Position numbers and translations under genes: made by a program. From an uncultured Caulobacterales bacterium (lineage in GTDB: Bacteria; Pseudomonadota; Alphaproteobacteria; Caulobacterales; Caulobacteraceae), in contig CAIOYC010000039.1 in NCBI GenBank assembly GCA_903862425.1, positions 62,001 to 126,000 on the forward strand: 64,000 nt of DNA, read 5' to 3'. Each line of letters begins with the position of its first letter. Position 1 is the first letter of the stretch. Positions 1-64,000 of the stretch are shown here, in pieces. The notes beneath the pieces are model-generated. The model ran no database searches. It was not told the DNA's origin and saw only the letters and a list, made by a program, of their open reading frames with translations.

Positions 1-46
1 GCGATTTCACCTCGGCGGTGTGGCTACCCATCGTAGCGGCGAAGTG

Positions 47-919
47 ATGGGGTTCGGCAGAAAACTGGTGGCCGGCCTCGCGGTCTGCGCGGCGCTTGTC
101 ATGGCCCTGCCCGCCGCGGCGGAGCCGGCGTTGTGGAAGGTGCAGGGACCGCACGCAACGGTCTATCTGTTCGGCACGGTGCACGTGCTGAGACCTGCCG
201 TGCGCTGGCGCACCCCCAAGATCGACGCCGCCTTCAAGAGCGCCAATGTGCTTTATGAGGAGATCAAGGACGGCGACGATCAGGCGACCATGCAGGCCTT
301 GGTGGCCAAGTACGGCCTGGACCCCACTCACCCCATCTCCACCAAGCTGACGGAAGGCGGGCAGGCCAAGCTCGCCGCCACCGAGGCCAGCCTCGGCCTC
401 ACCCCGGCGCAGATCGAGCCGCTTCGCCCCTGGATGGCGGCGCTGATGATCTCGGTCATTCCCGTGATCAAGGCGGGCTACGATCCCAAGAGCGGCGTCG
501 ATAACGTACTGAAGGCGGATGCGGCGGCGCAGGGCAAGCCGCTGGAAGCGTTCGAGACCTTGGGCCAGCAGGTGGGTCTGTTCGCCAACCTGCCCCAACC
601 GCTGGAAGTGGAATTCCTGCTTTCCACCGTCGATGACGCCGCCAAGGGCGCAACCCTGCTCGACCAGTTGGTGGACGCCTGGGCCGCCGGCGATACGAAG
701 AAGCTAGAAGCGCTTCTGAACGGCGACCTGAAGGACACCTATCCGGAACTCTACCGCATCGTGCTGAAGGACCGGAACCAAGGTTTCGCCGACAGGATCG
801 AGACCCTGTTGAAAGGCGAGGGGACGATCTTTGTGGCTGTGGGCGCCGCCCACCTCGTCGGCCCCGACAGCGTCCAGGCCGACCTGGCCCGCCACGGCAT
901 CGCAGCAGTCCGTCAATAG
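47..919 (+). CDS. TraB/GumN family protein, exported
   Basis: The protein matches the TraB/GumN family, predicted metal-dependent hydrolases of uncertain substrate. An early YLFGTVHVLRP motif is the family's GTxH signature, and a late TIFVAVGAAHLVGPDSV segment is its second conserved block. I chose the ATG at 47 (290 aa) because it places a basic n-region directly before a hydrophobic signal peptide ending near ALPAAAEP. A GTG at 20 in the same frame would add nine residues. The mature protein is therefore probably periplasmic. It runs convergent to rplS, with a terminator hairpin between. The family call is firm; the biochemical role is unknown. Confidence 0.85.
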   Translation: MGFGRKLVAGLAVCAALVMALPAAAEPALWKVQGPHATVYLFGTVHVLRPAVRWRTPKIDAAFKSANVLYEEIKDGDDQATMQALVAKYGLDPTHPISTKLTEGGQAKLAATEASLGLTPAQIEPLRPWMAALMISVIPVIKAGYDPKSGVDNVLKADAAAQGKPLEAFETLGQQVGLFANLPQPLEVEFLLSTVDDAAKGATLLDQLVDAWAAGDTKKLEALLNGDLKDTYPELYRIVLKDRNQGFADRIETLLKGEGTIFVAVGAAHLVGPDSVQADLARHGIAAVRQ

Positions 920-930
920 AAACAACAAAA

Positions 931-964
931 AAGCCCCGCCGTCCATGAAAGGGCGGCGGGGCTT
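931..964. terminator. Bidirectional intrinsic terminator
   Basis: A 14-bp stem (AAGCCCCGCCGTCC pairing with GGGCGGCGGGGCTT, one G-T wobble) encloses a six-base loop and is preceded by an A-rich run. It sits between the convergent ends of the TraB/GumN gene and rplS, so it can end transcription from both sides. Confidence 0.85.
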
Positions 965-988
965 GAAAACCCGAACCGGGTGAGGGGC

Positions 989-1399
989 TTACCCTTCGGT
1001 GGTTTCTTCCGGGGCGGCCGCGACGGTCCGGTCCTCGCGGTTGGTGGTGCGCTCGGCGATCCGGGCCGACTTACCGCGACGGTCGCGCAGATAGTACAGC
1101 TTGGCGCGACGGACGGCGCCGCGGCGCTTCACTTCGATCGACTCGATGTTGGGCGACAGGACCGGGAATACCCGCTCCACGCCTTCGCCGAACGAGATCT
1201 TGCGCACGGTGAAATTCTCATGGTGGCCGGAGCCGGCGCGGGCGATGACGACGCCCTCATAGGCCTGGACGCGCTCGCGCTCGCCTTCCTTGATCCGCAC
1301 ATTCACGCGCACGGTGTCGCCGGGCTGGAATTCGGGGGTGGTCCGCTTGGCGGAGAGGCGATCGGCCTCTTCCTTCTCGAGTTGCTCGAGGATGTTCAT
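989..1399 (-). CDS. rplS: 50S ribosomal protein L19
   Basis: This is ribosomal protein L19, at the interface of the two ribosomal subunits. The conserved core is clear ([64 protein letters not shown]). At 136 aa it is longer than the roughly 115-aa enterobacterial form because of a C-terminal tail ending in an acidic stretch, which is common in alphaproteobacteria. It lies 21 bp downstream of trmD on the same strand, the usual trmD-rplS order, and ends at a strong terminator. Confidence 0.97.
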
Positions 1400-1420
1400 C
1401 TGCAGTCTCCTTGGCCTGAC

Positions 1421-2137
1421 CTATTTGCGGTCGGCTTTTGCCTGTTGATTGGCGAGATGCGCCGCCCAGAGATCCGGCCGCCGCTCCCGCGTGGTTAGCT
1501 CCCGCTGTTCCCGTCGCCAGGCCTCCACCTTGCCGTGGTGACCTGAGGTGAGCACCTCGGGGATATTCAGCTCCTCGAACACCCTGGGCCGCGTATATTG
1601 CGGATGCTCCAGAAGACCGTCCTCGAAACTGTCGTCGCCCGCCGAAACTGAGTTGCCGAGCACTCCCGGAACCAGCCTGACACACGCCTCGATCACGACC
1701 ATCGCCGCCGCCTCGCCACCGGCAAGAACCGCGTCTCCGACCGAGACCTCCTCGAACCCGCGCGCGTCGAGCACCCGCTGGTCCACCCCTTCGAACCGGC
1801 CGCAGAGGACGATGATCCCCGGCGCCTCGGCCCACTCACGAACACGCGCCTGAGTCAGGGGCCGCCCCCGGGCGCTCATGCATAAAAGCGGACGCCCGCC
1901 GCGCTCCACGCTATCCAGCGCAGAGGCGATGACGTCCGCCCGCATGACTTGTCCCGGACCGCCGCCCGCAGGCGTGTCGTCCAGGAAGCCGCGCTTATCG
2001 TTGGAAAAGCTGCGAATGTCCACCGTTTCGAGTCGCCACAGGTTCTGTTCGCGCCACGCCGTACCGATCAGCGATACGCCGAGCGGCCCAGGAAAGGCTT
2101 CAGGAAACATGGTCAGGACAGTGGCGGTGAAGGCCAT
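1421..2137 (-). CDS. trmD: tRNA (guanine-N1)-methyltransferase
   Basis: TrmD methylates G37 of tRNAs next to the anticodon, using S-adenosylmethionine, and so limits frameshifting. Knot-fold signatures are visible: LCGRFEGVDQR, SVGDAVLAGGEAAAMVVIEA and the GDDSFEDGLLEHPQYTRP loop with the catalytic aspartate. I prefer the internal ATG (MAFTATVLTMFPEAF, 238 aa). The upstream in-frame start at 2155 would overlap the divergent tesB start, whereas 2137 leaves an 11-bp gap. trmD normally follows rimM; here rimM lies about 50 kb away on the same strand. Confidence 0.96.
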   Translation of the reverse strand: MAFTATVLTMFPEAFPGPLGVSLIGTAWREQNLWRLETVDIRSFSNDKRGFLDDTPAGGGPGQVMRADVIASALDSVERGGRPLLCMSARGRPLTQARVREWAEAPGIIVLCGRFEGVDQRVLDARGFEEVSVGDAVLAGGEAAAMVVIEACVRLVPGVLGNSVSAGDDSFEDGLLEHPQYTRPRVFEELNIPEVLTSGHHGKVEAWRREQRELTTRERRPDLWAAHLANQQAKADRK

Positions 2138-2148
2138 GGCCCCGCTAT

Positions 2149-3021
2149 ATGTCAAACATGACCGATGCCAAAATCACCTCCGCCGTCGTTCGCCCCCCAC
2201 CCGGCGACCCGCTGGACCTGATCGCCTCGCTGGCGCTTCAAAAGATCGACCGCGATCTGTTCATTGGTTGGGGACCAACAGACAATGGCGACCACTTCTT
2301 TGGCGGACACGTCATCGCCCAGGCGCTGCTGGCGGCCTATGAGACGGTGGAGACGCGGGTCTGCCACTCGCTGCACGCCTATTTCATCCGGCCGGGCAAC
2401 GTCCATATCCCGGTGGTGTTCGAGGTGGACCGTGCCCGCGACGGCGGCAGTTTCACCACCCGCCGGGTGATCGCCATCCAGAACGGTGAGCAGATTTTCA
2501 ACCTCGCCGCCTCTTTCCAGGTGCCGCGGGAGGGGCTGGAGCACCAGTTCGACATGCCCAACGTCGCCGCGCCGGAAAGCTTGAAGGAAGAGAAAAGCTG
2601 GCGCGATACGCCCCGTCCTATCGATATCCGTTGGACCACCCCGCGCCGACAGGGCGACACCGCCAAGTATCCGCCCCACAAAGAGGTCTGGCTGCGCGCC
2701 AAGAACACCATCGGCCCGGATGTTCACCTGCAGCAGGCTCTGCTCGCCTATGCCTCCGACATGGCTTTCATGGAAACGGCGCTTCGGCCCCATGGTATCG
2801 ACTGGCGCACCCCAGGCCTGCAATCAGCCAGCCTGGACCACGCCATGTGGTTCCACGCGCCCTTCGACTTCAACGAGTGGATGCTGTTCGACCAGGACAG
2901 TCCGTCTACCTCCCAGGGGCGTGGCCTTGTGCGTGGGCAGATGTTCACGGCGGCCGGCGTGCTTGCAGCCTCCGTGGCGCAGGAGTGTTTGATGTACATT
3001 CGCCCGCCCAAGGACGCCTGA
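2149..3021 (+). CDS. tesB: Acyl-CoA thioesterase II
   Basis: TesB hydrolyses medium- and long-chain acyl-CoA to free fatty acid and CoA. The double hot-dog fold is indicated by GGHVIAQAL and HSLHAYFIRPG in the N-terminal half and SLDHAMWFHAPFDFNEW followed by GRGLVRGQMFTAAGVLAAS in the C-terminal half, closely matching the E. coli enzyme, as does the length of 290 aa. The start is the ATG at 2149, with a second ATG nine bases on. The gene is divergent from trmD with almost no intergenic DNA, and a DUF3108 gene follows after 3 bp, suggesting co-transcription. Confidence 0.94.
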   Translation: MSNMTDAKITSAVVRPPPGDPLDLIASLALQKIDRDLFIGWGPTDNGDHFFGGHVIAQALLAAYETVETRVCHSLHAYFIRPGNVHIPVVFEVDRARDGGSFTTRRVIAIQNGEQIFNLAASFQVPREGLEHQFDMPNVAAPESLKEEKSWRDTPRPIDIRWTTPRRQGDTAKYPPHKEVWLRAKNTIGPDVHLQQALLAYASDMAFMETALRPHGIDWRTPGLQSASLDHAMWFHAPFDFNEWMLFDQDSPSTSQGRGLVRGQMFTAAGVLAASVAQECLMYIRPPKDA

Positions 3022-3024
3022 CCG

Positions 3025-3759
3025 ATGCGCGCCGCCCTCGCCTTTCTGGCCCTGATCCCGACGGCGGGATCGGCCACCGCGGCGCCCCAGCTCAGCGTCA
3101 CCGCCACCTACGAAGCGAAGCTGCTGCTCAAGGTGGCGGACATGCGCACCGACCAGGTGATCACGCCCGACAGCTATCGGGCCGGGGCGCGCCTCACCAC
3201 GATCAGCGCCTTGGGCGTGATCAAGTCTACCAGCCTGCTGGTCCAGGCGGACGGAGCGACCACAGGCGGGGCGCCTTCGCCGCAGGTCTACCTGCAGAGC
3301 GAGAAGAACAAGCGCCGCGTGGTGCGGTTTGCCGCGGCCAATCCCGCTGACCCGCTGACGCAGCTGCTGCGTGCGGCGCTCAGGCCGGGCAATGGCTCCC
3401 CGTGTATCGGTACGGCCCCGATCTGGGACGGCCGCCAGCGTTACGACCTGACCTTTGCGCCAAGCGGTGGTGGAAAAGCGCCTTTCGGCCTGCAGCAGGC
3501 CACCACCTGCCGACTCAGCTTCCACCCCATCTCCGGCTTTTCCAGCAAGCAGGAGCAGAAGAGTCCCTTCCTGCGCGGCGACCCCACCGCCACCTTCGCC
3601 TGGGAGCCGCGCGCCCAGGTGTGGGTGATGACCGATGTGGCGGTGCCGACGGTGGTGGGAACCGGGCATATCGCCCTGACCAGCCTGCACGCGGTCGGCG
3701 TCCGTCCTGCCTTCGCCGTACCGCCGCCGCCCGCCAAACCCGCCCACAAGCGACGCTAG
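3025..3759 (+). CDS. DUF3108 domain exported protein
   Basis: A 244-aa protein with a signal peptide (cleavage near SATAAPQLSV). The remainder resembles DUF3108, a periplasmic or surface-associated beta-rich family of unknown function; the early SVTATYEAKLLLKVADM segment and the GVIKSTSLLVQADG stretch fit it. The C-terminus is proline- and alanine-rich and ends in KPAHKRR. It starts 3 bp after tesB and probably shares its transcript. No catalytic residues can be assigned. Confidence 0.7.
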   Translation: MRAALAFLALIPTAGSATAAPQLSVTATYEAKLLLKVADMRTDQVITPDSYRAGARLTTISALGVIKSTSLLVQADGATTGGAPSPQVYLQSEKNKRRVVRFAAANPADPLTQLLRAALRPGNGSPCIGTAPIWDGRQRYDLTFAPSGGGKAPFGLQQATTCRLSFHPISGFSSKQEQKSPFLRGDPTATFAWEPRAQVWVMTDVAVPTVVGTGHIALTSLHAVGVRPAFAVPPPPAKPAHKRR

Positions 3760-3801
3760 GCAATCGTTCCTTAAGTCCGCGGTCGCATAAGCTTGGCCTA
3801 G

Positions 3802-5022
3802 ATGGCCGTCGCTTCCCTGCCCAACCTCATCACGCCGATCGACGCCAGCATGGTCCGCGCCATGGTGACGGCGCACCAGCGCTATATTGAGGGGCGACCT
3901 GGGGGCCAGCGCGCCAACTTCTCGCACAAGGACCTGCGCAACGTCGCGCTTGAGGGGATGAACCTCGCCGATGCGATCTTCTCGGGCGCGCTGATGGGGG
4001 GCGCCCTCCTGGCGGGAGCCAATCTTGAGCGCGCCAGTCTCTACGGGGTGGACCTGCGCAACGCGGACCTGCGCAACGCCAACCTCGCTCGAGCGGATCT
4101 GCGCGGGGCCTGCCTGCGCGGAGCCAACCTTGCCTGCGCCGACTTGACCGCCTGCGATCTGCGCGAGGGCCAGATCGCCCTGCAGGATCCCAAGAACGGT
4201 TTTCGCATCCTCAAGCACGAGAAGCGGGCGGGAGAGCTCAGCTACGCCATCCTTACGGGCGCGACCTTGGCCGATGCGCAGATGAACGGCTCGCTGGCCG
4301 CCGCCGCCGATTTTCGCGACGCCATTCTCACCGGCGCTGCGCTGACCGGGGCCAAGCTGATGAACGCCAATCTCGACGGCGCCGACCTGACCGACACCCA
4401 GATGGCCCAGGCCGACCTGTCGGGCGCCTCGCTCAAGGGCGCCTGCATCGTCGGCTCGACCATCGGCTCGGCGAACCTCGACAAGGGCGCGCTGGATGAC
4501 GCCATGGGGGCGCCGCCGCCCATGGTGTTCATCGACGACACCCCGCTCGCCGACGTGCTGGCCGCGCATGAGGCCTGGTGCATCACCCACGGGGTTGAAG
4601 GTAGCCCCGCCAAGGCCGCCGAGTCCGACTTTCGGGGCGCCGGGTCGCTGAAGGGCAGGAAGCTGACGGCGCTGAAGGCGCCGCGCTCGATCTTCTACGG
4701 CTTGAACCTCGAAGGCATCCAGCTGCAGGGCGCCGACCTGTCCGGTGCAGACCTGCGGGGGGCCAAGCTGCGCGGCGCCGACCTGCGCGGGGTCAAGCTG
4801 GTAGACGCCCTGCTCGTGCGCGCCGACCTGCGCGGGGCCAAGCTCGGGCCGCTGGAGATCGCGGAGGGCCGCTATGTGCGCACCGACCTGACCCGCGCCG
4901 CCCTGCGCATGGCCGACCTCACCGGGGCCGATTTGCGCCGCGCGCGCCTGCTGGAGGCCGACCTGGAAAACGCCAAGCTCGACGGCGCCAACTTCCAGGG
5001 CGCCGAGCGGGATACGGGCTGA
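3802..5022 (+). CDS. Pentapeptide repeat protein
   Basis: A 406-aa protein built mostly of A(D/N)LxxA pentapeptides, which fold as a right-handed quadrilateral beta-helix. Two repeat blocks are visible, roughly residues 38-225 (with a short break near 130-150, QDPKNGFRILKHEK) and 275-405. They are separated by a non-repeat insert of about 50 residues containing MVFIDDTPLADVLAAHEAW. There is no signal peptide, so it is probably cytoplasmic. Some family members bind gyrase, but nothing here shows that. It ends 4 bp before the convergent crotonase gene. Confidence 0.9.
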   Translation: MAVASLPNLITPIDASMVRAMVTAHQRYIEGRPGGQRANFSHKDLRNVALEGMNLADAIFSGALMGGALLAGANLERASLYGVDLRNADLRNANLARADLRGACLRGANLACADLTACDLREGQIALQDPKNGFRILKHEKRAGELSYAILTGATLADAQMNGSLAAAADFRDAILTGAALTGAKLMNANLDGADLTDTQMAQADLSGASLKGACIVGSTIGSANLDKGALDDAMGAPPPMVFIDDTPLADVLAAHEAWCITHGVEGSPAKAAESDFRGAGSLKGRKLTALKAPRSIFYGLNLEGIQLQGADLSGADLRGAKLRGADLRGVKLVDALLVRADLRGAKLGPLEIAEGRYVRTDLTRAALRMADLTGADLRRARLLEADLENAKLDGANFQGAERDTG

Positions 5023-5026
5023 CGCC

Positions 5027-5890
5027 CTACATCCCCTTGCGCAGGGGAATGAGGTCGGGGAAGTCGCCGTCGCGCTTCTCCTGTTTGGCCTTGAAGGCCT
5101 CTTGCATGTGCGGCGGCGAGAACATGCCCACATTCCAAAGGGCGATGTAATCGAGCCCGTCCTTGATCGAGTGGTCGCGGGCATAGTTGATCATCACCTT
5201 GGAGCCCGCCACCGCCAGCGGCGCCTTGCTGGCGATCTCGCGGGCTGTCTCCAGCACATAGGCGAGCATCTCTTCGTGGGTGTCGAACACTTCGTTGACC
5301 AGGCCGATGGCCTTGGCGCGCTCGGCGGTCAGGCGGCGGCCGGTATAGGCGAGTTCGCGCGCATGCCCCTCGGGGATCAGCTTGCACAGCCGCGGGAAGG
5401 TGCCGACATCGGCGGTCATGCCGATATTGATCTCCTGTATGCAGAAGAAGGCGTCGCGGGTTGCATATCGGATGTCGCAGGCGGAGGTCATGTCCACCGC
5501 CCCGCCGATGCAGCCGCCCTGGATCGCCACCAGTACCGGCATGCGCGCTTCGTCCAGACAGGAGAACGAGTCCTGTAGGGTTCGCACATGATAGCGGAAG
5601 CTCTCGCCCGCCGTGTAGCGGTCGGAGGTCAGCTCGCCCACTGTGGTCCCGCCCGTGGAGAACACCGCTAGGTCCATGCCGGCGGAGAAGTGCTTGCCGG
5701 TGGAGGAGATGACGATGCAGCGCGCCCGACCGTTGTCGGAGATGTCGCGCACGATGGCCGGCAGCTCGTTCCAGAAGCCGCGGGTCATGGTGTTCATGGC
5801 CTCGGGCCGCTTCAGCCGGATATGCGCCACCTTGTCGGCGATCTCCACGTCGAAGCATTCATAGGTGGCGGCCGGCGTCTGCGCATTCAT
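5027..5890 (-). CDS. Crotonase family, dienoyl-CoA isomerase-like
   Basis: A 287-aa enoyl-CoA hydratase/isomerase superfamily protein. The oxyanion-hole segments are STGKHFSAGMDLAVF and GGCIGGAVDMTSACDIRYA. The following stretch, QEINIGMTADVGTFPRL, resembles the active site of delta(3,5),delta(2,4)-dienoyl-CoA isomerases (ADVGT with its aspartate) more than that of classical hydratases. It probably helps beta-oxidation of unsaturated fatty acids. The start is an ATG with a GGGAGA ribosome-binding site; the reading frame stays open upstream but that part lacks family similarity. The exact reaction is inferred. Confidence 0.88.
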   Translation of the reverse strand: MNAQTPAATYECFDVEIADKVAHIRLKRPEAMNTMTRGFWNELPAIVRDISDNGRARCIVISSTGKHFSAGMDLAVFSTGGTTVGELTSDRYTAGESFRYHVRTLQDSFSCLDEARMPVLVAIQGGCIGGAVDMTSACDIRYATRDAFFCIQEINIGMTADVGTFPRLCKLIPEGHARELAYTGRRLTAERAKAIGLVNEVFDTHEEMLAYVLETAREIASKAPLAVAGSKVMINYARDHSIKDGLDYIALWNVGMFSPPHMQEAFKAKQEKRDGDFPDLIPLRKGM

Positions 5891-6297
5891 GGCGATCTCC
5901 CTTGGGCCGAGATTACGACGCTGCCGCTGGGGCAGGGAAGGGGCTGAAACGCCTCCGTGTCGCCTCACAACGCCTTCGCGGCACTCTTGTGGGAACAAAA
6001 CTAGCCACAACTGTCCGTTTTCCGCAAAATCTCCGGACACGCGGACATCCGGCCACTTTCCCTGCCCGCCAGGCCGTGGCGGGGCGCGCGGAAACCGCCA
6101 GCGCGCAACCAATGTTGGGAAGGACCGATCCGAAGCTCATCCAGACAGGCTAACCCCGGCCTAGGCGCCCAGGAAAAATAAGGCCGACGGACACGCAATG
6201 AATTGAAACATAAAATTTTCTATTTGGCGACGCGCGGATAGCCGCTGCCCTATCCCCGCATTCGGCTTCCGGGGTGAGCGGGGATGGTTGCGAGTCC
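5891..6297. other. Gene-free region upstream of the crotonase gene
   Basis: No gene is supported in these 407 bases. The stretch near 6180-6235 is clearly more AT-rich than the surroundings. A CCGGA/TCCGG inverted repeat (6033-6037 and 6048-6052) and an ATCCCCGC/GCGGGGAT inverted repeat (6252-6259 and 6278-6285, just past the DUF488 stop) are visible. The first could be an operator for the crotonase gene and the second a weak terminator for DUF488; both are guesses. Confidence 0.4.
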
Positions 6298-6759
6298 CTA
6301 GGGAATGTCCGGCAGGGGGTGAAGGTGCATCACTTCGGCCCCTGTGCGCTCGTGAAGCAAGTCGGCGACGATGGCGCGGTGGCAACAGCGCCAGTCCGCT
6401 TCGTAGCACATCAGGCAGACTCGTTTCTCCCGGCTGAGCGCCACCGCCTCGCTTAACGCCGCCTGCGCCGCGTCGGTCTGCATGTGGGTGTTGAAGATGG
6501 CCTGCATCTCGCCAGTGCGACCTGCGCGGGCGGCGATGCGCCCATCCTTGGGCGTGCCGAGGTCGCGCAGGTGGCGATAGCCGATCCCTTCGGCTTTGAG
6601 CGACGCGCCGAGCAGGGTCTTGGAGAACCCCGCCTTGCGCGACGCCGCCACTGCCCGCACGTCGATCAGCAGGTCGACGCCGCCCGCCTTCAACCCGCCG
6701 ATCACCCGCGGCAGGGTGGAGGTCTCATAGCCGATGGTGGCGAGGGACGGGGTGGTCAT
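6298..6759 (-). CDS. DUF488 family protein
   Basis: A 153-aa DUF488 protein. It begins with the family hallmark SLATIGYETS, followed by LLIDVRAVAASRKAGFSK and, near the C-terminus, the conserved CLMCYEADWRCCHR block with its Cys-x-x-Cys-x-E and Cys-Cys-His-Arg elements. The family's biochemical role is not established. It is 77 bp downstream of the M2 peptidase gene on the same strand, with a dispersed repeat in the gap, so co-transcription is uncertain. Confidence 0.88.
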   Translation of the reverse strand: MTTPSLATIGYETSTLPRVIGGLKAGGVDLLIDVRAVAASRKAGFSKTLLGASLKAEGIGYRHLRDLGTPKDGRIAARAGRTGEMQAIFNTHMQTDAAQAALSEAVALSREKRVCLMCYEADWRCCHRAIVADLLHERTGAEVMHLHPLPDIP

Positions 6760-6795
6760 AGGGCAGGCTCCGTCCGGCGCATCATTCGGCCTCTA

Positions 6796-6817
6796 CCCTT
6801 CGACAAGCTCAGGATGA
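6796..6817. repeat. Dispersed repeat, copy A
   Basis: The core CTTCGACAAGCTCAGGATGA also occurs at 23245-23264, and a diverged form occurs at about 50883. It is a short intergenic repeat between the M2 peptidase and DUF488 genes. Confidence 0.75.
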
Positions 6818-6835
6818 AGCGAACGCAGGGTTCGA

Positions 6836-8695
6836 TCAGGAACGCGCGGGCTTCAGCATCGTCTCGTCCCAGCCGCACTGCTGGCCCTTGTTCTGCTCTT
6901 TCAGCCAGCGGTCGAGGGGGGCGAAATAGTCGGCGATGGCGGTGGCGTCGATGTCGCTCTCGCCGGTGAAAGCGGCCAGAGCCTCGGGCCAGGGCTTGCT
7001 TTGTCCCATCTCCAGCATCTTGGCGAACTTGGCGCCAACGGCCTTGTTTCCGTAGACGGAGCAACGGTTCAGCGGCCCCTTCCACCCCGCCTCGCGGCAG
7101 GCGGCGCGGTAGAACTGATACTCGTAGATGCGGGCCAGGAAGTAGCGGGCATAGGGTACCGAGGTGGCGATGTGGTTCTTCGCGCCCGGATCGAAGGCGT
7201 CGGCAGGGCGCGGGCCGGGCGGCACGACGCCCTGGTATTTCAGCTTCAGGTCCCACCACGCCTTGTTGTAGTCGGCGGGCGTGACCTGGCCGGAGAACAC
7301 CTCCCAGCGCCACTTGTCGACCAGGAGGCCGAAGGGCAGGAAGGCCACGCCGTCCATGGCTACTTTGAGCAGATAGGGAATGTCCGCCTCGTCGCCGGGG
7401 ACCTTGTCGATCAGGCCAAGCTGCTTGAGGTAGCCGGGCGTCAGGGCGTTCAGGCCGGCGAAGTCGCCGATCGCCTCGTGGAAGCCGTCATTGGCGCCGT
7501 TCTCGAACAGGAAGGGCTGCTTGTTATAGGCCCGCTGATAGAGGTTGTGGCCGAGTTCGTGGTGGACGGTGAAGAAGTCGTCCGCGTTCACGTGCACGCA
7601 GGCCTTGAGGCGCAGGTCGTCTTTGTTGTCCACGTCCCAGGCGGAGGCGTGGCACTGCACCTCGCGGTCGCGCGGGCGCACGATCATCGAGCGTTCCCAG
7701 AAGGTCTTGGGCCAGGGATCGAAGCCGAGCGAGATGTAGAAGTTCTCCGCCGTCTTCACCATCTTGACCGGGTCATAGGCCTTGGCCTCGAGCTGCTTGG
7801 TCAGGTCGTAGCCAAGGCCGGGACCGCCGGTCGGCGCCACCTCGTCATAGATGTTGCCCCACTCCTGCGCCCACATATTGCCGAGCAGGTCGGCGCGAAT
7901 CGGCCCGGTCTTCGGCTGCACCGCGTCGCCGTACTTTTGGTTCAGCCTGCTGCGCACATAGCAGTGCAGGTCCACGTAGAAGGGCTTCACCTGCGACCAC
8001 AGCTTGTCGGTCAGGGCCGCGAACTGGTCGGGCGTCATGTCGTAGCCCGCGCGCCACAGCGCCCCCGCGTCCCTGTAGCCCAGACCCTGCGCGCCCTCGT
8101 TCAGCAGGGCGGTGAGCTTGACGTAATCGCCCTTCATGGGCGTGGCGATGGCGTGCCACTTCTCCCAGATATCCTTGGACTTGGCCGGATCGCGCACCGT
8201 GGCGATGGCGTCGTCGAGTTCGTCGAGATGCAGGACCTTGCCGTCGATGGTGGCTGTGCCGGTCGAATAGAGGGTCGAGAGGCGAGCCTCGATATCGCCT
8301 TCCTCCTGGGCGGCGCCCGGACGGTCGGGAGCGGGCAGCTGGTTGGCGATCTTCAGCAGGGTCAGCTGGCGGCGGGTGACCGGATCGACCTGCACATGAT
8401 CAAACTTCGCCGCTTCCTTAGCGAAGGTCACGGACAGGGCGTTGGCGTCGGCCCCGGCCTTGGCGGTGAGGATGTTGGTGTCGACGGTGATATAGGTCTC
8501 CTGCACCCAGTCGGCGTGCGCGGCGAAGATGCTGGCCGCCTCCAGTTCCCTGGACGCGCGGTCGATGAAGGCCTTGGCGTCGGCGGCGGTCGGCGCGGCG
8601 GCGCCGGCGGGTGGGGCGGGCTTCACCGGCGCGGCGTGGACCGGCGCGGCGGCGGCGAGCGCCAGGGCGGCGGCGGACAGGAACAGGCGCTTCAT
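6836..8695 (-). CDS. M2 family zinc metallopeptidase, exported
   Basis: A 619-aa relative of angiotensin-converting enzyme (peptidase family M2), a zinc dipeptidyl carboxypeptidase family. The zinc-binding motif appears as TVHHELGHNLYQRAY and the third ligand lies in DGFHEAIGDFAGL, 24 residues on, as expected for gluzincins. A signal peptide (MKRLFLSAAALALAAAAPVHA) followed by a proline/alanine-rich linker points to the periplasm. The length matches the single-domain bacterial enzymes. It is probably involved in scavenging or trimming peptides. The stress lipoprotein gene starts divergently 158 bp away. Confidence 0.95.
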   Translation of the reverse strand: MKRLFLSAAALALAAAAPVHAAPVKPAPPAGAAAPTAADAKAFIDRASRELEAASIFAAHADWVQETYITVDTNILTAKAGADANALSVTFAKEAAKFDHVQVDPVTRRQLTLLKIANQLPAPDRPGAAQEEGDIEARLSTLYSTGTATIDGKVLHLDELDDAIATVRDPAKSKDIWEKWHAIATPMKGDYVKLTALLNEGAQGLGYRDAGALWRAGYDMTPDQFAALTDKLWSQVKPFYVDLHCYVRSRLNQKYGDAVQPKTGPIRADLLGNMWAQEWGNIYDEVAPTGGPGLGYDLTKQLEAKAYDPVKMVKTAENFYISLGFDPWPKTFWERSMIVRPRDREVQCHASAWDVDNKDDLRLKACVHVNADDFFTVHHELGHNLYQRAYNKQPFLFENGANDGFHEAIGDFAGLNALTPGYLKQLGLIDKVPGDEADIPYLLKVAMDGVAFLPFGLLVDKWRWEVFSGQVTPADYNKAWWDLKLKYQGVVPPGPRPADAFDPGAKNHIATSVPYARYFLARIYEYQFYRAACREAGWKGPLNRCSVYGNKAVGAKFAKMLEMGQSKPWPEALAAFTGESDIDATAIADYFAPLDRWLKEQNKGQQCGWDETMLKPARS

Positions 8696-8799
8696 AACGT
8701 GACCCCAGGTATCGGCGGGCGCGGCGCACCCCTTGGGTCAATCCAGCCGCAGCCGCCGGCCCCGTCAAGCGACAAGGCTTAACCTGAAGCTTGGCGCTA

Positions 8800-8824
8800 G
8801 GAACCTCCGCGCCGCCTCTCTGTT
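8800..8824 (+). promoter_or_regulatory. EcfG-type (general stress) promoter, near-consensus
   Basis: GGAAC at 8800-8804, a 16-base spacer, then TGTT at 8821-8824, against the alphaproteobacterial EcfG/sigma-T consensus GGAAC-N16/17-CGTT (one mismatch). The AGGAGG site and the ATG of the DUF4142 lipoprotein follow 17 and 30 bases later, a fitting distance. Confidence 0.6.
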
Positions 8825-8853
8825 CATCACGCACCTGTGAAGGAGGGACCCCA

Positions 8854-9561
8854 ATGAATAACCGCTCGATGATCCTGGCCGCCGTGGCCATCACCGCCAT
8901 CTCGTTCGCCGCCTGCTCAAAGCACGACGACAAGCCGAACGGCCCGTCCGCCGACAACTCGACCCAGACCCCGAACGCCGGCGCGGGCGCCAACGTGGCC
9001 TCGGCCGTGGACAAGACCCAGGACGCCGCCGCCGGCGCTGTCGGCGCTGTGGCCGCCGCCACGCCCACCAACGCCCAGGGCTTCGTCGATGCCGCCGCCA
9101 TGGGCGACATGTACGAGATCAAGGCCGCGCAGATCGCCGAAACCCGCTCGACCTCCCCGGCGGTCAAGGCCTTCGCCGCCATGATGATCAAGGACCACAC
9201 CAAGACCACCAAGGGCATGGAGGCCTTCCTGGCCAAGAACCCGACCCTGAAGGCGCCGACCGACCTGGATCAGCGTCGCACCGGCATGCTCGACAATCTG
9301 AAGTCCGCCCAGGACAAGGATTTCGACCGCACCTATCTGGACCAGCAGGTCGCCGCCCACGGTGAGATGCAGACCCTGATGAAGGGCTATGCGGATCACG
9401 GCGACAATGCCGAGCTGCAGGCCATGGCCTCCAAGACCGCGCCGGTCGTGCAGATGCACATCGACAAGGTGAAGGCCCTGCAGGCGGGCGCCGACCAGGG
9501 CGCCAAGGACAACAAGATGGAGATGAAGGCCGAGAAGAAGGCCGAGAAGGCTTCCAGCTAA
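8854..9561 (+). CDS. DUF4142 lipoprotein, probable stress protein
   Basis: A 235-aa lipoprotein with signal and lipobox ending at SFAAC (Cys near residue 20), then a charged low-complexity linker. From about residue 70 there is a DUF4142 helical domain (FVDAAAMGDMYEIKAAQIA, KAFAAMMIKDHTKT), a ferritin-like fold of unclear chemistry. The last 20 residues are a lysine/glutamate-rich tail. The start was set by a perfect AGGAGG eight bases upstream. DUF4142 genes are frequent in general-stress regulons, consistent with the EcfG-like promoter here. A terminator follows. Confidence 0.9.
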   Translation: MNNRSMILAAVAITAISFAACSKHDDKPNGPSADNSTQTPNAGAGANVASAVDKTQDAAAGAVGAVAAATPTNAQGFVDAAAMGDMYEIKAAQIAETRSTSPAVKAFAAMMIKDHTKTTKGMEAFLAKNPTLKAPTDLDQRRTGMLDNLKSAQDKDFDRTYLDQQVAAHGEMQTLMKGYADHGDNAELQAMASKTAPVVQMHIDKVKALQAGADQGAKDNKMEMKAEKKAEKASS

Positions 9562-9583
9562 GCCCGACATCCCAAGCAGCGAC

Positions 9584-9616
9584 GCCCTCTTCCCGAGCCG
9601 GGAGGAGGGCTTTCGT
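9584..9616. terminator. Intrinsic terminator after DUF4142 gene
   Basis: An 11-bp stem (GCCCTCTTCCC with GGGAGGAGGGC, one wobble pair) and a five-base loop, followed by TTTCGTTT. It ends the plus-strand DUF4142 transcript and abuts the stop codon of mtgA from the other side. Confidence 0.85.
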
Positions 9617-10534
9617 TTATCTCAAGCAGCGCGCCAGACCATCGCGGCGTACCGTCCCGGCGGCGGCGCCGATGCGGCTGGAGCGCTTCTGCACATAGCG
9701 CCCCGGATTGACCGCCTTCCACTTCAGGGGGCTGGGCAGGATGGCGGCGAGACGCGCGGCTTCGCCCGGATCGATATCCGTGGCCGGTTCGCCGAAGTAG
9801 CGGCGGGCGGCGGCCTCGGCGCCGTAGGTTCCAGGGCCCCATTCCACCACGTTCAGATACATCTCCATGATCCGCCGCTTACCCCACAGGGTCTCGATCA
9901 GCACGGTGAAATAGGCCTCCAGGCCCTTCCGCACATAATCGCGTCCCGGCCACAGGAACACGTTCTTGGCCGTCTGCTGGCTGATGGTTGAGCCGCCGCG
10001 CAGCTTGCCGGGATGGCGCTCGTTGGACGCCATGGCCTTCTGCATGGCCTGGAAGTCGAAGCCGTGATGCTCGCAGAACCGGGCGTCCTCGCCGGCGATG
10101 ACGGCGTTGGGCAGGGACGGATCGATGTCGTCCAGCGGGACCCAACGCTTGACGATGGGCTGGCCCTGAACGGCGCGCTCGACCATCAGCCAGGTGATCG
10201 GCGGCGGGATTACCTTGTAGACCATCACCGTCATGGGCGGCCCAACCAACGCCAGGACCAGCACCAGCGCGACCGCTCTGCGAACCGTGCGCCACAGGCG
10301 GAATGTCCGTTTCGGCGGCACGGGCTCGACGATGGGCGAGCGCGCGCGGGGTGGTTCAGGTTCAGGCTCAGGAGTGATCGGCGTTGGAACGGGTGCCGGG
10401 TCGCCAGGCGTCTCGGTCGCCGATTCCGCCTGAGGCTCGTCATCCTCATCAGGCTCGGCGGCGTGCGGCGGGGCGAAGACCTCGGGCGGGTCCTCGGTTG
10501 GCGTCGGCGCCTTAGGTTCGTCAGCCTCCGCCAC
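9617..10534 (-). CDS. mtgA: Monofunctional peptidoglycan transglycosylase
   Basis: MtgA polymerises lipid II into glycan strands at the outer face of the inner membrane. The GT51 signatures are intact: [16 protein letters not shown] with the catalytic glutamate, [16 protein letters not shown], and [21 protein letters not shown] single membrane segment lies at about residues 85-108. Before it there is an unusual cytoplasmic tail of about 75 residues rich in proline, glutamate and aspartate, which makes the protein longer (305 aa) than the usual 230-240 aa. It converges with the DUF4142 gene. Confidence 0.95.
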
Positions 10535-10605
10535 GCGCGCCTCTTGCCTTGACCTTGCGGAGGGATGCTATCGGGTGGCTGCCTGGTCAAGTGAGGACGA
10601 AGTCA

Positions 10606-11271
10606 ATGGACGTCAGCGAAGCGGTCGCCCGCCGCATCTCGGTGCGCGCCTTCAGGCCCGACCCCGTGCCCGAGGCCGCCGTGCGCGAACTGCTGGAAAA
10701 AGCCGCCCGCGCCCCGTCCGGCGGCAACCTTCAGCCCTGGCGCGTCCACGCCATCTCCGGCCAGCCTCTCGCACGGCTCAAGCAGGTCGCCATGGCCAGC
10801 ATCGCCCAGGGCGGCGACGAGACCGAGTACGACGTCTATCCGCCCGATCTGTGGGAGCCCCTGCGCACCCGCCGCTACCAGTGCGGCGAGGACCTCTACG
10901 CCACCATCGAAATCCCGCGCGAAAACAAGCCTGCCCGCCTGTTGCAGCTGGCCAAGAATGCGGAGCTGTTCGGCGCCCCGGTGGGGTTGTTCTTCTTCAT
11001 CGACCGGCGTGTCGGGCCGCCGCAGTGGGCCGACATCGGCATGTATATGCAGACCCTGATGCTGCTGGCGGAGGAGCGCGGCCTCGCCACCTGCGCGCAG
11101 GAGTTCTGGGCCCGCCTGCACCGCGCTGTCGCGGACGCCATGCCCGTGCCCGAGGGTCACATGCTGTTCTGCGGCATGGCGCTCGGCTGGCGCGACGAGA
11201 GTGCGCCAATCAACACCCTGCGCACGCGCCGTGACGCGCTGGAGGATTTCGCCGGTTTCAGTGGTTTCTGA
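10606..11271 (+). CDS. Nitroreductase family protein
   Basis: A 221-aa FMN-dependent nitroreductase-like enzyme. RRISVRAFRPDPVP and KAARAPSGGNLQPWRVHAI are the typical N-terminal FMN-binding segments, and the C-terminal half ends in the conserved GMALGWRD. Such enzymes reduce nitroaromatics, quinones or enones with NAD(P)H; the natural substrate is not predictable. The ATG at 10606 was chosen because a GAGG site precedes it and the family start aligns there, though the frame extends back to 10549. It is divergent from mtgA. Confidence 0.92.
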   Translation: MDVSEAVARRISVRAFRPDPVPEAAVRELLEKAARAPSGGNLQPWRVHAISGQPLARLKQVAMASIAQGGDETEYDVYPPDLWEPLRTRRYQCGEDLYATIEIPRENKPARLLQLAKNAELFGAPVGLFFFIDRRVGPPQWADIGMYMQTLMLLAEERGLATCAQEFWARLHRAVADAMPVPEGHMLFCGMALGWRDESAPINTLRTRRDALEDFAGFSGF

Positions 11272-11351
11272 CTGCGCCGGGACATACCGGGTCTTCAGTT
11301 CCCAACCTCCGCCATAGGGGTTACAGAGCGTTACATGCTCTGGTCTGCCCT

Positions 11352-12629
11352 ATGAACGAGGATGCGATTCAACAGGCGGCGACGCGTCTGGTGGCGGCCG
11401 GCGCGCTCGGCCGCTCGGTCATGTTGCGCAAGCTGTTCGACTATCTGCTCGAACGGTCGATGGCCGGTTCGCCCCCCAAGGAGACCGAGGTGGCGCTGGC
11501 CGTATTCGGCGATAGTCTGCGCTTCAACACCCCCCAGGACGCCTCGGTCCGCGTCTATGTGCACCGGCTGCGGCTGAAGCTGACCGAATACTATGCCGGT
11601 CCGGGCGCCGACGAGCCGGTGAAACTCGACATCCCCAAGGGCGAATACCGTCTCATCGTCCGGTTGGAGAGCGATGGTCGGGCCGAAGGCCCTGAAGCCG
11701 CCGCGGTGGCCACGCGGCGATGGGCGCCTCGACCGTGGATGTGGCTCGTGGCTCTCCTTGCCGTCTTCGTTCTGAACGTCGGACTGTGGGCCGTGGTCGC
11801 CGGCCATCCCGGCGGTGAACTGGCGCAGGAGCGGCGCGCTGCGCCTTGGGCTTCGCTTCTGAATAACCGCAAGCCCACCACCGTGGTGATAGGCGACTAC
11901 TACATCTTCGGGGACATCGACCGACCGCGGCAGGTGGACCGGTTGCTGCGCGAATACAACATCAATTCGCCTATCGACCTCGACGACTATCGCATGGCGC
12001 ACCCCGACGTGCAGCAGCGTTATGTGGACCTCGACCTCTACTACCTGCCGGTCTCCAGCGCCTTCGCCCTGAAGGATCTGATGCCTATCCTGGCGCCGAC
12101 GGCCAGAGACCGCGACCAGATCCACATCGCCCTGGCCTCGGACGTCTCGCCGGAGATGCTGCGGCGAACCAATATCGTCTATGTGGGCTACCTCTCCGGC
12201 CTCGGCATCCTGCGCGACGCGGTGTTCGCGGGGTCGCGCTTCACCGTGGGCGAGACCTATGACGTGCTGATCGATCAGGCGGCGCAGAAACGCTACGCCA
12301 GCCAGGAGGGCGGCCCCAACCAGGCGGACGAGCAGCAGCGCGACCTCGGCTATTTCGCCAGCTTTCCGGGTCCCAACGGCAACCGCATCGTCATCCTGGC
12401 CGGCACGCGCGACATGGGCGTGACCCAGATGGCGGAGGAGGCGGTGAATCTCGCCGCGCTCTCGGCCATGCACAAGGCCTCGGGAAACGCCGACGCCTTC
12501 GAGGCGCTCTACGAGGTGCAGGGCGTCCGCCGCAGCAATTTCGGCGGCAAGCTCCTCGTCGCCGCCCCGCTCAAGGCTGACCGCATCTGGAGCGAACAAC
12601 GCCCCGTGCTGCAATTCCCGAAGGGGTAA
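11352..12629 (+). CDS. Putative membrane-tethered transcription regulator
   Basis: A 425-aa protein of three parts. Residues 1-105 resemble the N-terminal domain found in many acidobacterial TPR/WD40-like membrane proteins and cyclase-like proteins: MLRKLFDYLLERSMAG, KETEVALAVFG, VRVYVHRLRLKLTEYY and VKLDIPKGEYRL. It is winged-helix-like in character. Residues 127-148 form one membrane helix (MWLVALLAVFVLNVGLWAVV). The remaining ~275 residues would be periplasmic, have no recognised domain, and contain repeated YY/DxY segments (VIGDYYIFGD, YVDLDLYYLPV). The layout resembles CadC-type one-component regulators. No partner gene is adjacent; holA converges 7 bp away. Function is inferred. Confidence 0.6.
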   Translation: MNEDAIQQAATRLVAAGALGRSVMLRKLFDYLLERSMAGSPPKETEVALAVFGDSLRFNTPQDASVRVYVHRLRLKLTEYYAGPGADEPVKLDIPKGEYRLIVRLESDGRAEGPEAAAVATRRWAPRPWMWLVALLAVFVLNVGLWAVVAGHPGGELAQERRAAPWASLLNNRKPTTVVIGDYYIFGDIDRPRQVDRLLREYNINSPIDLDDYRMAHPDVQQRYVDLDLYYLPVSSAFALKDLMPILAPTARDRDQIHIALASDVSPEMLRRTNIVYVGYLSGLGILRDAVFAGSRFTVGETYDVLIDQAAQKRYASQEGGPNQADEQQRDLGYFASFPGPNGNRIVILAGTRDMGVTQMAEEAVNLAALSAMHKASGNADAFEALYEVQGVRRSNFGGKLLVAAPLKADRIWSEQRPVLQFPKG

Positions 12630-12636
12630 GCGGCGC

Positions 12637-13689
12637 CTAGAGTCCCAGCCGCCGGGCGCGGGCGGCGATGGACAGGGCCATGCGTTCGGCGATCAGTCCG
12701 TCCGGCGAGCCGGTCTGCTTGCAGGCGCGGTCGGCCTCGAATAGCTCGGGTTGCAGCACGTCGAGCACGGCGGGACTCCAGGCGCGAAGCTGGCGCAGGA
12801 ACTCCTTCTCGTTCTTCCAGAACACCCCCACCTGCTTGGCGGCCATCTGCGCATCAGTCCCCTTGGACTGCAGGGCCTGGGCCTTGCGCAGCCGCTGGAG
12901 GTGCTGGCTGAGCGCGCGCACCGCCGCGGGGCCGCCCTCGCCCTCCGCGCGCGCGCGCCGCAGCGCCGACTGGGCCGGGGCAGCGCGCCCGCCGAAAGCG
13001 TCCTGCGCCGCATCGGCCAGCGAGGCTTCAGGCTCCACGCCGAGAAAGCCGCCGAGTTCGGCGAGGCTCAAGGTCACATTGGAACCGGGACCGATGAACA
13101 GGACCAGCCGCTCCACCTCCTGGCGCGCCACGCCGCGCTCCTTTGGCAGGCGCGAGACGAAGACCTGCAGGGCGTCGGGGGCGAGGGCGACCTTGTCTGC
13201 GGCCAGGGCTTCGCGCACCAGCCGGGTCACGTCCCCCTGCTCGTCCTCGTAGATCGGGATTGAGGCGCAGCCGTCAGCCTTCTCCGCCGCCTTGCGTAGG
13301 GCCGAGGTCTTTTCGAGCGCGCCCGCCTCCACGATCAGGAAGCAGTCGGAGTTCAGCGTCCCGTCGGCATGGGCGGTCAGGGCTTCGGCCGCCACCTTCT
13401 CCGGGCCGGCCCGTTCGCCGGTGAGTTTCAGCCGCACCAGGCGCCGTCCGCCCATCAGGGACAGGGCGGAAAGCTCCTCCTCCAGCCGGCCATCGCCCTT
13501 CTCGATTTCCACCTCGGTGAGAAGGGCGACGTTGAAGGGGTCGTCGGGACGCTCGGTGACCGATTTGGCCAGCCGGTCAGCCCGTTCGCGCACGCCTGAG
13601 CGATCCTTGCCCCAGATCACCGCCGCGCGGACGCCCTTGGGCGGGCCGTTCAGGAACTTGTCGATGTCGGGGCGCTTGGAGAGGATCAC
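12637..13689 (-). CDS. holA: DNA polymerase III subunit delta
   Basis: HolA is the clamp-opening subunit of the replication clamp loader. The 350-aa length and the order of conserved blocks fit (RAAVIWGKDRSGVRERA near the start, LTEVEIEKGDGRLEEEL, GGRRLVRLKLTG, SLADAAQDAFGG, ALSQHLQRLRKAQ). It lies 11 bp downstream of lptE, the widely conserved leuS-lptE-holA order, and is likely the last gene of that operon. Confidence 0.94.
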   Translation of the reverse strand: MILSKRPDIDKFLNGPPKGVRAAVIWGKDRSGVRERADRLAKSVTERPDDPFNVALLTEVEIEKGDGRLEEELSALSLMGGRRLVRLKLTGERAGPEKVAAEALTAHADGTLNSDCFLIVEAGALEKTSALRKAAEKADGCASIPIYEDEQGDVTRLVREALAADKVALAPDALQVFVSRLPKERGVARQEVERLVLFIGPGSNVTLSLAELGGFLGVEPEASLADAAQDAFGGRAAPAQSALRRARAEGEGGPAAVRALSQHLQRLRKAQALQSKGTDAQMAAKQVGVFWKNEKEFLRQLRAWSPAVLDVLQPELFEADRACKQTGSPDGLIAERMALSIAARARRLGL

Positions 13690-13700
13690 CGCGGTCGCCT

Positions 13701-14285
13701 CTACGGCGTGTCGTTGTCCGGATTGTTGGGCAGCGGGGTCTGGGTCAGACCGGGGCCGCTTTCCGGACGGCCGGCGAAGTAGCGGGCCAGGGCGAGGCGG
13801 ATGGCGATGGCCGCCTGCTCGGCCGCGCGCTCGTCGCCGTTCTGCGCCGCCACGGTGCCGGCATAGGGCGGATCGGCGCTGTCATAATCCACAATCACCG
13901 GCGCCGAACCGGTCAACACCTTCTTGCCGCTGGCCAGGTCAGTAAGGACATAGGCCACGGTCATGTTGATTTCGTAGCGGTTGGCCACGTTGTTGACCCG
14001 CACCCCGCGCGGAATACGGCGCTCTGTGATCTGGGTATCGAGGGCGTAGCGCGGCGTCTCGTGGGCATGCAGCTTCAGTTCGTCGGTCAGCGACTGCTTG
14101 AGCAGAAAGCTGGTCCGGTCCTCGATCGTGCCGCGATAGTTTGTGTTGTCCGTGGGCGGGCGGATGTCGATGGCGGCGAGGTCGGCGCCGGTCCCATTGG
14201 TGGCGTAAAGCGGCGTGAACCCGCAGCCGGCCAGACCGAGCAGGCAGAGGGGGCCGATCAGGGCGAGGAGGGCGGCGCGCTTCAT
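13701..14285 (-). CDS. lptE: LPS-assembly lipoprotein LptE
   Basis: LptE is the outer-membrane lipoprotein that plugs and supports the LptD barrel during lipopolysaccharide export. A 194-aa protein starts with a signal peptide and lipobox LLGLAGC, followed by the family's GFTPLYA. Sequence similarity in this family is weak, so the call rests on the lipobox motif, length and position between leuS and holA. A basal proline-rich C-terminal tail is present. Confidence 0.9.
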   Translation of the reverse strand: MKRAALLALIGPLCLLGLAGCGFTPLYATNGTGADLAAIDIRPPTDNTNYRGTIEDRTSFLLKQSLTDELKLHAHETPRYALDTQITERRIPRGVRVNNVANRYEINMTVAYVLTDLASGKKVLTGSAPVIVDYDSADPPYAGTVAAQNGDERAAEQAAIAIRLALARYFAGRPESGPGLTQTPLPNNPDNDTP

Positions 14286-14331
14286 ATCTTCACTGTCCCC
14301 AGCCCGGCCCTATCGTCAACCGCAGAAGCCT

Positions 14332-16920
14332 TCAACCGGCGACGATGTTGACGATGCGGTCCTTGACCACGATCACCTTGCGTACGGTCAGCCCTTCGAG
14401 ATGCTTCTGTACATCCTCGCTGGCCATGGCGGCGGCTTTGACCTCGTCCTCAGCGGCGCCGGGCGCAGCTTGCACCTCGGCGCGCTTCTTGCCGTTGATC
14501 TGCACCGGCAAGGTCAGCACCGAGTCAGCGGCCATATCCGGGTCGTAGGTGGGCCAGGGCGCATTCACGACCATGCCCTCTCCACCCAGATGCTCCCAGG
14601 CGCTCTCGGCCAGGTGCGGGGCGATCGGGTTGATCAGGACGATCAAGGTCTTCACCGCCTGCCAGCGCGCCGCCGGATCGGCCTTGTCCAGCCGCTTGAG
14701 GTCGTTGAGGAAACTGTAGAACCGCGCAATGCCCGAGTTGAAGCGGAAGCCCTCGAACGACTCGGTCACCGCCTTGATCAGCTTGTGGGTGGCGCGGCGC
14801 AGCTGATCGGTCTGATCCGGATCGCCTGCGCCGCCGGTCGCCTCAGCCGCCGCTTCGGTCTCGGCCCAGACGCGGTTGACGAAGCGCCAGGAGCCTTCGA
14901 CCCCGGCCTCGCTCCACTGCACGTCGCGCTCGGGCGGGGAGTCGGAGAGGACGAACAGGCGCGCGGCATCGACGCCGTAGGTGGCGAAGATGTCCTCCGG
15001 GGCCACGGTGTTCTTCTTCGACTTGGACATCTTCTCGACGCCGCCGCTCTCCACCGGAGCGCCGCTCTCGATCTCGAACCACTGTCCGCCCCGGCTCTCG
15101 ACCTCGGAGGGTTGGAGCCAGTGCGGATCATTGCCCGTCGAGCGATAGGTCTCGTGGGTGACCATGCCCTGGGTAAACAGGCCGGCAAAGGGTTCCGCTA
15201 CGCCGAGGGCGCCGCCATCCTTCAGGGCACGGGTGATGAAGCGGGCATAGAGCAGGTGCAGCACCGCGTGCTCCACCCCGCCGATATACTGGTCTACCGG
15301 CATCCAGTAGTCCGCCGCCGCCTTGTCGACGGGCGGGTCGGCCTTCGGGTCGGTGAAGCGGGCGAAATACCAGGAGCTGTCCACGAAGGTGTCGAGCGTG
15401 TCGGTCTCGCGTGTCGCCGGCTGTCCGCACTCAGGGCAGGTGGTGTGTTTCCAGGTGGGGTGGCGGTCGAGCGGGTTGCCCGGTACGTCGAAGGTAACGT
15501 CGTCCGGCAGGTCCACCACGCCGCGCGTCTCCGGGACGATGCCGTGCTCGGGGCAGTGCACCATGGGGATGGGGCAGCCCCAGTAGCGCTGGCGGCTGAC
15601 GCCCCAGTCGCGCAGGCGATAGACCGTTGCGCCCTGCCCCTGACCCTGAGCTTCGAGGCGGGCGATGGCGGCGCGCTTGGCGGCCTCGGTGTCGAGCCCG
15701 TCCAGGAAGCGCGAGTTGAAGATTCTGCCCGGCCCCACATAGGCGGCCTTGGCGAGATCGGCGGCTTCGGCCCCGCCCGGCTCCACCACCGGCAGGATCG
15801 GCAGGCCGTACTTGGTGGCGAAGTCCCAGTCGCGCTGGTCGTGCGCCGGGCAGCCGAAGATCGCCCCCGTCCCATAGGTCGAGAGCACGAAGTTGGCGGC
15901 GTAGACCGGCAGGGTCAGCGCCGGATCGAAGGGGTGGCGTACGCGGATGCCGAGATCCAGGCCCAGCTTCTCGGCGGTTTCGACCTCGGCCTCGGTGGCG
16001 CCGCCGCGGTTGCATTCTGCTACGAAGTCCGTGACCTCGGGACGGTGCTCGGCGATGGCGAGCGTCAGCGGGTGATCGGGGGCGACCGCCAGGAAGCTGG
16101 CGCCGAACAGGGTGTCGGGACGGGTGGTGTAGACCTCGATCGGGTCGCGTGCATGGTTCGGGCCACTGGGATCGGCGCCGACGCCCAAGAAATCGGGGGC
16201 GCTCTCGATCGGCCACCACACCTTGGCGCCGTAGCTCTTGCCGATCCAGTTCTCCTGCATCAGCCGCACCTTGTCGGGCCAGCGGTCGAGAGTCTTCAAC
16301 CCGTCCACCAGGGCGTCGGCGTACTGTGTGATCTTGAGAAACCACTGGGTGAGCTTCTTCTTCTCGACCAGTGCGCCCGAGCGCCAGCCGCGACCGTCGA
16401 TCACCTGCTCGTTGGCGAGCACGGTCATGTCCACCGGGTCCCAGTTGACCGTGGCTTCGCGGCGATAGGCGAGACCGCGCTTGTAGAGGTCGAGGAACAG
16501 GGCCTGCTGACGGCCGTAATATTCCCGGTCGCAGGTGGCGAACTCACGCTCCCAGTCGATGGACAGCCCGAGCATCTTCAGTTGCTCGCGCATGGCGGCG
16601 ATGTTGTCGTAGGTCCAGGCCTTGGGATTGACGCCCCTCTCCATGGCGGCGTTCTCGGCCGGCATGCCGAAGGCGTCCCAGCCCATGGGGTGCAGGACAT
16701 TGTAGCCCTGGGCCCGGCGGAATCGCGCCACCAGGTCGCCCATGGCGTAGTTGCGGACGTGCCCGATGTGGATGCGCCCCGACGGATAGGGGAACATCTC
16801 CAGCACATAGGCTTTCTTCGCGCCGCCGGCTTCTTGCGACGTGCGGGTGCGGAATACGTTCGCCTCCGCCCACGCCTTGCGCCAGCGGGGCTCGGTCTCT
16901 TTTGGATTGTAGCGGGCCAT
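14332..16920 (-). CDS. leuS: Leucyl-tRNA synthetase
   Basis: This class I synthetase charges tRNA-Leu. The ATP-binding HIGH motif is at residues 51-54 ([19 protein letters not shown]) and the KMSKS loop is in [16 protein letters not shown] in the last third. The CP1 editing domain shows the threonine-rich [13 protein letters not shown] segment. Its 862 aa is the normal length. It stands 47 bp upstream of lptE and 67 bp downstream of a DUF3576 lipoprotein gene, the usual alphaproteobacterial order, implying one operon. Confidence 0.98.
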
Positions 16921-16987
16921 GACGCCTTGTTGGGTATCAGGCGGCGCCGATCAAGCCTTCACTAGCCTAATCGGCCTTCGGTGAAGG

Positions 16988-17494
16988 TCAGCCCCGGCTG
17001 TTCAGGTTGGACAGGCGGAGCTGGCGCGCGCGGGTGAGGATCGCGTTCTCGATATCGATGTCGGTTTGACCCGCGACCGGAGCGTCGACCCACTCGCCCT
17101 TGTCGTTCTTGGTCTGCTTGAACACCGTGACGTTCAGACCGTCGGCCCGTAGTCGAGTGTCGAGGATGTACACGGTGGTCTTGAACCGCTCGTCGGTTTT
17201 TTCCGGGTTCACATACCAGTCGGTGATGATCACGCCGCCGAACGGGTCCGCCGAGGCCAGCGGCATGAAGGCCAGGGTGTCGAGCGAGGCGCGCCACAGA
17301 TAGGAATTCACCCCGATGCCCGCCGACGGCGCATTGGCCGGCGCGGCCTTGGAGCCGAGGTGGGGGATCAGGCCGCCCGACGGCGCGCCCGGCATGCCGA
17401 AGTGGCCGCAGGCGCTCAAGCTCAGCGCGGCGACGCCGGCGAGAAGCAGCATCGCGACGCGAGGAATCCGGCGCTCGCCTTCAAAAACCGACAT
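16988..17494 (-). CDS. DUF3576 lipoprotein
   Basis: A 168-aa lipoprotein (signal with lipobox ALSLSAC) carrying the DUF3576 domain: GVNSYLWRASLDTLAFMPL, ASADPFGGVIITDWYV and VTVFKQTKNDKGEWVDAPV are its conserved blocks. Family function is unknown, but in alphaproteobacteria it is regularly found immediately upstream of leuS, as here. Ends in an arginine-rich helix. It is probably the first gene of the leuS-lptE-holA operon. Confidence 0.88.
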   Translation of the reverse strand: MSVFEGERRIPRVAMLLLAGVAALSLSACGHFGMPGAPSGGLIPHLGSKAAPANAPSAGIGVNSYLWRASLDTLAFMPLASADPFGGVIITDWYVNPEKTDERFKTTVYILDTRLRADGLNVTVFKQTKNDKGEWVDAPVAGQTDIDIENAILTRARQLRLSNLNSRG

Positions 17495-17802
17495 ATCTTA
17501 TATCCGCTCCAAACCGTTCAATGCGTCCACGACCCTATCGGCCGCTTTACACGCCGCCCCCGGCCCCCACCCGGTCCTTCCATGGACCCGTGCGGAACGG
17601 TTCGTCTACACTAAGCATGATCAAGGCGAAAAGTGGAATTAAGTGGCCTTGAGGTCACAGACACCGATCTGTTGCCTCGCTGCATGCGACTCACATTGAC
17701 GTTGGCGCGTTACCCGCCTTAATCGCAGGGTCACATAACCGTGCCTATATAGGTTCGTATGTGAGTATCCCTTGTGGGGCGCAGGGCTGTAGGGCGGTGG
17801 TT
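17495..17802. other. Divergent intergenic region DUF3576 / ntrZ
   Basis: These 308 bases hold the promoters for the leuS operon (minus) and ntrZ (plus) and no gene that I can support. The 17700-17760 part contains short AT-rich blocks (CTATAT near 17745) that could be the ntrZ -10 region. No known operator was recognised. Confidence 0.4.
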
Positions 17803-18213
17803 GTGAAGTTGGGTCGAGTTTCGGCGGCTATGGGCGCTGCTGTCCTTCTGGGGACGGCCACCCTTGCCCATGCCGAAAACAATACCCAGCCGACCGTGCC
17901 CCCCAAGATGAGCGACTTCGCCCAGGTTGGCGGCAACTCCGGCGACGCCCAGGGGCCGTGGAGCGTGCCCACACCGCACAAGACCTATGCCTTCGACAAC
18001 AAGGGCCGCTGGGGTGTGAAGTTCGATGTGGCCGAGCCCACCAACCGGGATCCCGACTGGAAGGACGCCCAAGTGGGCGCCTATTTCCGCGTCTCGCCCA
18101 AGTTCCGCGTCTCCGGTTCCGTCGGCCTCGGCGACAAGTTCGCCCAGCCCCAGCACATCACGCCCGAAGACACCGGCCCCCGCGTCAAGCTCGAAGGCGC
18201 GTTCAAGTTCTAG
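17803..18213 (+). CDS. ntrZ: NtrZ-like periplasmic regulatory protein
   Basis: A small exported protein (about 136 aa) resembling NtrZ, known in Caulobacter as the periplasmic inhibitor of the sensor kinase NtrY of the NtrYX system. Family features are the mature segment KGRWGVKFDVAEP, the DWKDAQVGAYFRVSPKFRVSGSVGLGD block, and the C-terminal PRVKLEGAFKF. The GTG at 17803 gives a clean signal peptide (KLGRVSAAMGAAVLLGTATLAHA); the GTG at 17761 would add a poor N-terminus. ntrYX is not in this window. Confidence 0.8.
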   Translation: MKLGRVSAAMGAAVLLGTATLAHAENNTQPTVPPKMSDFAQVGGNSGDAQGPWSVPTPHKTYAFDNKGRWGVKFDVAEPTNRDPDWKDAQVGAYFRVSPKFRVSGSVGLGDKFAQPQHITPEDTGPRVKLEGAFKF

Positions 18214-18248
18214 GCTGAGCCTTGGTCGACGCCTCTTGGCCCACCAGT

Positions 18249-18848
18249 TCAAAGCAGTCCCTCTATCGCCGCGAAGCCCGCCACGCCCGTAGCTGCGAGT
18301 CGCCCCGCCGTGCGCGCGTTCACGCCGCCGAGCGCATAGACAGGCAGGCGAGCCGCTCGCACCCACTGCGCCAGCCGAATCGATCCCAGCGGTGCGCCCG
18401 CCGAGGGGCTGCGGCTGGGGAAGGCCGCCGAGAGCAGCACTGCATCCGCCCTCGCCGCCTCGGCCTGCCGGATGGCGCGGGGGGAGTGCGCCGCTGCGGT
18501 GACGATCCAGCGAGGATGTCGGGCCCTCAATAGCTGCGCTCGCGCCGCGTCGCGCTCGGGCAAATGAACCCCCGCCGCCCCCACCCGCGCCGCCAGGGCC
18601 GCGTCCCGCCCGATCAGCAGCACCAGGCCTCGCCGCCGTGCGACGTCCGCCAGCACCCGCGCTGTGGTTTCGGCGTCCTGGAGGCCGAAATGGCGATAGA
18701 TCACGCCCGTCCCGCGGGGCAGGCGTTCGGCGACGGCCGCGGGATCGGGCGTGCGCACGGGGTCGGTGACGAACCAGACCAGAGGCAACCCCTTTCCCCG
18801 CGTGCGCGCTCGCTCTAGCGTCGCCGCCGCGCGCCACAGCCGCCTCAT
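18249..18848 (-). CDS. Thiamine phosphate synthase-like protein
   Basis: A 199-aa TIM-barrel protein of the ThiE/TenI family. LVWFVTDPVRTPDP, GVIYRHFGLQDAE, RVGAAGVHLPERDA and YALGGVNARTAGRLAATG are the recognisable strands and phosphate-binding turn. ThiE joins the pyrimidine and thiazole halves of thiamine; several family members in alphaproteobacteria have lost key residues, so activity is uncertain, and no other thi gene is nearby. Its ATG overlaps the ATG of the divergent yggS-type gene inside one CATG. Confidence 0.8.
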   Translation of the reverse strand: MRRLWRAAATLERARTRGKGLPLVWFVTDPVRTPDPAAVAERLPRGTGVIYRHFGLQDAETTARVLADVARRRGLVLLIGRDAALAARVGAAGVHLPERDAARAQLLRARHPRWIVTAAAHSPRAIRQAEAARADAVLLSAAFPSRSPSAGAPLGSIRLAQWVRAARLPVYALGGVNARTAGRLAATGVAGFAAIEGLL

Positions 18849-19560
18849 GTCCGCCGGAACCGAAATCTTGCCCGCTCCCTCAGCCGCCCGCACTGAGCCC
18901 GACCCCTTAACCCATTGGCGCGCTGTCCTGGCCCGCATGGGCGAGGCCGCCACGGCCGCCGGGCGCGATCCCTCCGATGTGAACCTCGTCGCCGTCTCCA
19001 AGCAACAGCCTTGGGAGGCCATCGCCCCCGTGCTGACCGCCGGCCAGCGGGTGTTCGGCGAGAACCGGGTGCAGGAAGCCGCCGCCCGCTGGGCCGAACC
19101 CTGCACCGCGATACCCGACCTGGAGCTTCGCCTGATCGGCCCCCTGCAGAGCAACAAAGCGGTCGACGCGGTGGCCCTGTTCGACGTAATCGAGACGCTG
19201 GACCGCCCCAGCCTCGCCGCTGCCCTGGCCAAGGCGATCCAGAAGGCAGGCCGCGCTCCGCGCCTCTACGTTCAAATCAATACCGGAGAGGAGCCACAGA
19301 AGGCGGGCGCGCTCCCCGCCGAGGCCGACGCCTTCATCGCCGCCGCCCGACGCGATTACGGCTTCAAGATCGAGGGCCTGATGTGCATACCTCCGGCCAG
19401 CGAGCCTGCCGGTCCGCACTTCGCCCTGCTGCGCAAGATCGCCGCACGCAACGGCGTGCAGCGCCTGTCCATGGGCATGAGCGGCGATTTCGGGACCGCC
19501 ATCCGCTTCGGCGCCACCTCCGTCAGGGTCGGCTCCGCCGTGTTCGGCGCGCGAGGCTAG
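18847..19560 (+). CDS. yggS: YggS family PLP-binding protein
   Basis: A 237-aa member of the YggS/PROSC family, which handles pyridoxal 5'-phosphate homeostasis. The PLP lysine is in VNLVAVSKQQP. FGENRVQEAAARW, LRLIGPLQSNKA, YVQINTGEEPQKAG, LMCIPP and LSMGMSGDFGTAIRFGATSVRVGSAVFG follow in family order. The start at 18847 is needed to keep the first helix before the lysine strand. The next in-frame ATG (18937) would truncate it. Its stop interlocks with that of the convergent GST gene (CTAG). Confidence 0.93.
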   Translation: MSAGTEILPAPSAARTEPDPLTHWRAVLARMGEAATAAGRDPSDVNLVAVSKQQPWEAIAPVLTAGQRVFGENRVQEAAARWAEPCTAIPDLELRLIGPLQSNKAVDAVALFDVIETLDRPSLAAALAKAIQKAGRAPRLYVQINTGEEPQKAGALPAEADAFIAAARRDYGFKIEGLMCIPPASEPAGPHFALLRKIAARNGVQRLSMGMSGDFGTAIRFGATSVRVGSAVFGARG

Positions 19561-20237
19561 GATGAGGAGGGAATTTCGGCCGGCCTCGAGATCGTCAGCC
19601 TGTTCTTCACGCTGGGGCGCTCCTGCATATGCGCATACCAGGCCTCGAGCGCCGTGCATTCGGTCGGCGCGGGAAGTTCCACCAGTCCCGCGAAGATCAT
19701 TCCGCCGATCAGCGTGATGTCGGCCATGGAGAAGGTCTGGCCGGCCACGAACGGCTGTTTGCGCAGGATGCTGTCGAAATAGTGCATGCCCCTGATGGCC
19801 TTGTCACGCTGGCGCAAGCCCCACTCGGCGTTCTGGTAGATCTCGACGGCGGGACCCAGACCGGGGGTGCCGTGGTGAAAATAGACGCTGACCGCGTCGA
19901 GCAGCTCCAATTCGGCGCGCTTGCTCATCATATGGATCAGGCCCTTCTCGCGCGGCGTCGCTCCGGTGAGTGTGGGCGCGCCTTCCAGAGCGTCGAGATA
20001 TTCGGTGATTGCCGTACACTCGCCGATGAAGGTCCTGTCGCCTAGTTCGAGTAGGGGCAGGGTGCCCGAGTAGTTCTTGGCCAGGAAGTGGGGCGTCTTG
20101 TGCTCGCCCTTCCACAGATTGACAGGCACAAACCGGACGCTGGCCTGCAGGTTCTTCTCGCCGATAGCGATGCGCACCCGCGCCGGGTAGGGGCCTGTCG
20201 GCCAGTCATAGACTGTCAGCTCAGGTCGTTGGGCCAT
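19557..20237 (-). CDS. Glutathione S-transferase family protein
   Basis: A 226-aa GST: an N-terminal thioredoxin-like domain (VYDWPTGPYPARVRIAIGEKN, with GTLPLLELGD and the ECTAITEYLDAL helix) and an all-alpha C-terminal domain with the folding motif FSMADITLIGGM. It probably conjugates glutathione to electrophiles. It is divergent from a TetR-family gene, and two operator-like palindromes lie in the 102-bp gap, one 7 bp from this start. That suggests induction when the repressor binds a ligand. Confidence 0.93.
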   Translation of the reverse strand: MAQRPELTVYDWPTGPYPARVRIAIGEKNLQASVRFVPVNLWKGEHKTPHFLAKNYSGTLPLLELGDRTFIGECTAITEYLDALEGAPTLTGATPREKGLIHMMSKRAELELLDAVSVYFHHGTPGLGPAVEIYQNAEWGLRQRDKAIRGMHYFDSILRKQPFVAGQTFSMADITLIGGMIFAGLVELPAPTECTALEAWYAHMQERPSVKNRLTISRPAEIPSSS

Positions 20238-20243
20238 GTTGAT

Positions 20244-20261
20244 CTACCTATCAGTTGGTAG
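20244..20261. promoter_or_regulatory. Operator-like palindrome 1 (TetR/GST)
   Basis: CTACC and GGTAG half-sites separated by eight bases, placed just upstream of the GST start. The same arrangement recurs at 20295-20312, so this is a likely binding site of the adjacent TetR-type regulator. Confidence 0.65.
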
Positions 20262-20294
20262 TTTTTTAGGATGGTGCCGTTGCTCAGTCAATGT

Positions 20295-20312
20295 CTATCT
20301 GTCAATTGGTAG
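20295..20312. promoter_or_regulatory. Operator-like palindrome 2 (TetR/GST)
   Basis: CTATC and GGTAG separated by eight bases; 13 of 18 positions equal site 1. It lies 27 bases before the preferred TetR start, so it could mediate autorepression. Confidence 0.62.
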
Positions 20313-20339
20313 GCCGCGATGTCGCGGTCAGGTGGAAAT

Positions 20340-20903
20340 ATGAGTTCGAGCTCGAAAGAGGCCATCCTGTCGGCGGCCCGCCGGACAGCGCAGGCGCATG
20401 GTTATGGCGGGCTGAACTTCCGCGCGCTTGCCGACGAGGTCGGGATCAAGGCCGCCAGCCTCTATCACCACTTCCCCAGCAAGGCGGATCTCGGCGTGGC
20501 CGTCGCGAAACGCTACTGGCAGGATACCGAGGCCCACCTGCAGGCCATGTCGGCCAAAACCCCGGATTCGCTCGCCTGCCTGCGCCTCTATACTGACCTA
20601 TTCCGTACCGCGCTACAGAACGACAATCGCATGTGCCTCTGCAGCTTCATGGCCGCCGAGTACGACGACCTGCCCGATGCGGTGAAGCACGAGGTTCAGG
20701 CCTTCGCCGACGTCAACGTGGCCTGGCTGAGCCGAACCCTATCCGCGGCAGGCCTGGCCAAGAGCGAGGTTGGCAGGCAGAGGGCGCGCGCCATCTTCGC
20801 GGCCGTCGCCGGCGCCCAGCTTATGGCCAGAAGCCGCGCGGATATCACGCTCTATGACGCCGTGATCGACAGCTATCGCGCGGCGGGTCTCCTGCCGGCC
20901 TAG
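20340..20903 (+). CDS. TetR/AcrR family transcriptional regulator
   Basis: A TetR-type repressor of 187 aa. The N-terminal helix-turn-helix is classical: KEAILSAARRTAQAHGY, FRALADEVGIKAASLYHHF and SKADLGVAVAKRY. The C-terminal part is a helical ligand-binding domain with two cysteines in MCLCSFMAAEYDDLP, a segment found in regulators of electrophile-responsive genes. I prefer the ATG at 20340 (AGGTGG site five bases upstream) over 20319. It probably controls the divergent GST gene and itself. Confidence 0.92.
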   Translation: MSSSSKEAILSAARRTAQAHGYGGLNFRALADEVGIKAASLYHHFPSKADLGVAVAKRYWQDTEAHLQAMSAKTPDSLACLRLYTDLFRTALQNDNRMCLCSFMAAEYDDLPDAVKHEVQAFADVNVAWLSRTLSAAGLAKSEVGRQRARAIFAAVAGAQLMARSRADITLYDAVIDSYRAAGLLPA

Positions 20904-20920
20904 GAACTTGGGCGCCGTCC

Positions 20921-21373
20921 CTATTTGGCGGGGACGGTGGTCGCTGGGCCTTCGCCGGTGATCTCGATGATGCAAGGTTCGTCTTTGGCCCCATCATAGT
21001 GGGGCTGGCCCGCGAAGTGGGTGACCACCGTGCCGGGCGGCATGGGGGTGGTGGAGGCGGGGTCGTAGGTCTTGCCCGTGCCCACCCACCAGACGCCGGA
21101 GACCACGGTGATGTGACGGTCATAGGGGTGGGTGTGCGGCCGGCTCATCATGTGCGGCGGCCACTTGACCAGGATAGCGTAGGGGCCGGGCTTGGCCGGA
21201 TCGCCCCACAGGTTGACGCTCAGCGGTCCGAATTTCGGATCGCCCTTCCAGTCGAGCTTGTCCGGCAGGGTGTAGGCCAGAACCTTCGGGTCGGGCTCCG
21301 CCCAAGCCTTGGAGGTAAAGCCGGCGGAAGCCAGTGCAAGCAGGGCGACAAGGGCAAGAGCGGCTTTGATCAT
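20921..21373 (-). CDS. Exported cupin domain protein
   Basis: A 150-aa protein with a signal peptide (cleavage near KAWAEPDP) and a single cupin barrel. The first cupin motif is visible in HMMSRPHTHPYDRHITVVSG, with its metal-binding histidines and glycine, and a second, weaker motif lies in HFAGQPHYDGA. Such small periplasmic cupins often bind a metal, but no substrate is known. It stands between the TetR gene (convergent) and grpE (same strand, 42 bp upstream). Confidence 0.85.
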   Translation of the reverse strand: MIKAALALVALLALASAGFTSKAWAEPDPKVLAYTLPDKLDWKGDPKFGPLSVNLWGDPAKPGPYAILVKWPPHMMSRPHTHPYDRHITVVSGVWWVGTGKTYDPASTTPMPPGTVVTHFAGQPHYDGAKDEPCIIEITGEGPATTVPAK

Positions 21374-21415
21374 TCGCGCACGCTAGCGCCTTTCCCCTGC
21401 TCCCGCGAGCCTGGC

Positions 21416-22024
21416 CTAGGCCTTGCGATCCACCGCTTCGCCCGTCTCGCCGGCGCCGTTGGTGGCGTAGGCGCCCGAGGCGGATTCGGCTGCGGGCTTA
21501 GGGGCCGGCGCCTTGGGCGTCACGGCGACCATGGCGGGGCGGACGATGCGGCCGAACAGTTCGTAGCCGGGCTGGGCCAGCATGACCACCGAGCCGGGGG
21601 TCACGCTGTCGTCGGCCTGCTCCATCATCGCCTGGTGCAGGTTGGGGTCGAACTTGGCGCCCTTTTCCGGAGCCACGCGCTTCAGACCATTGCGTTCAAA
21701 AGCGCCCTGCAGGGCCTTTTCGGTCATCTCGATGCCGAGGACGAGGTTCTTCACCTGCGCGTCGTCCGATCCCTTGGGCGCGTGCTGCACGGCGCTAGCC
21801 AGATTGTCCGCAGCGCCGATCAGGTCGCGGGCGAACTTCTCGATGGCGAAGGCGCGCGCGTTGTTGGCTTCGCGCTCGGTGCGGCGCTTGGTGTTTTCCG
21901 CGTCGGCCAGGACGCGCAGGGCCTGGTCCTTCAGCGCAGCCACCTCGGCCTTCAGGTCCTCGATCTGCTCCTCGAGGGAAATTTCGGGGGCGCCGTCTTC
22001 CGTCGCCTCGTTCACGTCAGTCAT
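21416..22024 (-). CDS. grpE: Nucleotide exchange factor GrpE
   Basis: GrpE releases ADP from DnaK in the Hsp70 cycle. The 202-aa protein has the long N-terminal coiled coil (EEQIEDLKAEVAALKDQALRV) followed by LADAENTKRRTEREANNARA and the C-terminal beta domain with VTPGSVVMLAQPGYELFGRIVRPAMVAV. I chose the second methionine (MTDVNE) as the start. It follows hrcA by 32 bp, a conserved heat-shock pair; both probably use the RpoH-type promoter found upstream of hrcA. Confidence 0.96.
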   Translation of the reverse strand: MTDVNEATEDGAPEISLEEQIEDLKAEVAALKDQALRVLADAENTKRRTEREANNARAFAIEKFARDLIGAADNLASAVQHAPKGSDDAQVKNLVLGIEMTEKALQGAFERNGLKRVAPEKGAKFDPNLHQAMMEQADDSVTPGSVVMLAQPGYELFGRIVRPAMVAVTPKAPAPKPAAESASGAYATNGAGETGEAVDRKA

Positions 22025-22056
22025 CCAACTCTCCAACTGGCCAAGCTTTTGAAGCC

Positions 22057-23145
22057 TCAGCCGTCCAGCATCCGCCCCAGCATCCGCGCCGTGTAGTCCA
22101 CCAACGGGATGATGCGAGCATAGTTCAGGCGCGCGGGGCCGATCACGCCGATGGCGCCCACCACCTTGTTCCGCCCCGACATATAGGGCGCCGCGATCAC
22201 GGCGGAACCCGAAAGCGAGAAAAGCCGCGTTTCGGCGCCGATGAAGATGCGCACACCCTCGGCCTCGCGCACATCGTCTAGCAGGCCGATCAGGCGTTCC
22301 TTCTGCTCCAGGTCGTCGAACAGCATGCGCACCCGTTCGAGGTCCTCGCCGGCCGCGGCGCCGTGCAGCAGGTTGGCGCGGCCGCGCACGATCAGCGCGC
22401 GCTCGCCCTGGCCGTCTCCGGACCAGGCGGCGATGCCGTCCTCCACCAGCCGGGCGGCGGTGACGTTGAGGTCGCGCCGGGCGGCGTCGAGCTCGCGGCC
22501 GATCTCGGTCTTGGCCTCCACCAGGGTGCGGCCGCGCAGACGGGCGTTGAGGAAGTTGGACGCCTCCTGCAGGGCCGAGGGGGTGAGGCCTGGCGGGGTC
22601 TTCATTAGGCGGTTCTCTACCGCACCGTCCTCGAACACCATGACCGCCAGGGCCTGATCGGCGCCGAGGGCCACGAATTCCACGTGCTTGACGCCGTAGT
22701 CACGCGCCGGGGCCATGACCACGCCGGCGCCGCCCGCCAGACCCGAGAGCAGGGCCGAAGCCTGGTCCAGGGCGTCCTCGAAATTGCGACCCCGCCCGGT
22801 CAGGCGATCCTCGATAGCCCGGCGTTCACCCTCGCCGATGTCGCCGATCTCCAGAAGGCCATCCACGAACAGGCGCAGGCCCGCATGGGTCGGCAAACGG
22901 CCTGCCGAGGTATGCGGCGCGGCGAGCAAGCCGAGCTCGGTCAGGTCCTGCATGGTGTTGCGGATCGAGGCCGGCGACAGGGCCAAACCCCCGCGGGAGA
23001 CCGTGCGCGATCCCACCGGGTCGCCGGTCTCCAGATAGGTCTCCACCACCCGGCGGAAGATATCGCGCGCCCGCTCGTCGAGCGCACCGATGCCGGGGCT
23101 CTCGAACAGGGCGCTGATGGAAGACGACGTGGTGAACTGGGGCAT
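22057..23145 (-). CDS. hrcA: Heat-inducible repressor HrcA
   Basis: HrcA represses chaperone genes by binding CIRCE elements and needs GroEL for folding. The 362-aa protein shows the N-terminal winged helix ([58 protein letters not shown]) and the C-terminal domain ([19 protein letters not shown]). The start is MPQFTTSS; the frame is open further upstream without similarity. No CIRCE element is visible upstream, so it does not look self-regulated here. Confidence 0.96.
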
Positions 23146-23188
23146 GGCCGAAGCTGTGATCCCGCATGGACGCGGGTGTCGGGAATAG

Positions 23189-23215
23189 GATAAGCGGGCG
23201 GCGCGTGCGTGCAAG
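23189..23215 (-). promoter_or_regulatory. Putative RpoH (sigma-32) promoter of hrcA-grpE
   Basis: Read on the minus strand: CTTG (23215-23212), a 17-base spacer, then CTTATCC (from 23194), close to the alphaproteobacterial heat-shock promoter pattern CTTG-N17/18-CYTATNT. It ends 43 bases before the hrcA start. Confidence 0.5.
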
Positions 23216-23241
23216 GACTGCATTTGCGCGAGCGAAAGCCC

Positions 23242-23318
23242 CATCCTTCGACAAGCTCAGGATGAGGCCTTCTATTGAACCGGCGATTCCATTCGGCCTC
23301 ATCCTGAGACTGTCGAGG
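23242..23318. repeat. Dispersed repeat, copy B, as a long inverted repeat
   Basis: CCTTCGACAAGCTCAGGATG plus AGGCC (23245-23269) faces a diverged inverted copy, GGCCTCATCCTGAG followed by ACTGTCGAGG (23295-23318), across a 25-base loop. It can form a hairpin with a stem of more than 20 bp. It lies between the divergent hrcA and rph genes and shares its core with the repeats near 6796 and 50878. Confidence 0.8.
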
Positions 23319-23352
23319 CGCGCCGCCGCACATACACCCGATTGGAGCTTCC

Positions 23353-24081
23353 ATGACCCAGACCCGCCCCTCCGGCCGCGCCGCCGACGAACTTCGCAAG
23401 GTGACGATGGAGACCGGCGTCAACCGCTATGCGGAGGGCTCGTGCCTAGTCTCCTTCGGCCATACCCGCGTGCTGGTCACCGCCAGCCTGGAGGAGGGCG
23501 TGCCCGGCTTCCTGCGCGGCAAGGGCCAGGGTTGGGTCACCGCCGAATACGGCATGCTGCCCCGCGCCACCCACACCCGTGGCCGCCGCGAGGCCGCCCA
23601 GGGCAAGCAGTCCGGCCGCACCCAGGAGATCCAGCGCCTGATCGGCCGGTCGCTCCGCGCCGTGGTGGATCTGAAGGTGCTGGGCGAACGGCAGATCAGC
23701 GTGGACTGCGACGTGATCCAGGCCGATGGCGGCACGCGCACCGCCTCGATCACCGGCGCCTGGGTCGCCCTGCGCCAGTGCTGCGACTATCTGCTCGAGG
23801 AGAAGTTGATCAAGGCCGACCCGATCCTCGACCAAGTGGCGGCCATATCCTGCGGCGTGCACCAGGACGTCCCGGTGCTAGACCTCGACTACGAGGAGGA
23901 TTCCAGCGCCGAGGCCGACGCCAACTTCGTGCTCACCGGCGCGGGCGACATCGTCGAGATCCAGGCCACCGGCGAGAAGCGCGGCTTCACCCGCGCCGAG
24001 TTCGAAGCCCTGTTCGGTCTCGCCAGCGGCGGCATCGCCGACCTGGTTCAGATGCAGAAGGCGGCCGCTGCAAGGAGATAG
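23353..24081 (+). CDS. rph: Ribonuclease PH
   Basis: RNase PH trims the 3' ends of tRNA precursors by phosphorolysis. The 242-aa sequence is canonical from its [20 protein letters not shown] start through [18 protein letters not shown]-like strands ([18 protein letters not shown]), [37 protein letters not shown] and the phosphate-binding [19 protein letters not shown]. The start is an ATG just after the inverted repeat. It is divergent from hrcA, an arrangement shared with other alphaproteobacteria. Confidence 0.97.
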
Positions 24082-24084
24082 GCG

Positions 24085-24504
24085 CTAGCGGCCCGGCATG
24101 GTCTCGAACCCGGCGATCCCGTCGGGCAGGGCCACCCAGTCGGCCTTGTCGCGCAGGAAGATGGCGATGGTCGGTTTGAACCCGGCCGGATCGTCGAGCG
24201 AGCCGGCATAGACGGTGTGGCTCACATCCACCCCGACGACGCCGCCGAACACAAGGCCGCCACATCGGGGGCAGGAGTTGCGCACGGCATCCGTGCCCCG
24301 TGCAGAGGGACTGGTGAAGCGCAGCGTCTCGCCGGTGATGCGGAGCGCTTCGGCCTTGAAGCCCATGAACGGCATAAAGCCTGAGCCGGACGCCTTTCGG
24401 CAGTCGGCGCAGTAGCAAAAGCCGGCGATGTCGGGCTCGCCCGTCGCCACATAGCGGATCGCACCGCACAGGCACCCGCCGGTATGCACCTTCGCCTCGT
24501 TCAT
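24085..24504 (-). CDS. GFA family (CENP-V/GFA zinc) protein
   Basis: A 139-aa protein of the glutathione-dependent formaldehyde-activating (GFA) fold. Its zinc-binding cysteines are in HTGGCLCGAIRY, CYCADCRKASGSGF and NSCPRCGGLVF. The founding member adds glutathione to formaldehyde, but most homologues have no proven activity. The ATG overlaps the vsr stop as ATGA (24501-24504), so it is probably translated with vsr. That coupling to a DNA-repair endonuclease is likely coincidental packing. Confidence 0.9.
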   Translation of the reverse strand: MNEAKVHTGGCLCGAIRYVATGEPDIAGFCYCADCRKASGSGFMPFMGFKAEALRITGETLRFTSPSARGTDAVRNSCPRCGGLVFGGVVGVDVSHTVYAGSLDDPAGFKPTIAIFLRDKADWVALPDGIAGFETMPGR

Positions 24505-24911
24505 CGGCCCAGCATCTCCTTCAGCCGCTCGGTCAGGGCGGCGGCGTCCTTCAACTCGCACTCCCATAGGACCTCGGGGCGCCAGTCGGAGGCAAGCAGT
24601 TCCGCCTGCACACGGGTGTCGCGGACGCGGTTGCGGCCGATCTTGCCGGCCCAGTAGTCGGCATTGGCCTTGGGCGGACGCGCGCCGCGCCGGCAGTCGT
24701 GGCCGTGCCAGAAGCAGCCGTGAACGAACAGGGCCAGCTTTCGCCCCGGCATGACGATGTCCGGCGAGCCGGGCAGGTTCTTGCGGTGCAGGCGATAGCG
24801 GACGCCGAGCGCCGTCAGCGCCTTTCGCACCTTCATCTCGGCGGACGACCCTTTGGCCGGCACCCGACGCATCACCGCCGAGCGTTCCTCCGGGGTGAAG
24901 GGGTCGCTCAC
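24501..24911 (-). CDS. vsr: Very short patch repair endonuclease
   Basis: Vsr nicks DNA next to T:G mismatches that arise when 5-methylcytosine deaminates, starting their repair. The 136-aa protein has the family order RSAVMRRVPAKGSSAEMKVRKA, the catalytic LPGSPDIVM aspartate, and FVHGCFWHGHDCRRG with its histidines and cysteines, then YWAGKIGRNRVRD and VLWECEL. The GTG at 24911 starts 7 bp after the cysK stop. It would serve the C5-cytosine methyltransferase encoded 1.1 kb upstream, on the other side of cysK. Confidence 0.93.
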   Translation of the reverse strand: MSDPFTPEERSAVMRRVPAKGSSAEMKVRKALTALGVRYRLHRKNLPGSPDIVMPGRKLALFVHGCFWHGHDCRRGARPPKANADYWAGKIGRNRVRDTRVQAELLASDWRPEVLWECELKDAAALTERLKEMLGR

Positions 24912-24918
24912 CCTCGGC

Positions 24919-25905
24919 CTAGAGGCCTTCGAACAGCGCCGTGGACAGATAGCGCTCGGCGAAGCTCGGGATGATGGCGACGATGAGCTTGCCGGCATAG
25001 TCGTCGCGGGCGGCAAGGCGGAAGGCGGCAGACAGCGCCGCGCCGGAGGAGATGCCGCCGGGCAGTCCCTCGATCCGCGCCGCGCGGCGGGCCATCTCGA
25101 AACTTTCGTCATTGCCGACGGTGATGATCTCGTCGATCACGCCGCGATCGAGGATGCCCGGCACGAAGCCGGCGCCGATGCCCTGGATTTTGTGCGGACC
25201 GGGTGCGCCGCCCGACAGCACCGGCGAAGCCTCGGGTTCCACCGCGATCATCTTCACCGAGGCCTTCCTGGCCTTCAGCGCCTGGCCGACGCCGGTGATG
25301 GTGCCGCCGGTGCCGACGCCGGAGATCACCGCATCGACCCGGCCCGCCGTGTCGTTCCAGATCTCCTCGGCGGTGGTGATCTTGTGGATGGCCGGGTTGG
25401 CGGCGTTCTCGAACTGTTGCGGCATGACCGAACCGGGGATTTCGTTCAGCAACTCTTCCGCCCGCGCCACTGCGCCGCGCATGCCCTTCTCCGCCGGGGT
25501 CAGCTCCAGCCTGGCGCCGAGCAGGAGCAGCATCTTGCGCCGCTCCACCGACATGCTTTCGGGCATGACCAGGATCAGCTTCAGACCCTTGGCCGCCGCG
25601 ACAAAGGCCAGGGCGATGCCCGTATTGCCCGAGGTGGGTTCGACCAGGGTGGTGCCGGGACCGATCAGGCCCTTGGCCTCCAGCGCTTCCACCATGGCCA
25701 CGCCGATGCGGTCTTTCACGCTGGACAATGGGTTGAAGAATTCCAGCTTGGCCACGACCTCGCCTTTCGGCTTCAGCTCGGCGGTCAGACGCGGCAGGCG
25801 CACCAGGGGCGTGTCGCCCACAAGGTCGAGCATGCTGTCATAGATCTTGCCCCGGCCCTGACGGGCATAGCGGGCGGGCAATTCGGGAGTGGTCTTGGCG
25901 TCCAT
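24919..25905 (-). CDS. cysK: Cysteine synthase A
   Basis: CysK makes cysteine from O-acetylserine and sulfide using PLP. The Schiff-base lysine is K64 in [23 protein letters not shown] binds the substrate carboxylate, [13 protein letters not shown] binds the PLP phosphate, and GISSGAAL lies near the C-terminus. The length of 328 aa is normal. It sits between the cytosine methyltransferase gene (97 bp upstream) and vsr (7 bp downstream), separating a pair that is normally adjacent. Confidence 0.96.
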
Positions 25906-26002
25906 GTAGGGCTCGTTCGGTTTGGCGACCTTTGAACGGGGAACATAGGGACCGCGCGCGTCGCTGTCTGCACCAGACCGGGTGAAGGCCGTTGCGGTTT
26001 TT

Positions 26003-27148
26003 CTATTCCGCCGCCGCCAGGGCGCGCGCGGAGAGAAGCGGAGCGAGCAGGGCGGCGCTCAGCGCCTCCACCACCGGGGCTACCACCCCGTCGCCCACCA
26101 CGCGCCAGGCCGCGGTCTCGCCCGCAGGCAGTAGGTAGCTGTCGTGCAAGCCCATCAGGCGCGCGCCCTCGCGGGCGGTAAGAGGGCGCGAGCGCGTGAC
26201 ATTGCCCTGTACCTCGATGACGAACTGGCGCGACGACCCGCCGCCGGGAGTGCGCAGGCATCCGGCGACGCCATCGAAGCGCACCTCCGCCCGCTGCACG
26301 CGCGCTCCGTTTTCGATCCGGGTGCGCCGGAAGGCCATGCCGATGCGTCGCCCGGCCTTTTCGCGCTCAAGCCTCAAGCGTTCCTGATGGAGCGGCGAAA
26401 GTTGGTTCAGCAACCGATCGGTAAGGGCGGGCGCATGCCAGACCGGGTTTGTCTCGAGCAGATCGACCAAGGGCGTCTTGGCGGCTCTGCCCTGCGGCGC
26501 CCGCCAGGACAGCCAACGGGCCTGTAGGGCGGTCGGCAGGCGGGCATGCGCTTCGCATACCCGGCGACCCTGGACCGCTTCGGTGGGCTTGGGCAGCAGC
26601 AGATCGGCGGCGACAGGGGCGCGGGTGGCGATGACGAACAAGCGGGGCCGGGACTGGGGCACGAAGTCCGCGGCGTCGATCTCCAGCGCGCCGAAGCGGT
26701 AGCCTGCGTCGGCCAGGGCTTGGCAGAGGGCGGTGAAGTCCGCCCCTCCGTGAGAGGAGAGCAGGCCGACCACGTTCTCGATCACGATCACGCGGGGCGC
26801 GCGCCCTTCGCGGTTCAGTCCCTGCACCAGCCGCCAGAAGCCCCAGAAGGCGGAGGAGCGCGTACCTTCCAGCCCCTTGCGCAGGCCCGCCAGGCTGAAG
26901 TCCTGGCAGGGAGAGGAGGCCCAGGCCAGGTCCACCGCGCCGCCACGCGGGGGGGCGGGCAGATCATCGGGGGTCAGGTCGTGGACGTCGCCCTCGTGGA
27001 AGTGATCTTCCCCCCAGTTTGCGCGATAGGTTGCGGCCTTCACCGGCGAAAAGTCGTTGGCGAACAGGCAGTCCCAGCCCAAACCCAGCCCGGCGCGCGC
27101 CATGCCGCCGCCGGCGAAAAACTCGTAGAAGGTGAAAGGCCCGCTCAC
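26003..27148 (-). CDS. dcm: DNA (cytosine-5-)-methyltransferase
   Basis: A 381-aa C5-cytosine methyltransferase. Motif I is [19 protein letters not shown], motif IV with the catalytic cysteine is [11 protein letters not shown], motif VI is VIENVVGLL, motif VIII is [15 protein letters not shown], and motif X is [15 protein letters not shown] (GD where GN is usual). The variable part between motifs VIII and IX should set the recognition sequence, which I cannot predict. The GTG at 27148 is preferred; a TTG two codons earlier is also possible. No restriction endonuclease is adjacent, so it is an orphan or Vsr-paired enzyme. Confidence 0.93.
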
Positions 27149-27212
27149 GGCCAAGACGCTAGGGTGATTTGGCCGGGGCTGGAACCTTGAGGCTATGTCA
27201 GTTCCTGACAAA

Positions 27213-27237
27213 GGAACAGCCGTTGGTTGCATCCGTT
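27213..27237 (+). promoter_or_regulatory. EcfG-type (general stress) promoter, perfect match
   Basis: GGAAC at 27213-27217, exactly 16 bases, then CGTT at 27234-27237, matching the EcfG/sigma-T consensus fully. A GGAGG ribosome-binding site (27246-27250) and the ATG of the DUF2188 gene (27257) follow directly, giving a very short leader. Confidence 0.78.
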
Positions 27238-27256
27238 TGATATTTGGAGGCTTCCA

Positions 27257-27472
27257 ATGAAAATCGTAGTCATCGAGACCCGCGCGGGATGGATCGTGCG
27301 CGACGGGGTGGAGATGGGCCCGTTCTCGAGTCGTCAGCGGGCGGTCGACTTGGCGGAGGGCATGGTTCAAACGCTCAGGGAGCACGGCGAGGACGCCGAG
27401 CTGGTTTTCGCCGAAACCCCCATCGTTGGTGCCGTCGCCGAACGGGGCGGTGGACCTGACGCAAAAAGTTAG
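27257..27472 (+). CDS. DUF2188-like small protein, stress-regulated
   Basis: A 71-aa protein resembling DUF2188: a short beta-hairpin (VVIETRAGWIVRDGVEMG), then SSRQRAVDLAEGMVQTLREHG, a helix carrying the family's alternating pattern, and a final strand AELVFAE. The function of the family is unknown. The ATG is set by a GGAGG site six bases upstream, and a perfect EcfG promoter precedes it, so it very likely belongs to the general stress response. Its stop interlocks with that of the convergent GGDEF-EAL gene (TTAG, 27469-27472). Confidence 0.78.
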   Translation: MKIVVIETRAGWIVRDGVEMGPFSSRQRAVDLAEGMVQTLREHGEDAELVFAETPIVGAVAERGGGPDAKS

Positions 27473-29352
27473 TCGCGGCGCTGATCTTCCAGGCGTGTAG
27501 ACACTTCGCGCGACGTGACCGGCTTGCCGAACAGATAGCCTTGCAGCGCGCCGCAGCCGGTGGCGAGCAGCACCTTGCGCTGGTCCTCGGTCTCTACGCC
27601 CTCGGCCACCACGGTCATGCCGAGGGAGTAGGCCAGCTTGGTCAGGGAGGCGACGATCATGGCCGACTGGCGGTCGCGGGTGATGTTGTCCACGAACGAC
27701 TTGTCGATCTTGATGCAGTCGATGGCGAACTGGTTCAGGTAGACGAGACTGGAATAGCCGGTGCCGAAATCGTCCAGCGCCACACGCACGCCCGCGGCGC
27801 GCAAGACCTTCAGGTTATGGTCGGCGCGCTCCACATCGTCGATGATCGCGGTTTCGGTGAGCTCGATCTGGATGCGCGAGGTGGGCACGTCGGCGTCGGC
27901 GGCATAGCGCAGGATGCGCTCGGCCACGTTGTGACGCAGGAACTGGCGGACCGACAGATTGATCGACACATAGGGTCCGTTCCAGCGCCGACAGTCCTTC
28001 AGCGCCTGGCGCGCGATCCAGTCGCCGATGTCGAGGATCAGGCCGGTCTCTTCGGCGATGGGGATGAACTCGGCGGGAGAGATGGCGCCATGCTCGGGAC
28101 TGTCCCAGCGCACCAAGGCCTCATAGCCCAGCACCGCGCCGTCCTGGGCGTTGACGATGGGTTGGTAGACCATCTTGAACTGGCCCGAGCGCAGGGCGCG
28201 CTCCAGCCCGCCTTCGATGGACAGACGGTACTTGGTAGCCTTGTCGAGGGCGGCGTCGAACAGCCGGTAGCGGTTGCGTCCCTCGCGCTTGGCGGCATAG
28301 AGGGCGAGGTCGGCCTGACGCATCAGCTCGATCTCGCTGGCGGCGCTCTGCTGGGCGATACCGATGGAGGCGCTTACCTGGACCTCGTGGCCGGAGATCA
28401 GGCGCGACTGGGCGCAGACCTTGAGGATCTGGGTGCAGAGGCTGGTGACGCCCTGGTCGGTGGTGGCCTCGACGATCACGCCGAACTCGTCACCGCCGAG
28501 CCGGGCCAGCACGCCGCCGCTCGGGATCACCCCGGCGATGGCCATGCAGATCTTGCGCACCAGTTCGTCGCCGGCGCCGTGGCCAAGGGTGTCGTTGACG
28601 GCCTTGAACCGGTCGAGATCGATCATCAACACGTTCTGCGGCTGGCGGTCGCGCGACAGGCGGGCGGTCAATTCCTCCACGAAGCCGGTCCGATTGAGGA
28701 TGCCGGTGAGATCGTCGTGCCGCGCCGCGTGCTTGGCGATGTCGAGTCGGGCGCGCAGCTCCTGGATCTGCAATTCCAGCCCGTCGATCGCCGTCCGCTC
28801 GTCGGCATCGGCGCGTTCGGTTTCGCGGGCAAGGCGATAGCGCTGCGCCACCGTCCTGACCGCCTCGATGGTGTGGCGCGGCTGGAGCGGAGCGAGGATG
28901 AAGGTCAGCCGGTCGGGCGCGCCGGTCACCTGCAGGCAGCCGGCGAAGGTGGCGCTGTCGCGCACGTCCGCCACCACCAGCACCTCGGCCTTGGGATAGG
29001 CCCGCCAGACCAGCTGCAGCTGCGAGGTCAGTTCGCCGAGCGCCGCGCCGCGCAGGTCGAAGACGAAAAGACCCGGGGTGCGGCCGAGCAGGCGCTGGGC
29101 GCTCACCTGCGACACGCCCTCGGAGGCGCTGGCGCACACCGAGACAGCTTCGGCGGGCAGGGCCTGCTGCAACAGCGGCATGAGCTCGCGCGCCGCCGCA
29201 GCCTGGCCGGCGATCAGCACCGCCGACAGGGTAGGCGAGGCCAGCCCCGTCTCCGGCGTGGCGAACGCGCTCAGGGAGGCCCGGCTGACCGAGGAGAGCG
29301 CAAAGCTCGAGATGGGGAACCCCTGGCTGACCTGAACCTGGACTATACCCAA
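27469..29352 (-). CDS. GGDEF-EAL cyclic-di-GMP signalling protein
   Basis: A 627-aa protein with four parts: residues about 40-170 look like a degenerate receiver-type domain (LSAVLIAGQ, GLFVFDLRG, AEVLVVADVRD), 175-210 is a coiled coil, 215-375 is a GGDEF domain with an intact RLGGDEFGV near 286-290, and 385-620 is an EAL domain with GYEALVRW, ELTETAIID, DDFGTGYSSL and IKIDKSFV. All catalytic signatures appear intact, so it could both make and break cyclic di-GMP. There is no membrane segment. The start at 29352 is the longest reasonable choice. Confidence 0.93.
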   Translation of the reverse strand: MGIVQVQVSQGFPISSFALSSVSRASLSAFATPETGLASPTLSAVLIAGQAAAARELMPLLQQALPAEAVSVCASASEGVSQVSAQRLLGRTPGLFVFDLRGAALGELTSQLQLVWRAYPKAEVLVVADVRDSATFAGCLQVTGAPDRLTFILAPLQPRHTIEAVRTVAQRYRLARETERADADERTAIDGLELQIQELRARLDIAKHAARHDDLTGILNRTGFVEELTARLSRDRQPQNVLMIDLDRFKAVNDTLGHGAGDELVRKICMAIAGVIPSGGVLARLGGDEFGVIVEATTDQGVTSLCTQILKVCAQSRLISGHEVQVSASIGIAQQSAASEIELMRQADLALYAAKREGRNRYRLFDAALDKATKYRLSIEGGLERALRSGQFKMVYQPIVNAQDGAVLGYEALVRWDSPEHGAISPAEFIPIAEETGLILDIGDWIARQALKDCRRWNGPYVSINLSVRQFLRHNVAERILRYAADADVPTSRIQIELTETAIIDDVERADHNLKVLRAAGVRVALDDFGTGYSSLVYLNQFAIDCIKIDKSFVDNITRDRQSAMIVASLTKLAYSLGMTVVAEGVETEDQRKVLLATGCGALQGYLFGKPVTSREVSTRLEDQRRD

Positions 29353-29450
29353 GCGGCCCCAACAAACCGCTAACGCCTGGCTTCACTGCGTCGTACTTTT
29401 GCGCTTTTACGGCTTCCCACCGGCCCGGGGCTCGGCCAAAAGCCGTGATC

Positions 29451-30302
29451 ATGACGATCGGCGTATTTGACAGCGGCGTGGGCGGCCTGACGGTGCATCG
29501 GGCCCTGGTCCACGCCTTCCCGCAGGCGGACTTCGTCTATCTGGCCGACCAGGCCAACGCGCCCTATGGGGGGCGGGAAGGGGAGGAGATCGTCGCCCTC
29601 ACCCGCGCCGGATGCGAGCAGCTTTTCGCGGAGGGCTGCGACCTCATTATCCTCGCCTGCAACACCGCCGCCTCCATCGCGCTGCGTCGCCTGCAACAGA
29701 CTTGGCTGCCGGGATACCGCCGTGACCTGGGGCGGCCGGTGAACATTCTCGGCCTGATCGTACCGACCATCGAGGCGGCTACGGGCCAGCCGTGGACCTA
29801 TGAGCCGGAACGACGCGGCGAAAAGGTGGAGGCCGTGGACGTGATCGGCATTTTCTCCACAGCCGCCACGGCCCGCAGCCGCGTCTACGAGATCGAGATC
29901 GACAAGCGGCGCGAGGATGTGGCGGTCTTCTCCGAACCCTGTCCGGAACTCGTGCCGCTGATCGAGGGCAATGCGCCGCAAGACCAGCTGAAGGCCGTGA
30001 TCGAAGCGCATGTGCACGCCCTGATAACCCGGATCGGCCGTCCACCCACCAAGGCCATCCTGGGGTGCACCCATTACGAGATCGTCGCCGACCTTTTCAA
30101 GGAAGCCCTGCCGCCCGGTACGCCCCTGATCCACCAGCCGAGCGCGGTGGCGGACTCCATCGGTCGCTATCTTGAACGGCACCCGGAATATCCCACCGGT
30201 GGCGGCGGCATGCGCCGCTTCCTCACCACCGGCGTCCCCGCCGAGCAGAACGATCTGGTGAAGACCTTCTGGGGCTCGCCCGTACGTTTCGAGGTGGCCT
30301 GA
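29451..30302 (+). CDS. murI: Glutamate racemase
   Basis: MurI supplies D-glutamate for peptidoglycan. The paired catalytic cysteines are in LIILACNTAASIALR and KAILGCTHYEIVAD, and the N-terminal IGVFDSGVGGLTV and ADQANAPYGGRE segments are diagnostic. The ATG at 29451 gives 283 aa; a GTG two codons earlier is possible. It is divergent from the GGDEF-EAL gene. The SixA-type phosphatase gene starts 1 bp after its stop, so murI, the phosphatase, DUF952 and pyrD probably form one transcript. Confidence 0.95.
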   Translation: MTIGVFDSGVGGLTVHRALVHAFPQADFVYLADQANAPYGGREGEEIVALTRAGCEQLFAEGCDLIILACNTAASIALRRLQQTWLPGYRRDLGRPVNILGLIVPTIEAATGQPWTYEPERRGEKVEAVDVIGIFSTAATARSRVYEIEIDKRREDVAVFSEPCPELVPLIEGNAPQDQLKAVIEAHVHALITRIGRPPTKAILGCTHYEIVADLFKEALPPGTPLIHQPSAVADSIGRYLERHPEYPTGGGGMRRFLTTGVPAEQNDLVKTFWGSPVRFEVA

Positions 30303-30303
30303 G

Positions 30304-30813
30304 GTGCAGCGCCTCATCCTGTTCCGGCATGGCAAGACCGAGACCCGCGCCGCTTCTGGCGAGGATTTCGACCGCGCCCTGACTGCACGGGGCGAGCGGG
30401 ATGTGCGGCTGGTGGCCGAAGCGATGGCGGCTGACGAGTTCACTCCCGACCGGGCGCTGGTCTCCGCCGCCGTCCGCGCCCGGCAGACCTGGGACATGGC
30501 GGCCTCCGCACTGGTCGGCGCGGTGGTCGAGAACCGTCCCGACCTCTATGACGCCAGCGCCCCCACCTTGCTGACCGCCGGCCGCACGCCGCTCGGGCGG
30601 ACCGTCGTCATCGTGGCGCACAATCCGGGCCTGCACGTACTGGCGGTCGCCCTTGCCGGCCGAGCGGAGGATCACGCGGTCGAGGCGCGTCTGCGCCAGG
30701 GCTTCCCCACCGGGGCGGCGGCGGTGTTCGACTTCGGCGCGCCCGGCGACGAGGGCGGCCTGCGCGTGCTCGGTTTCTACACACCGGCCGATTTCGGCGG
30801 AGGCCCCGATTGA
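30304..30813 (+). CDS. SixA-type histidine phosphatase
   Basis: A 169-aa member of the phosphoglycerate mutase-like phosphohistidine phosphatase group. The RHG catalytic motif is at LILFRHGKTETR, the second active-site histidine is in VVIVAHNPGLHVLA, and RARQTWDMAA follows the typical order. SixA-type enzymes remove phosphate from histidine phosphotransfer domains; the target here is unknown. It starts with GTG one base after the murI stop, and its TGA overlaps the TTG start of the DUF952 gene. Confidence 0.9.
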   Translation: MQRLILFRHGKTETRAASGEDFDRALTARGERDVRLVAEAMAADEFTPDRALVSAAVRARQTWDMAASALVGAVVENRPDLYDASAPTLLTAGRTPLGRTVVIVAHNPGLHVLAVALAGRAEDHAVEARLRQGFPTGAAAVFDFGAPGDEGGLRVLGFYTPADFGGGPD

Positions 30814-31154
30814 GCCGAATCTACAAGATACTGACCCGCCGCGCGTGGGATGAGGCGTTGGTCTCCGGGGTCTTCCTGGGCGCGCCCATCGACATTCAGG
30901 ACGGCTACATCCACTTCTCCACCGCCGCCCAGGCGAGCGAGACGGCGCGGCTGCATTTTCGCGGGCAGCATGACCTGATCCTGGTCGGCTTCGAAGCCGA
31001 TGCGCTGGGCGAGGCGCTGAAGTGGGAGCCCTCGCGCGGCGGCCAGCTGTTTCCCCACCTTTATGGCCCTTTGCCGACGAGCAAGGCGGTGTCGCTGGAC
31101 GACTTGCCCCTGGACGCCGAACACGTCCCCATCCTGCCGCAGTTCATCTGTTGA
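30810..31154 (+). CDS. DUF952 family protein
   Basis: A 114-aa DUF952 protein, a family of unknown function related in fold to ADP-ribosyl transferases. IYKILTRRAWDEAL, DGYIHFSTAAQASETA, LVGFEADAL and FPHLYGPLPTSKAV are its conserved blocks in order. It starts with TTG, sharing TTGA with the stop of the phosphatase gene, and ends with another TTGA shared with the pyrD start. This strongly suggests coupled translation. Confidence 0.9.
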   Translation: MSRIYKILTRRAWDEALVSGVFLGAPIDIQDGYIHFSTAAQASETARLHFRGQHDLILVGFEADALGEALKWEPSRGGQLFPHLYGPLPTSKAVSLDDLPLDAEHVPILPQFIC

Positions 31155-32191
31155 GCCTGCACGGCGCCGCCACCCGCCTATTGCGCGCCCTGGACCCGGA
31201 GGACGCGCATCGCGCCGCTATCCTCGGGTTGAAGCTGGGGCTCGGCCCGCGCGCGGCGAAAGACGGCGATCCGATCCTGGCGACCGAAATCGCGGAGTTG
31301 ACGCTCCCGAACTGCATCGGCCTCGCCGCCGGGTTCGACAAGGATGCCGAGGTCCCTGACGCCATGCTGGCGGTGGGGTTCGGCTTCGTGGAGTGCGGCA
31401 CGGTCACGCCCCAGCCCCAGGCTGGTAATCCACGACCCCGTCTGTTTCGCCTGACCGAAGACCGGGCAGTGATCAATCGCATGGGCTTCAACAACCAGGG
31501 CCTCGACGCCTTTGCCGGGCGGCTGGAGCGGCGCGCGCGACGCGGGATCGTCGGGGCCAATATCGGCGCCAACAAGGATGCCGCCGACCGCATCGCCGAC
31601 TACGTGGCCGCACTGCAGCGCGTCTCGCCGCTCTGCGACTATGTCACCGTCAACATCTCTTCGCCCAACACGCCGGGTCTGCGCGCGCTGCAGACCCGCG
31701 CGGCGCTCGACGACCTTCTGGGGCGCTTGGCCGAGGTGCGGTCCGCTGCTTCGGTCCGCCCGCCCGTGTTCCTGAAGGTGGCGCCCGACCTGGACGCCGA
31801 AGAGCCTGGCGAGATCGCCGCCGCTGTACGCCGCCACGGTTTCGACGGCATCATCGTCTCCAACACCACCGTCGCGCGCCCGACGACCCTGCGCTCGACC
31901 CAGGCCAGCGAGACCGGAGGACTCTCCGGCGCGCCGCTGCTGGAGCCGTCCACCGCCATGCTGCAGGCGTTTCGACAGGCTGACGGTCATCTGCCGCTGA
32001 TCGGAGTGGGCGGGATCGCCTCGGGTGCGGACGCCTATGCCAAGATCCGCGCCGGTGCGAACGCCGTGCAACTCTATTCCGCCCTCGTCTATGCTGGGCC
32101 GGCCTTGGTGGGCGAGATCAGGCGCGACCTCGCCGCCCGCCTGCGCGCGGAGGGATTCGGTTCCGTGCGAGAAGCGGCTCAGACCCCGTAA
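31151..32191 (+). CDS. pyrD: Dihydroorotate dehydrogenase (quinone)
   Basis: Class 2 PyrD oxidises dihydroorotate to orotate at the inner membrane, passing electrons to quinone. The N-terminal helices (LLRALDPEDAHRAAI) of the membrane-docking region are present. LAAGFDKDAEVPDA, NRMGFNNQGLD, the catalytic-serine loop VNISSPNTPGLRALQ and IGVGGIASGADAYAKIRAGA define the class. The start is a TTG (346 aa) overlapping the DUF952 stop. The gene's 3' end overlaps that of the convergent TetR gene by 13 bp. Confidence 0.96.
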   Translation: MSLHGAATRLLRALDPEDAHRAAILGLKLGLGPRAAKDGDPILATEIAELTLPNCIGLAAGFDKDAEVPDAMLAVGFGFVECGTVTPQPQAGNPRPRLFRLTEDRAVINRMGFNNQGLDAFAGRLERRARRGIVGANIGANKDAADRIADYVAALQRVSPLCDYVTVNISSPNTPGLRALQTRAALDDLLGRLAEVRSAASVRPPVFLKVAPDLDAEEPGEIAAAVRRHGFDGIIVSNTTVARPTTLRSTQASETGGLSGAPLLEPSTAMLQAFRQADGHLPLIGVGGIASGADAYAKIRAGANAVQLYSALVYAGPALVGEIRRDLAARLRAEGFGSVREAAQTP

Positions 32192-32793
32192 TAGGCCAGG
32201 AAAATCGCCACGGCGCCGTCCACATTGGCCTCGACCTCCGCATCGGTCGCGGCGGAGACGTTCCAAAGCTGGCGCTGGTACAGGCCCGACTTGCACAGGT
32301 CGCCGAACTGTTCGGCGGCGTGGAAGGCGTCGCCTTGGCGCAGTTGGCCGCGGTCCATCCAGGTCTGGATCAGGTCAGCCATCTGGCCGGTCCCGATCTT
32401 GGGTCCTTCATTGTAGAAGCTGCGCCCGAGTTCGGGAAAGCGCTGCGACTCGGCGATCACCAGCCGGTGCACCGCCAGGAGCTTGTCCGACAGGATGAAG
32501 TGGACCAGCCGACATCCAATCGATTTCAGGGCCGTGGCTATGTCATCCCCAAGATTGTCCATGACATAGGCGATCTCCGCCTCCACCCCGCATTCTTCGC
32601 GCATAAAGGCCACGAACAGAGCCTCCTTGGACGAAAAGTAGTTGTAGAGCGTGCCCTTAGAGCCGCCGACCCGAGCGGCGATGGTCGACATGGAGGCGTC
32701 CGCATAGCCCTCGGTGAGGAAGACTTCGCGGGCGATATCCAGAATGGCCTTTCTCCGGTCGTCGGGAGCGAGACGGGTGGAACCCACGGCCAT
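32179..32793 (-). CDS. TetR family repressor of the efflux operon
   Basis: A 204-aa TetR-type regulator: RRKAILDIAREVFLTEGY, STIAARVGGSKGTLYNYF and SSKEALFVAFMRE make up the DNA-binding domain, and a C-terminal ligand domain of the AcrR C-terminal type follows (LVIAESQRFPELGRSFY). It is divergent from the outer-membrane factor/EmrA/EmrB operon. Two near-identical palindromes in the 166-bp gap are likely its operators, so it should repress the pump and release upon ligand binding. It overlaps the pyrD 3' end by 13 bp. Confidence 0.93.
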   Translation of the reverse strand: MAVGSTRLAPDDRRKAILDIAREVFLTEGYADASMSTIAARVGGSKGTLYNYFSSKEALFVAFMREECGVEAEIAYVMDNLGDDIATALKSIGCRLVHFILSDKLLAVHRLVIAESQRFPELGRSFYNEGPKIGTGQMADLIQTWMDRGQLRQGDAFHAAEQFGDLCKSGLYQRQLWNVSAATDAEVEANVDGAVAIFLAYYGV

Positions 32794-32878
32794 GGCGACG
32801 CTTTACCTCCAAAATTCTTGTTGCGGCTTCTTGCCGAGGCAACCCGTCGTTCGCACATGCAGCACGACGGACCTAATA

Positions 32879-32893
32879 ACCGTACAGTACGGT
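32879..32893. promoter_or_regulatory. Efflux operator 1 (palindrome)
   Basis: ACCGTACAGTACGGT is a perfect inverted repeat with 7-bp arms about a central A. The identical 15-mer occurs again 39 bases downstream. It is the likely binding site of the divergent TetR regulator. Confidence 0.82.
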
Positions 32894-32916
32894 CATTTTT
32901 AGTTTGCATCAAGTGT

Positions 32917-32933
32917 GACCGTACAGTACGGTC
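32917..32933. promoter_or_regulatory. Efflux operator 2 (palindrome)
   Basis: GACCGTACAGTACGGTC, the same core as operator 1 with 8-bp arms. It lies 26 bases before the preferred start of the outer-membrane factor gene, so it probably overlaps the promoter or the transcription start. Confidence 0.82.
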
Positions 32934-32959
32934 AGTTCATGATCGACATGAGGGGATCG

Positions 32960-34417
32960 ATGCCTTCGCCATCATCGACGGGCAAGCTGGCGCTTATCGC
33001 AGCGGTCGGCGCTTCGGTGCTGCTGGCCGGCTGCGTGCCGGCGCTCGGCCCGGCGCCCAAGCTCAGCCAGCCTCAGGACTACGCCAGCGCCCGCAGCCTT
33101 GAAGCGCCCGTCTCTGCCTGGCCGTCAGACGACTGGTGGACCGCCTATGGCGACCCGCAGCTCGACAGCCTGATCAGCCAGGCGCTGCAAGGCGCGCCAG
33201 ACCTTCGCGAGGCGGCGGCGCGGGTTCGCCTGGCCGAGGGCAATGCCGAGCAGGCCGGTTCGCGCCTCCTGCCCAGCGTCGGCGTGTCCGGCTCGGTGAA
33301 GGAAACCAAGATCCAGCAGTCCATCGGCCTGCCGCCCGAGGTGGCGGGTTTCATCCCCTCGGGCTGGAGCGATACGGGCCAGCTGGGCGCCAGCCTGAAC
33401 TGGCAACTCGACTTCTTCGGCAAGAACCGCGCGGCCTTGGCGGCGGCGACCTCGCAGACCAATGCGGCGCGAGCGGACCAGGCCTCGGCCAGATTGCAGA
33501 TCGCCACGGCGGTGGCCACGTCCTACGCCTCGCTGCTCCAGCTCTATGCCGACCGCGACGAGGCGACGGCGGCCCTCAAGGTGCGGCAACAGACCCTCGA
33601 CCTCGTGGGCCAACGCCTCAAGAACGGCCTCGAGACGCGCGGCGAATATAGCCAGCAGAACGCCACCGTCCCCGTGGCCCAGGGCGATATCGACCGGCTC
33701 GACCTGCAGATTCTGCAGACCCGGCACCAGCTGGCCTATCTGCTCGGCAAGGGGCCTGATGCGGGGCTCGACATCGGTCGCCCGGCCAATCCGAACCTGC
33801 GCGCTCTCGGCCTTCCCGCCGATCTTCCCGCGGCGCTGATCGGTCGGCGGCCCGACATCGTGGCCGCGCGTCTGCGCGCCGAGGCCGCGCGCCAGACCGA
33901 GAAGTCGGCCAAGGCGGACTTCTATCCCTCCATCAACCTCGCCGGAAACTACACGGTGCTGTCGCTGAAGGCTCAGGACCTGTTCAGCCACAACATCCAG
34001 CTCGCCCAGATCGGCCCCGCCGTGACCCTGCCCCTGTTCGACGGCGGTCAGCGCAAGGGCGCCTATCGCGGCGCGCGGGCGGAGTGGGAAGTGGCGGTGG
34101 CCGAGTACGACAAGACGCTCGCCAACGCCCTGAAAGAGGTGGCCGACGCCGTCGCCGCCCAGCGTTCGCTGTCCAAGCAGATCGAGGACGCCCAGGCCTC
34201 GTTGAAATCGAGCGAGGACGCTTATCAGGTGGCCAACGCCCGCTATCGCGGCGGCCTGTCGCCCTACCTCAATGTTCTGACGGCCGAGAATGCTCTGCTA
34301 CAGGCCCGCCGCAGCGTGGCCGATCTCAATGCCCAGGCCCTGTCGCTCGACGTGGCCCTGGTCCGTGCGCTGGGGGGAGGCTTCACCGCTCCCACCGTCC
34401 AACAAGCCTCCCGATAG
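32960..34417 (+). CDS. Outer-membrane efflux lipoprotein (NodT/OprM type)
   Basis: A 485-aa TolC-like outer membrane factor. A lipoprotein signal ends at SVLLAGC, followed by the NodT-type segment SDDWWTAYGDPQLDSLI-like (PSDDWWTAYGDPQL). Two OEP repeats of coiled coil follow, with FFGKNRAALAAA, IGRRPDIVAARLRAEAAR, and SLKSSEDAYQVANARYRGGL near the end. It forms the exit duct of the efflux pump. The ATG at 32960 has an AGGGG site upstream; earlier ATGs at 32939 and 32948 would cramp the second operator. It is first in the operon, 12 bp before emrA. Confidence 0.93.
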   Translation: MPSPSSTGKLALIAAVGASVLLAGCVPALGPAPKLSQPQDYASARSLEAPVSAWPSDDWWTAYGDPQLDSLISQALQGAPDLREAAARVRLAEGNAEQAGSRLLPSVGVSGSVKETKIQQSIGLPPEVAGFIPSGWSDTGQLGASLNWQLDFFGKNRAALAAATSQTNAARADQASARLQIATAVATSYASLLQLYADRDEATAALKVRQQTLDLVGQRLKNGLETRGEYSQQNATVPVAQGDIDRLDLQILQTRHQLAYLLGKGPDAGLDIGRPANPNLRALGLPADLPAALIGRRPDIVAARLRAEAARQTEKSAKADFYPSINLAGNYTVLSLKAQDLFSHNIQLAQIGPAVTLPLFDGGQRKGAYRGARAEWEVAVAEYDKTLANALKEVADAVAAQRSLSKQIEDAQASLKSSEDAYQVANARYRGGLSPYLNVLTAENALLQARRSVADLNAQALSLDVALVRALGGGFTAPTVQQASR

Positions 34418-34429
34418 GACGCCGTTTCC

Positions 34430-35791
34430 ATGTCCGAAGTTCCCCCGAATCAGGGTCAGCAACCCCAGGGTCAGCCAGCTGAAGGCCAGACGCCTCAGGG
34501 CCGGCAAGGCGGCGGTCAACAGCCGCAACAGGGCGGCCAGCAACAAGGTCAGGGGCAACCCCCAAAGGACCCCAAGGTTGACGCCAAGCAGAAGAGGCAG
34601 CGCGGTCGCCTGTTCCTGATCCTCGGCGGCGTCGTGCTCGTCGCCGCGGTGATCTTCCTGCTCTACTGGCTGCTGATCGGCTCTCATTACGTCTCGACCG
34701 ACGACGCCTATGTGGGCGCCGACGTGGCGCTGGTGACTCCGCAGGTGGCCGGCGCGGTGCAGGAAGTGCGCGTCTCCGACACCCAGTACGTCCATAAGGG
34801 CGACATCCTCGCCGTGATCGATCCGGCCGACGCCAGGGTCGCCAGCGAGCGCGCCGAGGGCAATTATGGCTCCGCAGTGCGTCAGGTGCAGCAGTCCTTC
34901 GCCACCACCGACCAGTTCACCGCCCAGATCGCCGCGCGCGACGCAGATTTGGCTCGCGCCAAGGCCCAGCTGGCTTCCGCCGAATCCGATGTGGCCAAGG
35001 CCAAGATCGACCTCGACCGCCGCCAGGCCCTCGCCGCCACCGGCGCCGTGTCGGGCGAGGAACTGACCACGGCCAAGAATTCCTACCAGACCGCAGTCGC
35101 CAACCTCAACGCCACCAAGGCCGCCGGTCTGCAGGCCGTGGCCAATCGCAAGGCTGCCGTCAGCCAGTACGAGGCCCAGTCGGCCCTCACCAAGGGCGCC
35201 GGCGTCACCGACAATCCCGAGGTGCGGACCGCCAAGGCCGCCCTCGATGCCGCCAACCTCGATCTCGAACGCACCACCTTGCGCGCCCCGATCGACGGCG
35301 TCATCGCCCGCCGCAACGTCCAGGTCGGCCAGCGCGTCGCCGTCGGCACGCAGTTGATGACGGTCGTGCCCGTCTCCCAGGTCTATGTGGACGCCAACTT
35401 CAAGGAAGTGCAGCTGAAGAAGCTGCGCATCGGCCAGGAAGCGACCCTGAAGTCCGACAAGTACGGCGGCAGCGCCGTGTTCCACGGCAAGGTGGTGGGC
35501 GTCGGCGGGGGCACCGGCTCGGCCTTCGCCCTGATCCCGGCCCAGAACGCCACCGGCAACTGGATCAAGGTGGTGCAGCGTCTGCCCGTTCGCATCTCGC
35601 TCGACCCGCGCGAACTGCGCGACCACCCCCTCGAGGTTGGTCTGTCCATGAAGGTGAAGGTCCATCTCGGCGATGGAGGCGAGCCGGTGGAGGCCACCAG
35701 CTCCAACACCAACACGACGGTGCAGACCACGCCGGCCGGCACCAACACCACCTCCACCACGACCACCAACTCCACCCAGGCTGGGCGCTAA
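34430..35791 (+). CDS. EmrA-type membrane fusion protein
   Basis: A 453-aa periplasmic adaptor linking an MFS pump to the outer membrane factor. Residues 1-45 are a striking glutamine/glycine/proline-rich cytoplasmic tail, a membrane helix spans about 61-83 (LFLILGGVVLVAAVIFLLYW), and a HlyD/EmrA body follows (YVSTDDAYVGADVALVTPQVAG, the long coiled hairpin, TLRAPIDGVIARRNVQVGQ, VYVDANFKEVQL). The last 35 residues are threonine/asparagine-rich. Both low-complexity tails are atypical. It is the middle gene of the operon, 3 bp before emrB. Confidence 0.93.
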   Translation: MSEVPPNQGQQPQGQPAEGQTPQGRQGGGQQPQQGGQQQGQGQPPKDPKVDAKQKRQRGRLFLILGGVVLVAAVIFLLYWLLIGSHYVSTDDAYVGADVALVTPQVAGAVQEVRVSDTQYVHKGDILAVIDPADARVASERAEGNYGSAVRQVQQSFATTDQFTAQIAARDADLARAKAQLASAESDVAKAKIDLDRRQALAATGAVSGEELTTAKNSYQTAVANLNATKAAGLQAVANRKAAVSQYEAQSALTKGAGVTDNPEVRTAKAALDAANLDLERTTLRAPIDGVIARRNVQVGQRVAVGTQLMTVVPVSQVYVDANFKEVQLKKLRIGQEATLKSDKYGGSAVFHGKVVGVGGGTGSAFALIPAQNATGNWIKVVQRLPVRISLDPRELRDHPLEVGLSMKVKVHLGDGGEPVEATSSNTNTTVQTTPAGTNTTSTTTTNSTQAGR

Positions 35792-35794
35792 GCC

Positions 35795-37369
35795 ATGGCC
35801 GGCGCCGCGGCCGCTTCACCGGGCCAGGGTCAGGCTCAGCAAGACCAGGGGCAGCAACCCCTCCAGGGGGCGCTCCTTTGGTTCGCCGCCTTTGTCCTCG
35901 CCATGTCCAACTTCATGGCGGTGCTGGATACCTCCATCGCCAACGTCTCCATCCCCAATATCGCCGGCGGACTGGCCGTCTCGCCGACGCAGGGGACCTG
36001 GGTCATCACGTCCTATTCGGTGGCGGAGGCGATCACCGTGCCGCTCACCGGCTGGCTGGCCCAGCGGTTCGGGACGGTGCGGACCTATTTCACCTGTATC
36101 GCCCTGTTCGGCATAGCCTCGGCCATGTGCGGCCTGTCCCAGTCGCTCGGCATGCTGGTCTTCTTCCGCGTGCTGCAGGGCCTGGCCGGCGGACCGATGA
36201 TGCCGCTGTCGCAGACCCTGCTGCTGCGCATCTTCCCGCCCAGGATGGCGCCCCAGGCCATCGGCCTGTGGTCGATGACGACCGTGGTCGGACCCATCGC
36301 CGGTCCGCTGCTCGGCGGCTGGTTGTCGGACAATTACGGCTGGCCGTGGGTGTTCTTCGTCAATGTGCCGGTGGCCATCTTTCTGGTCGTCATGGGCCTG
36401 CGCCTCACCGCCGGGCGCGAGACCCCGACCCAGCAGCTGCCGGTGGACACCGTCGGTCTCGCCCTGCTGATCGTCTGGGTCAGCTCGCTGCAGATCATGC
36501 TCGACAAGGGCAAGGAGCTGGACTGGTTCAACTCCACCACCATCATCGTCCTGCTGATCACGGCGGTGATCGGCTTCGCGGCCTTCATGATCTGGGAGCT
36601 GACGGCCAAGAATCCGATCGTGAATCTGAAGGTGTTCCGATACCCCGGCTTCGCGGTATCGGCGGCGATCATGCCCCTGGTGTTCGGCTCCTTCTTCGCC
36701 TCGGTGGTGCTGGTGCCGCTCTGGCTACAGACCAATATGGGATACACCGCCGAAGAGTCCGGGCGCCTGACCGCCTTTAACGGGGTGCTGGCGGTGGTGA
36801 TGTCCCCCATCGTGGCGCAGATGACGCGCAAGATCGACCCGCGCGCCCTGATCTGTTTCGGTGTCACCTGGCTTGGCGCGGTGATGATGTGGCGCACCAC
36901 CTTCGCGTCCAACATTTCCTTCAACCAGATGATCGCCCCGGCCCTGGCCCAGGGCTTCGCCATGCCTTTCTTCTTCGTGCCGCTGATGGGTCTGGCGCTG
37001 GGCTCGGTCCAGCCGATGGAGACCGCCAGCGCCGCGGGCCTGATCTCCTTCGCAAGGACCTTGGCGGGCGCCTTCGGCACCTCCATCGTCACGACCACCT
37101 GGGAGAACTCCTCAACCCGGGTGCGCGCCGACCTGGTCGGTCGCCTCAACGATGCGCCGCAATTCCTCAACAGCGCAGGGGCCAACGGTTTCTCGCCCGG
37201 CGCGGCCCTGCGCCAGCTCGACGGGGTGGTGCAGAATCAGGCGGTGATGGTAGCCACCAACCACATGTTCCAGGCCATCGCCGGGGTGATGTTCTTCGCC
37301 GCCGCGGTGGTGTGGCTGGCGCCCAAGCCGAACCGCGCCGCGCCGCCGCCGGGCGCCGGGGGGCACTGA
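35795..37369 (+). CDS. DHA2 family MFS efflux pump (EmrB type)
   Basis: A 524-aa, 14-helix drug:proton antiporter. The DHA2 signature LDTSIANVSIPNIAGGL is in helix 1, QGTWVITSYSVAEAI in helix 2, FRVLQGLAGGPMMPLSQTLL in helix 4, and the antiporter motif C region GPIAGPLLGGWL in helix 5. The N-terminus again carries a glutamine-rich stretch (GQGQAQQDQGQQPLQG) like EmrA. It should expel hydrophobic toxic compounds or drugs, together with the two upstream gene products. It ends 68 bp before a dioxygenase gene. Confidence 0.94.
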   Translation: MAGAAAASPGQGQAQQDQGQQPLQGALLWFAAFVLAMSNFMAVLDTSIANVSIPNIAGGLAVSPTQGTWVITSYSVAEAITVPLTGWLAQRFGTVRTYFTCIALFGIASAMCGLSQSLGMLVFFRVLQGLAGGPMMPLSQTLLLRIFPPRMAPQAIGLWSMTTVVGPIAGPLLGGWLSDNYGWPWVFFVNVPVAIFLVVMGLRLTAGRETPTQQLPVDTVGLALLIVWVSSLQIMLDKGKELDWFNSTTIIVLLITAVIGFAAFMIWELTAKNPIVNLKVFRYPGFAVSAAIMPLVFGSFFASVVLVPLWLQTNMGYTAEESGRLTAFNGVLAVVMSPIVAQMTRKIDPRALICFGVTWLGAVMMWRTTFASNISFNQMIAPALAQGFAMPFFFVPLMGLALGSVQPMETASAAGLISFARTLAGAFGTSIVTTTWENSSTRVRADLVGRLNDAPQFLNSAGANGFSPGAALRQLDGVVQNQAVMVATNHMFQAIAGVMFFAAAVVWLAPKPNRAAPPPGAGGH

Positions 37370-37437
37370 TCCAGCGCATGGTTTGCGTCGCGAGGCCGAG
37401 CGACTAGAATGCCCGGCCAACCGCAAGAGCTCGCTCC

Positions 37438-38367
37438 GTGACCATCCAGCCCGTCTCCTTCGTCGACTACGAGAGCGACTTCGACACCTTCGCCCGCGAC
37501 CTCGGCCGGTCCTTCGAGCGCTACGGCTTCGCGGTGATCGCCGACCATGACCTGTCGCCGGAACTGATCGAGGGCGCCACCCGCGCCACCAAGGCCTTCT
37601 TCGCCCTGCCGGAAGAGACCAAGATGAAGTACAAGCTGCCCCAGGCGGGCGGGCAGCGCGGCTACACCCCCTTCGGCATCGAGACCGCCAAGGGCGCCGA
37701 ACACTTCGACCTGAAGGAATTCTGGCACGCGGGCCGCGAACTGCCGGGCGGCCACCCCTACCGCGCCTCCATGCCGGACAATGTCTGGCCCGACGAGGTG
37801 GCGGATTTCCACAGGTATGTCGGCGGGCTCTACGACGCCCTCGACGCGCTGGGTAACCGGATCCTGCGCGCCATCGCCCGCCATCTGGATCTCGGCGACG
37901 ACTATTTCGAAAAGACCGTCCACCTCGGCAACAGCATCCTGCGCCTGCTGCACTATCCCCCCGTGCCCTTCGATGGCCCCAACGTACGGGCCGGGGCGCA
38001 CGAGGACATCAACACCATCACCCTGCTGCTTGGCGCCGAAGAGGCCGGGCTGCAGATCAAGGAGAAGAACGGCGACTGGCTGGACGTGAACCCGCCCGCC
38101 GGCTCGGTGGTCTGCAACATCGGCGACATGCTGCAGCGACTGACCAACCACGTCCTGCCGTCCACCACCCACCGAGTGGTCAACCCTGCGCCGGAGCGTC
38201 GGGGCGTGGCGCGTTACTCCATGCCCTTCTTCCTGCATTTCGCGCCGGACTTCTCCATCGAGACCCTGCCCTCCACGATCAGCGCCGAGCGGCCGAACCG
38301 CTACCCCGTGCCGATTACGGCGGAGGAATACCTCAATGAGCGCCTGCGCGAGATCAAGCTGGCCTAA
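37438..38367 (+). CDS. Isopenicillin N synthase-like 2OG dioxygenase
   Basis: A 309-aa non-haem iron(II), 2-oxoglutarate-dependent oxygenase. The N-terminal DIOX_N segment (GFAVIADHDLSPELIEGATRAT, split over several turns) precedes the double-stranded beta-helix core, in which AGAHEDINTITLLLG gives the His-x-Asp, LPSTTHRVVNP the distal His, and ARYSMPFFLH the Arg-x-Ser that binds 2-oxoglutarate. Its substrate is unknown; such enzymes occur in housekeeping as well as secondary metabolism. The start is a GTG. It follows the efflux operon but may have its own promoter. Confidence 0.9.
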   Translation: MTIQPVSFVDYESDFDTFARDLGRSFERYGFAVIADHDLSPELIEGATRATKAFFALPEETKMKYKLPQAGGQRGYTPFGIETAKGAEHFDLKEFWHAGRELPGGHPYRASMPDNVWPDEVADFHRYVGGLYDALDALGNRILRAIARHLDLGDDYFEKTVHLGNSILRLLHYPPVPFDGPNVRAGAHEDINTITLLLGAEEAGLQIKEKNGDWLDVNPPAGSVVCNIGDMLQRLTNHVLPSTTHRVVNPAPERRGVARYSMPFFLHFAPDFSIETLPSTISAERPNRYPVPITAEEYLNERLREIKLA

Positions 38368-38410
38368 GACGGGGGTTACGGGAGCGGAGCGGCTGGCTTA
38401 AAAGGCGGCC

Positions 38411-39091
38411 ATGACCGACTATGCCGTCCCCGCGCCCGCCCAACCGTCCCTGCCGATCGAGGGGAGCGCGCAGCGCTTTCCTGTCCACCGTATCTACTGC
38501 ATCGGTCGGAACTACGGCAAGCACGTCAAGGAGATGGGCGGCGACCCCAAGGACCAGCCGCCGGTCTTCTTCATGAAGCCCGCCGATGCGGTCGTCCCGC
38601 CGGGCGGTGCCGTGCCCTATCCGCTGGCGACCAAGAACTTCCATCACGAGATCGAGCTTGTGGTGGCGCTCAAAGGCGGCGGCGCCAATGTGCCGGCCGA
38701 CAAGGCGCTGGGCCTGGTGTTCGGTTATGCCGCCGGGATCGACCTGACCCGCCGCGACCTGCAGGGCCTCGCCAAGGACGCAGGCGCCCCCTGGGACTCC
38801 GGCAAGGGCTTCGACAATTCCGCGCCCTGCAGCGCCATCACGCCGGGCGACGCGCCACCCTCTGGCAAGATCACGCTTTCCATCAACGGCGTGGCGAAGC
38901 AGGATGGAGATCTCGGCGATATGATCTGGAGCGTGGCGGAGATCATCGCCAAGGCCTCCGAACTGTGGACGCTCCAGCCGGGCGATCTGATTTTCACCGG
39001 CACGCCGGACGGCGTCGGCCCGCTCTTGGCCGGCGACCGTGTCGTCGGCGAGGTGCAGGGCGCCGGCCGGGTCGAGTTCACCGTCGGATGA
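38411..39091 (+). CDS. Fumarylacetoacetate hydrolase family protein
   Basis: A 226-aa FAH-fold C-C bond hydrolase, closer in length to fumarylpyruvate hydrolase or acylpyruvase than to full FAH. IYCIGRNYGKHVKEM, PVFFMKPADAVVPPGG, FHHEIELVVAL with metal-binding glutamates, AAGIDLTRRDLQ, and IFTGTPDGVGPL are diagnostic. Its stop overlaps the start of the zeta-class GST gene (ATGA). The pair mirrors the nagK-nagL order of gentisate breakdown, but no gentisate dioxygenase is in the window. Confidence 0.92.
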   Translation: MTDYAVPAPAQPSLPIEGSAQRFPVHRIYCIGRNYGKHVKEMGGDPKDQPPVFFMKPADAVVPPGGAVPYPLATKNFHHEIELVVALKGGGANVPADKALGLVFGYAAGIDLTRRDLQGLAKDAGAPWDSGKGFDNSAPCSAITPGDAPPSGKITLSINGVAKQDGDLGDMIWSVAEIIAKASELWTLQPGDLIFTGTPDGVGPLLAGDRVVGEVQGAGRVEFTVG

Positions 39092-39729
39092 GCCTCACCC
39101 TCTATACCTCAGCCAAGGCCGCCGCGCCCTATCGCGTGCGCATCGCCCTGAACCTGAAGGGCGTCGACTATGAGCCCGCGCCGATCAATCTCGTGGCTTC
39201 CGAGCAACACAAGGCGGCCTATCGGGCGGTGAACGCGCAAAAGCTGCTGCCCACCCTGGAGGGCGCCGGCGATCCGATGACCCAGAGCCTGGCGATCCTC
39301 GAATGGCTGGAGGAAACCCATCCAGATCCCGCGCTCCTGCCCAGGGATCCACGCGACCGCGCCACCGTGCGCGCCATGGCCGAGATCGTCGCCTGCGACA
39401 TCCACCCGCTCAACAATCTGCGTGTCCAGCGCGCGCTCGAAGCCATGGACGTGCCGGAGAAGGCCCGCCTCACCTGGTCCAAACGCTGGATCGCCGACGG
39501 CTTCCAGGCGCTGGAACTGATGGTAGCGAAGCACGGCGCCGGCTGGACGTTCGGGGATCAGCCGACCATGGCCGACTGCTGCCTGATCCCGCAGGTGGCC
39601 AATTCACAACGCTTCAAGGTGGATCTGTCGCCCTATCCGCATATTGTGGCGGTATGGGAGGCCTCGAAGGGCCATCCGGCTTTCCACGCGGCTGCCTATG
39701 AACAGCAGCCGGATTTCGTCGCGTCCTGA
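39088..39729 (+). CDS. Zeta-class GST, maleylpyruvate/maleylacetoacetate isomerase-like
   Basis: A 213-aa protein of the MaiA/NagL family, which isomerises maleylpyruvate or maleylacetoacetate using glutathione. YRVRIALNLKGVDYE, VNAQKLLPTLE, QSLAILEWLEETHP, IVACDIHPLNNLRV and TMADCCLIPQVANSQRF are the expected blocks. The residues before YRVRIAL are KAAAP, whereas the family normally has a serine-rich RSSxx/RSGTS motif there that activates glutathione. The start overlaps the FAH gene stop. Activity is therefore uncertain. Confidence 0.88.
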   Translation: MSLTLYTSAKAAAPYRVRIALNLKGVDYEPAPINLVASEQHKAAYRAVNAQKLLPTLEGAGDPMTQSLAILEWLEETHPDPALLPRDPRDRATVRAMAEIVACDIHPLNNLRVQRALEAMDVPEKARLTWSKRWIADGFQALELMVAKHGAGWTFGDQPTMADCCLIPQVANSQRFKVDLSPYPHIVAVWEASKGHPAFHAAAYEQQPDFVAS

Positions 39730-39763
39730 TCTATATCGCGTCGTTTTTTAGAGAAGTCCCGCC

Positions 39764-40498
39764 ATGATCGAAGATTTGCTCGCCGCCAATCAGGCATGGT
39801 CTGAAGCCAAGCAGAAGAAGGATCCGGACTTCTTCCTGCGCCTCGCCGCGCAGCAGAGTCCGGAATACCTGTGGATCGGCTGTTCCGATAGCCGCGTGCC
39901 CGCCAACGATATCGTCGGCCGCGACCCGGGCGAGATGTTCGTCCATCGCAACGTGGCCAACCTGTGCACGCCGTCGGACATGAATTTCCTGTCGGTGGTC
40001 CAGTACGCGGTCGAAGTGCTTAAGGTGCGACGCATCCTCGTGGTGGGCCATTACGGCTGCGGCGGGGTTCTGGCGTCGCTCGGCGAGCCGAAGAACGGCC
40101 TGGTGGATCATTGGCTGGGGCCGGTCCGCGCCCTGGCGGTTGAATATAAGGACGAGCTTGACGCCATTGCTGATGCCCACGCCCGCCACGACCGGTTGGT
40201 GGAGCTGAACGTGCTCCGCCAGGCCGACCTGCTGAACGCCAATCCCATCATCGTCAACGCGCGCAAGGGCGGCCACGCGATCGGCATCCATGGCTGGGTC
40301 TATTCGCTGAAGAACGGGCTGGTGACCGACCTGCACGCGCCTGTTCCCCCCGGCGCGACCGACCCCGGCCCCTCGCCGCGCAAGGTGGCTATGGATGCGA
40401 CCGGAGCCGCCGCGCCCAGGCCGCAACCAGTCTTGACCACGCCCATCGCGACGCCAATCCTCGCTAAGACTAAGGGTTTGTTCGGCCGCTCGACCTAG
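39764..40498 (+). CDS. can: Beta-class carbonic anhydrase
   Basis: A 244-aa beta carbonic anhydrase interconverting CO2 and bicarbonate. Zinc ligands are in LWIGCSDSRVPAND (Cys, with the Asp-Arg dyad) and VVGHYGCGGVLASL (His and Cys). The C-terminal tail is proline/alanine-rich and about 30 residues longer than the core. It supplies bicarbonate for carboxylation. The ATG at 39764 follows a purine-rich AGAGAAG stretch. It stands alone between the zeta GST and an aldehyde dehydrogenase gene. Confidence 0.96.
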   Translation: MIEDLLAANQAWSEAKQKKDPDFFLRLAAQQSPEYLWIGCSDSRVPANDIVGRDPGEMFVHRNVANLCTPSDMNFLSVVQYAVEVLKVRRILVVGHYGCGGVLASLGEPKNGLVDHWLGPVRALAVEYKDELDAIADAHARHDRLVELNVLRQADLLNANPIIVNARKGGHAIGIHGWVYSLKNGLVTDLHAPVPPGATDPGPSPRKVAMDATGAAAPRPQPVLTTPIATPILAKTKGLFGRST

Positions 40499-40551
40499 GG
40501 CGAACGCGACCCCATCTGGAGCGTTACGGCCGAACGCTTCGGAGACGCTCC

Positions 40552-41967
40552 ATGAACGCTCAATCGCCCGCCATCGCCCGCCCTCGGTTCCAGACCGTCG
40601 ATCCGGCCACCGGCCACGACGGCAAGGTCTATGAGGGTCATACGGAGGACGATGCTCTGGCGATAGCCAGCCAGACCAGGGCGGCGCAGATCGGCTGGCG
40701 CAAGACATCCATAGCGGAGCGCGCCCGTCTGATGCGCGAGGCGGCGGTGGTTCTGCGTCGACGCCAGGACGAATTCGCCGAGCTGATGTGCGCCGAGATG
40801 GGCAAGCCCCTCGCCGACGGCCGCGCCGAGGTGGAGAAGTGCGCCTTCAACTGCGAATATTTCGCCGAACATGCAGAGGCGTTCCTCGCCCGCCAGCCCA
40901 TCGACATGGGCGGTAAGGAGGGCGGCGGCCCCAAGGCTTTCGTGACCTTCAACCCGCTCGGCGTGGTGCTGGCGGTGATGCCGTGGAACTTCCCCTTCTG
41001 GCAGGTCTTCCGCTTCGCCGCGCCGGGACTGATGGCGGGCAACGGATCGGTGCTCAAGCACGCCTCCAACGTGCCCGGCTGCGCCCTGGCCATCGAGAGC
41101 GTGTTCGCCGAGGCTGGTTTTCCCGAACACCTCTTCCGCACCGTGCTGGTCCCCTCCGCCAGCGTCGAGGCGCTGATCGGGGATGACGCCATCGCCGCCG
41201 TCACTCTAACCGGCAGCGTGCCGGCGGGCCGCAAGGTGGCCGAGGCGGCGGGGCGCAATCTGAAGAAGTGCGTGCTGGAGCTCGGCGGCGCGGACGCCTA
41301 CCTCGTGCTCGAGGACGCCGATGTGCATAAGGCCGCCAAGGTGGCCGCCGCGGCGCGGATGGTGAATGCGGGCCAGAGCTGCATCGCCGGGAAACGCTTC
41401 ATCGCCGTGGCCTCCATCCGGGAAAAGTTCGAACAGGCGCTGGTCGAGGCGATGAAGACCTATGTGACGGGCGATCCGCGCGATGCCGCGACTAAGCTCG
41501 GGCCGCTGCAGGCGGTGAAGGCCCGCGACGAGATCCACAAGCAGGTGCAGGAGAGCGTCGGCAAGGGCGCCAGGGTGCTGCTGGGCGGCGAAATCCCCGA
41601 CCGGCCGGGCGCCTGGTATCCCGCCACGGTGCTGACCGACGTCACGCCGGGCCAGCCCGCCTACGACGACGAGGTGTTCGGTCCCGTCGCCGCCGTGATC
41701 GAGGCGAAGGATGAGGCCGACGCGATCGAGATCGCCAACGCTTCGGAATTCGGACTGGGCTCCGGGGTCCTGACGACAGACCTGGAACGGGGCGAACGGA
41801 TCGCGGCCGACGAGCTCGACGCGGGCATGGCCTTCGTCAACAAGCCGGTGGCCTCCGATCCGCGCATCCCCTTCGGCGGGGTCAAGCATTCGGGTTATGG
41901 GCGCGAGGTCTCGGCCTTCGGCATCCGCGAGTTCGTGAACGTCAAGAGCGTGTTGATCGCGGACTAG
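40552..41967 (+). CDS. Aldehyde dehydrogenase (succinate-semialdehyde type)
   Basis: A 471-aa NAD(P)-dependent aldehyde dehydrogenase of the short succinate-semialdehyde group. AVMPWNFPFWQVFRFAAP forms the cofactor and oxyanion region, AVTLTGSVPAGRKVAE is the Rossmann segment, LELGGADAYLVL holds the general-base glutamate, and NAGQSCIAGKRFIA holds the catalytic cysteine. PFGGVKHSGYGREVSAFGIREF closes the protein in the usual way. It may feed the TCA cycle. Its stop interlocks with the Lrp gene stop (CTAG at 41964-41967). Confidence 0.92.
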   Translation: MNAQSPAIARPRFQTVDPATGHDGKVYEGHTEDDALAIASQTRAAQIGWRKTSIAERARLMREAAVVLRRRQDEFAELMCAEMGKPLADGRAEVEKCAFNCEYFAEHAEAFLARQPIDMGGKEGGGPKAFVTFNPLGVVLAVMPWNFPFWQVFRFAAPGLMAGNGSVLKHASNVPGCALAIESVFAEAGFPEHLFRTVLVPSASVEALIGDDAIAAVTLTGSVPAGRKVAEAAGRNLKKCVLELGGADAYLVLEDADVHKAAKVAAAARMVNAGQSCIAGKRFIAVASIREKFEQALVEAMKTYVTGDPRDAATKLGPLQAVKARDEIHKQVQESVGKGARVLLGGEIPDRPGAWYPATVLTDVTPGQPAYDDEVFGPVAAVIEAKDEADAIEIANASEFGLGSGVLTTDLERGERIAADELDAGMAFVNKPVASDPRIPFGGVKHSGYGREVSAFGIREFVNVKSVLIAD

Positions 41968-42416
41968 ATCGGCAGGCCCGCGCGCCGCGCGGCGGTACGC
42001 AGAGCGACGCTCGAGGTGATGCGCGAGACGTGGGGCAGGCGGGTGAGCTTGGCGGAGTGCAGCATCTCGAACGCCGCCACGTCTGCGACCACGACCCGCA
42101 TCAGATAGTCCGCCTCACCCGTCATCAGATAGCACTCCATCACCTCGGCCATGCCCGCCGCCGCCGCTTCGAACTCGGCCAGCACGGTCTCCGCCTGCGA
42201 CTTCAAGGTGATGGTGAGGAAGACGGTGAGGCCGAGGCCCACGGCCTTGGGATCGACCAAGGCGGTATAGCCGGTCAGCACGCCCTGCTTTTCGAGGTCC
42301 CGCAGCCGGCGCGAACAGGCGGATTCCGACAGGTTCACTTGCTCGGCGATCACCGCGTTCGGCGCGCGGCCATTCTTCTGCAGGGCGCGGAGGATGGCGC
42401 GGTCCGTGGCGTCCAA
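41964..42416 (-). CDS. Lrp/AsnC family transcriptional regulator
   Basis: A 150-aa Lrp-type regulator: helix-turn-helix LDATDRAILRALQKNGRAP, NLSESACSRRLRDLEKQGVL, and a RAM ligand-binding domain (VMECYLMTGEADYLMRVVV, VSRITSSVALRTA). I choose the TTG at 42416 because AAGGA lies eight bases upstream and the resulting length fits the family. The longer GTG start at 42452 would run through the operator-like repeats. It is divergent from alanine dehydrogenase, the standard target of such regulators. Confidence 0.92.
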   Translation of the reverse strand: MDATDRAILRALQKNGRAPNAVIAEQVNLSESACSRRLRDLEKQGVLTGYTALVDPKAVGLGLTVFLTITLKSQAETVLAEFEAAAAGMAEVMECYLMTGEADYLMRVVVADVAAFEMLHSAKLTRLPHVSRITSSVALRTAARRAGLPI

Positions 42417-42428
42417 TGTGCTGATCCT

Positions 42429-42466
42429 TGCGTGTGATCGCCAAGCTATCACGCATTCTTGCGTGA
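42429..42466. promoter_or_regulatory. Lrp operator-like repeats, ald promoter
   Basis: A perfect inverted repeat TCACGCA-TTCT-TGCGTGA (42449-42466), with a further TGCGTGTGAT half-site at 42430-42439. Three phased half-sites in the 130-bp gap between the Lrp gene and ald fit a multi-subunit Lrp-type binding site. Confidence 0.7.
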
Positions 42467-42546
42467 GGAGTAGATGTCAGGCTTGGCTTCGCAAGGACGT
42501 ACCAGCCCCGAAATGCTAGGGTTCATCCAACCCAGGAGGACAGATC

Positions 42547-43659
42547 ATGCGCGTTGGCGTTCCTAAAGAGATCAAGCCGGACGAATATCGCGTAGGGCTG
42601 ACCCCCAACGCCGTGCGCGAATACGTGGCCAATGGCCATGAGGTGCTGGTGGAGACCCGCGCCGGGGAAGGTGCGGGCTACGCCGACGAGGACTATCTGA
42701 AGGCCGGTGCGACCATCGCCGCCGATGCGGCCGAGGTGTTCGCCAAGTCCAAGATGATCGTCAAGGTGAAGGAGCCCCAGAAGGTCGAGTGGGAAAAGCT
42801 GACCCCCGACCACATCCTGTTCACCTATCTTCACCTAGCGCCCGATCCGGCCCAGACCGACGGGCTGCTCAAGTCCGGCTGCGCCGCCATCGCCTATGAG
42901 ACCGTTACCGACGCCCGCGGTGGCCTGCCCCTGCTGGCCCCCATGTCCGAAGTCGCGGGCCGTATCGCCGTCTTCTCCGCCGCCGAGACCCTCTTGAAGC
43001 ACAACGGCGGCATGGGCCTGCTGCTTTGCGGCGTGCCGGGCGTGACGCCGGCCCGCGTGGCTGTGCTGGGCGGGGGCGTGGTCGGCATCAACGCCGCGCG
43101 CATGGCCATGGGCCTGAACGCCGAAGTGGTGGTGCTTGAGCGCTCCATCCCCCGCATGCGCGAGATCGACGACATCTTCATGGGCCGGGTCATCACCCGC
43201 TACTCCTCCGTCGCCGCCGTCGAGGAAGAGATTCTCAAGGCCGATGTCGTGATCGGCGCGGTGCTCACCGCCGGCGCCGCCGCGCCCAAGCTGGTGCGCA
43301 AGGAACACCTGGCGAAGATGAAGCGCGGCAGCGTGTTGGTGGACGTGTCCATCGACCAGGGCGGCTGTTTCGAGACGAGCCACCCGACCACCCACAATGA
43401 TCCGACCTATACGGTGGACGGCGTGGTGCACTATTGCGTCGCCAACATGCCGGGCGCCGCGCCGCGCACCTCGTCCGAAGCGCTCGGCCATGCGACCCTG
43501 CCCTTCGGTCTGGCGCTGGCCAATCACGGCCTCGACGCCCTGAAGCGCGATTCGCACCTGGCCAAGGGCCTGAACGTGCTCAACGGCGAACTGACCCACC
43601 CCGCGGTGGCCCAGGCGCTGGGTAAGCCGTCCATCGACCCCTACAACGTCTGGGGCTAG
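42547..43659 (+). CDS. ald: Alanine dehydrogenase
   Basis: Ald reversibly deaminates L-alanine to pyruvate and ammonia with NAD. The 370-aa sequence has the typical MRVGVPKEIKPDEYRVGLTP start (family KExKxxExRV), the substrate-binding KVKEPQ, the Rossmann motif VAVLGGGVVGINAARMAMGL, and DVSIDQGGCFETSHPTTH with the catalytic aspartate. The ATG is set by AGGAGGA. It is divergent from the Lrp-type gene and probably activated by it when alanine is plentiful. Confidence 0.97.
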   Translation: MRVGVPKEIKPDEYRVGLTPNAVREYVANGHEVLVETRAGEGAGYADEDYLKAGATIAADAAEVFAKSKMIVKVKEPQKVEWEKLTPDHILFTYLHLAPDPAQTDGLLKSGCAAIAYETVTDARGGLPLLAPMSEVAGRIAVFSAAETLLKHNGGMGLLLCGVPGVTPARVAVLGGGVVGINAARMAMGLNAEVVVLERSIPRMREIDDIFMGRVITRYSSVAAVEEEILKADVVIGAVLTAGAAAPKLVRKEHLAKMKRGSVLVDVSIDQGGCFETSHPTTHNDPTYTVDGVVHYCVANMPGAAPRTSSEALGHATLPFGLALANHGLDALKRDSHLAKGLNVLNGELTHPAVAQALGKPSIDPYNVWG

Positions 43660-43689
43660 GTCCGCTCCGATCGCTTTTCTCTCTGTGAC

Positions 43690-43713
43690 GGCGGTGGGGT
43701 TACTCCCACCGCC
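43690..43713. terminator. Hairpin after ald
   Basis: GGCGGTGGG pairs with CCCACCGCC across a GTTACT loop, 31 bases past the ald stop. It has no U-run, so it may be a terminator of reduced strength or a transcript-end stabiliser. Confidence 0.6.
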
Positions 43714-43790
43714 ATCCTCGTGATAAGTCGCGCCCCCGCTGGCGGAAGCTTTCTGCTACGGCTTGGTGAACGGCGTTCAGGAGAGCCCGG

Positions 43791-44996
43791 ATGAGTAGGG
43801 TGCTGGTTATCGGCGCGGGCGGCGTGGGTTCGGTCGCCGTGCACAAGATGGCGATGAACGCGGACATCTTCTCGTCCATCACCCTGGCCAGCCGACGCCG
43901 GGAAAAGTGCGACGCCATCGCCGCCTCGGTGCTGGAGCGCACTGGCGTCAGCGTGGAAACCGCCGCGCTCGATGCCGACGATGTCGCCGCGACCACGGCT
44001 CTGATCGAGGCGGTCAAGCCCAGACTCGTGGTCAATCTGGCCCTGCCCTATCAGGACCTGAACATCATGGAGGCCTGTCTGGCGGCCGGGGTGAACTACC
44101 TCGATACCGCCAATTATGAGCCGCGTGACGAGGCCAAGTTCGAGTACCGCTGGCAATGGGCCTATCAGGATCGCTTCAGGGAGGCCGGGCTGATGGCCCT
44201 GCTCGGCAGCGGGTTCGATCCAGGCGTCACCTCGGTCTTCGCCACCTATACGAAGAAGCATCTGCTGGACCGGATCGACACCCTCGACATCCTGGACTGC
44301 AACGGCGGCGATACGGGCCTTCCCTTCGCCACCAACTTCAACCCCGAGATCAACCTGCGCGAAGTCACCGCGCCCTCGCGTCATTGGGAGAACGGCGCGT
44401 GGGTGGAGGGGCCGGCCCTGGCGCAGAAGCAGGTGTTCGATTTCGATCAGGTCGGCCCGCGCAACATGTACCTCATGTATCACGAGGAGCTGGAGTCGCT
44501 GGTCAAATTCTACCCGGAAATCAAGCGCATCCGCTTTTGGATGACCTTCGGCGACAGCTACCTCAAGCACCTGGACGTGCTGCAGAATGTGGGCCTGACG
44601 CGGATCGATCCGGTGATGTTCGAGGGCCGCGAGATCGTCCCGATCCAGTTCCTCAAGGCGCTTCTGCCCGAGCCCGCCTCGCTGGGGCCCCTGACCCGTG
44701 GCAAGACCAATATCGGCACGATCGCCAGCGGTACTAAGGATGGCGCGCGCAAGACGGTCTACATAAACAATATCTGCGACCACGAGGCCGCCTATGCGGA
44801 GACCGGCAACCAGGCGGTGAGTTACACCACCGGCGTCCCGGCCATGATCGGCGCGGCCCTGATGGTCACCGGCCAGTGGAAGGGGGAGGGCGTGTTCAAT
44901 ATGGAGCAGCTCGATCCCGACCCGTTCACGGACATGCTGAACCAACACGGCCTGCCGTGGCAGATACATGATCTCGACGCGCCGCTGGCCTTCTGA
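43791..44996 (+). CDS. Carboxy(nor)spermidine dehydrogenase
   Basis: A 401-aa saccharopine-dehydrogenase-family enzyme, best fitting carboxyspermidine/carboxynorspermidine synthase, which condenses a diamine with aspartate semialdehyde using NADPH. VLVIGAGGVGSVAVHKMA is the Rossmann site, with VVNLALPYQDLNIMEACLAA and GVNYLDTANYEPRDEAKF following; GSGFDPGVTSVFATYTKKH is another hallmark. It is followed, 7 bp after, by the matching decarboxylase. An ATG with GGAGAG upstream is the start. Confidence 0.92.
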   Translation: MSRVLVIGAGGVGSVAVHKMAMNADIFSSITLASRRREKCDAIAASVLERTGVSVETAALDADDVAATTALIEAVKPRLVVNLALPYQDLNIMEACLAAGVNYLDTANYEPRDEAKFEYRWQWAYQDRFREAGLMALLGSGFDPGVTSVFATYTKKHLLDRIDTLDILDCNGGDTGLPFATNFNPEINLREVTAPSRHWENGAWVEGPALAQKQVFDFDQVGPRNMYLMYHEELESLVKFYPEIKRIRFWMTFGDSYLKHLDVLQNVGLTRIDPVMFEGREIVPIQFLKALLPEPASLGPLTRGKTNIGTIASGTKDGARKTVYINNICDHEAAYAETGNQAVSYTTGVPAMIGAALMVTGQWKGEGVFNMEQLDPDPFTDMLNQHGLPWQIHDLDAPLAF

Positions 44997-45003
44997 TCGG
45001 ACG

Positions 45004-46179
45004 ATGGAGACCCAGGCCGGCGGTCCCGGCGCCTTCGCCCAGTTCGATCTTCACCGCGTGCCCTCGCCCTGCTTTGTGATCGACGAGGCGGCGGTGCGGC
45101 GCAACCTCGCCATCCTCAAGGATGTGGGCGAGCGCGCGAACGCCAGGGTGCTGCTGGCGTTGAAGGCCTTCTCCATGTGGTCGCTCGCCAGAGTGGTGGG
45201 TGAATATCTGGACGGGGTCTGCGCCTCGGGCCTGTGGGAGGCGCGGCTGGCGCGCGAATTCTATCGCGGCGAACTCACCACCTATTCCCCCGCCTACAAG
45301 CGCGAGGATCTGCCGGAAATCCTGCACCTGTCCGATACGGTGATCTTCAACTCGCCGGATCAGGTTGCGCGCTTCGCCGACCTGATCGCCGCCGAGCGGG
45401 CGGCAGGCGCGGTGTTCGACATCGGCCTGCGCCTCAATCCGGAACATAGCGAGGCGGAGGTCGCCAAGTATGATCCATGCCAGGCCGGCTCGCGCCTTGG
45501 CTTCCCGGTGTCGCAACTGCGGCCCGAGCATCTTCAGGGTATCGACGGCCTGCATCTGCATGCCCTGTGCGAACAGGGTTTCGAGCCGCTGCAGCGCATC
45601 TGGGCCTCGCTGGAGCCTAAGCTGGAAGGCCGGCTCGGCGGTGTGAAATGGATCAACCTCGGCGGCGGCCACCACGTCACCCGCGCCGACTATGATCGTG
45701 AAGCGCTGGTGTCGCTGCTGCGCGGGATCACGGAGCGGCACGGGGTGCAGGTTCTGATCGAGCCTGGTGAAGCGGTCGCGCTCGACGCCGGCATCCTCGT
45801 CGGCGAGTTTCTGGATACCTTCGACAACGGCGATACGCATGTGGCCATCACCGACATTTCCGCCACCTGCCACATGCCCGACGTGATCGAAGCGCCCTAC
45901 CGCCCGGCCCTGATGAACGAGGCGCAGAGCGGCGTCACCCTGCGGATCGGCGGTCCGTCCTGCCTGGCCGGCGACATCATCGGCGATTACACCTTCCCGG
46001 TCCGGCCCATGTCCGGCGACCGCCTCGCCTTTCTCGACCAGGCGCACTATTCCATGGTCAAGACCAACACTTTCAACGGCGTGCCGCTGCCCGCCATCGC
46101 CCTGTGGAACAGCCGGACCGACGCGCTGACCCTGGTTCGCCGCTTCGATTATGCCGAGTTCCGCGACCGGTTGTCCTGA
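45004..46179 (+). CDS. nspC: Carboxynorspermidine decarboxylase
   Basis: A PLP enzyme of the alanine racemase fold (391 aa) that removes the carboxylate to give spermidine or norspermidine. The PLP lysine is in VLLALKAFSMWS. The family's GLRLNPEHSEAEVAKYDPC and SRLGFP, HLHALCEQG, WINLGGGHHVT, and CLAGDIIGDY with the active-site Cys-x-x-Gly-Asp all appear in order. It begins 7 bp after the dehydrogenase gene, so the two form an operon for the aspartate-semialdehyde route to polyamines. Confidence 0.94.
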   Translation: METQAGGPGAFAQFDLHRVPSPCFVIDEAAVRRNLAILKDVGERANARVLLALKAFSMWSLARVVGEYLDGVCASGLWEARLAREFYRGELTTYSPAYKREDLPEILHLSDTVIFNSPDQVARFADLIAAERAAGAVFDIGLRLNPEHSEAEVAKYDPCQAGSRLGFPVSQLRPEHLQGIDGLHLHALCEQGFEPLQRIWASLEPKLEGRLGGVKWINLGGGHHVTRADYDREALVSLLRGITERHGVQVLIEPGEAVALDAGILVGEFLDTFDNGDTHVAITDISATCHMPDVIEAPYRPALMNEAQSGVTLRIGGPSCLAGDIIGDYTFPVRPMSGDRLAFLDQAHYSMVKTNTFNGVPLPAIALWNSRTDALTLVRRFDYAEFRDRLS

Positions 46180-46264
46180 TATGCGTTGGTCGGCCCGGTC
46201 CGCCGCCCACCCATTGTGAACAGGGTTTCACTTGCGCCATGAGGGCGGCTAGGTAAGCGTGTCT

Positions 46265-46290
46265 GATCCTGCGGGGGCGGGATCAGGATC
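46265..46290. other. Leader hairpin before the ABC ATPase gene
   Basis: GATCCTG pairs with CAGGATC across a 12-base G-rich loop, just upstream of the preferred ATG at 46304. It could be part of the 5' untranslated region; significance unknown. Confidence 0.4.
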
Positions 46291-46303
46291 CAAAGAGACG
46301 GCC

Positions 46304-47179
46304 ATGCTGCAGATCGACGAACTGACCCACGTCTACGCTAACGGGACCAAGGCGCTGGACAACGTCTCGCTGACCATTCCGTATGGCATGTATGGCCTGC
46401 TCGGACCCAACGGGGCGGGCAAGTCGAGCCTGATGCGCTCCATCGCCACCCTGCAGACCCCCACCTCCGGCCAGATACGCTTCGACGACATCGACGTGAT
46501 CAAGAGCCCCGAAACGCTTCGCCGGGTGCTGGGCTACTTGCCGCAGGATTTCGGCGTCTATCCGCGCGTTTCGGCCCAGGACATGCTGAACCACATGGCG
46601 ATCCTGAAAGGCATCTCGAACGCTAAGGAACGCAAGGCCGAGGTGGACCGGCTGCTCGAACAGACCAATCTGTATGGCGTGCGGGGCAAGGCCCTGGCCG
46701 GCTTTTCCGGCGGCATGCGCCAGCGCTTCGGCATCGCCCAGGCCCTGCTCGGCGGACCCAAGCTGATCATCGTCGATGAGCCCACCGCCGGCCTCGATCC
46801 GGAAGAGCGCAACCGCTTCCTGAACCTGCTCGCCGAGATCGGCGAGAACGTGGTGGTGATCCTGTCCACCCACATCGTCGAGGACGTGGCGGACCTGTGC
46901 CCGCAGATGGCGATCATCGCCTCGGGCCGGATCGTGCGCACGGGCGCGCCGCTCGATCTGATGAAGCAGCTCGACGGCCATATCTGGACCAAGACCGTGG
47001 ACAAGGACGCGCTGCCGGCGCTGCGCGAAAAGTATCAGGTGATCTCCACCCGTCTCTTCGCCGGGCGCACCGTGATCCACGTCTATTCCGACACCGATCC
47101 CGGCGACGGGTTCGAGGCGCACAGGGGCGGGCTGGAGGATGTCTACTTCTCCGCCCTGCATACCGCGCGCGCAGCCTGA
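46304..47179 (+). CDS. ABC transporter ATP-binding protein
   Basis: A 291-aa ABC ATPase of the NatA/CcmA-like group. Walker A is LLGPNGAGKSSLMRS, the signature is FSGGMRQRFGIAQALLGG, and Walker B is LIIVDEPTAGLDPEERNRF. The last 70 residues are an extra domain, also seen in partners of ABC-2 permeases. I prefer the ATG at 46304, though a GTG at 46259 is in frame. The giant permease-peptidase gene starts 14 bp later, so the two make one transporter. Confidence 0.93.
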   Translation: MLQIDELTHVYANGTKALDNVSLTIPYGMYGLLGPNGAGKSSLMRSIATLQTPTSGQIRFDDIDVIKSPETLRRVLGYLPQDFGVYPRVSAQDMLNHMAILKGISNAKERKAEVDRLLEQTNLYGVRGKALAGFSGGMRQRFGIAQALLGGPKLIIVDEPTAGLDPEERNRFLNLLAEIGENVVVILSTHIVEDVADLCPQMAIIASGRIVRTGAPLDLMKQLDGHIWTKTVDKDALPALREKYQVISTRLFAGRTVIHVYSDTDPGDGFEAHRGGLEDVYFSALHTARAA

Positions 47180-47193
47180 TCCGGGGCCGCGCC

Positions 47194-50100
47194 ATGTTCC
47201 TCAAGATCGCCACCTTCGAATTCCGCTACCAGGTCAAGAACCCGGTCTTCTGGGTGGCGGCGGGGCTGTTCTTCCTGCTGACGTTCGGCGCCACCACGGT
47301 GGACACGATCCAGATCGGATCCTCGTCCAACGTGCACGTGAACTCGCCCTACGCCATCACCCAAGTGCATCTGGTGTGGTCGCTGTTCTTCATGTTCGTC
47401 TCCACCGCCTTCGTGGCCAATGTGGTGGTGCGCGACGACGAGACAGGCTTCGGGCCGATCATCCGCGCCACGCGGGTCTCGCGTTTTTCCTATCTGTACG
47501 GCCGCTATATCGGCGCCTTCGCGGCCGCCGCCCTGGCCTTTCTGGTGGTGCCCCTGGCCATTCTGGTCGGCTCCGCCATGCCGTGGCTGGATCCTGAGAA
47601 GGTCGGCGCCTTCCACGCCGAGTACTATCTTTACGCCTATGCCGTCTTCGCTCTGCCGACCCTGTTCCTGACTTCGGCGGGCTTCTTCGCCCTGGCCACG
47701 GCCACGCGCTCGATGATGGCCACCTATGTGGGCGTGGTCGCCTTCCTTATCCTCTACACGGTCGCCCAGGCCCTTACCGCCAAGCCGGAATACATGGTGG
47801 GCGTCGCCTATTTCGAACCGTTCGGCTTCGGCGCCTTCGAGCTTGCCGCCCGCTACTGGACACCCAACGAGCGCAACACCCTGCTGCCGGCGCTGGTTGG
47901 GCCGCTGCTCGCCAACCGGGTGGGCTGGACCCTGGTGGGCCTCGCCTTCCTCGGCCTTGCCGGAATCCTGTTCCGCCCGAGCGCCAAGGGCGTGAAGCAA
48001 AACAAGGCCGACAAGCTGCGCACCGCCGCCCAGATCGCCCCGCGCGCCGCCGCCGAGCCCCGGTCGATCGCCCGCCAGCGCTTCGACGCCGCCGCCCAGT
48101 TCGGCCAGTTCCTCGCCCGCGTGCGCTTCGACTTCGCCCAGGTGTTCCGCAGCCCGGCCTTCTTCGTCCTGCTCGGCCTCGGCATGTTCAACGCCATCGG
48201 CGGGCTGTGGTTCGTCAACGGCGGCTATGGCGTCGATATCTATCTGGTCACCCGCCAGGCCATCCAGGTGCTGATCGGCGGCTTCTCCTTCATCCCCATG
48301 ATCGTCTCGATCTATTATGCGGGCGAACTGGTCTGGCGCGAGAGCGACCGCAAGACCGGGGAGATCATCGACTCCACCCCCGCCCCTGACTGGACCTTCG
48401 TCGTGCCGAAGATCCTGGCCATGGCGCTGATCTTCCTCGCCATGCTCACAGTGAGCGTGCTCGGCGCCATGCTGGTGCAGGTGCTGAAGCATTGGACCGT
48501 GTTCGAGGTCGGCAAGTACGTCTGGTGGTATCTCGTGCCGCTGACGGTCAGCATCACCCTGTTCGGCATGCTGGCCATCTTCGTCCAGGCGCTGGTGCCT
48601 AACAAGTTTGTCGGCTGGGGGGTGATGGTCGCCCTGCTGATCGTGCAGATCGTGCTCGGCAATATCGGGCTGGAGAACAACCTCTATCGCTACGGCGCCG
48701 GTCCGCTCGGGCCCCTGCCGCAGATGTCTGATATGAACGGGCTCGGCATCGGCGGCATCGGCGGCTGGTGGTTCCGCCTCTACTGGGGCCTGATCGCTCT
48801 GGTGCTGGCCGTGCTGACCTACGCCCTGTGGCGTCGGGGTGCGGACAGCCGCCTGCGTCCGCGACTTCGCCGCCTGCCGGGCCGGATCCGCGGCGTCACC
48901 GCCGCCCTGCTCGCCGTCGGCGTCATCGGCGCGGTTGCGGTCGGCGGCTTCATCTACCTCAACACCAAGGTGTGGAACGAGTATCGTACGGCCCGCCAGG
49001 ACGAGCAGTTCCAGGCCGACTACGAAAAGGCGCTCCTGCCGTTCGAAAACGTGCCCCAGCCGAAGATCACCGACGTGGTGCTGAACGTCGACCTACATCC
49101 GGACAACCTCTATGCGGTGACCAACGGCGTCTACGTGTTCGAGAACAAGACCGCCGCCCCGATCCGCCAGCTGCACGTGCGCTTCGACCGCGACGTGAAG
49201 GTGCGCAGCCTTTCGGTGGAGGGCGCGCGGCCGGCTAAGACCTACGAGCGGTTCAACTACCGCATCCTCACCTTCGACACTCCCCTCGCGCCCGGCGAGC
49301 GACGTCGCCTGTCGTTCCAGACCTGGGTTGGCCAGAAGGGCTTCAAGAACAGCCGCAACATCACCCGCATCGCTGGCAACGGGACCTTCCTCAACAATCG
49401 TGAGATCGCGCCGATCATCGGCATGGACCGCGAAAGCCTGCTCACCGACCGCAGCAAGCGGCGCAAGTTCCACCTGCCGCCCGAACTGCGCATGCCCAAG
49501 CTCGAGGACGTTTCGGCCCGCCAGTTCAACCTGATCACCAAGGACGCGGACTGGGTGAACAGCGACATCACCATCACCACCGAGGCGGACCAGACCCCCA
49601 TCGCGCCAGGCTACAAGATCGCCGACGACGTGCATGGCGATCGGCGCACCGCCCGCTTCAAGACCGAGGCCCCGATCCTCGACTTCTTCTCCGTGCAATC
49701 CGGCCGCTATGCGGTGAAGACCGAGAACTACAAGGGCGTGGCGTTGAGCGTCTATTACCATCCCGAGCACGTGTGGAACGTGCAGCGGATGATCGACGCG
49801 CTTAAAGTCGGGCTGGACTACGACCAAGCGAACTTCTCACCCTACCAGTTCCGCCAGGTACGGATTCAGGAGTTCCCGGCCTATCAGGGGTCCTTCGCCC
49901 AGTCCTTCGCCAACACCATCCCCTATTCGGAGGATATCGGCTTCATCTTCGACAGCCGCGACCCGGCCAAGATCGACATGGTGACCTATGTCACCGCCCA
50001 CGAACTCGGCCACCAGTGGTGGGCGCACCAGGTGATCGGCGCGCGGGCCCAGGGCGTGACCATGCTGGACGAAACCTTCGCCCAGTATTCGGCGATCATG

Positions 50101-50817
50101 GCGATGGAGAAGCTCTACGGTCCCTGGCAGATCAAGAAGTTCCTCAAATACGAGCTCGACGGCTATCTGCGCAATCGCGGCGGGGAGGCCATCGAGGAGT
50201 TGCCGCTCTACAAGGTCGAGAACCAGGCCTACATCCACTACCGCAAGGGTAGTCTGGTCATGTACCGGCTGAAGGACGAGCTGGGCGAAGACGTGGTCAA
50301 CCGCGCCCTGCGCCGCCTGCTGCACGACTACGCCTTCAAGGGCGCGCCCTATCCCACCTCGCTCGACTTTTTGCAGGATCTGCGCGCGGAGGCCGGCCCC
50401 GACCCGGTGCGCCAACAGCTGATCACCGACCTGTTCGAAAAAATCACCCTCTATGACCTGAAGGCCAATTCGGCGACCGTGAAGGCGCTACCCGGCGGCA
50501 GGTTCGACGTGGCCATCACCGTTCAGGCGGGCACGACGACCGGCTCCACCGGCAAGGAATACGACGACGGCAAGGGCAAGGTGATCGAACGCCCGTTGCT
50601 CGACGAGGCGGTCGATATCGGCCTGTTCACCGCCGAACCCGGTAAGCCGAAGTTCGGGGCCGAGGACGTGGTGCTGATGCAGCGGGTCAAGCTGAAGTCG
50701 GGCGCCCAGACCATACACTTCACCGTCGACCGCAAACCGAGCTTCGTCGGCGTCGATCCCTACAACAAGCTGATCGACCGCAACTCCGACGACAATCTGG
50801 TGGCGGTAGGGAAGTAG
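47194..50817 (+). CDS. ABC-2 permease fused to an M1-type metallopeptidase
   Basis: A 1207-aa fusion. About residues 1-600 form two ABC-2-like permease modules with multiple membrane helices each (for example FWVAAGLFFLLTFG and FVLLGLGMFNAIGGLWFVNG), joined by a charged linker around 265-300. The rest is an M1 aminopeptidase-like gluzincin domain with HELGHQWWAH at 936-940 and the third zinc ligand in MLDETFAQYSA. The spacing after the second His to this Glu is 19 residues, one more than the canonical 18. It pairs with the upstream ATPase. The substrate is unknown; the peptidase domain probably acts outside the inner membrane. Confidence 0.92.
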   Translation: MFLKIATFEFRYQVKNPVFWVAAGLFFLLTFGATTVDTIQIGSSSNVHVNSPYAITQVHLVWSLFFMFVSTAFVANVVVRDDETGFGPIIRATRVSRFSYLYGRYIGAFAAAALAFLVVPLAILVGSAMPWLDPEKVGAFHAEYYLYAYAVFALPTLFLTSAGFFALATATRSMMATYVGVVAFLILYTVAQALTAKPEYMVGVAYFEPFGFGAFELAARYWTPNERNTLLPALVGPLLANRVGWTLVGLAFLGLAGILFRPSAKGVKQNKADKLRTAAQIAPRAAAEPRSIARQRFDAAAQFGQFLARVRFDFAQVFRSPAFFVLLGLGMFNAIGGLWFVNGGYGVDIYLVTRQAIQVLIGGFSFIPMIVSIYYAGELVWRESDRKTGEIIDSTPAPDWTFVVPKILAMALIFLAMLTVSVLGAMLVQVLKHWTVFEVGKYVWWYLVPLTVSITLFGMLAIFVQALVPNKFVGWGVMVALLIVQIVLGNIGLENNLYRYGAGPLGPLPQMSDMNGLGIGGIGGWWFRLYWGLIALVLAVLTYALWRRGADSRLRPRLRRLPGRIRGVTAALLAVGVIGAVAVGGFIYLNTKVWNEYRTARQDEQFQADYEKALLPFENVPQPKITDVVLNVDLHPDNLYAVTNGVYVFENKTAAPIRQLHVRFDRDVKVRSLSVEGARPAKTYERFNYRILTFDTPLAPGERRRLSFQTWVGQKGFKNSRNITRIAGNGTFLNNREIAPIIGMDRESLLTDRSKRRKFHLPPELRMPKLEDVSARQFNLITKDADWVNSDITITTEADQTPIAPGYKIADDVHGDRRTARFKTEAPILDFFSVQSGRYAVKTENYKGVALSVYYHPEHVWNVQRMIDALKVGLDYDQANFSPYQFRQVRIQEFPAYQGSFAQSFANTIPYSEDIGFIFDSRDPAKIDMVTYVTAHELGHQWWAHQVIGARAQGVTMLDETFAQYSAIMAMEKLYGPWQIKKFLKYELDGYLRNRGGEAIEELPLYKVENQAYIHYRKGSLVMYRLKDELGEDVVNRALRRLLHDYAFKGAPYPTSLDFLQDLRAEAGPDPVRQQLITDLFEKITLYDLKANSATVKALPGGRFDVAITVQAGTTTGSTGKEYDDGKGKVIERPLLDEAVDIGLFTAEPGKPKFGAEDVVLMQRVKLKSGAQTIHFTVDRKPSFVGVDPYNKLIDRNSDDNLVAVGK

Positions 50818-50877
50818 CTCCAAGGCGGCCCCCATACTGGGCTAGGGTGCCCCGCCTTCCCGGCGTCGTACGTTCGC

Positions 50878-50905
50878 CCTATCCTTCGACAAGCTCCGGA
50901 TAAAG
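50878..50905. repeat. Dispersed repeat, copy C (diverged)
   Basis: TATCCTTCGACAAGCTCCGG continues into ATAAAGCGAA, a degenerate version of the repeats near 6796 and 23242 with a partial TATCC/GGATA palindrome. It lies between the convergent permease-peptidase and dienelactone hydrolase genes. Confidence 0.65.
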
Positions 50906-50933
50906 CGAAAATTACACGCCGGGCGATCGGATT

Positions 50934-51797
50934 CTAAACCAGCGTCTTCTTGTAGAGCGCGCTGAGTTCGGCCCAGGCCTTTTCGGCGCCGGCTTCGTTG
51001 TAGACGGCGCTGCCCTTGACGCACCAGCCGTGGTTGCAGCCGTCATAGACCTCCACGGTCGCCGGGCGGTTTACCGCGGCGAAGGCGGCGCGCAGGGCGT
51101 CCTTGGCCTCGGGCTGGGCCTTGTCGTCGTTGGCGGCCACGGCGCTGTAGAACTGGGCCTTGGTCTTGGGGATCAGCAGGTGCGGGCTGTCCGGCTTCTC
51201 GGTGACGAGCGCTGCGCCGTGGAAGGTGGCCGCGCCCCCGATCCGCCCCGGAACCGCCGCCGCCGTGCGATAGGTCAGCGGGCCGCCCATGCAGTAACCC
51301 TGCACCCCGGCCTTCTTCTTCAGGTCGGTCTGCGGCTGGGCGTCGAGGAAGGCGATTAAGGCCGGCCCATCCTTTGCGGTGGTCTCGCTGGTCAGCGTCG
51401 CCATCATCGGGAAGTATTTCTTGCGCACCTCGGGCGCGCTGTAATCGGGCTCGGTGGTCGCCTTCATGGAACGGTAGAAGGGGTTCGGCACCAGCACCAC
51501 ATAGCCCAGCGCCGCCAGACGTGCGCCCATGTCGCGGAAGGCGGGGCGCAGGCCGAACACGTCGGTCCAGATCAGCACGGCGGGGTGCTTGCCCTTGGCC
51601 GGATAGAACAGGACGGCGTCGGCCTCCCCGTCGGGCGTCTTCACCATCACATCCCTGGAGACTACGTCCTCGGCGGCGAAGGCCGGCGCGGCGCTCATGG
51701 CGGCCATGGCTGCGGCAGAGAGGCCGAACACGCGGCGCGAGACGCCCGACGTTTCGGCAGACGGTTCGTTATACTGGTGGATGTCGTCGTCGCACAT
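50934..51797 (-). CDS. Dienelactone hydrolase family protein, Tat-exported
   Basis: A 287-aa alpha/beta hydrolase of the dienelactone hydrolase family. The nucleophile elbow is VQGYCMGGPLT (Cys instead of Ser, as in this family) and the catalytic histidine lies in YDGCNHGWCVKG. The N-terminus has a twin-arginine signal (SRRVFGLSAAAMAAMSAAPAFA), so it is probably folded with the cytoplasm and exported by Tat. Its substrate may be a lactone or ester rather than a true dienelactone. It stands alone between the M1 fusion and rimM. Confidence 0.9.
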   Translation of the reverse strand: MCDDDIHQYNEPSAETSGVSRRVFGLSAAAMAAMSAAPAFAAEDVVSRDVMVKTPDGEADAVLFYPAKGKHPAVLIWTDVFGLRPAFRDMGARLAALGYVVLVPNPFYRSMKATTEPDYSAPEVRKKYFPMMATLTSETTAKDGPALIAFLDAQPQTDLKKKAGVQGYCMGGPLTYRTAAAVPGRIGGAATFHGAALVTEKPDSPHLLIPKTKAQFYSAVAANDDKAQPEAKDALRAAFAAVNRPATVEVYDGCNHGWCVKGSAVYNEAGAEKAWAELSALYKKTLV

Positions 51798-51867
51798 GGC
51801 GTTGGCCTCCGGTTTTTCAGCAGCCTAGGCTGCCGCACGGATTTGGCAATCGCGCGTGTATGACGCT

Positions 51868-52401
51868 CTATTCCTCTGGGGCGGTCTCTTCACCCTCGAT
51901 CGCCAGCGGTGGATCGACGATGATCAGGCCTTCGCCGAGCTTCACCTCGGGTACGACGGCGCGGGTGAAGGGCAGGTAGTAGCTGGCGCCCTGGGGCGGC
52001 TGGATTTCGAGAAGATCGCCGGCGCCGAAATTCGGCACGGCCTTGACCTTGCCGAGCGCCGAGCCCGCGGTATCGACCACAGACAGGCCGATCAGGTCGG
52101 TGAGATAGAATTCGTCTTCGTCGTCCGGCGCGGCGAAGGCTTCGCGCGGGGCGTAGAGTTCGAGGCCGCGGAGGGCGTCGGCGGCTTCCTTGGAGGTGAT
52201 CTCTGGTGCGCTGGTGATCAGCGTGGCCTTGTGGACGCGCCCACCCTTCAGCGTCAGGGCGGGCGTCCCATCCTTGTTGAGCAAGCTGCGATAGCGCACC
52301 AGCGCCATCGGATCGTCGCCGAACGGGGTGAGGCGAACCTCGCCCTTCACCCCGAACGCGCCCGCGACCCGGCCGACCAGGACAAGTCGCGGACCCACCA
52401 T
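51868..52401 (-). CDS. rimM: Ribosome maturation factor RimM
   Basis: RimM helps assemble the 30S head around S19. The 177-aa protein has the typical LVLVGRVAGAFGVKGEVRLTP start, RSLLNKDG, and the PRC-barrel part DDEDEFYLTDLIGLSVVD and GASYYLPFTRAVVPEV. The C-terminus is acidic. It starts 3 bp after rpsP. In most proteobacteria trmD and rplS come next; here the following gene on this strand is the dienelactone hydrolase, and trmD-rplS is 50 kb away. Confidence 0.96.
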   Translation of the reverse strand: MVGPRLVLVGRVAGAFGVKGEVRLTPFGDDPMALVRYRSLLNKDGTPALTLKGGRVHKATLITSAPEITSKEAADALRGLELYAPREAFAAPDDEDEFYLTDLIGLSVVDTAGSALGKVKAVPNFGAGDLLEIQPPQGASYYLPFTRAVVPEVKLGEGLIIVDPPLAIEGEETAPEE

Positions 52402-52404
52402 GGC

Positions 52405-52917
52405 CTAGGCTTCGGCGGTTTCTTCGGCGGCCGGCGATTCTTCAGCCGCGGCTTCGGCGGCGGGCGCCTCTTCGGGCGGAGCCGCTTCGACTTCAGGTTC
52501 CGGAGGGGCGGCGGCCGCAGCGGCGGCGGCTTCAGCGGCGTCGGCCTTGGCCTGCGCTTCGGCTTCGGCGCGGTCGGTCTCGCGCTGGGCGCGTTCGGCG
52601 GCGCGTTCCTCGGCCTTCTTGCCCGGCTTGGCCTTTGTCGGGTTGTTGCCGGCTTCCCACTTGGCCAGGCCTTCCTTGGCGAGGAAGCGGGCGACGCGGT
52701 CGGTGGGCTGGGCGCCCTTGGAGATCCACTCCTGGATACGCTCGACCTTCAGGGTCACGCGCTGGTCGCCGTTCGGCCCGTCCTTGGGCAGGAGCGGGTT
52801 GTAGGTGCCGACCTTCTCGATGAAGCGGCCGTCGCGGGGCGAGTGGCTGTCGGCGATGACGATCGAATAGTAGGGGCGCTTCTTGGCGCCGCCGCGGGCG
52901 AGGCGGATCTTCAGCAT
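52405..52917 (-). CDS. rpsP: 30S ribosomal protein S16, extended
   Basis: S16 is a small-subunit assembly protein. Residues 1-80 are canonical ([59 protein letters not shown]). The rest, about 85 residues, is an alanine/glutamate-rich tail that extends the protein to 170 aa; alphaproteobacterial S16 often carries such a tail. It follows ffh by 36 bp and is in the same operon as rimM. Confidence 0.97.
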
Positions 52918-52953
52918 AGGTCGTGTCTTTCGTGATCTTGGAGTTTGAGGGGT

Positions 52954-54492
52954 CTATTTCTTCTTGAACGGGAAGTTCGGGAGGCCGCCGGGAAGTCCCG
53001 GCAGGCCGGAAGGGGGGGCGCCAAGGCCGCCGGCGCTACCGAGACCGGGCAGTTTGCCCGCGCCGAGCGCCTTGAGCCGGTCGAGATCGGGCATTCCGCC
53101 GCCCATGCCGCCGGGAGCGCCCATGCCGGGGGGCATTCCACCCCCCATGGCCTTCATCGCGGCCATCATCCCGCCCATGCCCTTGCCTCCGCCCTTAGAC
53201 ATGGCCTTCACCATGTCGGCCATCTGGCGGTGCTGCTTGAGCAGGCGATTGACGTCGGCGACGTCGACACCCGACCCGGCGGCGATGCGGCGCTTGCGCG
53301 AAGCCTGCAGCATGTCGGGCTTCTTGCGCTCGGCCTTGGTCATGGAGGAGATGATCGCCACTTGGCGGTCGAACACCTTCTCGTCGATATTGGCGTCGGC
53401 GATCTGTTTCTTCACCTTGGCCACACCCGGCAGCATGCCGAGGATGCCCTGCATGCCGCCCATCTTCTTCATTTGCTGAAGCTGCATGGACAGGTCGTCG
53501 AGGTCGAACTGACCCTTGGAGAGCTTGGCCGCGGCCTTCTCGGCCTGGGCCTGGTCGATCTGCTCCACGGCGCGCTCGACCAGCGCCACCACGTCGCCCT
53601 GGCCGAGGATGCGGCCGGCCACGCGGCGGGCGTCGAACACTTCGAGGGCGTCGATCTTTTCCCCGGCCCCGAGGAACTTGATCGGCAGGCCGGTGACGTG
53701 GCGCATGGACAGCGCCGCGCCGCCGCGGCCGTCGCCGTCGGTGCGGGTGAGCACGAGGCCGGTGAGGGGCAGGCGCTCGTGGAAGGCCTTGGCGGTCTTC
53801 ACCGCGTCCTGGCCGGTCAGGCTGTCGGCCACCAGCAGGGTCTCGGTGGGGTTGGCGATGCGGGCGATCTCCGCTGCCTCGCCCATCATCTGCTCGTCGA
53901 GCGTGGTGCGGCCGGCGGTGTCGAGGATCACCACGTCGAAGCCGCCGAGGCGGGCGGCGTTCAGGGCGCGGCGGGCGATATCCGGCGCCGACTGGCCGAC
54001 CATGATGGGCAGGGTCTCGACCCCGGCCTGTACGCCGAGGGTGGCCAGCTGCTCCATCGCCGCCGGCCGGCGGGTGTCGAGCGAGGCCATCAAGACCTTC
54101 TTGCGGTCCGACTTGGTCAGGCGCACGGCCAGCTTGGCCGAGGTGGTTGTCTTACCCGAGCCCTGCAGGCCGGCCATCAGGATCACCATGGGCGCGGAGA
54201 CATTCAGGTTCAGGCCTACAGGCTCGTCGCCGCCCAGCATGTCCACGAGGCCGTCATGGACGATCTTGACCACCTGTTCGGCGGGCTTGACGGCGCGGAT
54301 CACAGCCTCGCCGGTCGCTTCCACGCGGGCCTTGGCGATGAAGTCGCGCACCACGGGCAGGGCCACGTCGGCGTCGAGCAAAGCGAGGCGTACTTCGCGC
54401 AGCGCCTCGTCCACATCCTTTTCCGACAGCACGCCGCGACCGGTCAGCCGGTCGAACACCCCTGTCAGACGATCGCCTAAGCTCTCGAACAC
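52954..54492 (-). CDS. ffh: Signal recognition particle protein Ffh
   Basis: Ffh (512 aa) binds SRP RNA and signal peptides and targets nascent membrane proteins. The N-terminal helical bundle is followed by the GTPase domain: GLQGSGKTTTSAKLA is the P-loop, LDTAGRTTLDEQMM is G3, and LTRTDGDGRGGAALS is G4 (usually TKLDGDARGG). The M domain ends in a methionine/glycine/proline-rich tail ending FPFKKK. It heads the ffh-rpsP-rimM operon. Confidence 0.97.
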   Translation of the reverse strand: MFESLGDRLTGVFDRLTGRGVLSEKDVDEALREVRLALLDADVALPVVRDFIAKARVEATGEAVIRAVKPAEQVVKIVHDGLVDMLGGDEPVGLNLNVSAPMVILMAGLQGSGKTTTSAKLAVRLTKSDRKKVLMASLDTRRPAAMEQLATLGVQAGVETLPIMVGQSAPDIARRALNAARLGGFDVVILDTAGRTTLDEQMMGEAAEIARIANPTETLLVADSLTGQDAVKTAKAFHERLPLTGLVLTRTDGDGRGGAALSMRHVTGLPIKFLGAGEKIDALEVFDARRVAGRILGQGDVVALVERAVEQIDQAQAEKAAAKLSKGQFDLDDLSMQLQQMKKMGGMQGILGMLPGVAKVKKQIADANIDEKVFDRQVAIISSMTKAERKKPDMLQASRKRRIAAGSGVDVADVNRLLKQHRQMADMVKAMSKGGGKGMGGMMAAMKAMGGGMPPGMGAPGGMGGGMPDLDRLKALGAGKLPGLGSAGGLGAPPSGLPGLPGGLPNFPFKKK

Positions 54493-54682
54493 ATCAGACC
54501 TCTCGATGACACAAACGCGATCAGCCCCCGTGGACGATCACGTCGACGGGGGGCCTCGCCGCCCTCGTCTGATGTAGGCATCAGGGTCGTGGCGGTGGAG
54601 GGCGCAGATCACAATTGCGCCGGAAGGCGGGGTGGATACGCTTTTAGGACCGTGGGGTCAATCTTGGCAGGCTCCAGCCACC

Positions 54683-54904
54683 TTATCCGCTCAAGCTTGG
54701 TCGCTCGGTCGTGGGAGTCCACGCATCAAGTGGTATGCCCCACCGCTCCAAGCAAAAGGCCTTAGCCTCCTCCAAGCTATCGAAGAAATAGTCCAACTCA
54801 GGAAAGGGTGAGGCGGCATACTGAAAACCGAAAGCATAGAAGCCATCGTTCTCATCGAGCACGACCCGGTTCAGTCCCGCCGTGTTGGACGTCGAAAGTA
54901 GCAC
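54683..54904 (-). CDS. Small hypothetical protein, possible orphan
   Basis: A 73-aa reading frame with coherent protein character: LNRVVLDENDGFYAFGFQY, then ASPFPELDYFFDSLEEAKAF and CLERWGIPLDAW. The EEAKAFCxERWGI pattern recurs in small proteins of unknown role. GC is visibly lower here than in neighbouring genes, which hints at acquired DNA. The start (GTG) has no strong ribosome-binding site. It lies 12 bp downstream of sodC; I give it moderate support only. Confidence 0.5.
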   Translation of the reverse strand: MLLSTSNTAGLNRVVLDENDGFYAFGFQYAASPFPELDYFFDSLEEAKAFCLERWGIPLDAWTPTTERPSLSG

Positions 54905-54916
54905 GCCGGCTACGCC

Positions 54917-55447
54917 CTACCGGATCACCGCGCACGCCGCACGGGCGCCCGCGCTACCGATGGGCTGGGTGGTGTAGTCGTCGGGGCTGGCGTGGATGAT
55001 GAGGGCCGAGCCGTCATTGTCGAGCAGGGCGGGGCGTCCGCCGATGCCCTTCAGCGAAACGAGGGTGGAGAAGGCCTCCGCCATGCCCGTCCCGTCGGCG
55101 GCTACATACAGGTTGGGCAGGTCGCCATAGTCCGGCCCGCCATTCGCGAGCAGGCCGTGCTGGCGGCCGTGGTCCTTCATGTTGATGTGCGCCCCGGCAT
55201 TGGCGAGCTTGGGATCGGTGCAGTCGCCCTTCTCGTGGAAGTGCATGGCGTGCCAGCCCGGCGTCAGCCCCTTGGCCTCCACGTGCAGCAGCACGCCGGT
55301 GGGCCCCTCGGTCAGGGTGATGGAGCCCGCGTCGGCCCCCGCAGCGGTCTTCAGCGCCACGCTGACCATTTCCGCTTGAGCGGACCCGGCCGCGACCCCG
55401 GAAGCGGCGATCAGGATCGACAATGCGGCGGCGGCGGACTTGAGCAT
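54917..55447 (-). CDS. sodC: Copper/zinc superoxide dismutase
   Basis: SodC removes superoxide in the periplasm. The metal site is in WHAMHFHEKGDCTDPK (copper and zinc histidines and the disulfide Cys), with HINMKDHGRQHGLLANGGPD, DYGDLPNLYVAADG and HASPDDYTTQPIGSAGARAACAVI following. A signal peptide ends near GSAQAEMV. I chose the internal ATG (176 aa); the frame is open 17 codons further. It is divergent from trcR. Confidence 0.95.
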   Translation of the reverse strand: MLKSAAAALSILIAASGVAAGSAQAEMVSVALKTAAGADAGSITLTEGPTGVLLHVEAKGLTPGWHAMHFHEKGDCTDPKLANAGAHINMKDHGRQHGLLANGGPDYGDLPNLYVAADGTGMAEAFSTLVSLKGIGGRPALLDNDGSALIIHASPDDYTTQPIGSAGARAACAVIR

Positions 55448-55530
55448 GGCGGCTCCTTGTGGGGCGAGGGGCGGGGTGCGGCGGAAAGCCGTTTCCATGA
55501 ACGCGAAATGTGACTATATCAAAGCCCTAC

Positions 55531-55550
55531 GCCCGGCCGAAAGGCCGGGC
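55531..55550 (+). other. Perfect hairpin with GAAA loop in the trcR leader
   Basis: GCCCGGCC-GAAA-GGCCGGGC, an 8-bp perfect stem with a GNRA tetraloop, 66 bases before the trcR ATG and shortly after a TATATC (55515-55520) that could be a -10 element. If transcription starts there, this would be the very 5' end of the trcR mRNA and may stabilise it. Confidence 0.55.
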
Positions 55551-55615
55551 GCCGTCGTATCTGCGGACCGGCTTTCATGAGCCTTTCCCGCCCTGAACAA
55601 AGAGGCCAACGGCCC

Positions 55616-56284
55616 ATGACCGATATTCTCTATCCCAAGGCCACCGCTGTCTGGCTGGTGGACAACACCTCGCTGACCTTCGACCAGATCGCCGCCTTTT
55701 GCGGCCTGCACCCGCTCGAGGTCGAGGCCATCGCCGACGGCGAGTCCGCGCGCGACATCCGCGGCGCCGACCCCATCGCCAACGGCCAGCTGACCCGCGA
55801 GGATCTCGACAAGGCCGGCGCCGATCCGAAGTTCCGCCTCGTCGCGCAGAAGAGCCGCCATGCGGAGCTGCTGAAGCCGATGAAGAAGGCGCCGCGCTAC
55901 ACGCCCGTGTCGCGCCGTCAGGACCGGCCGGACGCCATCGCCTGGTTCATCCGCAACCACCCGGAAGTGACTGACGCGCAGATTTCCAAGCTGCTCGGAA
56001 CCACCAAGTCGACCATCGAAATGGTCCGCGACGGCACCCACTGGAACAAGACCAATATCAAGCCGGTGGATCCGGTGACCCTTGGCCTGGTCGGCCAGCT
56101 GGAGCTCGACGCCCTGGTCAAGGTGGCCGCCGAAAAAGCCGCCAAGAAGGGCGGCCCGGCCAAGGTCGACGAGGGCCCGACCCTGCGGCCCGCCTCCGAG
56201 ACCGGCGCGGCGGTGGAGCCCGAGCCCGAAGACGCGCCGGCCAAGCACCACACCGCCGCCAGCGTCTGGAACGACGAGGCCTGA
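55616..56284 (+). CDS. trcR: Cell-cycle transcriptional regulator TrcR (DUF1013)
   Basis: A 222-aa DUF1013 protein. TrcR is reported in Caulobacter to track with RNA polymerase and to affect cell-cycle transcription. The conserved order is ATAVWLVDNTSLTFDQIAAF, CGLHPLEVEAIADGE, DPIANGQLTREDL, then PDAIAWFIRNHPEVTDAQIS and KLLGTTKSTIEMVRDGTHWN, two helix-turn-helix-like units. An alanine/lysine-rich tail with acidic segments follows. The ATG at 55616 follows AGAGG. It is divergent from sodC, and a strong terminator follows. Confidence 0.92.
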   Translation: MTDILYPKATAVWLVDNTSLTFDQIAAFCGLHPLEVEAIADGESARDIRGADPIANGQLTREDLDKAGADPKFRLVAQKSRHAELLKPMKKAPRYTPVSRRQDRPDAIAWFIRNHPEVTDAQISKLLGTTKSTIEMVRDGTHWNKTNIKPVDPVTLGLVGQLELDALVKVAAEKAAKKGGPAKVDEGPTLRPASETGAAVEPEPEDAPAKHHTAASVWNDEA

Positions 56285-56308
56285 TCAGCAGCAGGGCTGA
56301 AATGAAAA

Positions 56309-56333
56309 CCCTCCTCGTCGGGGACGAGGAGGG
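56309..56333. terminator. Bidirectional terminator after trcR
   Basis: CCCTCCTCGTC pairs with GACGAGGAGGG (11 bp, perfect) over a GGG loop. On the minus strand it is followed by TTTTCATTT, so it ends the DUF465 transcript; on the plus strand it ends trcR with a weaker run. Confidence 0.85.
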
Positions 56334-56343
56334 CGGTTTCCGG

Positions 56344-56520
56344 TCAGTTGGCGCGGGCGCTGCGCAAGACCTCCATCTCTTCCTTCAGCCTGAGCTTCTG
56401 TCGTTTGAGGTCTTTCAGCCTGATCGAGTCGGAGGAGGGTCTGGTCGCCTCGTCGTGGATCGCTCGATCCAGGTTTGAGTGACGGTTACCGAGTTCGCGT
56501 ATCCGAGCGTCGACGGCCAT
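56344..56520 (-). CDS. DUF465 (YdcH-like) small protein
   Basis: A 58-aa protein that I found by translating the minus strand directly. It begins MAVDARIRELGNRHSNLDRA, continues through IHDEATRPSSDSIRLKDLKR and ends QKLRLKEEMEVLRSARAN. The H-x-x-L-D pair and the LKRQKLRLKEE helix are the DUF465 hallmark, a short coiled coil of unknown function. The ATG has a GGAGG site five bases upstream. A second DUF465 gene is divergent across 178 bp. It ends at the trcR terminator. Confidence 0.88.
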   Translation of the reverse strand: MAVDARIRELGNRHSNLDRAIHDEATRPSSDSIRLKDLKRQKLRLKEEMEVLRSARAN

Positions 56521-56698
56521 GTGGACCTCCAGTTCAGGGTTAGCCCCGTCATGGAACCATCATCTTACAGCCCTGTCAGGTCACGCCTGCGTGAGACCGG
56601 GGGTTATCCTCATTCAGCACGAACGTTGGGCGCCGCTTTCGCCGCGGGCAGTCGCTTGCTATGAATCGTGCCGCGACCGGCCGGGAACGGGCTTCTTC

Positions 56699-56944
56699 AT
56701 GGACGACGATCAACGGCCGGTGAACGACGAGGAGGCTGCGGTCGATCCGGCGCGCCTGCTGCAGATCGCGCGGCTCGGCGAACTGAAGCTTCAGCACCAC
56801 GACCTCGACGCCTCGATCCACGCTCTGGAATGCAGCGTCCGGCCGGACCAGCTGCAGATCGCTCGGCTGAAGCGGCAGAAGCTATTCCTGCGCGACCAGA
56901 TCGTGAAGCTGGAGAACGACCTGATGCCGGACATCATCGCCTGA
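56699..56944 (+). CDS. DUF465 protein
   Basis: An 81-aa protein: an acidic N-terminal 25 residues (DDDQRPVNDEEAA), then the DUF465 coiled coil with LKLQHHDLDASIHALE and QLQIARLKRQKLFLRDQIVKLE. I prefer the ATG at 56699, where family similarity begins; the longer open frame from 56519 lacks coding character. It is divergent from the other DUF465 gene, with the shared 178-bp region holding both promoters. Its role is unknown. Confidence 0.82.
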   Translation: MDDDQRPVNDEEAAVDPARLLQIARLGELKLQHHDLDASIHALECSVRPDQLQIARLKRQKLFLRDQIVKLENDLMPDIIA

Positions 56945-56965
56945 CGACGCCCGGCCGCCGGTCGG

Positions 56966-57325
56966 TCAGCTGTCGTAGAAGAAGCTCTCCTCGGCGATCT
57001 TCCCGCTTTTCACCGTGTAAAGGCACATCTCGTCGAGCTGACGCCGGGCGCCGCTTTCCTTGACGGTGACGTCCATCTTCAGGCGGATGACGAACTGGTC
57101 CCCATTGACATAGGGACCTTCGACTTCGGCTCCGTGGACCTCGTGGGCGTTGGCCCACCATTCGCTCTTGCCGTTCACCGCGGTCTTGCCGGTGACCGTG
57201 CGCATGGGGCCCTCCATGGCCTCCACCGAGACCACGTCCTCGGCCCAGTACTTGACCCCGGACTCGTGAAACTGGCCGGCCTTCCACATCGTAACCAGAT
57301 CGTCGGCGATATCGCGGGTGCTCAT
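56966..57325 (-). CDS. SnoaL/NTF2-like protein
   Basis: A 119-aa NTF2-fold protein of the SnoaL type. DDLVTMWKAGQFHESGVKYW, EDVVSVEAMEGPM, TGKTAVNGKSEWWANAHEV and DEMCLYTVKSGKIAEESFFY match the cone-shaped small-protein family, which includes hydrolases, isomerases and ligand binders. No active-site assignment is possible. The start MSTRDIADDL is chosen; longer starts add an odd cysteine-rich stretch. It is 88 bp downstream of ftsK on the same strand. Confidence 0.85.
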   Translation of the reverse strand: MSTRDIADDLVTMWKAGQFHESGVKYWAEDVVSVEAMEGPMRTVTGKTAVNGKSEWWANAHEVHGAEVEGPYVNGDQFVIRLKMDVTVKESGARRQLDEMCLYTVKSGKIAEESFFYDS

Positions 57326-57413
57326 GGCGCTTCTACTCATGCGGCCCTGATGGCTGCCGAGAATGCCTAGGCCATACCCGCGACAGCAGTCTGTCAGCAA
57401 TCTGCGCCGATTC

Positions 57414-59867
57414 CTAAGGAGGCGGGCCGGCCAGGACTTCGCGCTTGCCGGAGTGGTTGGCGGGACTGACCACCCCCTCGCGCTCCATCTTCTCGATCAG
57501 GCTGGCGGCACGGTTGTAGCCGATCTGCAGGCGGCGCTGGACGTAGGAAGTAGAGGCCTTGCGGTCGCGCGTGACCACGGCCACGGCCTGGTCGTAGAGG
57601 TCGTCGCCCGAACCGCCGCCGCCCTCGCCATAGCCGCCCTCGTCGCTGCCCTCGTCCTCGTCCGGGGCGAAGGTGACCTCGTCGAGATATTGCGGCTCGC
57701 CCTGCAGGCGCAGGAACTTGGCCACGTCCTCCACCTCCTGGTCGGAGACGAAGGGGCCGTGCAGGCGCGTCACCCGTCCGCCGCCGGCCATGTAGAGCAT
57801 GTCGCCCTGGCCCAACAGCTGCTCGGCGCCCTGTTCGCCGAGGATGGTCCGCGCGTCGATCTTGGAAGTGACCTGGAAGCTGATCCGGGTGGGGAAGTTG
57901 GCCTTGATGGTGCCGGTGATCACGTCCACCGAGGGGCGCTGGGTGGCCATGATCAGGTGGATGCCAGCGGCGCGGGCCATCTGGGCGAGGCGCTGGACGG
58001 CGCCCTCGATATCCTTGCCGGCGACCATCATCAGGTCGGCCACCTCGTCGATCACCACCACCAGCATGGGCATGGGCTCGGGGGTGAACTCCTCGGTCTC
58101 GTAGATGGGGCGACCGGCGTCGTCGAAGCCGGTCTGCACCGTGCGGGCGAAGCGCTCGTTCTTGGCGATGGCGTCGCGGGCCTTCTCATTATAGCCGGCC
58201 ACGTTGCGCACGCCGATCTTCGACATCAGGCGATAGCGGTTCTCCATCTCCCGCACCGTCCATTTCAGAGCGACGATGGCCTTCTTCGGGTCGGTGACCA
58301 CGGGGGCGAGCAGGTGCGGGATGCCGTCATAGACGCTCAGCTCCAGCATCTTCGGGTCGATCATGATGAAGCGGCATTGATCGGGGGGCAGCTTGTAGAG
58401 GATCGACAGGATCATGGCGTTGACGCCCACCGACTTGCCCGAGCCGGTCGTGCCGGCGATGAGCAGGTGGGGCATCTTGGCCAGGTCGGCGATATAGGGC
58501 TCGCCGCCGATGGTTTCGCCGAGGGCCAGGGGCAGGGTCTGACCTGCCTTCTCATATTCGGACGACGACAGCAGGTCGCGCAGATATACCGTCTCGCGCT
58601 TGGCGTTGGGCAGTTCGATGCCGATGGCGTTGCGTCCCTGAACAACGCTGACACGGGCGGAGCGGGCGGACATTGAGCGGGCGATGTCGTCGGCAAGGGC
58701 GATGACACGGGAGGACTTCACCCCCGCCGCCGGGACCAGTTCGTACAGCGTGACCACCGGGCCGGGACGGATCTGATCGATCACGCCCTTGACGCCGAAT
58801 TCGCCGAGGGTGGTCTCCAAGAGCTTGGCGTTCTGGCGCAGCGCCGCCTCGTCCACCATGGACTGGCGCACCTTGGGCTTGGCCAGCATGGCCAGCTCCG
58901 GCAGTTGGAAACCACCGGGATGGACGAAGTCGAAGGCCTTCTGGTTTTCGCGCTGCTCGCGTCCCGACGCCTTGGGCGCGGTCTTCGGCTGGCGGATCGA
59001 CAGGGGCGGATCGAGGGTGGTGGACAGGTCGAAGGGCGGGCCTTCTTCGTCCTCCTCGTCGTCCAGGGCGACGCGGGGCTCCAAGGGGGCCGACGGTTCG
59101 GGCGCTGCGGGCTTGGCGCGGGGCGCGCGGGTCCTGGCGGTGGCCGGCGGGGGCGCGGCGCGTCCGAAGTCGCGACCGGCGAACACCGTGGCGATGGTCC
59201 CGCCGAGGGTCGCCAATACGCCGCGCGTGCGCATCAGATGCTGCAGCTTCAGCGCCGAGGCGAACACCAGGGCGGTCAGCGCGCCGAGAGTAAGAACGCT
59301 GGCGGCGAACACGCGCGGGGCCGGCAGCTTGACGAAGGCGATGAGAGCCGAGAAGCCGCTGAGCAAGCCCTCGCCCCAGAAGCCACCGTAGGACTTGGCG
59401 TCGGTCCAGTGCTCGGCCACCGGCATGGCCGCTAGCGCGCCGCTGAGGCAGAGCACGCCCAGCGTCCCCACCGCGGCGCGCAGCCGCAGCATCCTGCGTT
59501 CGGCGCGCGGATCGCGGCCGGTCGCACGGCTGACGCCGGCGCCGAGCATGAGAAATGCGGCCACCCAGGCCGCATAGCCGAAGGACTGGAAGGCCGTGTC
59601 CGACAGGGTGGCGCCGAAGCCGCCGAGCATGTTGCGCGGCGCATCGCCTGTGGCGGCGTTCCAGCTGTTGTCGTCGGCATGGCGGGTGGCGAGGGCCAGC
59701 ACGAGAGCCGTTCCGAACAGGGCGCAGACGCCGCCGCGCACGCGCACGGCCACGTCGGTCTCCCATAGCTGACGCAGCATGAGCCACAGGGGCCGCCAGA
59801 AGGTCTCGGCCGCACCGCTGCGCACCGGCGCCCGACCGCCGCCCCTTACGCCTGCCGCTCCCGCCAT
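57414..59867 (-). CDS. ftsK: DNA translocase FtsK
   Basis: FtsK (817 aa) couples cell division to chromosome dimer resolution and segregation. The N-terminal part contains membrane helices (for example [15 protein letters not shown] and [13 protein letters not shown]). After a basic, proline-rich linker comes the motor domain: Walker A is [19 protein letters not shown], Walker [16 protein letters not shown]. The gamma winged-helix domain binding KOPS sites is at the C-terminus ([20 protein letters not shown]). It is a single gene, convergent with nothing, with a 75-bp gap to the upstream DUF4180 gene. Confidence 0.96.
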
Positions 59868-59942
59868 GAACCGCCTCCCAAACTCACCCGGATTGTCTCG
59901 CCGCTCAGGGTTAAGGGGCCATTTACGAAGGGCGTGGAGGCC

Positions 59943-60359
59943 CTACTCCGATGTAGCAGAGGCGGCGGCTCGCTCCGAGGCTCTGGCGCGGTTACGGGCT
60001 TCCAGCCTTTCGTCCAGTGCCACGAAGTCCTCCACGAACCACAGGTCCGCGCCGCGGTTGGACTCGCGCACCCAGTCGCGAAGAGGCGCGCTGCGATTCA
60101 GATAGCGGCCGATGTCGCCGACCACCGCGACCTTCATGCCGTAGGTGACGATCTTCTGCACCACCTCGCCGGCGACGCGAGAGGAAAGGGTGAAGAAGTC
60201 CTCCGTCAGGCGTTCGGCTGGGATGGCGATAACCTGGGCGCCGGTGTTGAAGGCTTCGTTGACCAGATCGGCGGCGTCGCGTTCGCAGCCCACCTTGGGG
60301 CCGTCGGCGGCGCATTCCAGCACCTTGGTTCCACAGTGTTCGCGGCAGCGGTCGCCCAT
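59943..60359 (-). CDS. DUF4180 domain protein
   Basis: A 138-aa protein. From about residue 20 on it follows DUF4180: DAADLVNEAFNTGAQVIAIP, ERLTEDFFTLSSRVAGEVVQ, KIVTYGMKVAVVGDIGRYLN and PLRDWVRESNRGADLWFVED. The N-terminus is cysteine-rich (CREHCGTKVLEC), which could bind a metal or redox partner and is unusual in the family. It is divergent from bfd-bfr, with a Fur-box candidate in the shared gap. The function of the family is unknown. Confidence 0.85.
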   Translation of the reverse strand: MGDRCREHCGTKVLECAADGPKVGCERDAADLVNEAFNTGAQVIAIPAERLTEDFFTLSSRVAGEVVQKIVTYGMKVAVVGDIGRYLNRSAPLRDWVRESNRGADLWFVEDFVALDERLEARNRARASERAAASATSE

Positions 60360-60449
60360 GGCGCACCTCCCGAAAGAATGCCGCCATGTTGGCCCAGGCT
60401 CGACGCTTTGCAAGCCAGGGCCATCGAGTCCGCGAGTTCGCTAATTCTA

Positions 60450-60466
60450 TGAGAATGAGTTGCAAC
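60450..60466. promoter_or_regulatory. Fur-box-like site upstream of bfd
   Basis: TGAGAATGAGTTGCAAC; read in the other direction, GTTGCAACTCATTCTCA, which matches the TTGCAA-N-TCATTCTCA pattern of many proteobacterial Fur boxes. It lies between the divergent DUF4180 and bfd genes. Confidence 0.65.
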
Positions 60467-60519
60467 TACGGCCGGCGGCTGCTACATGCGTCTTAGTCGC
60501 AATCGCTCAGTTCGTCGGG

Positions 60520-60711
60520 GTGGTCTTGTACGTCTGCAACTGCAACGGAATTCGTGAGCGGGACTGTCGTCTAGCCATCGAGCAGGGCGCGCGCCGTCCC
60601 GCCGACATCTTCAAACGTTGCCAAGCCCAGGCCCAATGCGTCAAATGCGTCTGCGACATGCGGCGCATGATTCAGGAACAGGATCGGGCGCTGCGCCTTG
60701 CCGCCGAATAG
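60520..60711 (+). CDS. bfd: Bacterioferritin-associated ferredoxin
   Basis: A small [2Fe-2S] protein (about 63 aa) that draws iron out of bacterioferritin by reduction. The cluster ligands are visible as YVCNCNGIRERDC and QCVKCVCDMRRMI. I place the start at the GTG at 60520; a TTG at 60526 is equally possible. It precedes bfr by 26 bp and follows a Fur-box candidate, so both are iron-regulated. Two extra cysteines lie next to the ligands. Confidence 0.9.
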   Translation: MVLYVCNCNGIRERDCRLAIEQGARRPADIFKRCQAQAQCVKCVCDMRRMIQEQDRALRLAAE

Positions 60712-60737
60712 GCTGTCTCAAGTTTAGGAGCCCGGAC

Positions 60738-61241
60738 ATGCGTGGCGATCCGGCGATCATCCGCCTTTTGAATGCGGTGCTGACCAACGAACTGACCTCA
60801 GTCAACCAGTACTTTCTGCACGCGCGGATGTATCAGAACTGGGGCTTCGAGCGCCTGGGCAAGATCACCTACGACGAGTCCATCGGCGAGATGAAGCATG
60901 CCGACAAGCTGATCAAGCGCATCCTCTTCCTCGACGGCCTGCCCAACCTGCAAGACCTGCACAAGCTCGCCATCGGCGAAAACGTGCCCGAGTGCATGGC
61001 GGCCGATCTGGCGGTGGAGATGGGCGGACGCGCCACCCAGGTGGAGGCCATCCGCCAATGCGAAGCGGTCGAGGACTATGTCTCGCGCCAGATCTTGAAA
61101 GAGATCCTGGTCGATACCGAGGAGCACATCGACTTCCTGGAGACCCAGCTCTCCCTTGTCCGCTCCCTCGGCGAAGCCAACTACCTGCAATCCGCCATGG
61201 GCCAGCTCGGCAACCACGGCGACGCGGCCGGCGGCGGCTAG
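60738..61241 (+). CDS. bfr: Bacterioferritin
   Basis: Bfr (167 aa) assembles into 24-mer cages storing iron as ferric mineral. The di-iron ferroxidase residues are present: NELTSVNQYFLHARM, ESIGEMKHADKLIKRILFL (E51/H54 type) and DTEEHIDFLETQLSLV. The haem-ligand methionine in GEMKHAD is conserved, so it should bind haem at the dimer interface. It follows bfd directly. Its stop interlocks with that of the convergent FAD enzyme (CTAG). Confidence 0.96.
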   Translation: MRGDPAIIRLLNAVLTNELTSVNQYFLHARMYQNWGFERLGKITYDESIGEMKHADKLIKRILFLDGLPNLQDLHKLAIGENVPECMAADLAVEMGGRATQVEAIRQCEAVEDYVSRQILKEILVDTEEHIDFLETQLSLVRSLGEANYLQSAMGQLGNHGDAAGGG

Positions 61242-62638
61242 AACAGCACCCGCGGGTTCATGATGCGCTGGGGGTCCAGGGCCTGGCGGATGGCGCGCAG
61301 AGCCGCGACCTCGGCAGCGGACTTGTAGCGCAGAGCCTCAGCCGACTTCATGGCGCCGAGGCCGTGTTCGGCGCTGATCGAGCCGCCGAGCGAGACGGCG
61401 ATATCGTGGACGGTCCGCGCCCCCTGGTCACGCAGGGCCGCATGGGCTTCGTCGGTCCCGCCCTCGGGCCGCAGCACGTCGTAGTGGATGTTGCCGTCGC
61501 CCACATGGCCGAAGGCGACGATGCGCGCGCCGGGCTGCAGCTTTATCGCTTCGGCGGAAGCGCGGGCGATGAAAGCGGCGACCTGGCTGATCGGCACGGA
61601 GATGTCGTGCTTCCACGCCGCGCCTTCCGGCTTCTGTGCGGCGGACTGGCCCTCGCGCACCGCCCACATGGCCATGGCCTGGGTGTCGTTCTGAGCGACG
61701 GCGGCGTCGCTAATCAGCCCGTCCTCCAGCGCCGAGGCGAGCAGGCGCTCCATGGCGCGGGCGGCGTGCCCCGGTTCCGCCGAAGCGATTTCTATCAAGG
61801 CGGCCCAGGGCGGGGCGCCCTCCAGCGGCGGGCGCAGGCCGAGATTCTTCTGCGCGAACGAGATGCCTAGTGCGTTCATCAGCTCGAACGCCTCCACTGC
61901 CCCGCCGCTCTCGGCCTTGGCCCGGTGCAGCAGGGCGATGGCGTCGGCGGGGGAGGCGAGGGCGACGGTGGCCACGGCGCGGTCGCGCAGAACGGGAAAC
62001 AGCTTCAACGCGGCGGCGGTGACCACCCCCAGCGTGCCTTCCGCTCCGATCAGCAGCTGCTTCAGATCGTAACCGGTATTGTCCTTCCTGAGGCGCTTCA
62101 GCCCGTGGAAGATTTCGCCATTGGGTAGCACCGCCTCCAGCCCGAGCACCAGATCGCGCATGGTTCCATAGCGCAGCACCGCCGTGCCGCCGGCATTGGT
62201 GGAGATATTGCCGCCGATGGTCGCCGTGCCTTCCGCCGCCAGGCTGAGGGGGAAGAAGCGCCCGGCCGCCGCCGCGTCTTCCTGCGCCGCCTGCAGGGTT
62301 ACGCCGGCCTCCACCACCATCACGTCGTCGTCGGCCGCGACCTCGCGCACCCGGTTCAGCTTCTCGGTGGACAGCAGCACCTCGCCCCTGGGGATCTGCC
62401 CGCCGACAAGGCCAGTATTGCCGCCCTGGGGGATGATGGCCGTGCCGCTCTGCGCGCACAGGCGCACGATGGCGGCGACCTCTTCGACGGTCCTGGGCAG
62501 GAGCAGCAGGGGCGTGGCCCCGGTCCAGCGATCGCGCCACTCTACCAGCTTGGGCGCCAGCCGGTCCGGGTCCTGCGACCACCCGGCCTCGCCCACGGCG
62601 GCTTTCAGACGGTCGAGGATCGGAGCGGGCGTATTCAT
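61238..62638 (-). CDS. FAD-linked oxidoreductase (GlcD/D2HGDH type)
   Basis: A 466-aa flavoenzyme with a PCMH-type FAD-binding domain (IIPQGGNTGLVGGQIP, GTATIGGNISTNAGGT, LIGAEGTLGVVTAA) and an FAD-oxidase C-terminal domain (FGHVGDGNIHYDVL and SAEHGLGAMKSA). It most resembles D-2-hydroxyglutarate or D-lactate dehydrogenase and may remove the D-2-hydroxy acid produced by side reactions. The exact substrate is not settled. It starts with ATG and converges with bfr. Confidence 0.92.
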   Translation of the reverse strand: MNTPAPILDRLKAAVGEAGWSQDPDRLAPKLVEWRDRWTGATPLLLLPRTVEEVAAIVRLCAQSGTAIIPQGGNTGLVGGQIPRGEVLLSTEKLNRVREVAADDDVMVVEAGVTLQAAQEDAAAAGRFFPLSLAAEGTATIGGNISTNAGGTAVLRYGTMRDLVLGLEAVLPNGEIFHGLKRLRKDNTGYDLKQLLIGAEGTLGVVTAAALKLFPVLRDRAVATVALASPADAIALLHRAKAESGGAVEAFELMNALGISFAQKNLGLRPPLEGAPPWAALIEIASAEPGHAARAMERLLASALEDGLISDAAVAQNDTQAMAMWAVREGQSAAQKPEGAAWKHDISVPISQVAAFIARASAEAIKLQPGARIVAFGHVGDGNIHYDVLRPEGGTDEAHAALRDQGARTVHDIAVSLGGSISAEHGLGAMKSAEALRYKSAAEVAALRAIRQALDPQRIMNPRVLF

Positions 62639-62697
62639 CGCCCCAGTCTAGCGCGCCCGACACCGCATCAGAAGCCGCGCAGGGAGGATAAGCTTGC

Positions 62698-63081
62698 ATG
62701 CCATCCCTCCGCGCGCTAACACTGAACCAAATGGTGCAGTATTCGACCCCCCGCCTCGACGCCGCCTTCGCTGCGCTTTCCGACGCCACCCGGCGCGGGG
62801 TTCTGGAGCGGCTCGGGCGGTCGGAGGCGTCGATCACGGAGCTGGCCGACAGGTTCCACATGACCCTCACCGGCATGAAGAAGCACGTGGGTGTTCTGGA
62901 GCAGGCGGGGCTGGTCACGACGCAGAAGATCGGACGCGTACGCACCTGCCGGCTCGGCCCCAGCCGTCTCGAGGAAGAGGCGGCCTGGATCGAAGGGCGC
63001 CGCCGGCTGTGGGACGCACGCTTCGACGCCCTGGACACGGTCGTCGAGGGCATGAAACGGAAGGAAACGCTCGATGAATAA
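62698..63081 (+). CDS. ArsR family regulator
   Basis: A 127-aa winged-helix protein: LDAAFAALSDATRRGVLERL, SITELADRFHMTLTGMKKHV and GVLEQAGLVTTQKIGRVRTC are the ArsR fold. It lacks the metal-binding cysteine box of ArsR itself and belongs to the group paired with SRPBCC proteins. The ATG at 62698 follows GGAGG; a later start at 62731 is possible. It overlaps the AHSA1-type gene by 8 bp, so the two are probably translated together. Confidence 0.9.
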   Translation: MPSLRALTLNQMVQYSTPRLDAAFAALSDATRRGVLERLGRSEASITELADRFHMTLTGMKKHVGVLEQAGLVTTQKIGRVRTCRLGPSRLEEEAAWIEGRRRLWDARFDALDTVVEGMKRKETLDE

Positions 63082-63553
63082 CCGCACAACGGTCGAACGG
63101 ACCTCAGACCGGGAGCTCGTCGCCACACGAACTGTCGATGCGCCGGCGCGCCTCGTGTTCGAGGCGTGGACCACGGCCGAGCTGATCATGCGCTGGTGGG
63201 CGCCGGAGTCGTTCGGCATAACCTTCCTGTCCTGCGAGACCGACGTCCGCACGGGGGGCACGTACCGTTACGTGTTCGCTCACCCCGATCTGGCCGAGCC
63301 CATGGCCTTCTTCGGCCGTTATATTGAGGTCGAGCCGCCCTCGCGCCTCGTCTGGACCAATGAGGAGGGCGAGGACGGGGCCGTGACCTCGGTGACCTTC
63401 GAGGAAAAGGACGGCCAGACCCTGGTCATCGTGCACGACCTCTATCCCTCGAAGGCCGCGCTCGACGACGCCATCGCCTCCGGCAGCACCGGCGCCTGGC
63501 CCGAGCAATTCGACGCTCTGGACGAGATCCTCACCACTTTGCGCACTAGATAA
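63074..63553 (+). CDS. SRPBCC (AHSA1-like) protein
   Basis: A 159-aa START-like protein of the AHSA1 group: VATRTVDAPARLVFEAWTTA, MRWWAPESFGI, VRTGGTYRYVF and VEPPSRLVWTNEE are the family blocks. The domain has a hydrophobic cavity for a lipid or aromatic ligand. Genes of this kind are regularly paired with the upstream ArsR-type regulator, as here; the ligand and output are unknown. Confidence 0.9.
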   Translation: MNNRTTVERTSDRELVATRTVDAPARLVFEAWTTAELIMRWWAPESFGITFLSCETDVRTGGTYRYVFAHPDLAEPMAFFGRYIEVEPPSRLVWTNEEGEDGAVTSVTFEEKDGQTLVIVHDLYPSKAALDDAIASGSTGAWPEQFDALDEILTTLRTR

Positions 63554-63621
63554 CGGCGCGTCGGAGCGTGACGGATCGCACGCCCCTATCCCGACTGCAT
63601 ACGACCCTAGTCAGACATTCG

Positions 63622-63855
63622 TTAAGCTGTGGCTGGGGTATGGATGGCCTGAAACGCAGAAATTGTCGCCATGACAACAATCACCAAAGCCGCGACGTAA
63701 AACGTCCTTGGATTGGTTTTTCGGTCAACTGAATACGGCAATAAATGCGCCCGACCTGTGAGAAGAAATAAAATCGCAACGCCAAATAGGAAGACGGAAG
63801 CGATCAGGTAGGCGTCGTGCGGCTTGAAGAAGGTGGACAAGATCATTGTGTTCAT
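63622..63855 (-). CDS. Small two-helix membrane protein
   Basis: A 77-aa frame predicted to have two membrane helices (YLIASVFLFGVAILFLLTG and FYVAALVIVVMATISAFQAI). GC is lower here than in surrounding DNA, fitting a recently acquired or fast-evolving gene. The ATG at 63855 was chosen; the frame is open further upstream without coding signs. No family is recognised, and it may be partial evidence of a gene continuing beyond the window's edge. Confidence 0.5.
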   Translation of the reverse strand: MNTMILSTFFKPHDAYLIASVFLFGVAILFLLTGRAHLLPYSVDRKTNPRTFYVAALVIVVMATISAFQAIHTPATA

Positions 63856-64000
63856 TTCGCCGTCCCCCGTCCCGCTTTTGCAAGAGCGAACTCGGGCGGC
63901 GACTTTGCACCCATCCCGGACATTGATGGCGTCTGTTTGGAGAGATGGGTGTATAGTGGCGGCGCTATCCATGTCCGGGCGGGGGCGAGGCCAGCACAAT

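Follow-up and report, generated by a model that had tools for sequence, protein, structure and literature searches.

Regulators of the ToxR/CadC type are one-component proteins with an OmpR-type winged helix at the N terminus, a single transmembrane (TM) helix, and a C-terminal part outside. Proteins of the OmpR family place two winged helices side by side on direct repeats, and direct repeats with a period of 10 to 11 bp suit an OmpR-type winged helix. Membrane-tethered regulators pose a practical difficulty, since it is often unknown what they control. The census of transmembrane transcription regulators (TTRs) of the ToxR/CadC type by Demey et al. (2023, PMC10269533) relied on Pfam DNA-binding models.

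Here we describe a protein of this layout encoded in the window, by which we mean the whole 64,000-nt stretch of DNA analyzed. It shares with ToxR/CadC-type TTRs the OmpR-fold winged helix, the single TM helix, and a presumed outer C-terminal part, but its sensor is different and its candidate targets, the genes of a TonB receptor and a CxxCH lipoprotein, are unlinked. Since the window protein has no Trans_reg_C hit, a census based on Pfam models, like that of PMC10269533, could miss it. The layout as such is already known from the TTRs (same source); the sensor and the predicted GTTAC regulon are undescribed in the literature that we searched, which consisted mostly of papers outside subscription. 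Searches of that literature around acidobacterial, CadC-like, ToxR-like, and TonB themes returned no description of this regulator family, and no mention of DUF6152 or DUF6644 was found there. An orphan regulator without a Pfam hit now has a predicted operator, a candidate target at an unlinked locus, and a signal of co-inheritance with it.

The regulator gene and its relatives

The regulator has the following parts:

11352–12629, + strand: membrane-tethered one-component regulator, 425 amino acids (open reading frame, homologues, fold model, hydropathy, dN/dS)
11352–11666, + strand: predicted OmpR/PhoB-type winged-helix DNA-binding domain, residues 1–105 (AlphaFold2, VIA-align, weak Trans_reg_C matches in relatives)
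11733–11801, + strand: single TM helix, residues 128–150 (hydropathy, K/R bias, AlphaFold2 helix)
11817–12626, + strand: presumed periplasmic sensor, alpha/beta, BcsB/GH67-GH115-N-like, residues 156–425 (model, VIA-align, alignment)
Within residues 156–425: sensor motifs GDYYIFG, VYVGYLSGLG, GYFASFPGPNGNRI, and FEALYEV

The open reading frame is intact, begins with ATG, and is single-copy in its own 3.69-Mb genome (3,694,921 bp; G000). Homologues were found in 14 of 149 family genomes, its own counted; beyond the window's copy, 14 further copies at 38 to 73% identity are spread across these genomes. The closest is the orthologue in G028, a genome of the same genus (73% identical), which also adjoins a nitroreductase gene resembling the window's. 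The first-pass annotation had noted that the gene stands alone, and its surroundings agree: a nitroreductase gene (Pfam) lies upstream on the same strand, and a convergent gene, which we take to be holA and for which Pfam gave no family, lies downstream. Gene calls were made by a home-made frame-composition method, by which some genes are missed or miscalled.

Outside the family, a profile of the regulator matched at least 17 of 385 genomes of the class (its own counted), in most cases along just the N-terminal part. Few candidates per genome were scored in the class and phylum searches (four and six, respectively), so that counts from both are lower bounds. Homologues over at least 80% of the length occur in seven plasmid records of Novosphingobium, Catenovulum (Gammaproteobacteria), and Persicobacter (Bacteroidota). 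G028 also carries a distant second copy (L017/L061, G028:C7; 28% identical), which converges on genes for a glycerophosphodiesterase and a TonB receptor.

A modeled OmpR-type fold in the N-terminal domain

Structure prediction of residues 1 to 105 had been proposed in the first-pass annotation as a way to look for a winged helix. AlphaFold2, run on an alignment of 16 sequences (mean pLDDT of 80.6 and pTM of 0.59 for the regulator), models one of the OmpR/PhoB type, with predicted helices at residues 3–15, 23–38, 44–52, and 65–82 and strands at 90–93 and 102–105. In VIA-align, residues 3 to 105 share their fold with OmpR/PhoB-type DNA-binding domains such as those of PrrA (1ys6), SaeR (4qwq), and PhoB (1gxp) at Z scores of 6.5 to 8.7, the best match being PrrA (Z of 8.7 over 87 residues, 2.9 Å). 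A Z score under 8 may reflect merely a common arrangement; here, half of the matches listed (25 of 50) belong to this one family, among them SaeR, ArlR, PhoP, CpxR, and PhoB.

The Pfam model Trans_reg_C (PF00486) was matched by 14 of the 16 alignment members at E ≤ 1 (best, 5.5e-4); the window protein had no match at E ≤ 10 and is absent from the 17 hits in its genome. A PDB sequence search with the N-domain alignment, A1, gave no clear relative (SaeR at E of 0.73). Because hhalign of A1 against one response regulator of the same genome gave a probability of merely 3.6%, the link to OmpR rests on the fold and on the Trans_reg_C hits of relatives. The direct-repeat site predicted at the regulator, with a period of 10 to 11, is a further likeness to the OmpR/PhoB family. 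Unlike OmpR/PhoB response regulators, the window protein has no receiver domain and is tethered to the membrane.

The first-pass annotation linked the N-terminal domain chiefly to large acidobacterial membrane proteins. In the genomes searched here, the domain is widespread in Alphaproteobacteria, one example being the N termini of rhizobial proteins that carry the annotation “adenylate cyclase.” Residues 3 to 131 of the regulator are ~32% identical to one such protein of Agrobacterium, and the match stops at about residue 131, at the beginning of the regulator's membrane helix.

Membrane topology and selection

The regulator contains one hydrophobic stretch, peaking at residues 132 to 150, and no other 19-residue window exceeds 1.6. 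The AlphaFold2 model places a helix at residues 128 to 150, and K/R residues number four in the 22 positions before the TM helix and two in the 22 after it. Given a single TM helix, the positive-inside rule suggests that the winged helix is probably cytoplasmic and the C-terminal part periplasmic. The layout first proposed from the sequence, a CadC/ToxR-like one-component regulator with one helix and a new sensor, thus holds on the model and on hydropathy.

When the regulator was compared to its same-genus orthologue, dN was 0.197 and dS was 0.862, with 79 of 101 residues identical in the N domain, 208 of 270 in the C domain, and 17 of 49 in the linker and TM helix. Both domains are therefore under purifying selection, but the linker and membrane helix have drifted. 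Such poor conservation is expected of a mere tether, and it would also suit a regulator whose DNA-binding part is freed by proteolysis instead of acting from the membrane. We consider release by proteolysis very unlikely, since no protease gene was noticed as a common neighbor in the gene clusters examined, although an FtsH-like gene does adjoin the regulator at two loci of family f14.

A predicted operator at the regulator start

Relatives share a direct repeat, GTTACA-N4/5-GTTACA, in the DNA that leads up to the start of the regulator gene. The window holds one such site:

11320–11335, + strand: predicted operator, direct repeat GTTACA-GAGC-GTTACA, period 10 (genome scan, family recurrence, shuffles)

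The predicted operator ends 16 bp ahead of the start codon and is the one exact GTTACA-N4-GTTACA in its genome, where one further site has one mismatch and 14 have two; at the same tolerance, the reversed pattern gave 61 matches compared to these 16. Two of the 16 were examined more closely, a two-mismatch site on contig C29 (described below) and the one-mismatch site, C3:127575. The latter precedes a response-regulator/kinase pair, and its relevance is uncertain. Across the 149 family genomes, 32 exact repeats were counted versus 19 for the reversed control. Nine of the 14 regulator genomes (G000, G147, G092, G073, G006, G135, G117, G030, and G015) carry an exact repeat at the regulator start and five do not; in G028, the repeat at its own regulator has decayed. 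When 22 regulator starts were assessed against dinucleotide shuffles, GTTAC/GTAAC words were seen 26 times compared to 4.5 expected. Ten of these starts have two words in tandem on one strand with a period of 10 or 11, and eight have no word at all.

A second exact repeat in the regulator locus of G030 (G030:C25:6612-6627) lies behind a PepSY-like gene and before no called gene. Exact GTTACAGGCTGTTACA sites recur in five genomes of genus g14 (G118, G113, G136, G014, and G148), in which no regulator homologue was found, and are perhaps the operator of another regulator. Element A (GTWMNWTACGGTTYM), a footprint beside some GTTACA sites, was rejected as a second operator, with 16 matches compared to 26 for its reversed control in the 149 genomes.

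Neighbors of the regulator in relatives

Neighbors were counted at 18 alphaproteobacterial loci, a set that leaves out the window, its orthologue, and L065 (G155), which is cut by a contig end; the queries were taken partly from the very loci counted. A TonB-dependent receptor gene is located within 8 kb of the regulator at 14 of the 18 loci (at one, L050, as a fragment), and at 11 it is divergent and no more than 0.8 kb upstream; the remaining four have no TonB receptor nearby. The window's genome has 34 TonB receptors in 3.69 Mb, so chance alone would place one at about 3 of 18 loci (about one in six), provided that other genomes are similar in this respect.

In G092, G073, and G117, which have the regulators closest to that of the window, the regulator is divergent to a gene for a small lipoprotein with one CxxCH motif. 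The lipoprotein and haem labels were assigned by reading; the protein has no match in Pfam or NCBIfam, and a PDB search gave no clear relative. DUF6152, DUF6644-like, or PepSY genes are found near the regulator in Novosphingobium, in genus g15, and at one g7 locus. Three further winged-helix loci differ from one another: that of G662 shows GTTAC words together with a divergent receptor, that of G745 is followed downstream by a receptor and DUF6152, and that of G786 has neither.

In Catenovulum and Persicobacter, the neighbors are c-type cytochromes, DUF1553/DUF1501 proteins, and glycoside hydrolases or domains of such enzymes, among them GH115, GH2, GH30, and a GH141 insertion domain. None of the neighbor queries matched at these loci (L043 to L046), where the genes running divergently from the regulator homologues are of the c-type cytochrome/DUF1553 or glycoside hydrolase kind; a GH115 gene is nearby twice (L044 and L046), and the sensor fold resembles GH115 N-terminal domains. 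An FtsH-like protease gene adjoins the regulator in L062 and L063 (family f14). At L050 (G117), a short TonB-receptor match (64% identity, E of 2e-8) lies ~800 bp upstream of the regulator, beyond the lipoprotein gene, and is perhaps a receptor remnant.

A candidate target locus on another contig

Within 8 kb of the regulator, the window contains no gene for a TonB receptor, a CxxCH lipoprotein, DUF6152, DUF6644, or PepSY. Orthologues of the receptor (C29:84564-86645, 55% identical) and of the lipoprotein (C29:87030-87608, 47% identical) are divergent to each other on contig C29 of the same genome. The receptor is followed by HlyD and RND-like genes (RND by reading), and the pair is adjoined by DUF6644, DUF6152, and related genes. 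The cluster as a whole (G000:C29:79910-94089, L115) comprises the TonB receptor, HlyD/RND-like genes, the CxxCH lipoprotein, two DUF6644 genes, DUF6152, and an MFS-like transporter (by reading). It resembles a pathway by which some substrate would be taken up and oxidized.

The gap between receptor and lipoprotein contains a variant site at C29:86982-86997 that differs at two of the 12 fixed bases; at 14 two-mismatch sites in 3.69 Mb, ~0.001 would be expected by chance in a gap of that size. The gap, 329 bp long if the receptor start is as assumed, holds four GTTAC/GTAAC words compared to 0.46 expected. In G028, 23 bases at the C29-type site are identical while the flanks have diverged. Two GTAAC words in 93 bp (0.35 expected) are found in the promoter of the DUF6644 pair on C29. 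G117 has two exact repeats in its genome, one at the regulator and the other before a pair homologous to the C29 DUF6644 pair, and in G042 a similar module occurs twice, at the regulator and ahead of an unlinked lipoprotein-receptor-PepSY operon. The first-pass annotation had suggested that the target may be either distant or the regulator's own promoter; candidate sites now lie at both, 11320–11335 and C29, with co-inheritance pointing the same way.

The sole exact repeat of the genome is the regulator's own, and no target gene is adjacent, which would fit a regulator that is now only autoregulated, its old target in this genus having been lost or passed to other control, and that acts on genes unseen here. 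Against this stand the receptor, lipoprotein, and DUF6644/DUF6152 orthologues, which lie together on C29 with related sites, and the 23-bp footprint held in common with G028, where it is the regulator's own repeat that decayed instead. We therefore regard restriction to autoregulation as improbable.

Co-inheritance with the lipoprotein

The lipoprotein is present in all 14 regulator genomes and in 11 of 135 others (Fisher's test, 2.7e-13); within genus g7, the figures are 8 of 8 with the regulator and 4 of 15 without it (P = 0.001). Within the 250 bp that precede the best match to the lipoprotein, the 14 regulator genomes hold 23 GTTAC/GTAAC words compared to 4.4 expected, while the 11 comparison genomes, which have no regulator, hold 1 compared to 1.2 expected. 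A word is present in 12 of 14 regulator genomes versus 1 of 11 others, and a composite repeat in 7 of 14 versus 0 of 11. Where the lipoprotein lies apart from the regulator (10 genomes), the words sum to 14 compared to 3.0 expected; 2 of these 10 are empty. No words were found before the lipoprotein copy tested in G030 and G015. As a control, the 11 comparison genomes are imperfect because the DNA before the lipoprotein is coding in several, and in G020 and G102 a same-strand gene lies 51 and 78 bp upstream. Because the sequences are related, the counts do not come from independent observations, and this relatedness inflates all of the co-inheritance and word figures.

These counts bear on who owns the operator. 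The assignment to the membrane protein is our inference, and exact repeats also occur in the g14 genomes without a homologue found; the GTTAC repeats might thus belong to another factor that controls the regulator together with the receptor and lipoprotein genes, with the membrane protein binding elsewhere. This is unlikely in our view, given that words precede the lipoprotein in nearly all genomes with the regulator and in a single one without it. Moreover, the excess of exact sites over the control is near the nine found at regulators, and direct repeats of period 10 to 11 suit an OmpR-type winged helix.

Proposed mechanism

Overall, the regulator probably binds tandem GTTAC repeats, controls its own gene, and, on a signal from the periplasm, acts as a switch for an unlinked uptake/redox cluster. 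The C-terminal alpha/beta domain would sense a ligand or a partner in the periplasm, and two winged helices would sit side by side on the predicted GTTACA-N4/5-GTTACA site with its period of 10 to 11 bp. The location of one site just ahead of the start codon suggests autoregulation, which may be negative because the repeat is so close to that codon. Other putative sites are the variant in the receptor-lipoprotein gap on C29 and the GTAAC words before two DUF6644 membrane proteins. Many relatives have the candidate target genes beside the regulator; in this genus the genes lie elsewhere, with the predicted sites still in front. The likeliest output of an engaged sensor would be induction of the C29 uptake/redox cluster. 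As to the sign of regulation, activation of the divergent targets is a guess that is about as apt to be wrong as right. Naming the ligand of the sensor would help to explain several gene clusters, among them those with DUF6644/DUF6152 genes.

A sensor domain shared with other proteins

The first-pass annotation recognized no domain in the C-terminal part, and our homology searches likewise gave no known sensor family by sequence for these ~270 amino acids. The window protein has no Pfam match there at E ≤ 10; NCBIfam gave one match, over residues 104 to 167, far below its cutoff; and a PDB sequence search with the sensor alignment, A2, gave no clear relative. By structure, VIA-align matched residues 155 to 411 of the model to BcsB (9fmt_F; Z of 11.9, 163 residues, 2.9 Å, 10% identity). 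The N-terminal domain of GH67 (1mqr) followed with a Z of 9.0 (127 residues, 3.2 Å), and further matches were to the N-terminal domains of GH115 and GH84 enzymes. Foldseek with the regulator model was marginal (best E of 4.4e-3). The sensor as modeled resembles in fold the flavodoxin-like region of BcsB and the GH67/GH115/GH84 N-terminal domains at an identity of just 10 to 13%. On this model, the likeness to BcsB would be one of common fold and not of family membership. The window protein has no Pfam hit for BcsB, and no cellulose synthase gene is among the nine neighboring window genes scanned with Pfam, one of which has no family.

The sensor domain occurs in Alpha- and Gammaproteobacteria and Bacteroidota. 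In G199, a fusion gene (L064:7539-8714) joins the same sensor domain (hhalign probability of 95.7%, E of 9e-9, 180 columns) to a TIR/nucleoside-deoxyribosyltransferase-like N terminus (Pfam PF05014 at E of 0.0072, below the cutoff; PADLOC TIR at E of 5.1e-4). A second fusion was found in G531 (L188), from another class of the phylum, with a TIR/deoxyribosyltransferase-like N terminus by reading; the A2 profile, which includes the G199 row, matches it at E of 5.2e-19. Both proteins have a homologous C-terminal domain, but their N termini are enzyme-like and no winged helix was seen. The joining of the sensor to such N termini indicates that the domain is mobile. The TIR-like fusion, used as a query, had no match in plasmid or phage searches.

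It is possible, if on balance doubtful, that the sensor is an undescribed mobile ligand-binding domain of BcsB/GH67N-like fold, lying outside the membrane on tethered factors that act as switches for genes of TonB receptors or of polysaccharide degradation and inside the cell in the TIR/deoxyribosyltransferase-like fusions. If so, a single sensor module would serve nutrient regulation and possibly signaling or defense. In the phylum search, the domain was found in at least 8 of 398 genomes, one of which (G531) has the enzyme-like N terminus. The G199 fusion is flanked by genes that read as transposase-like.
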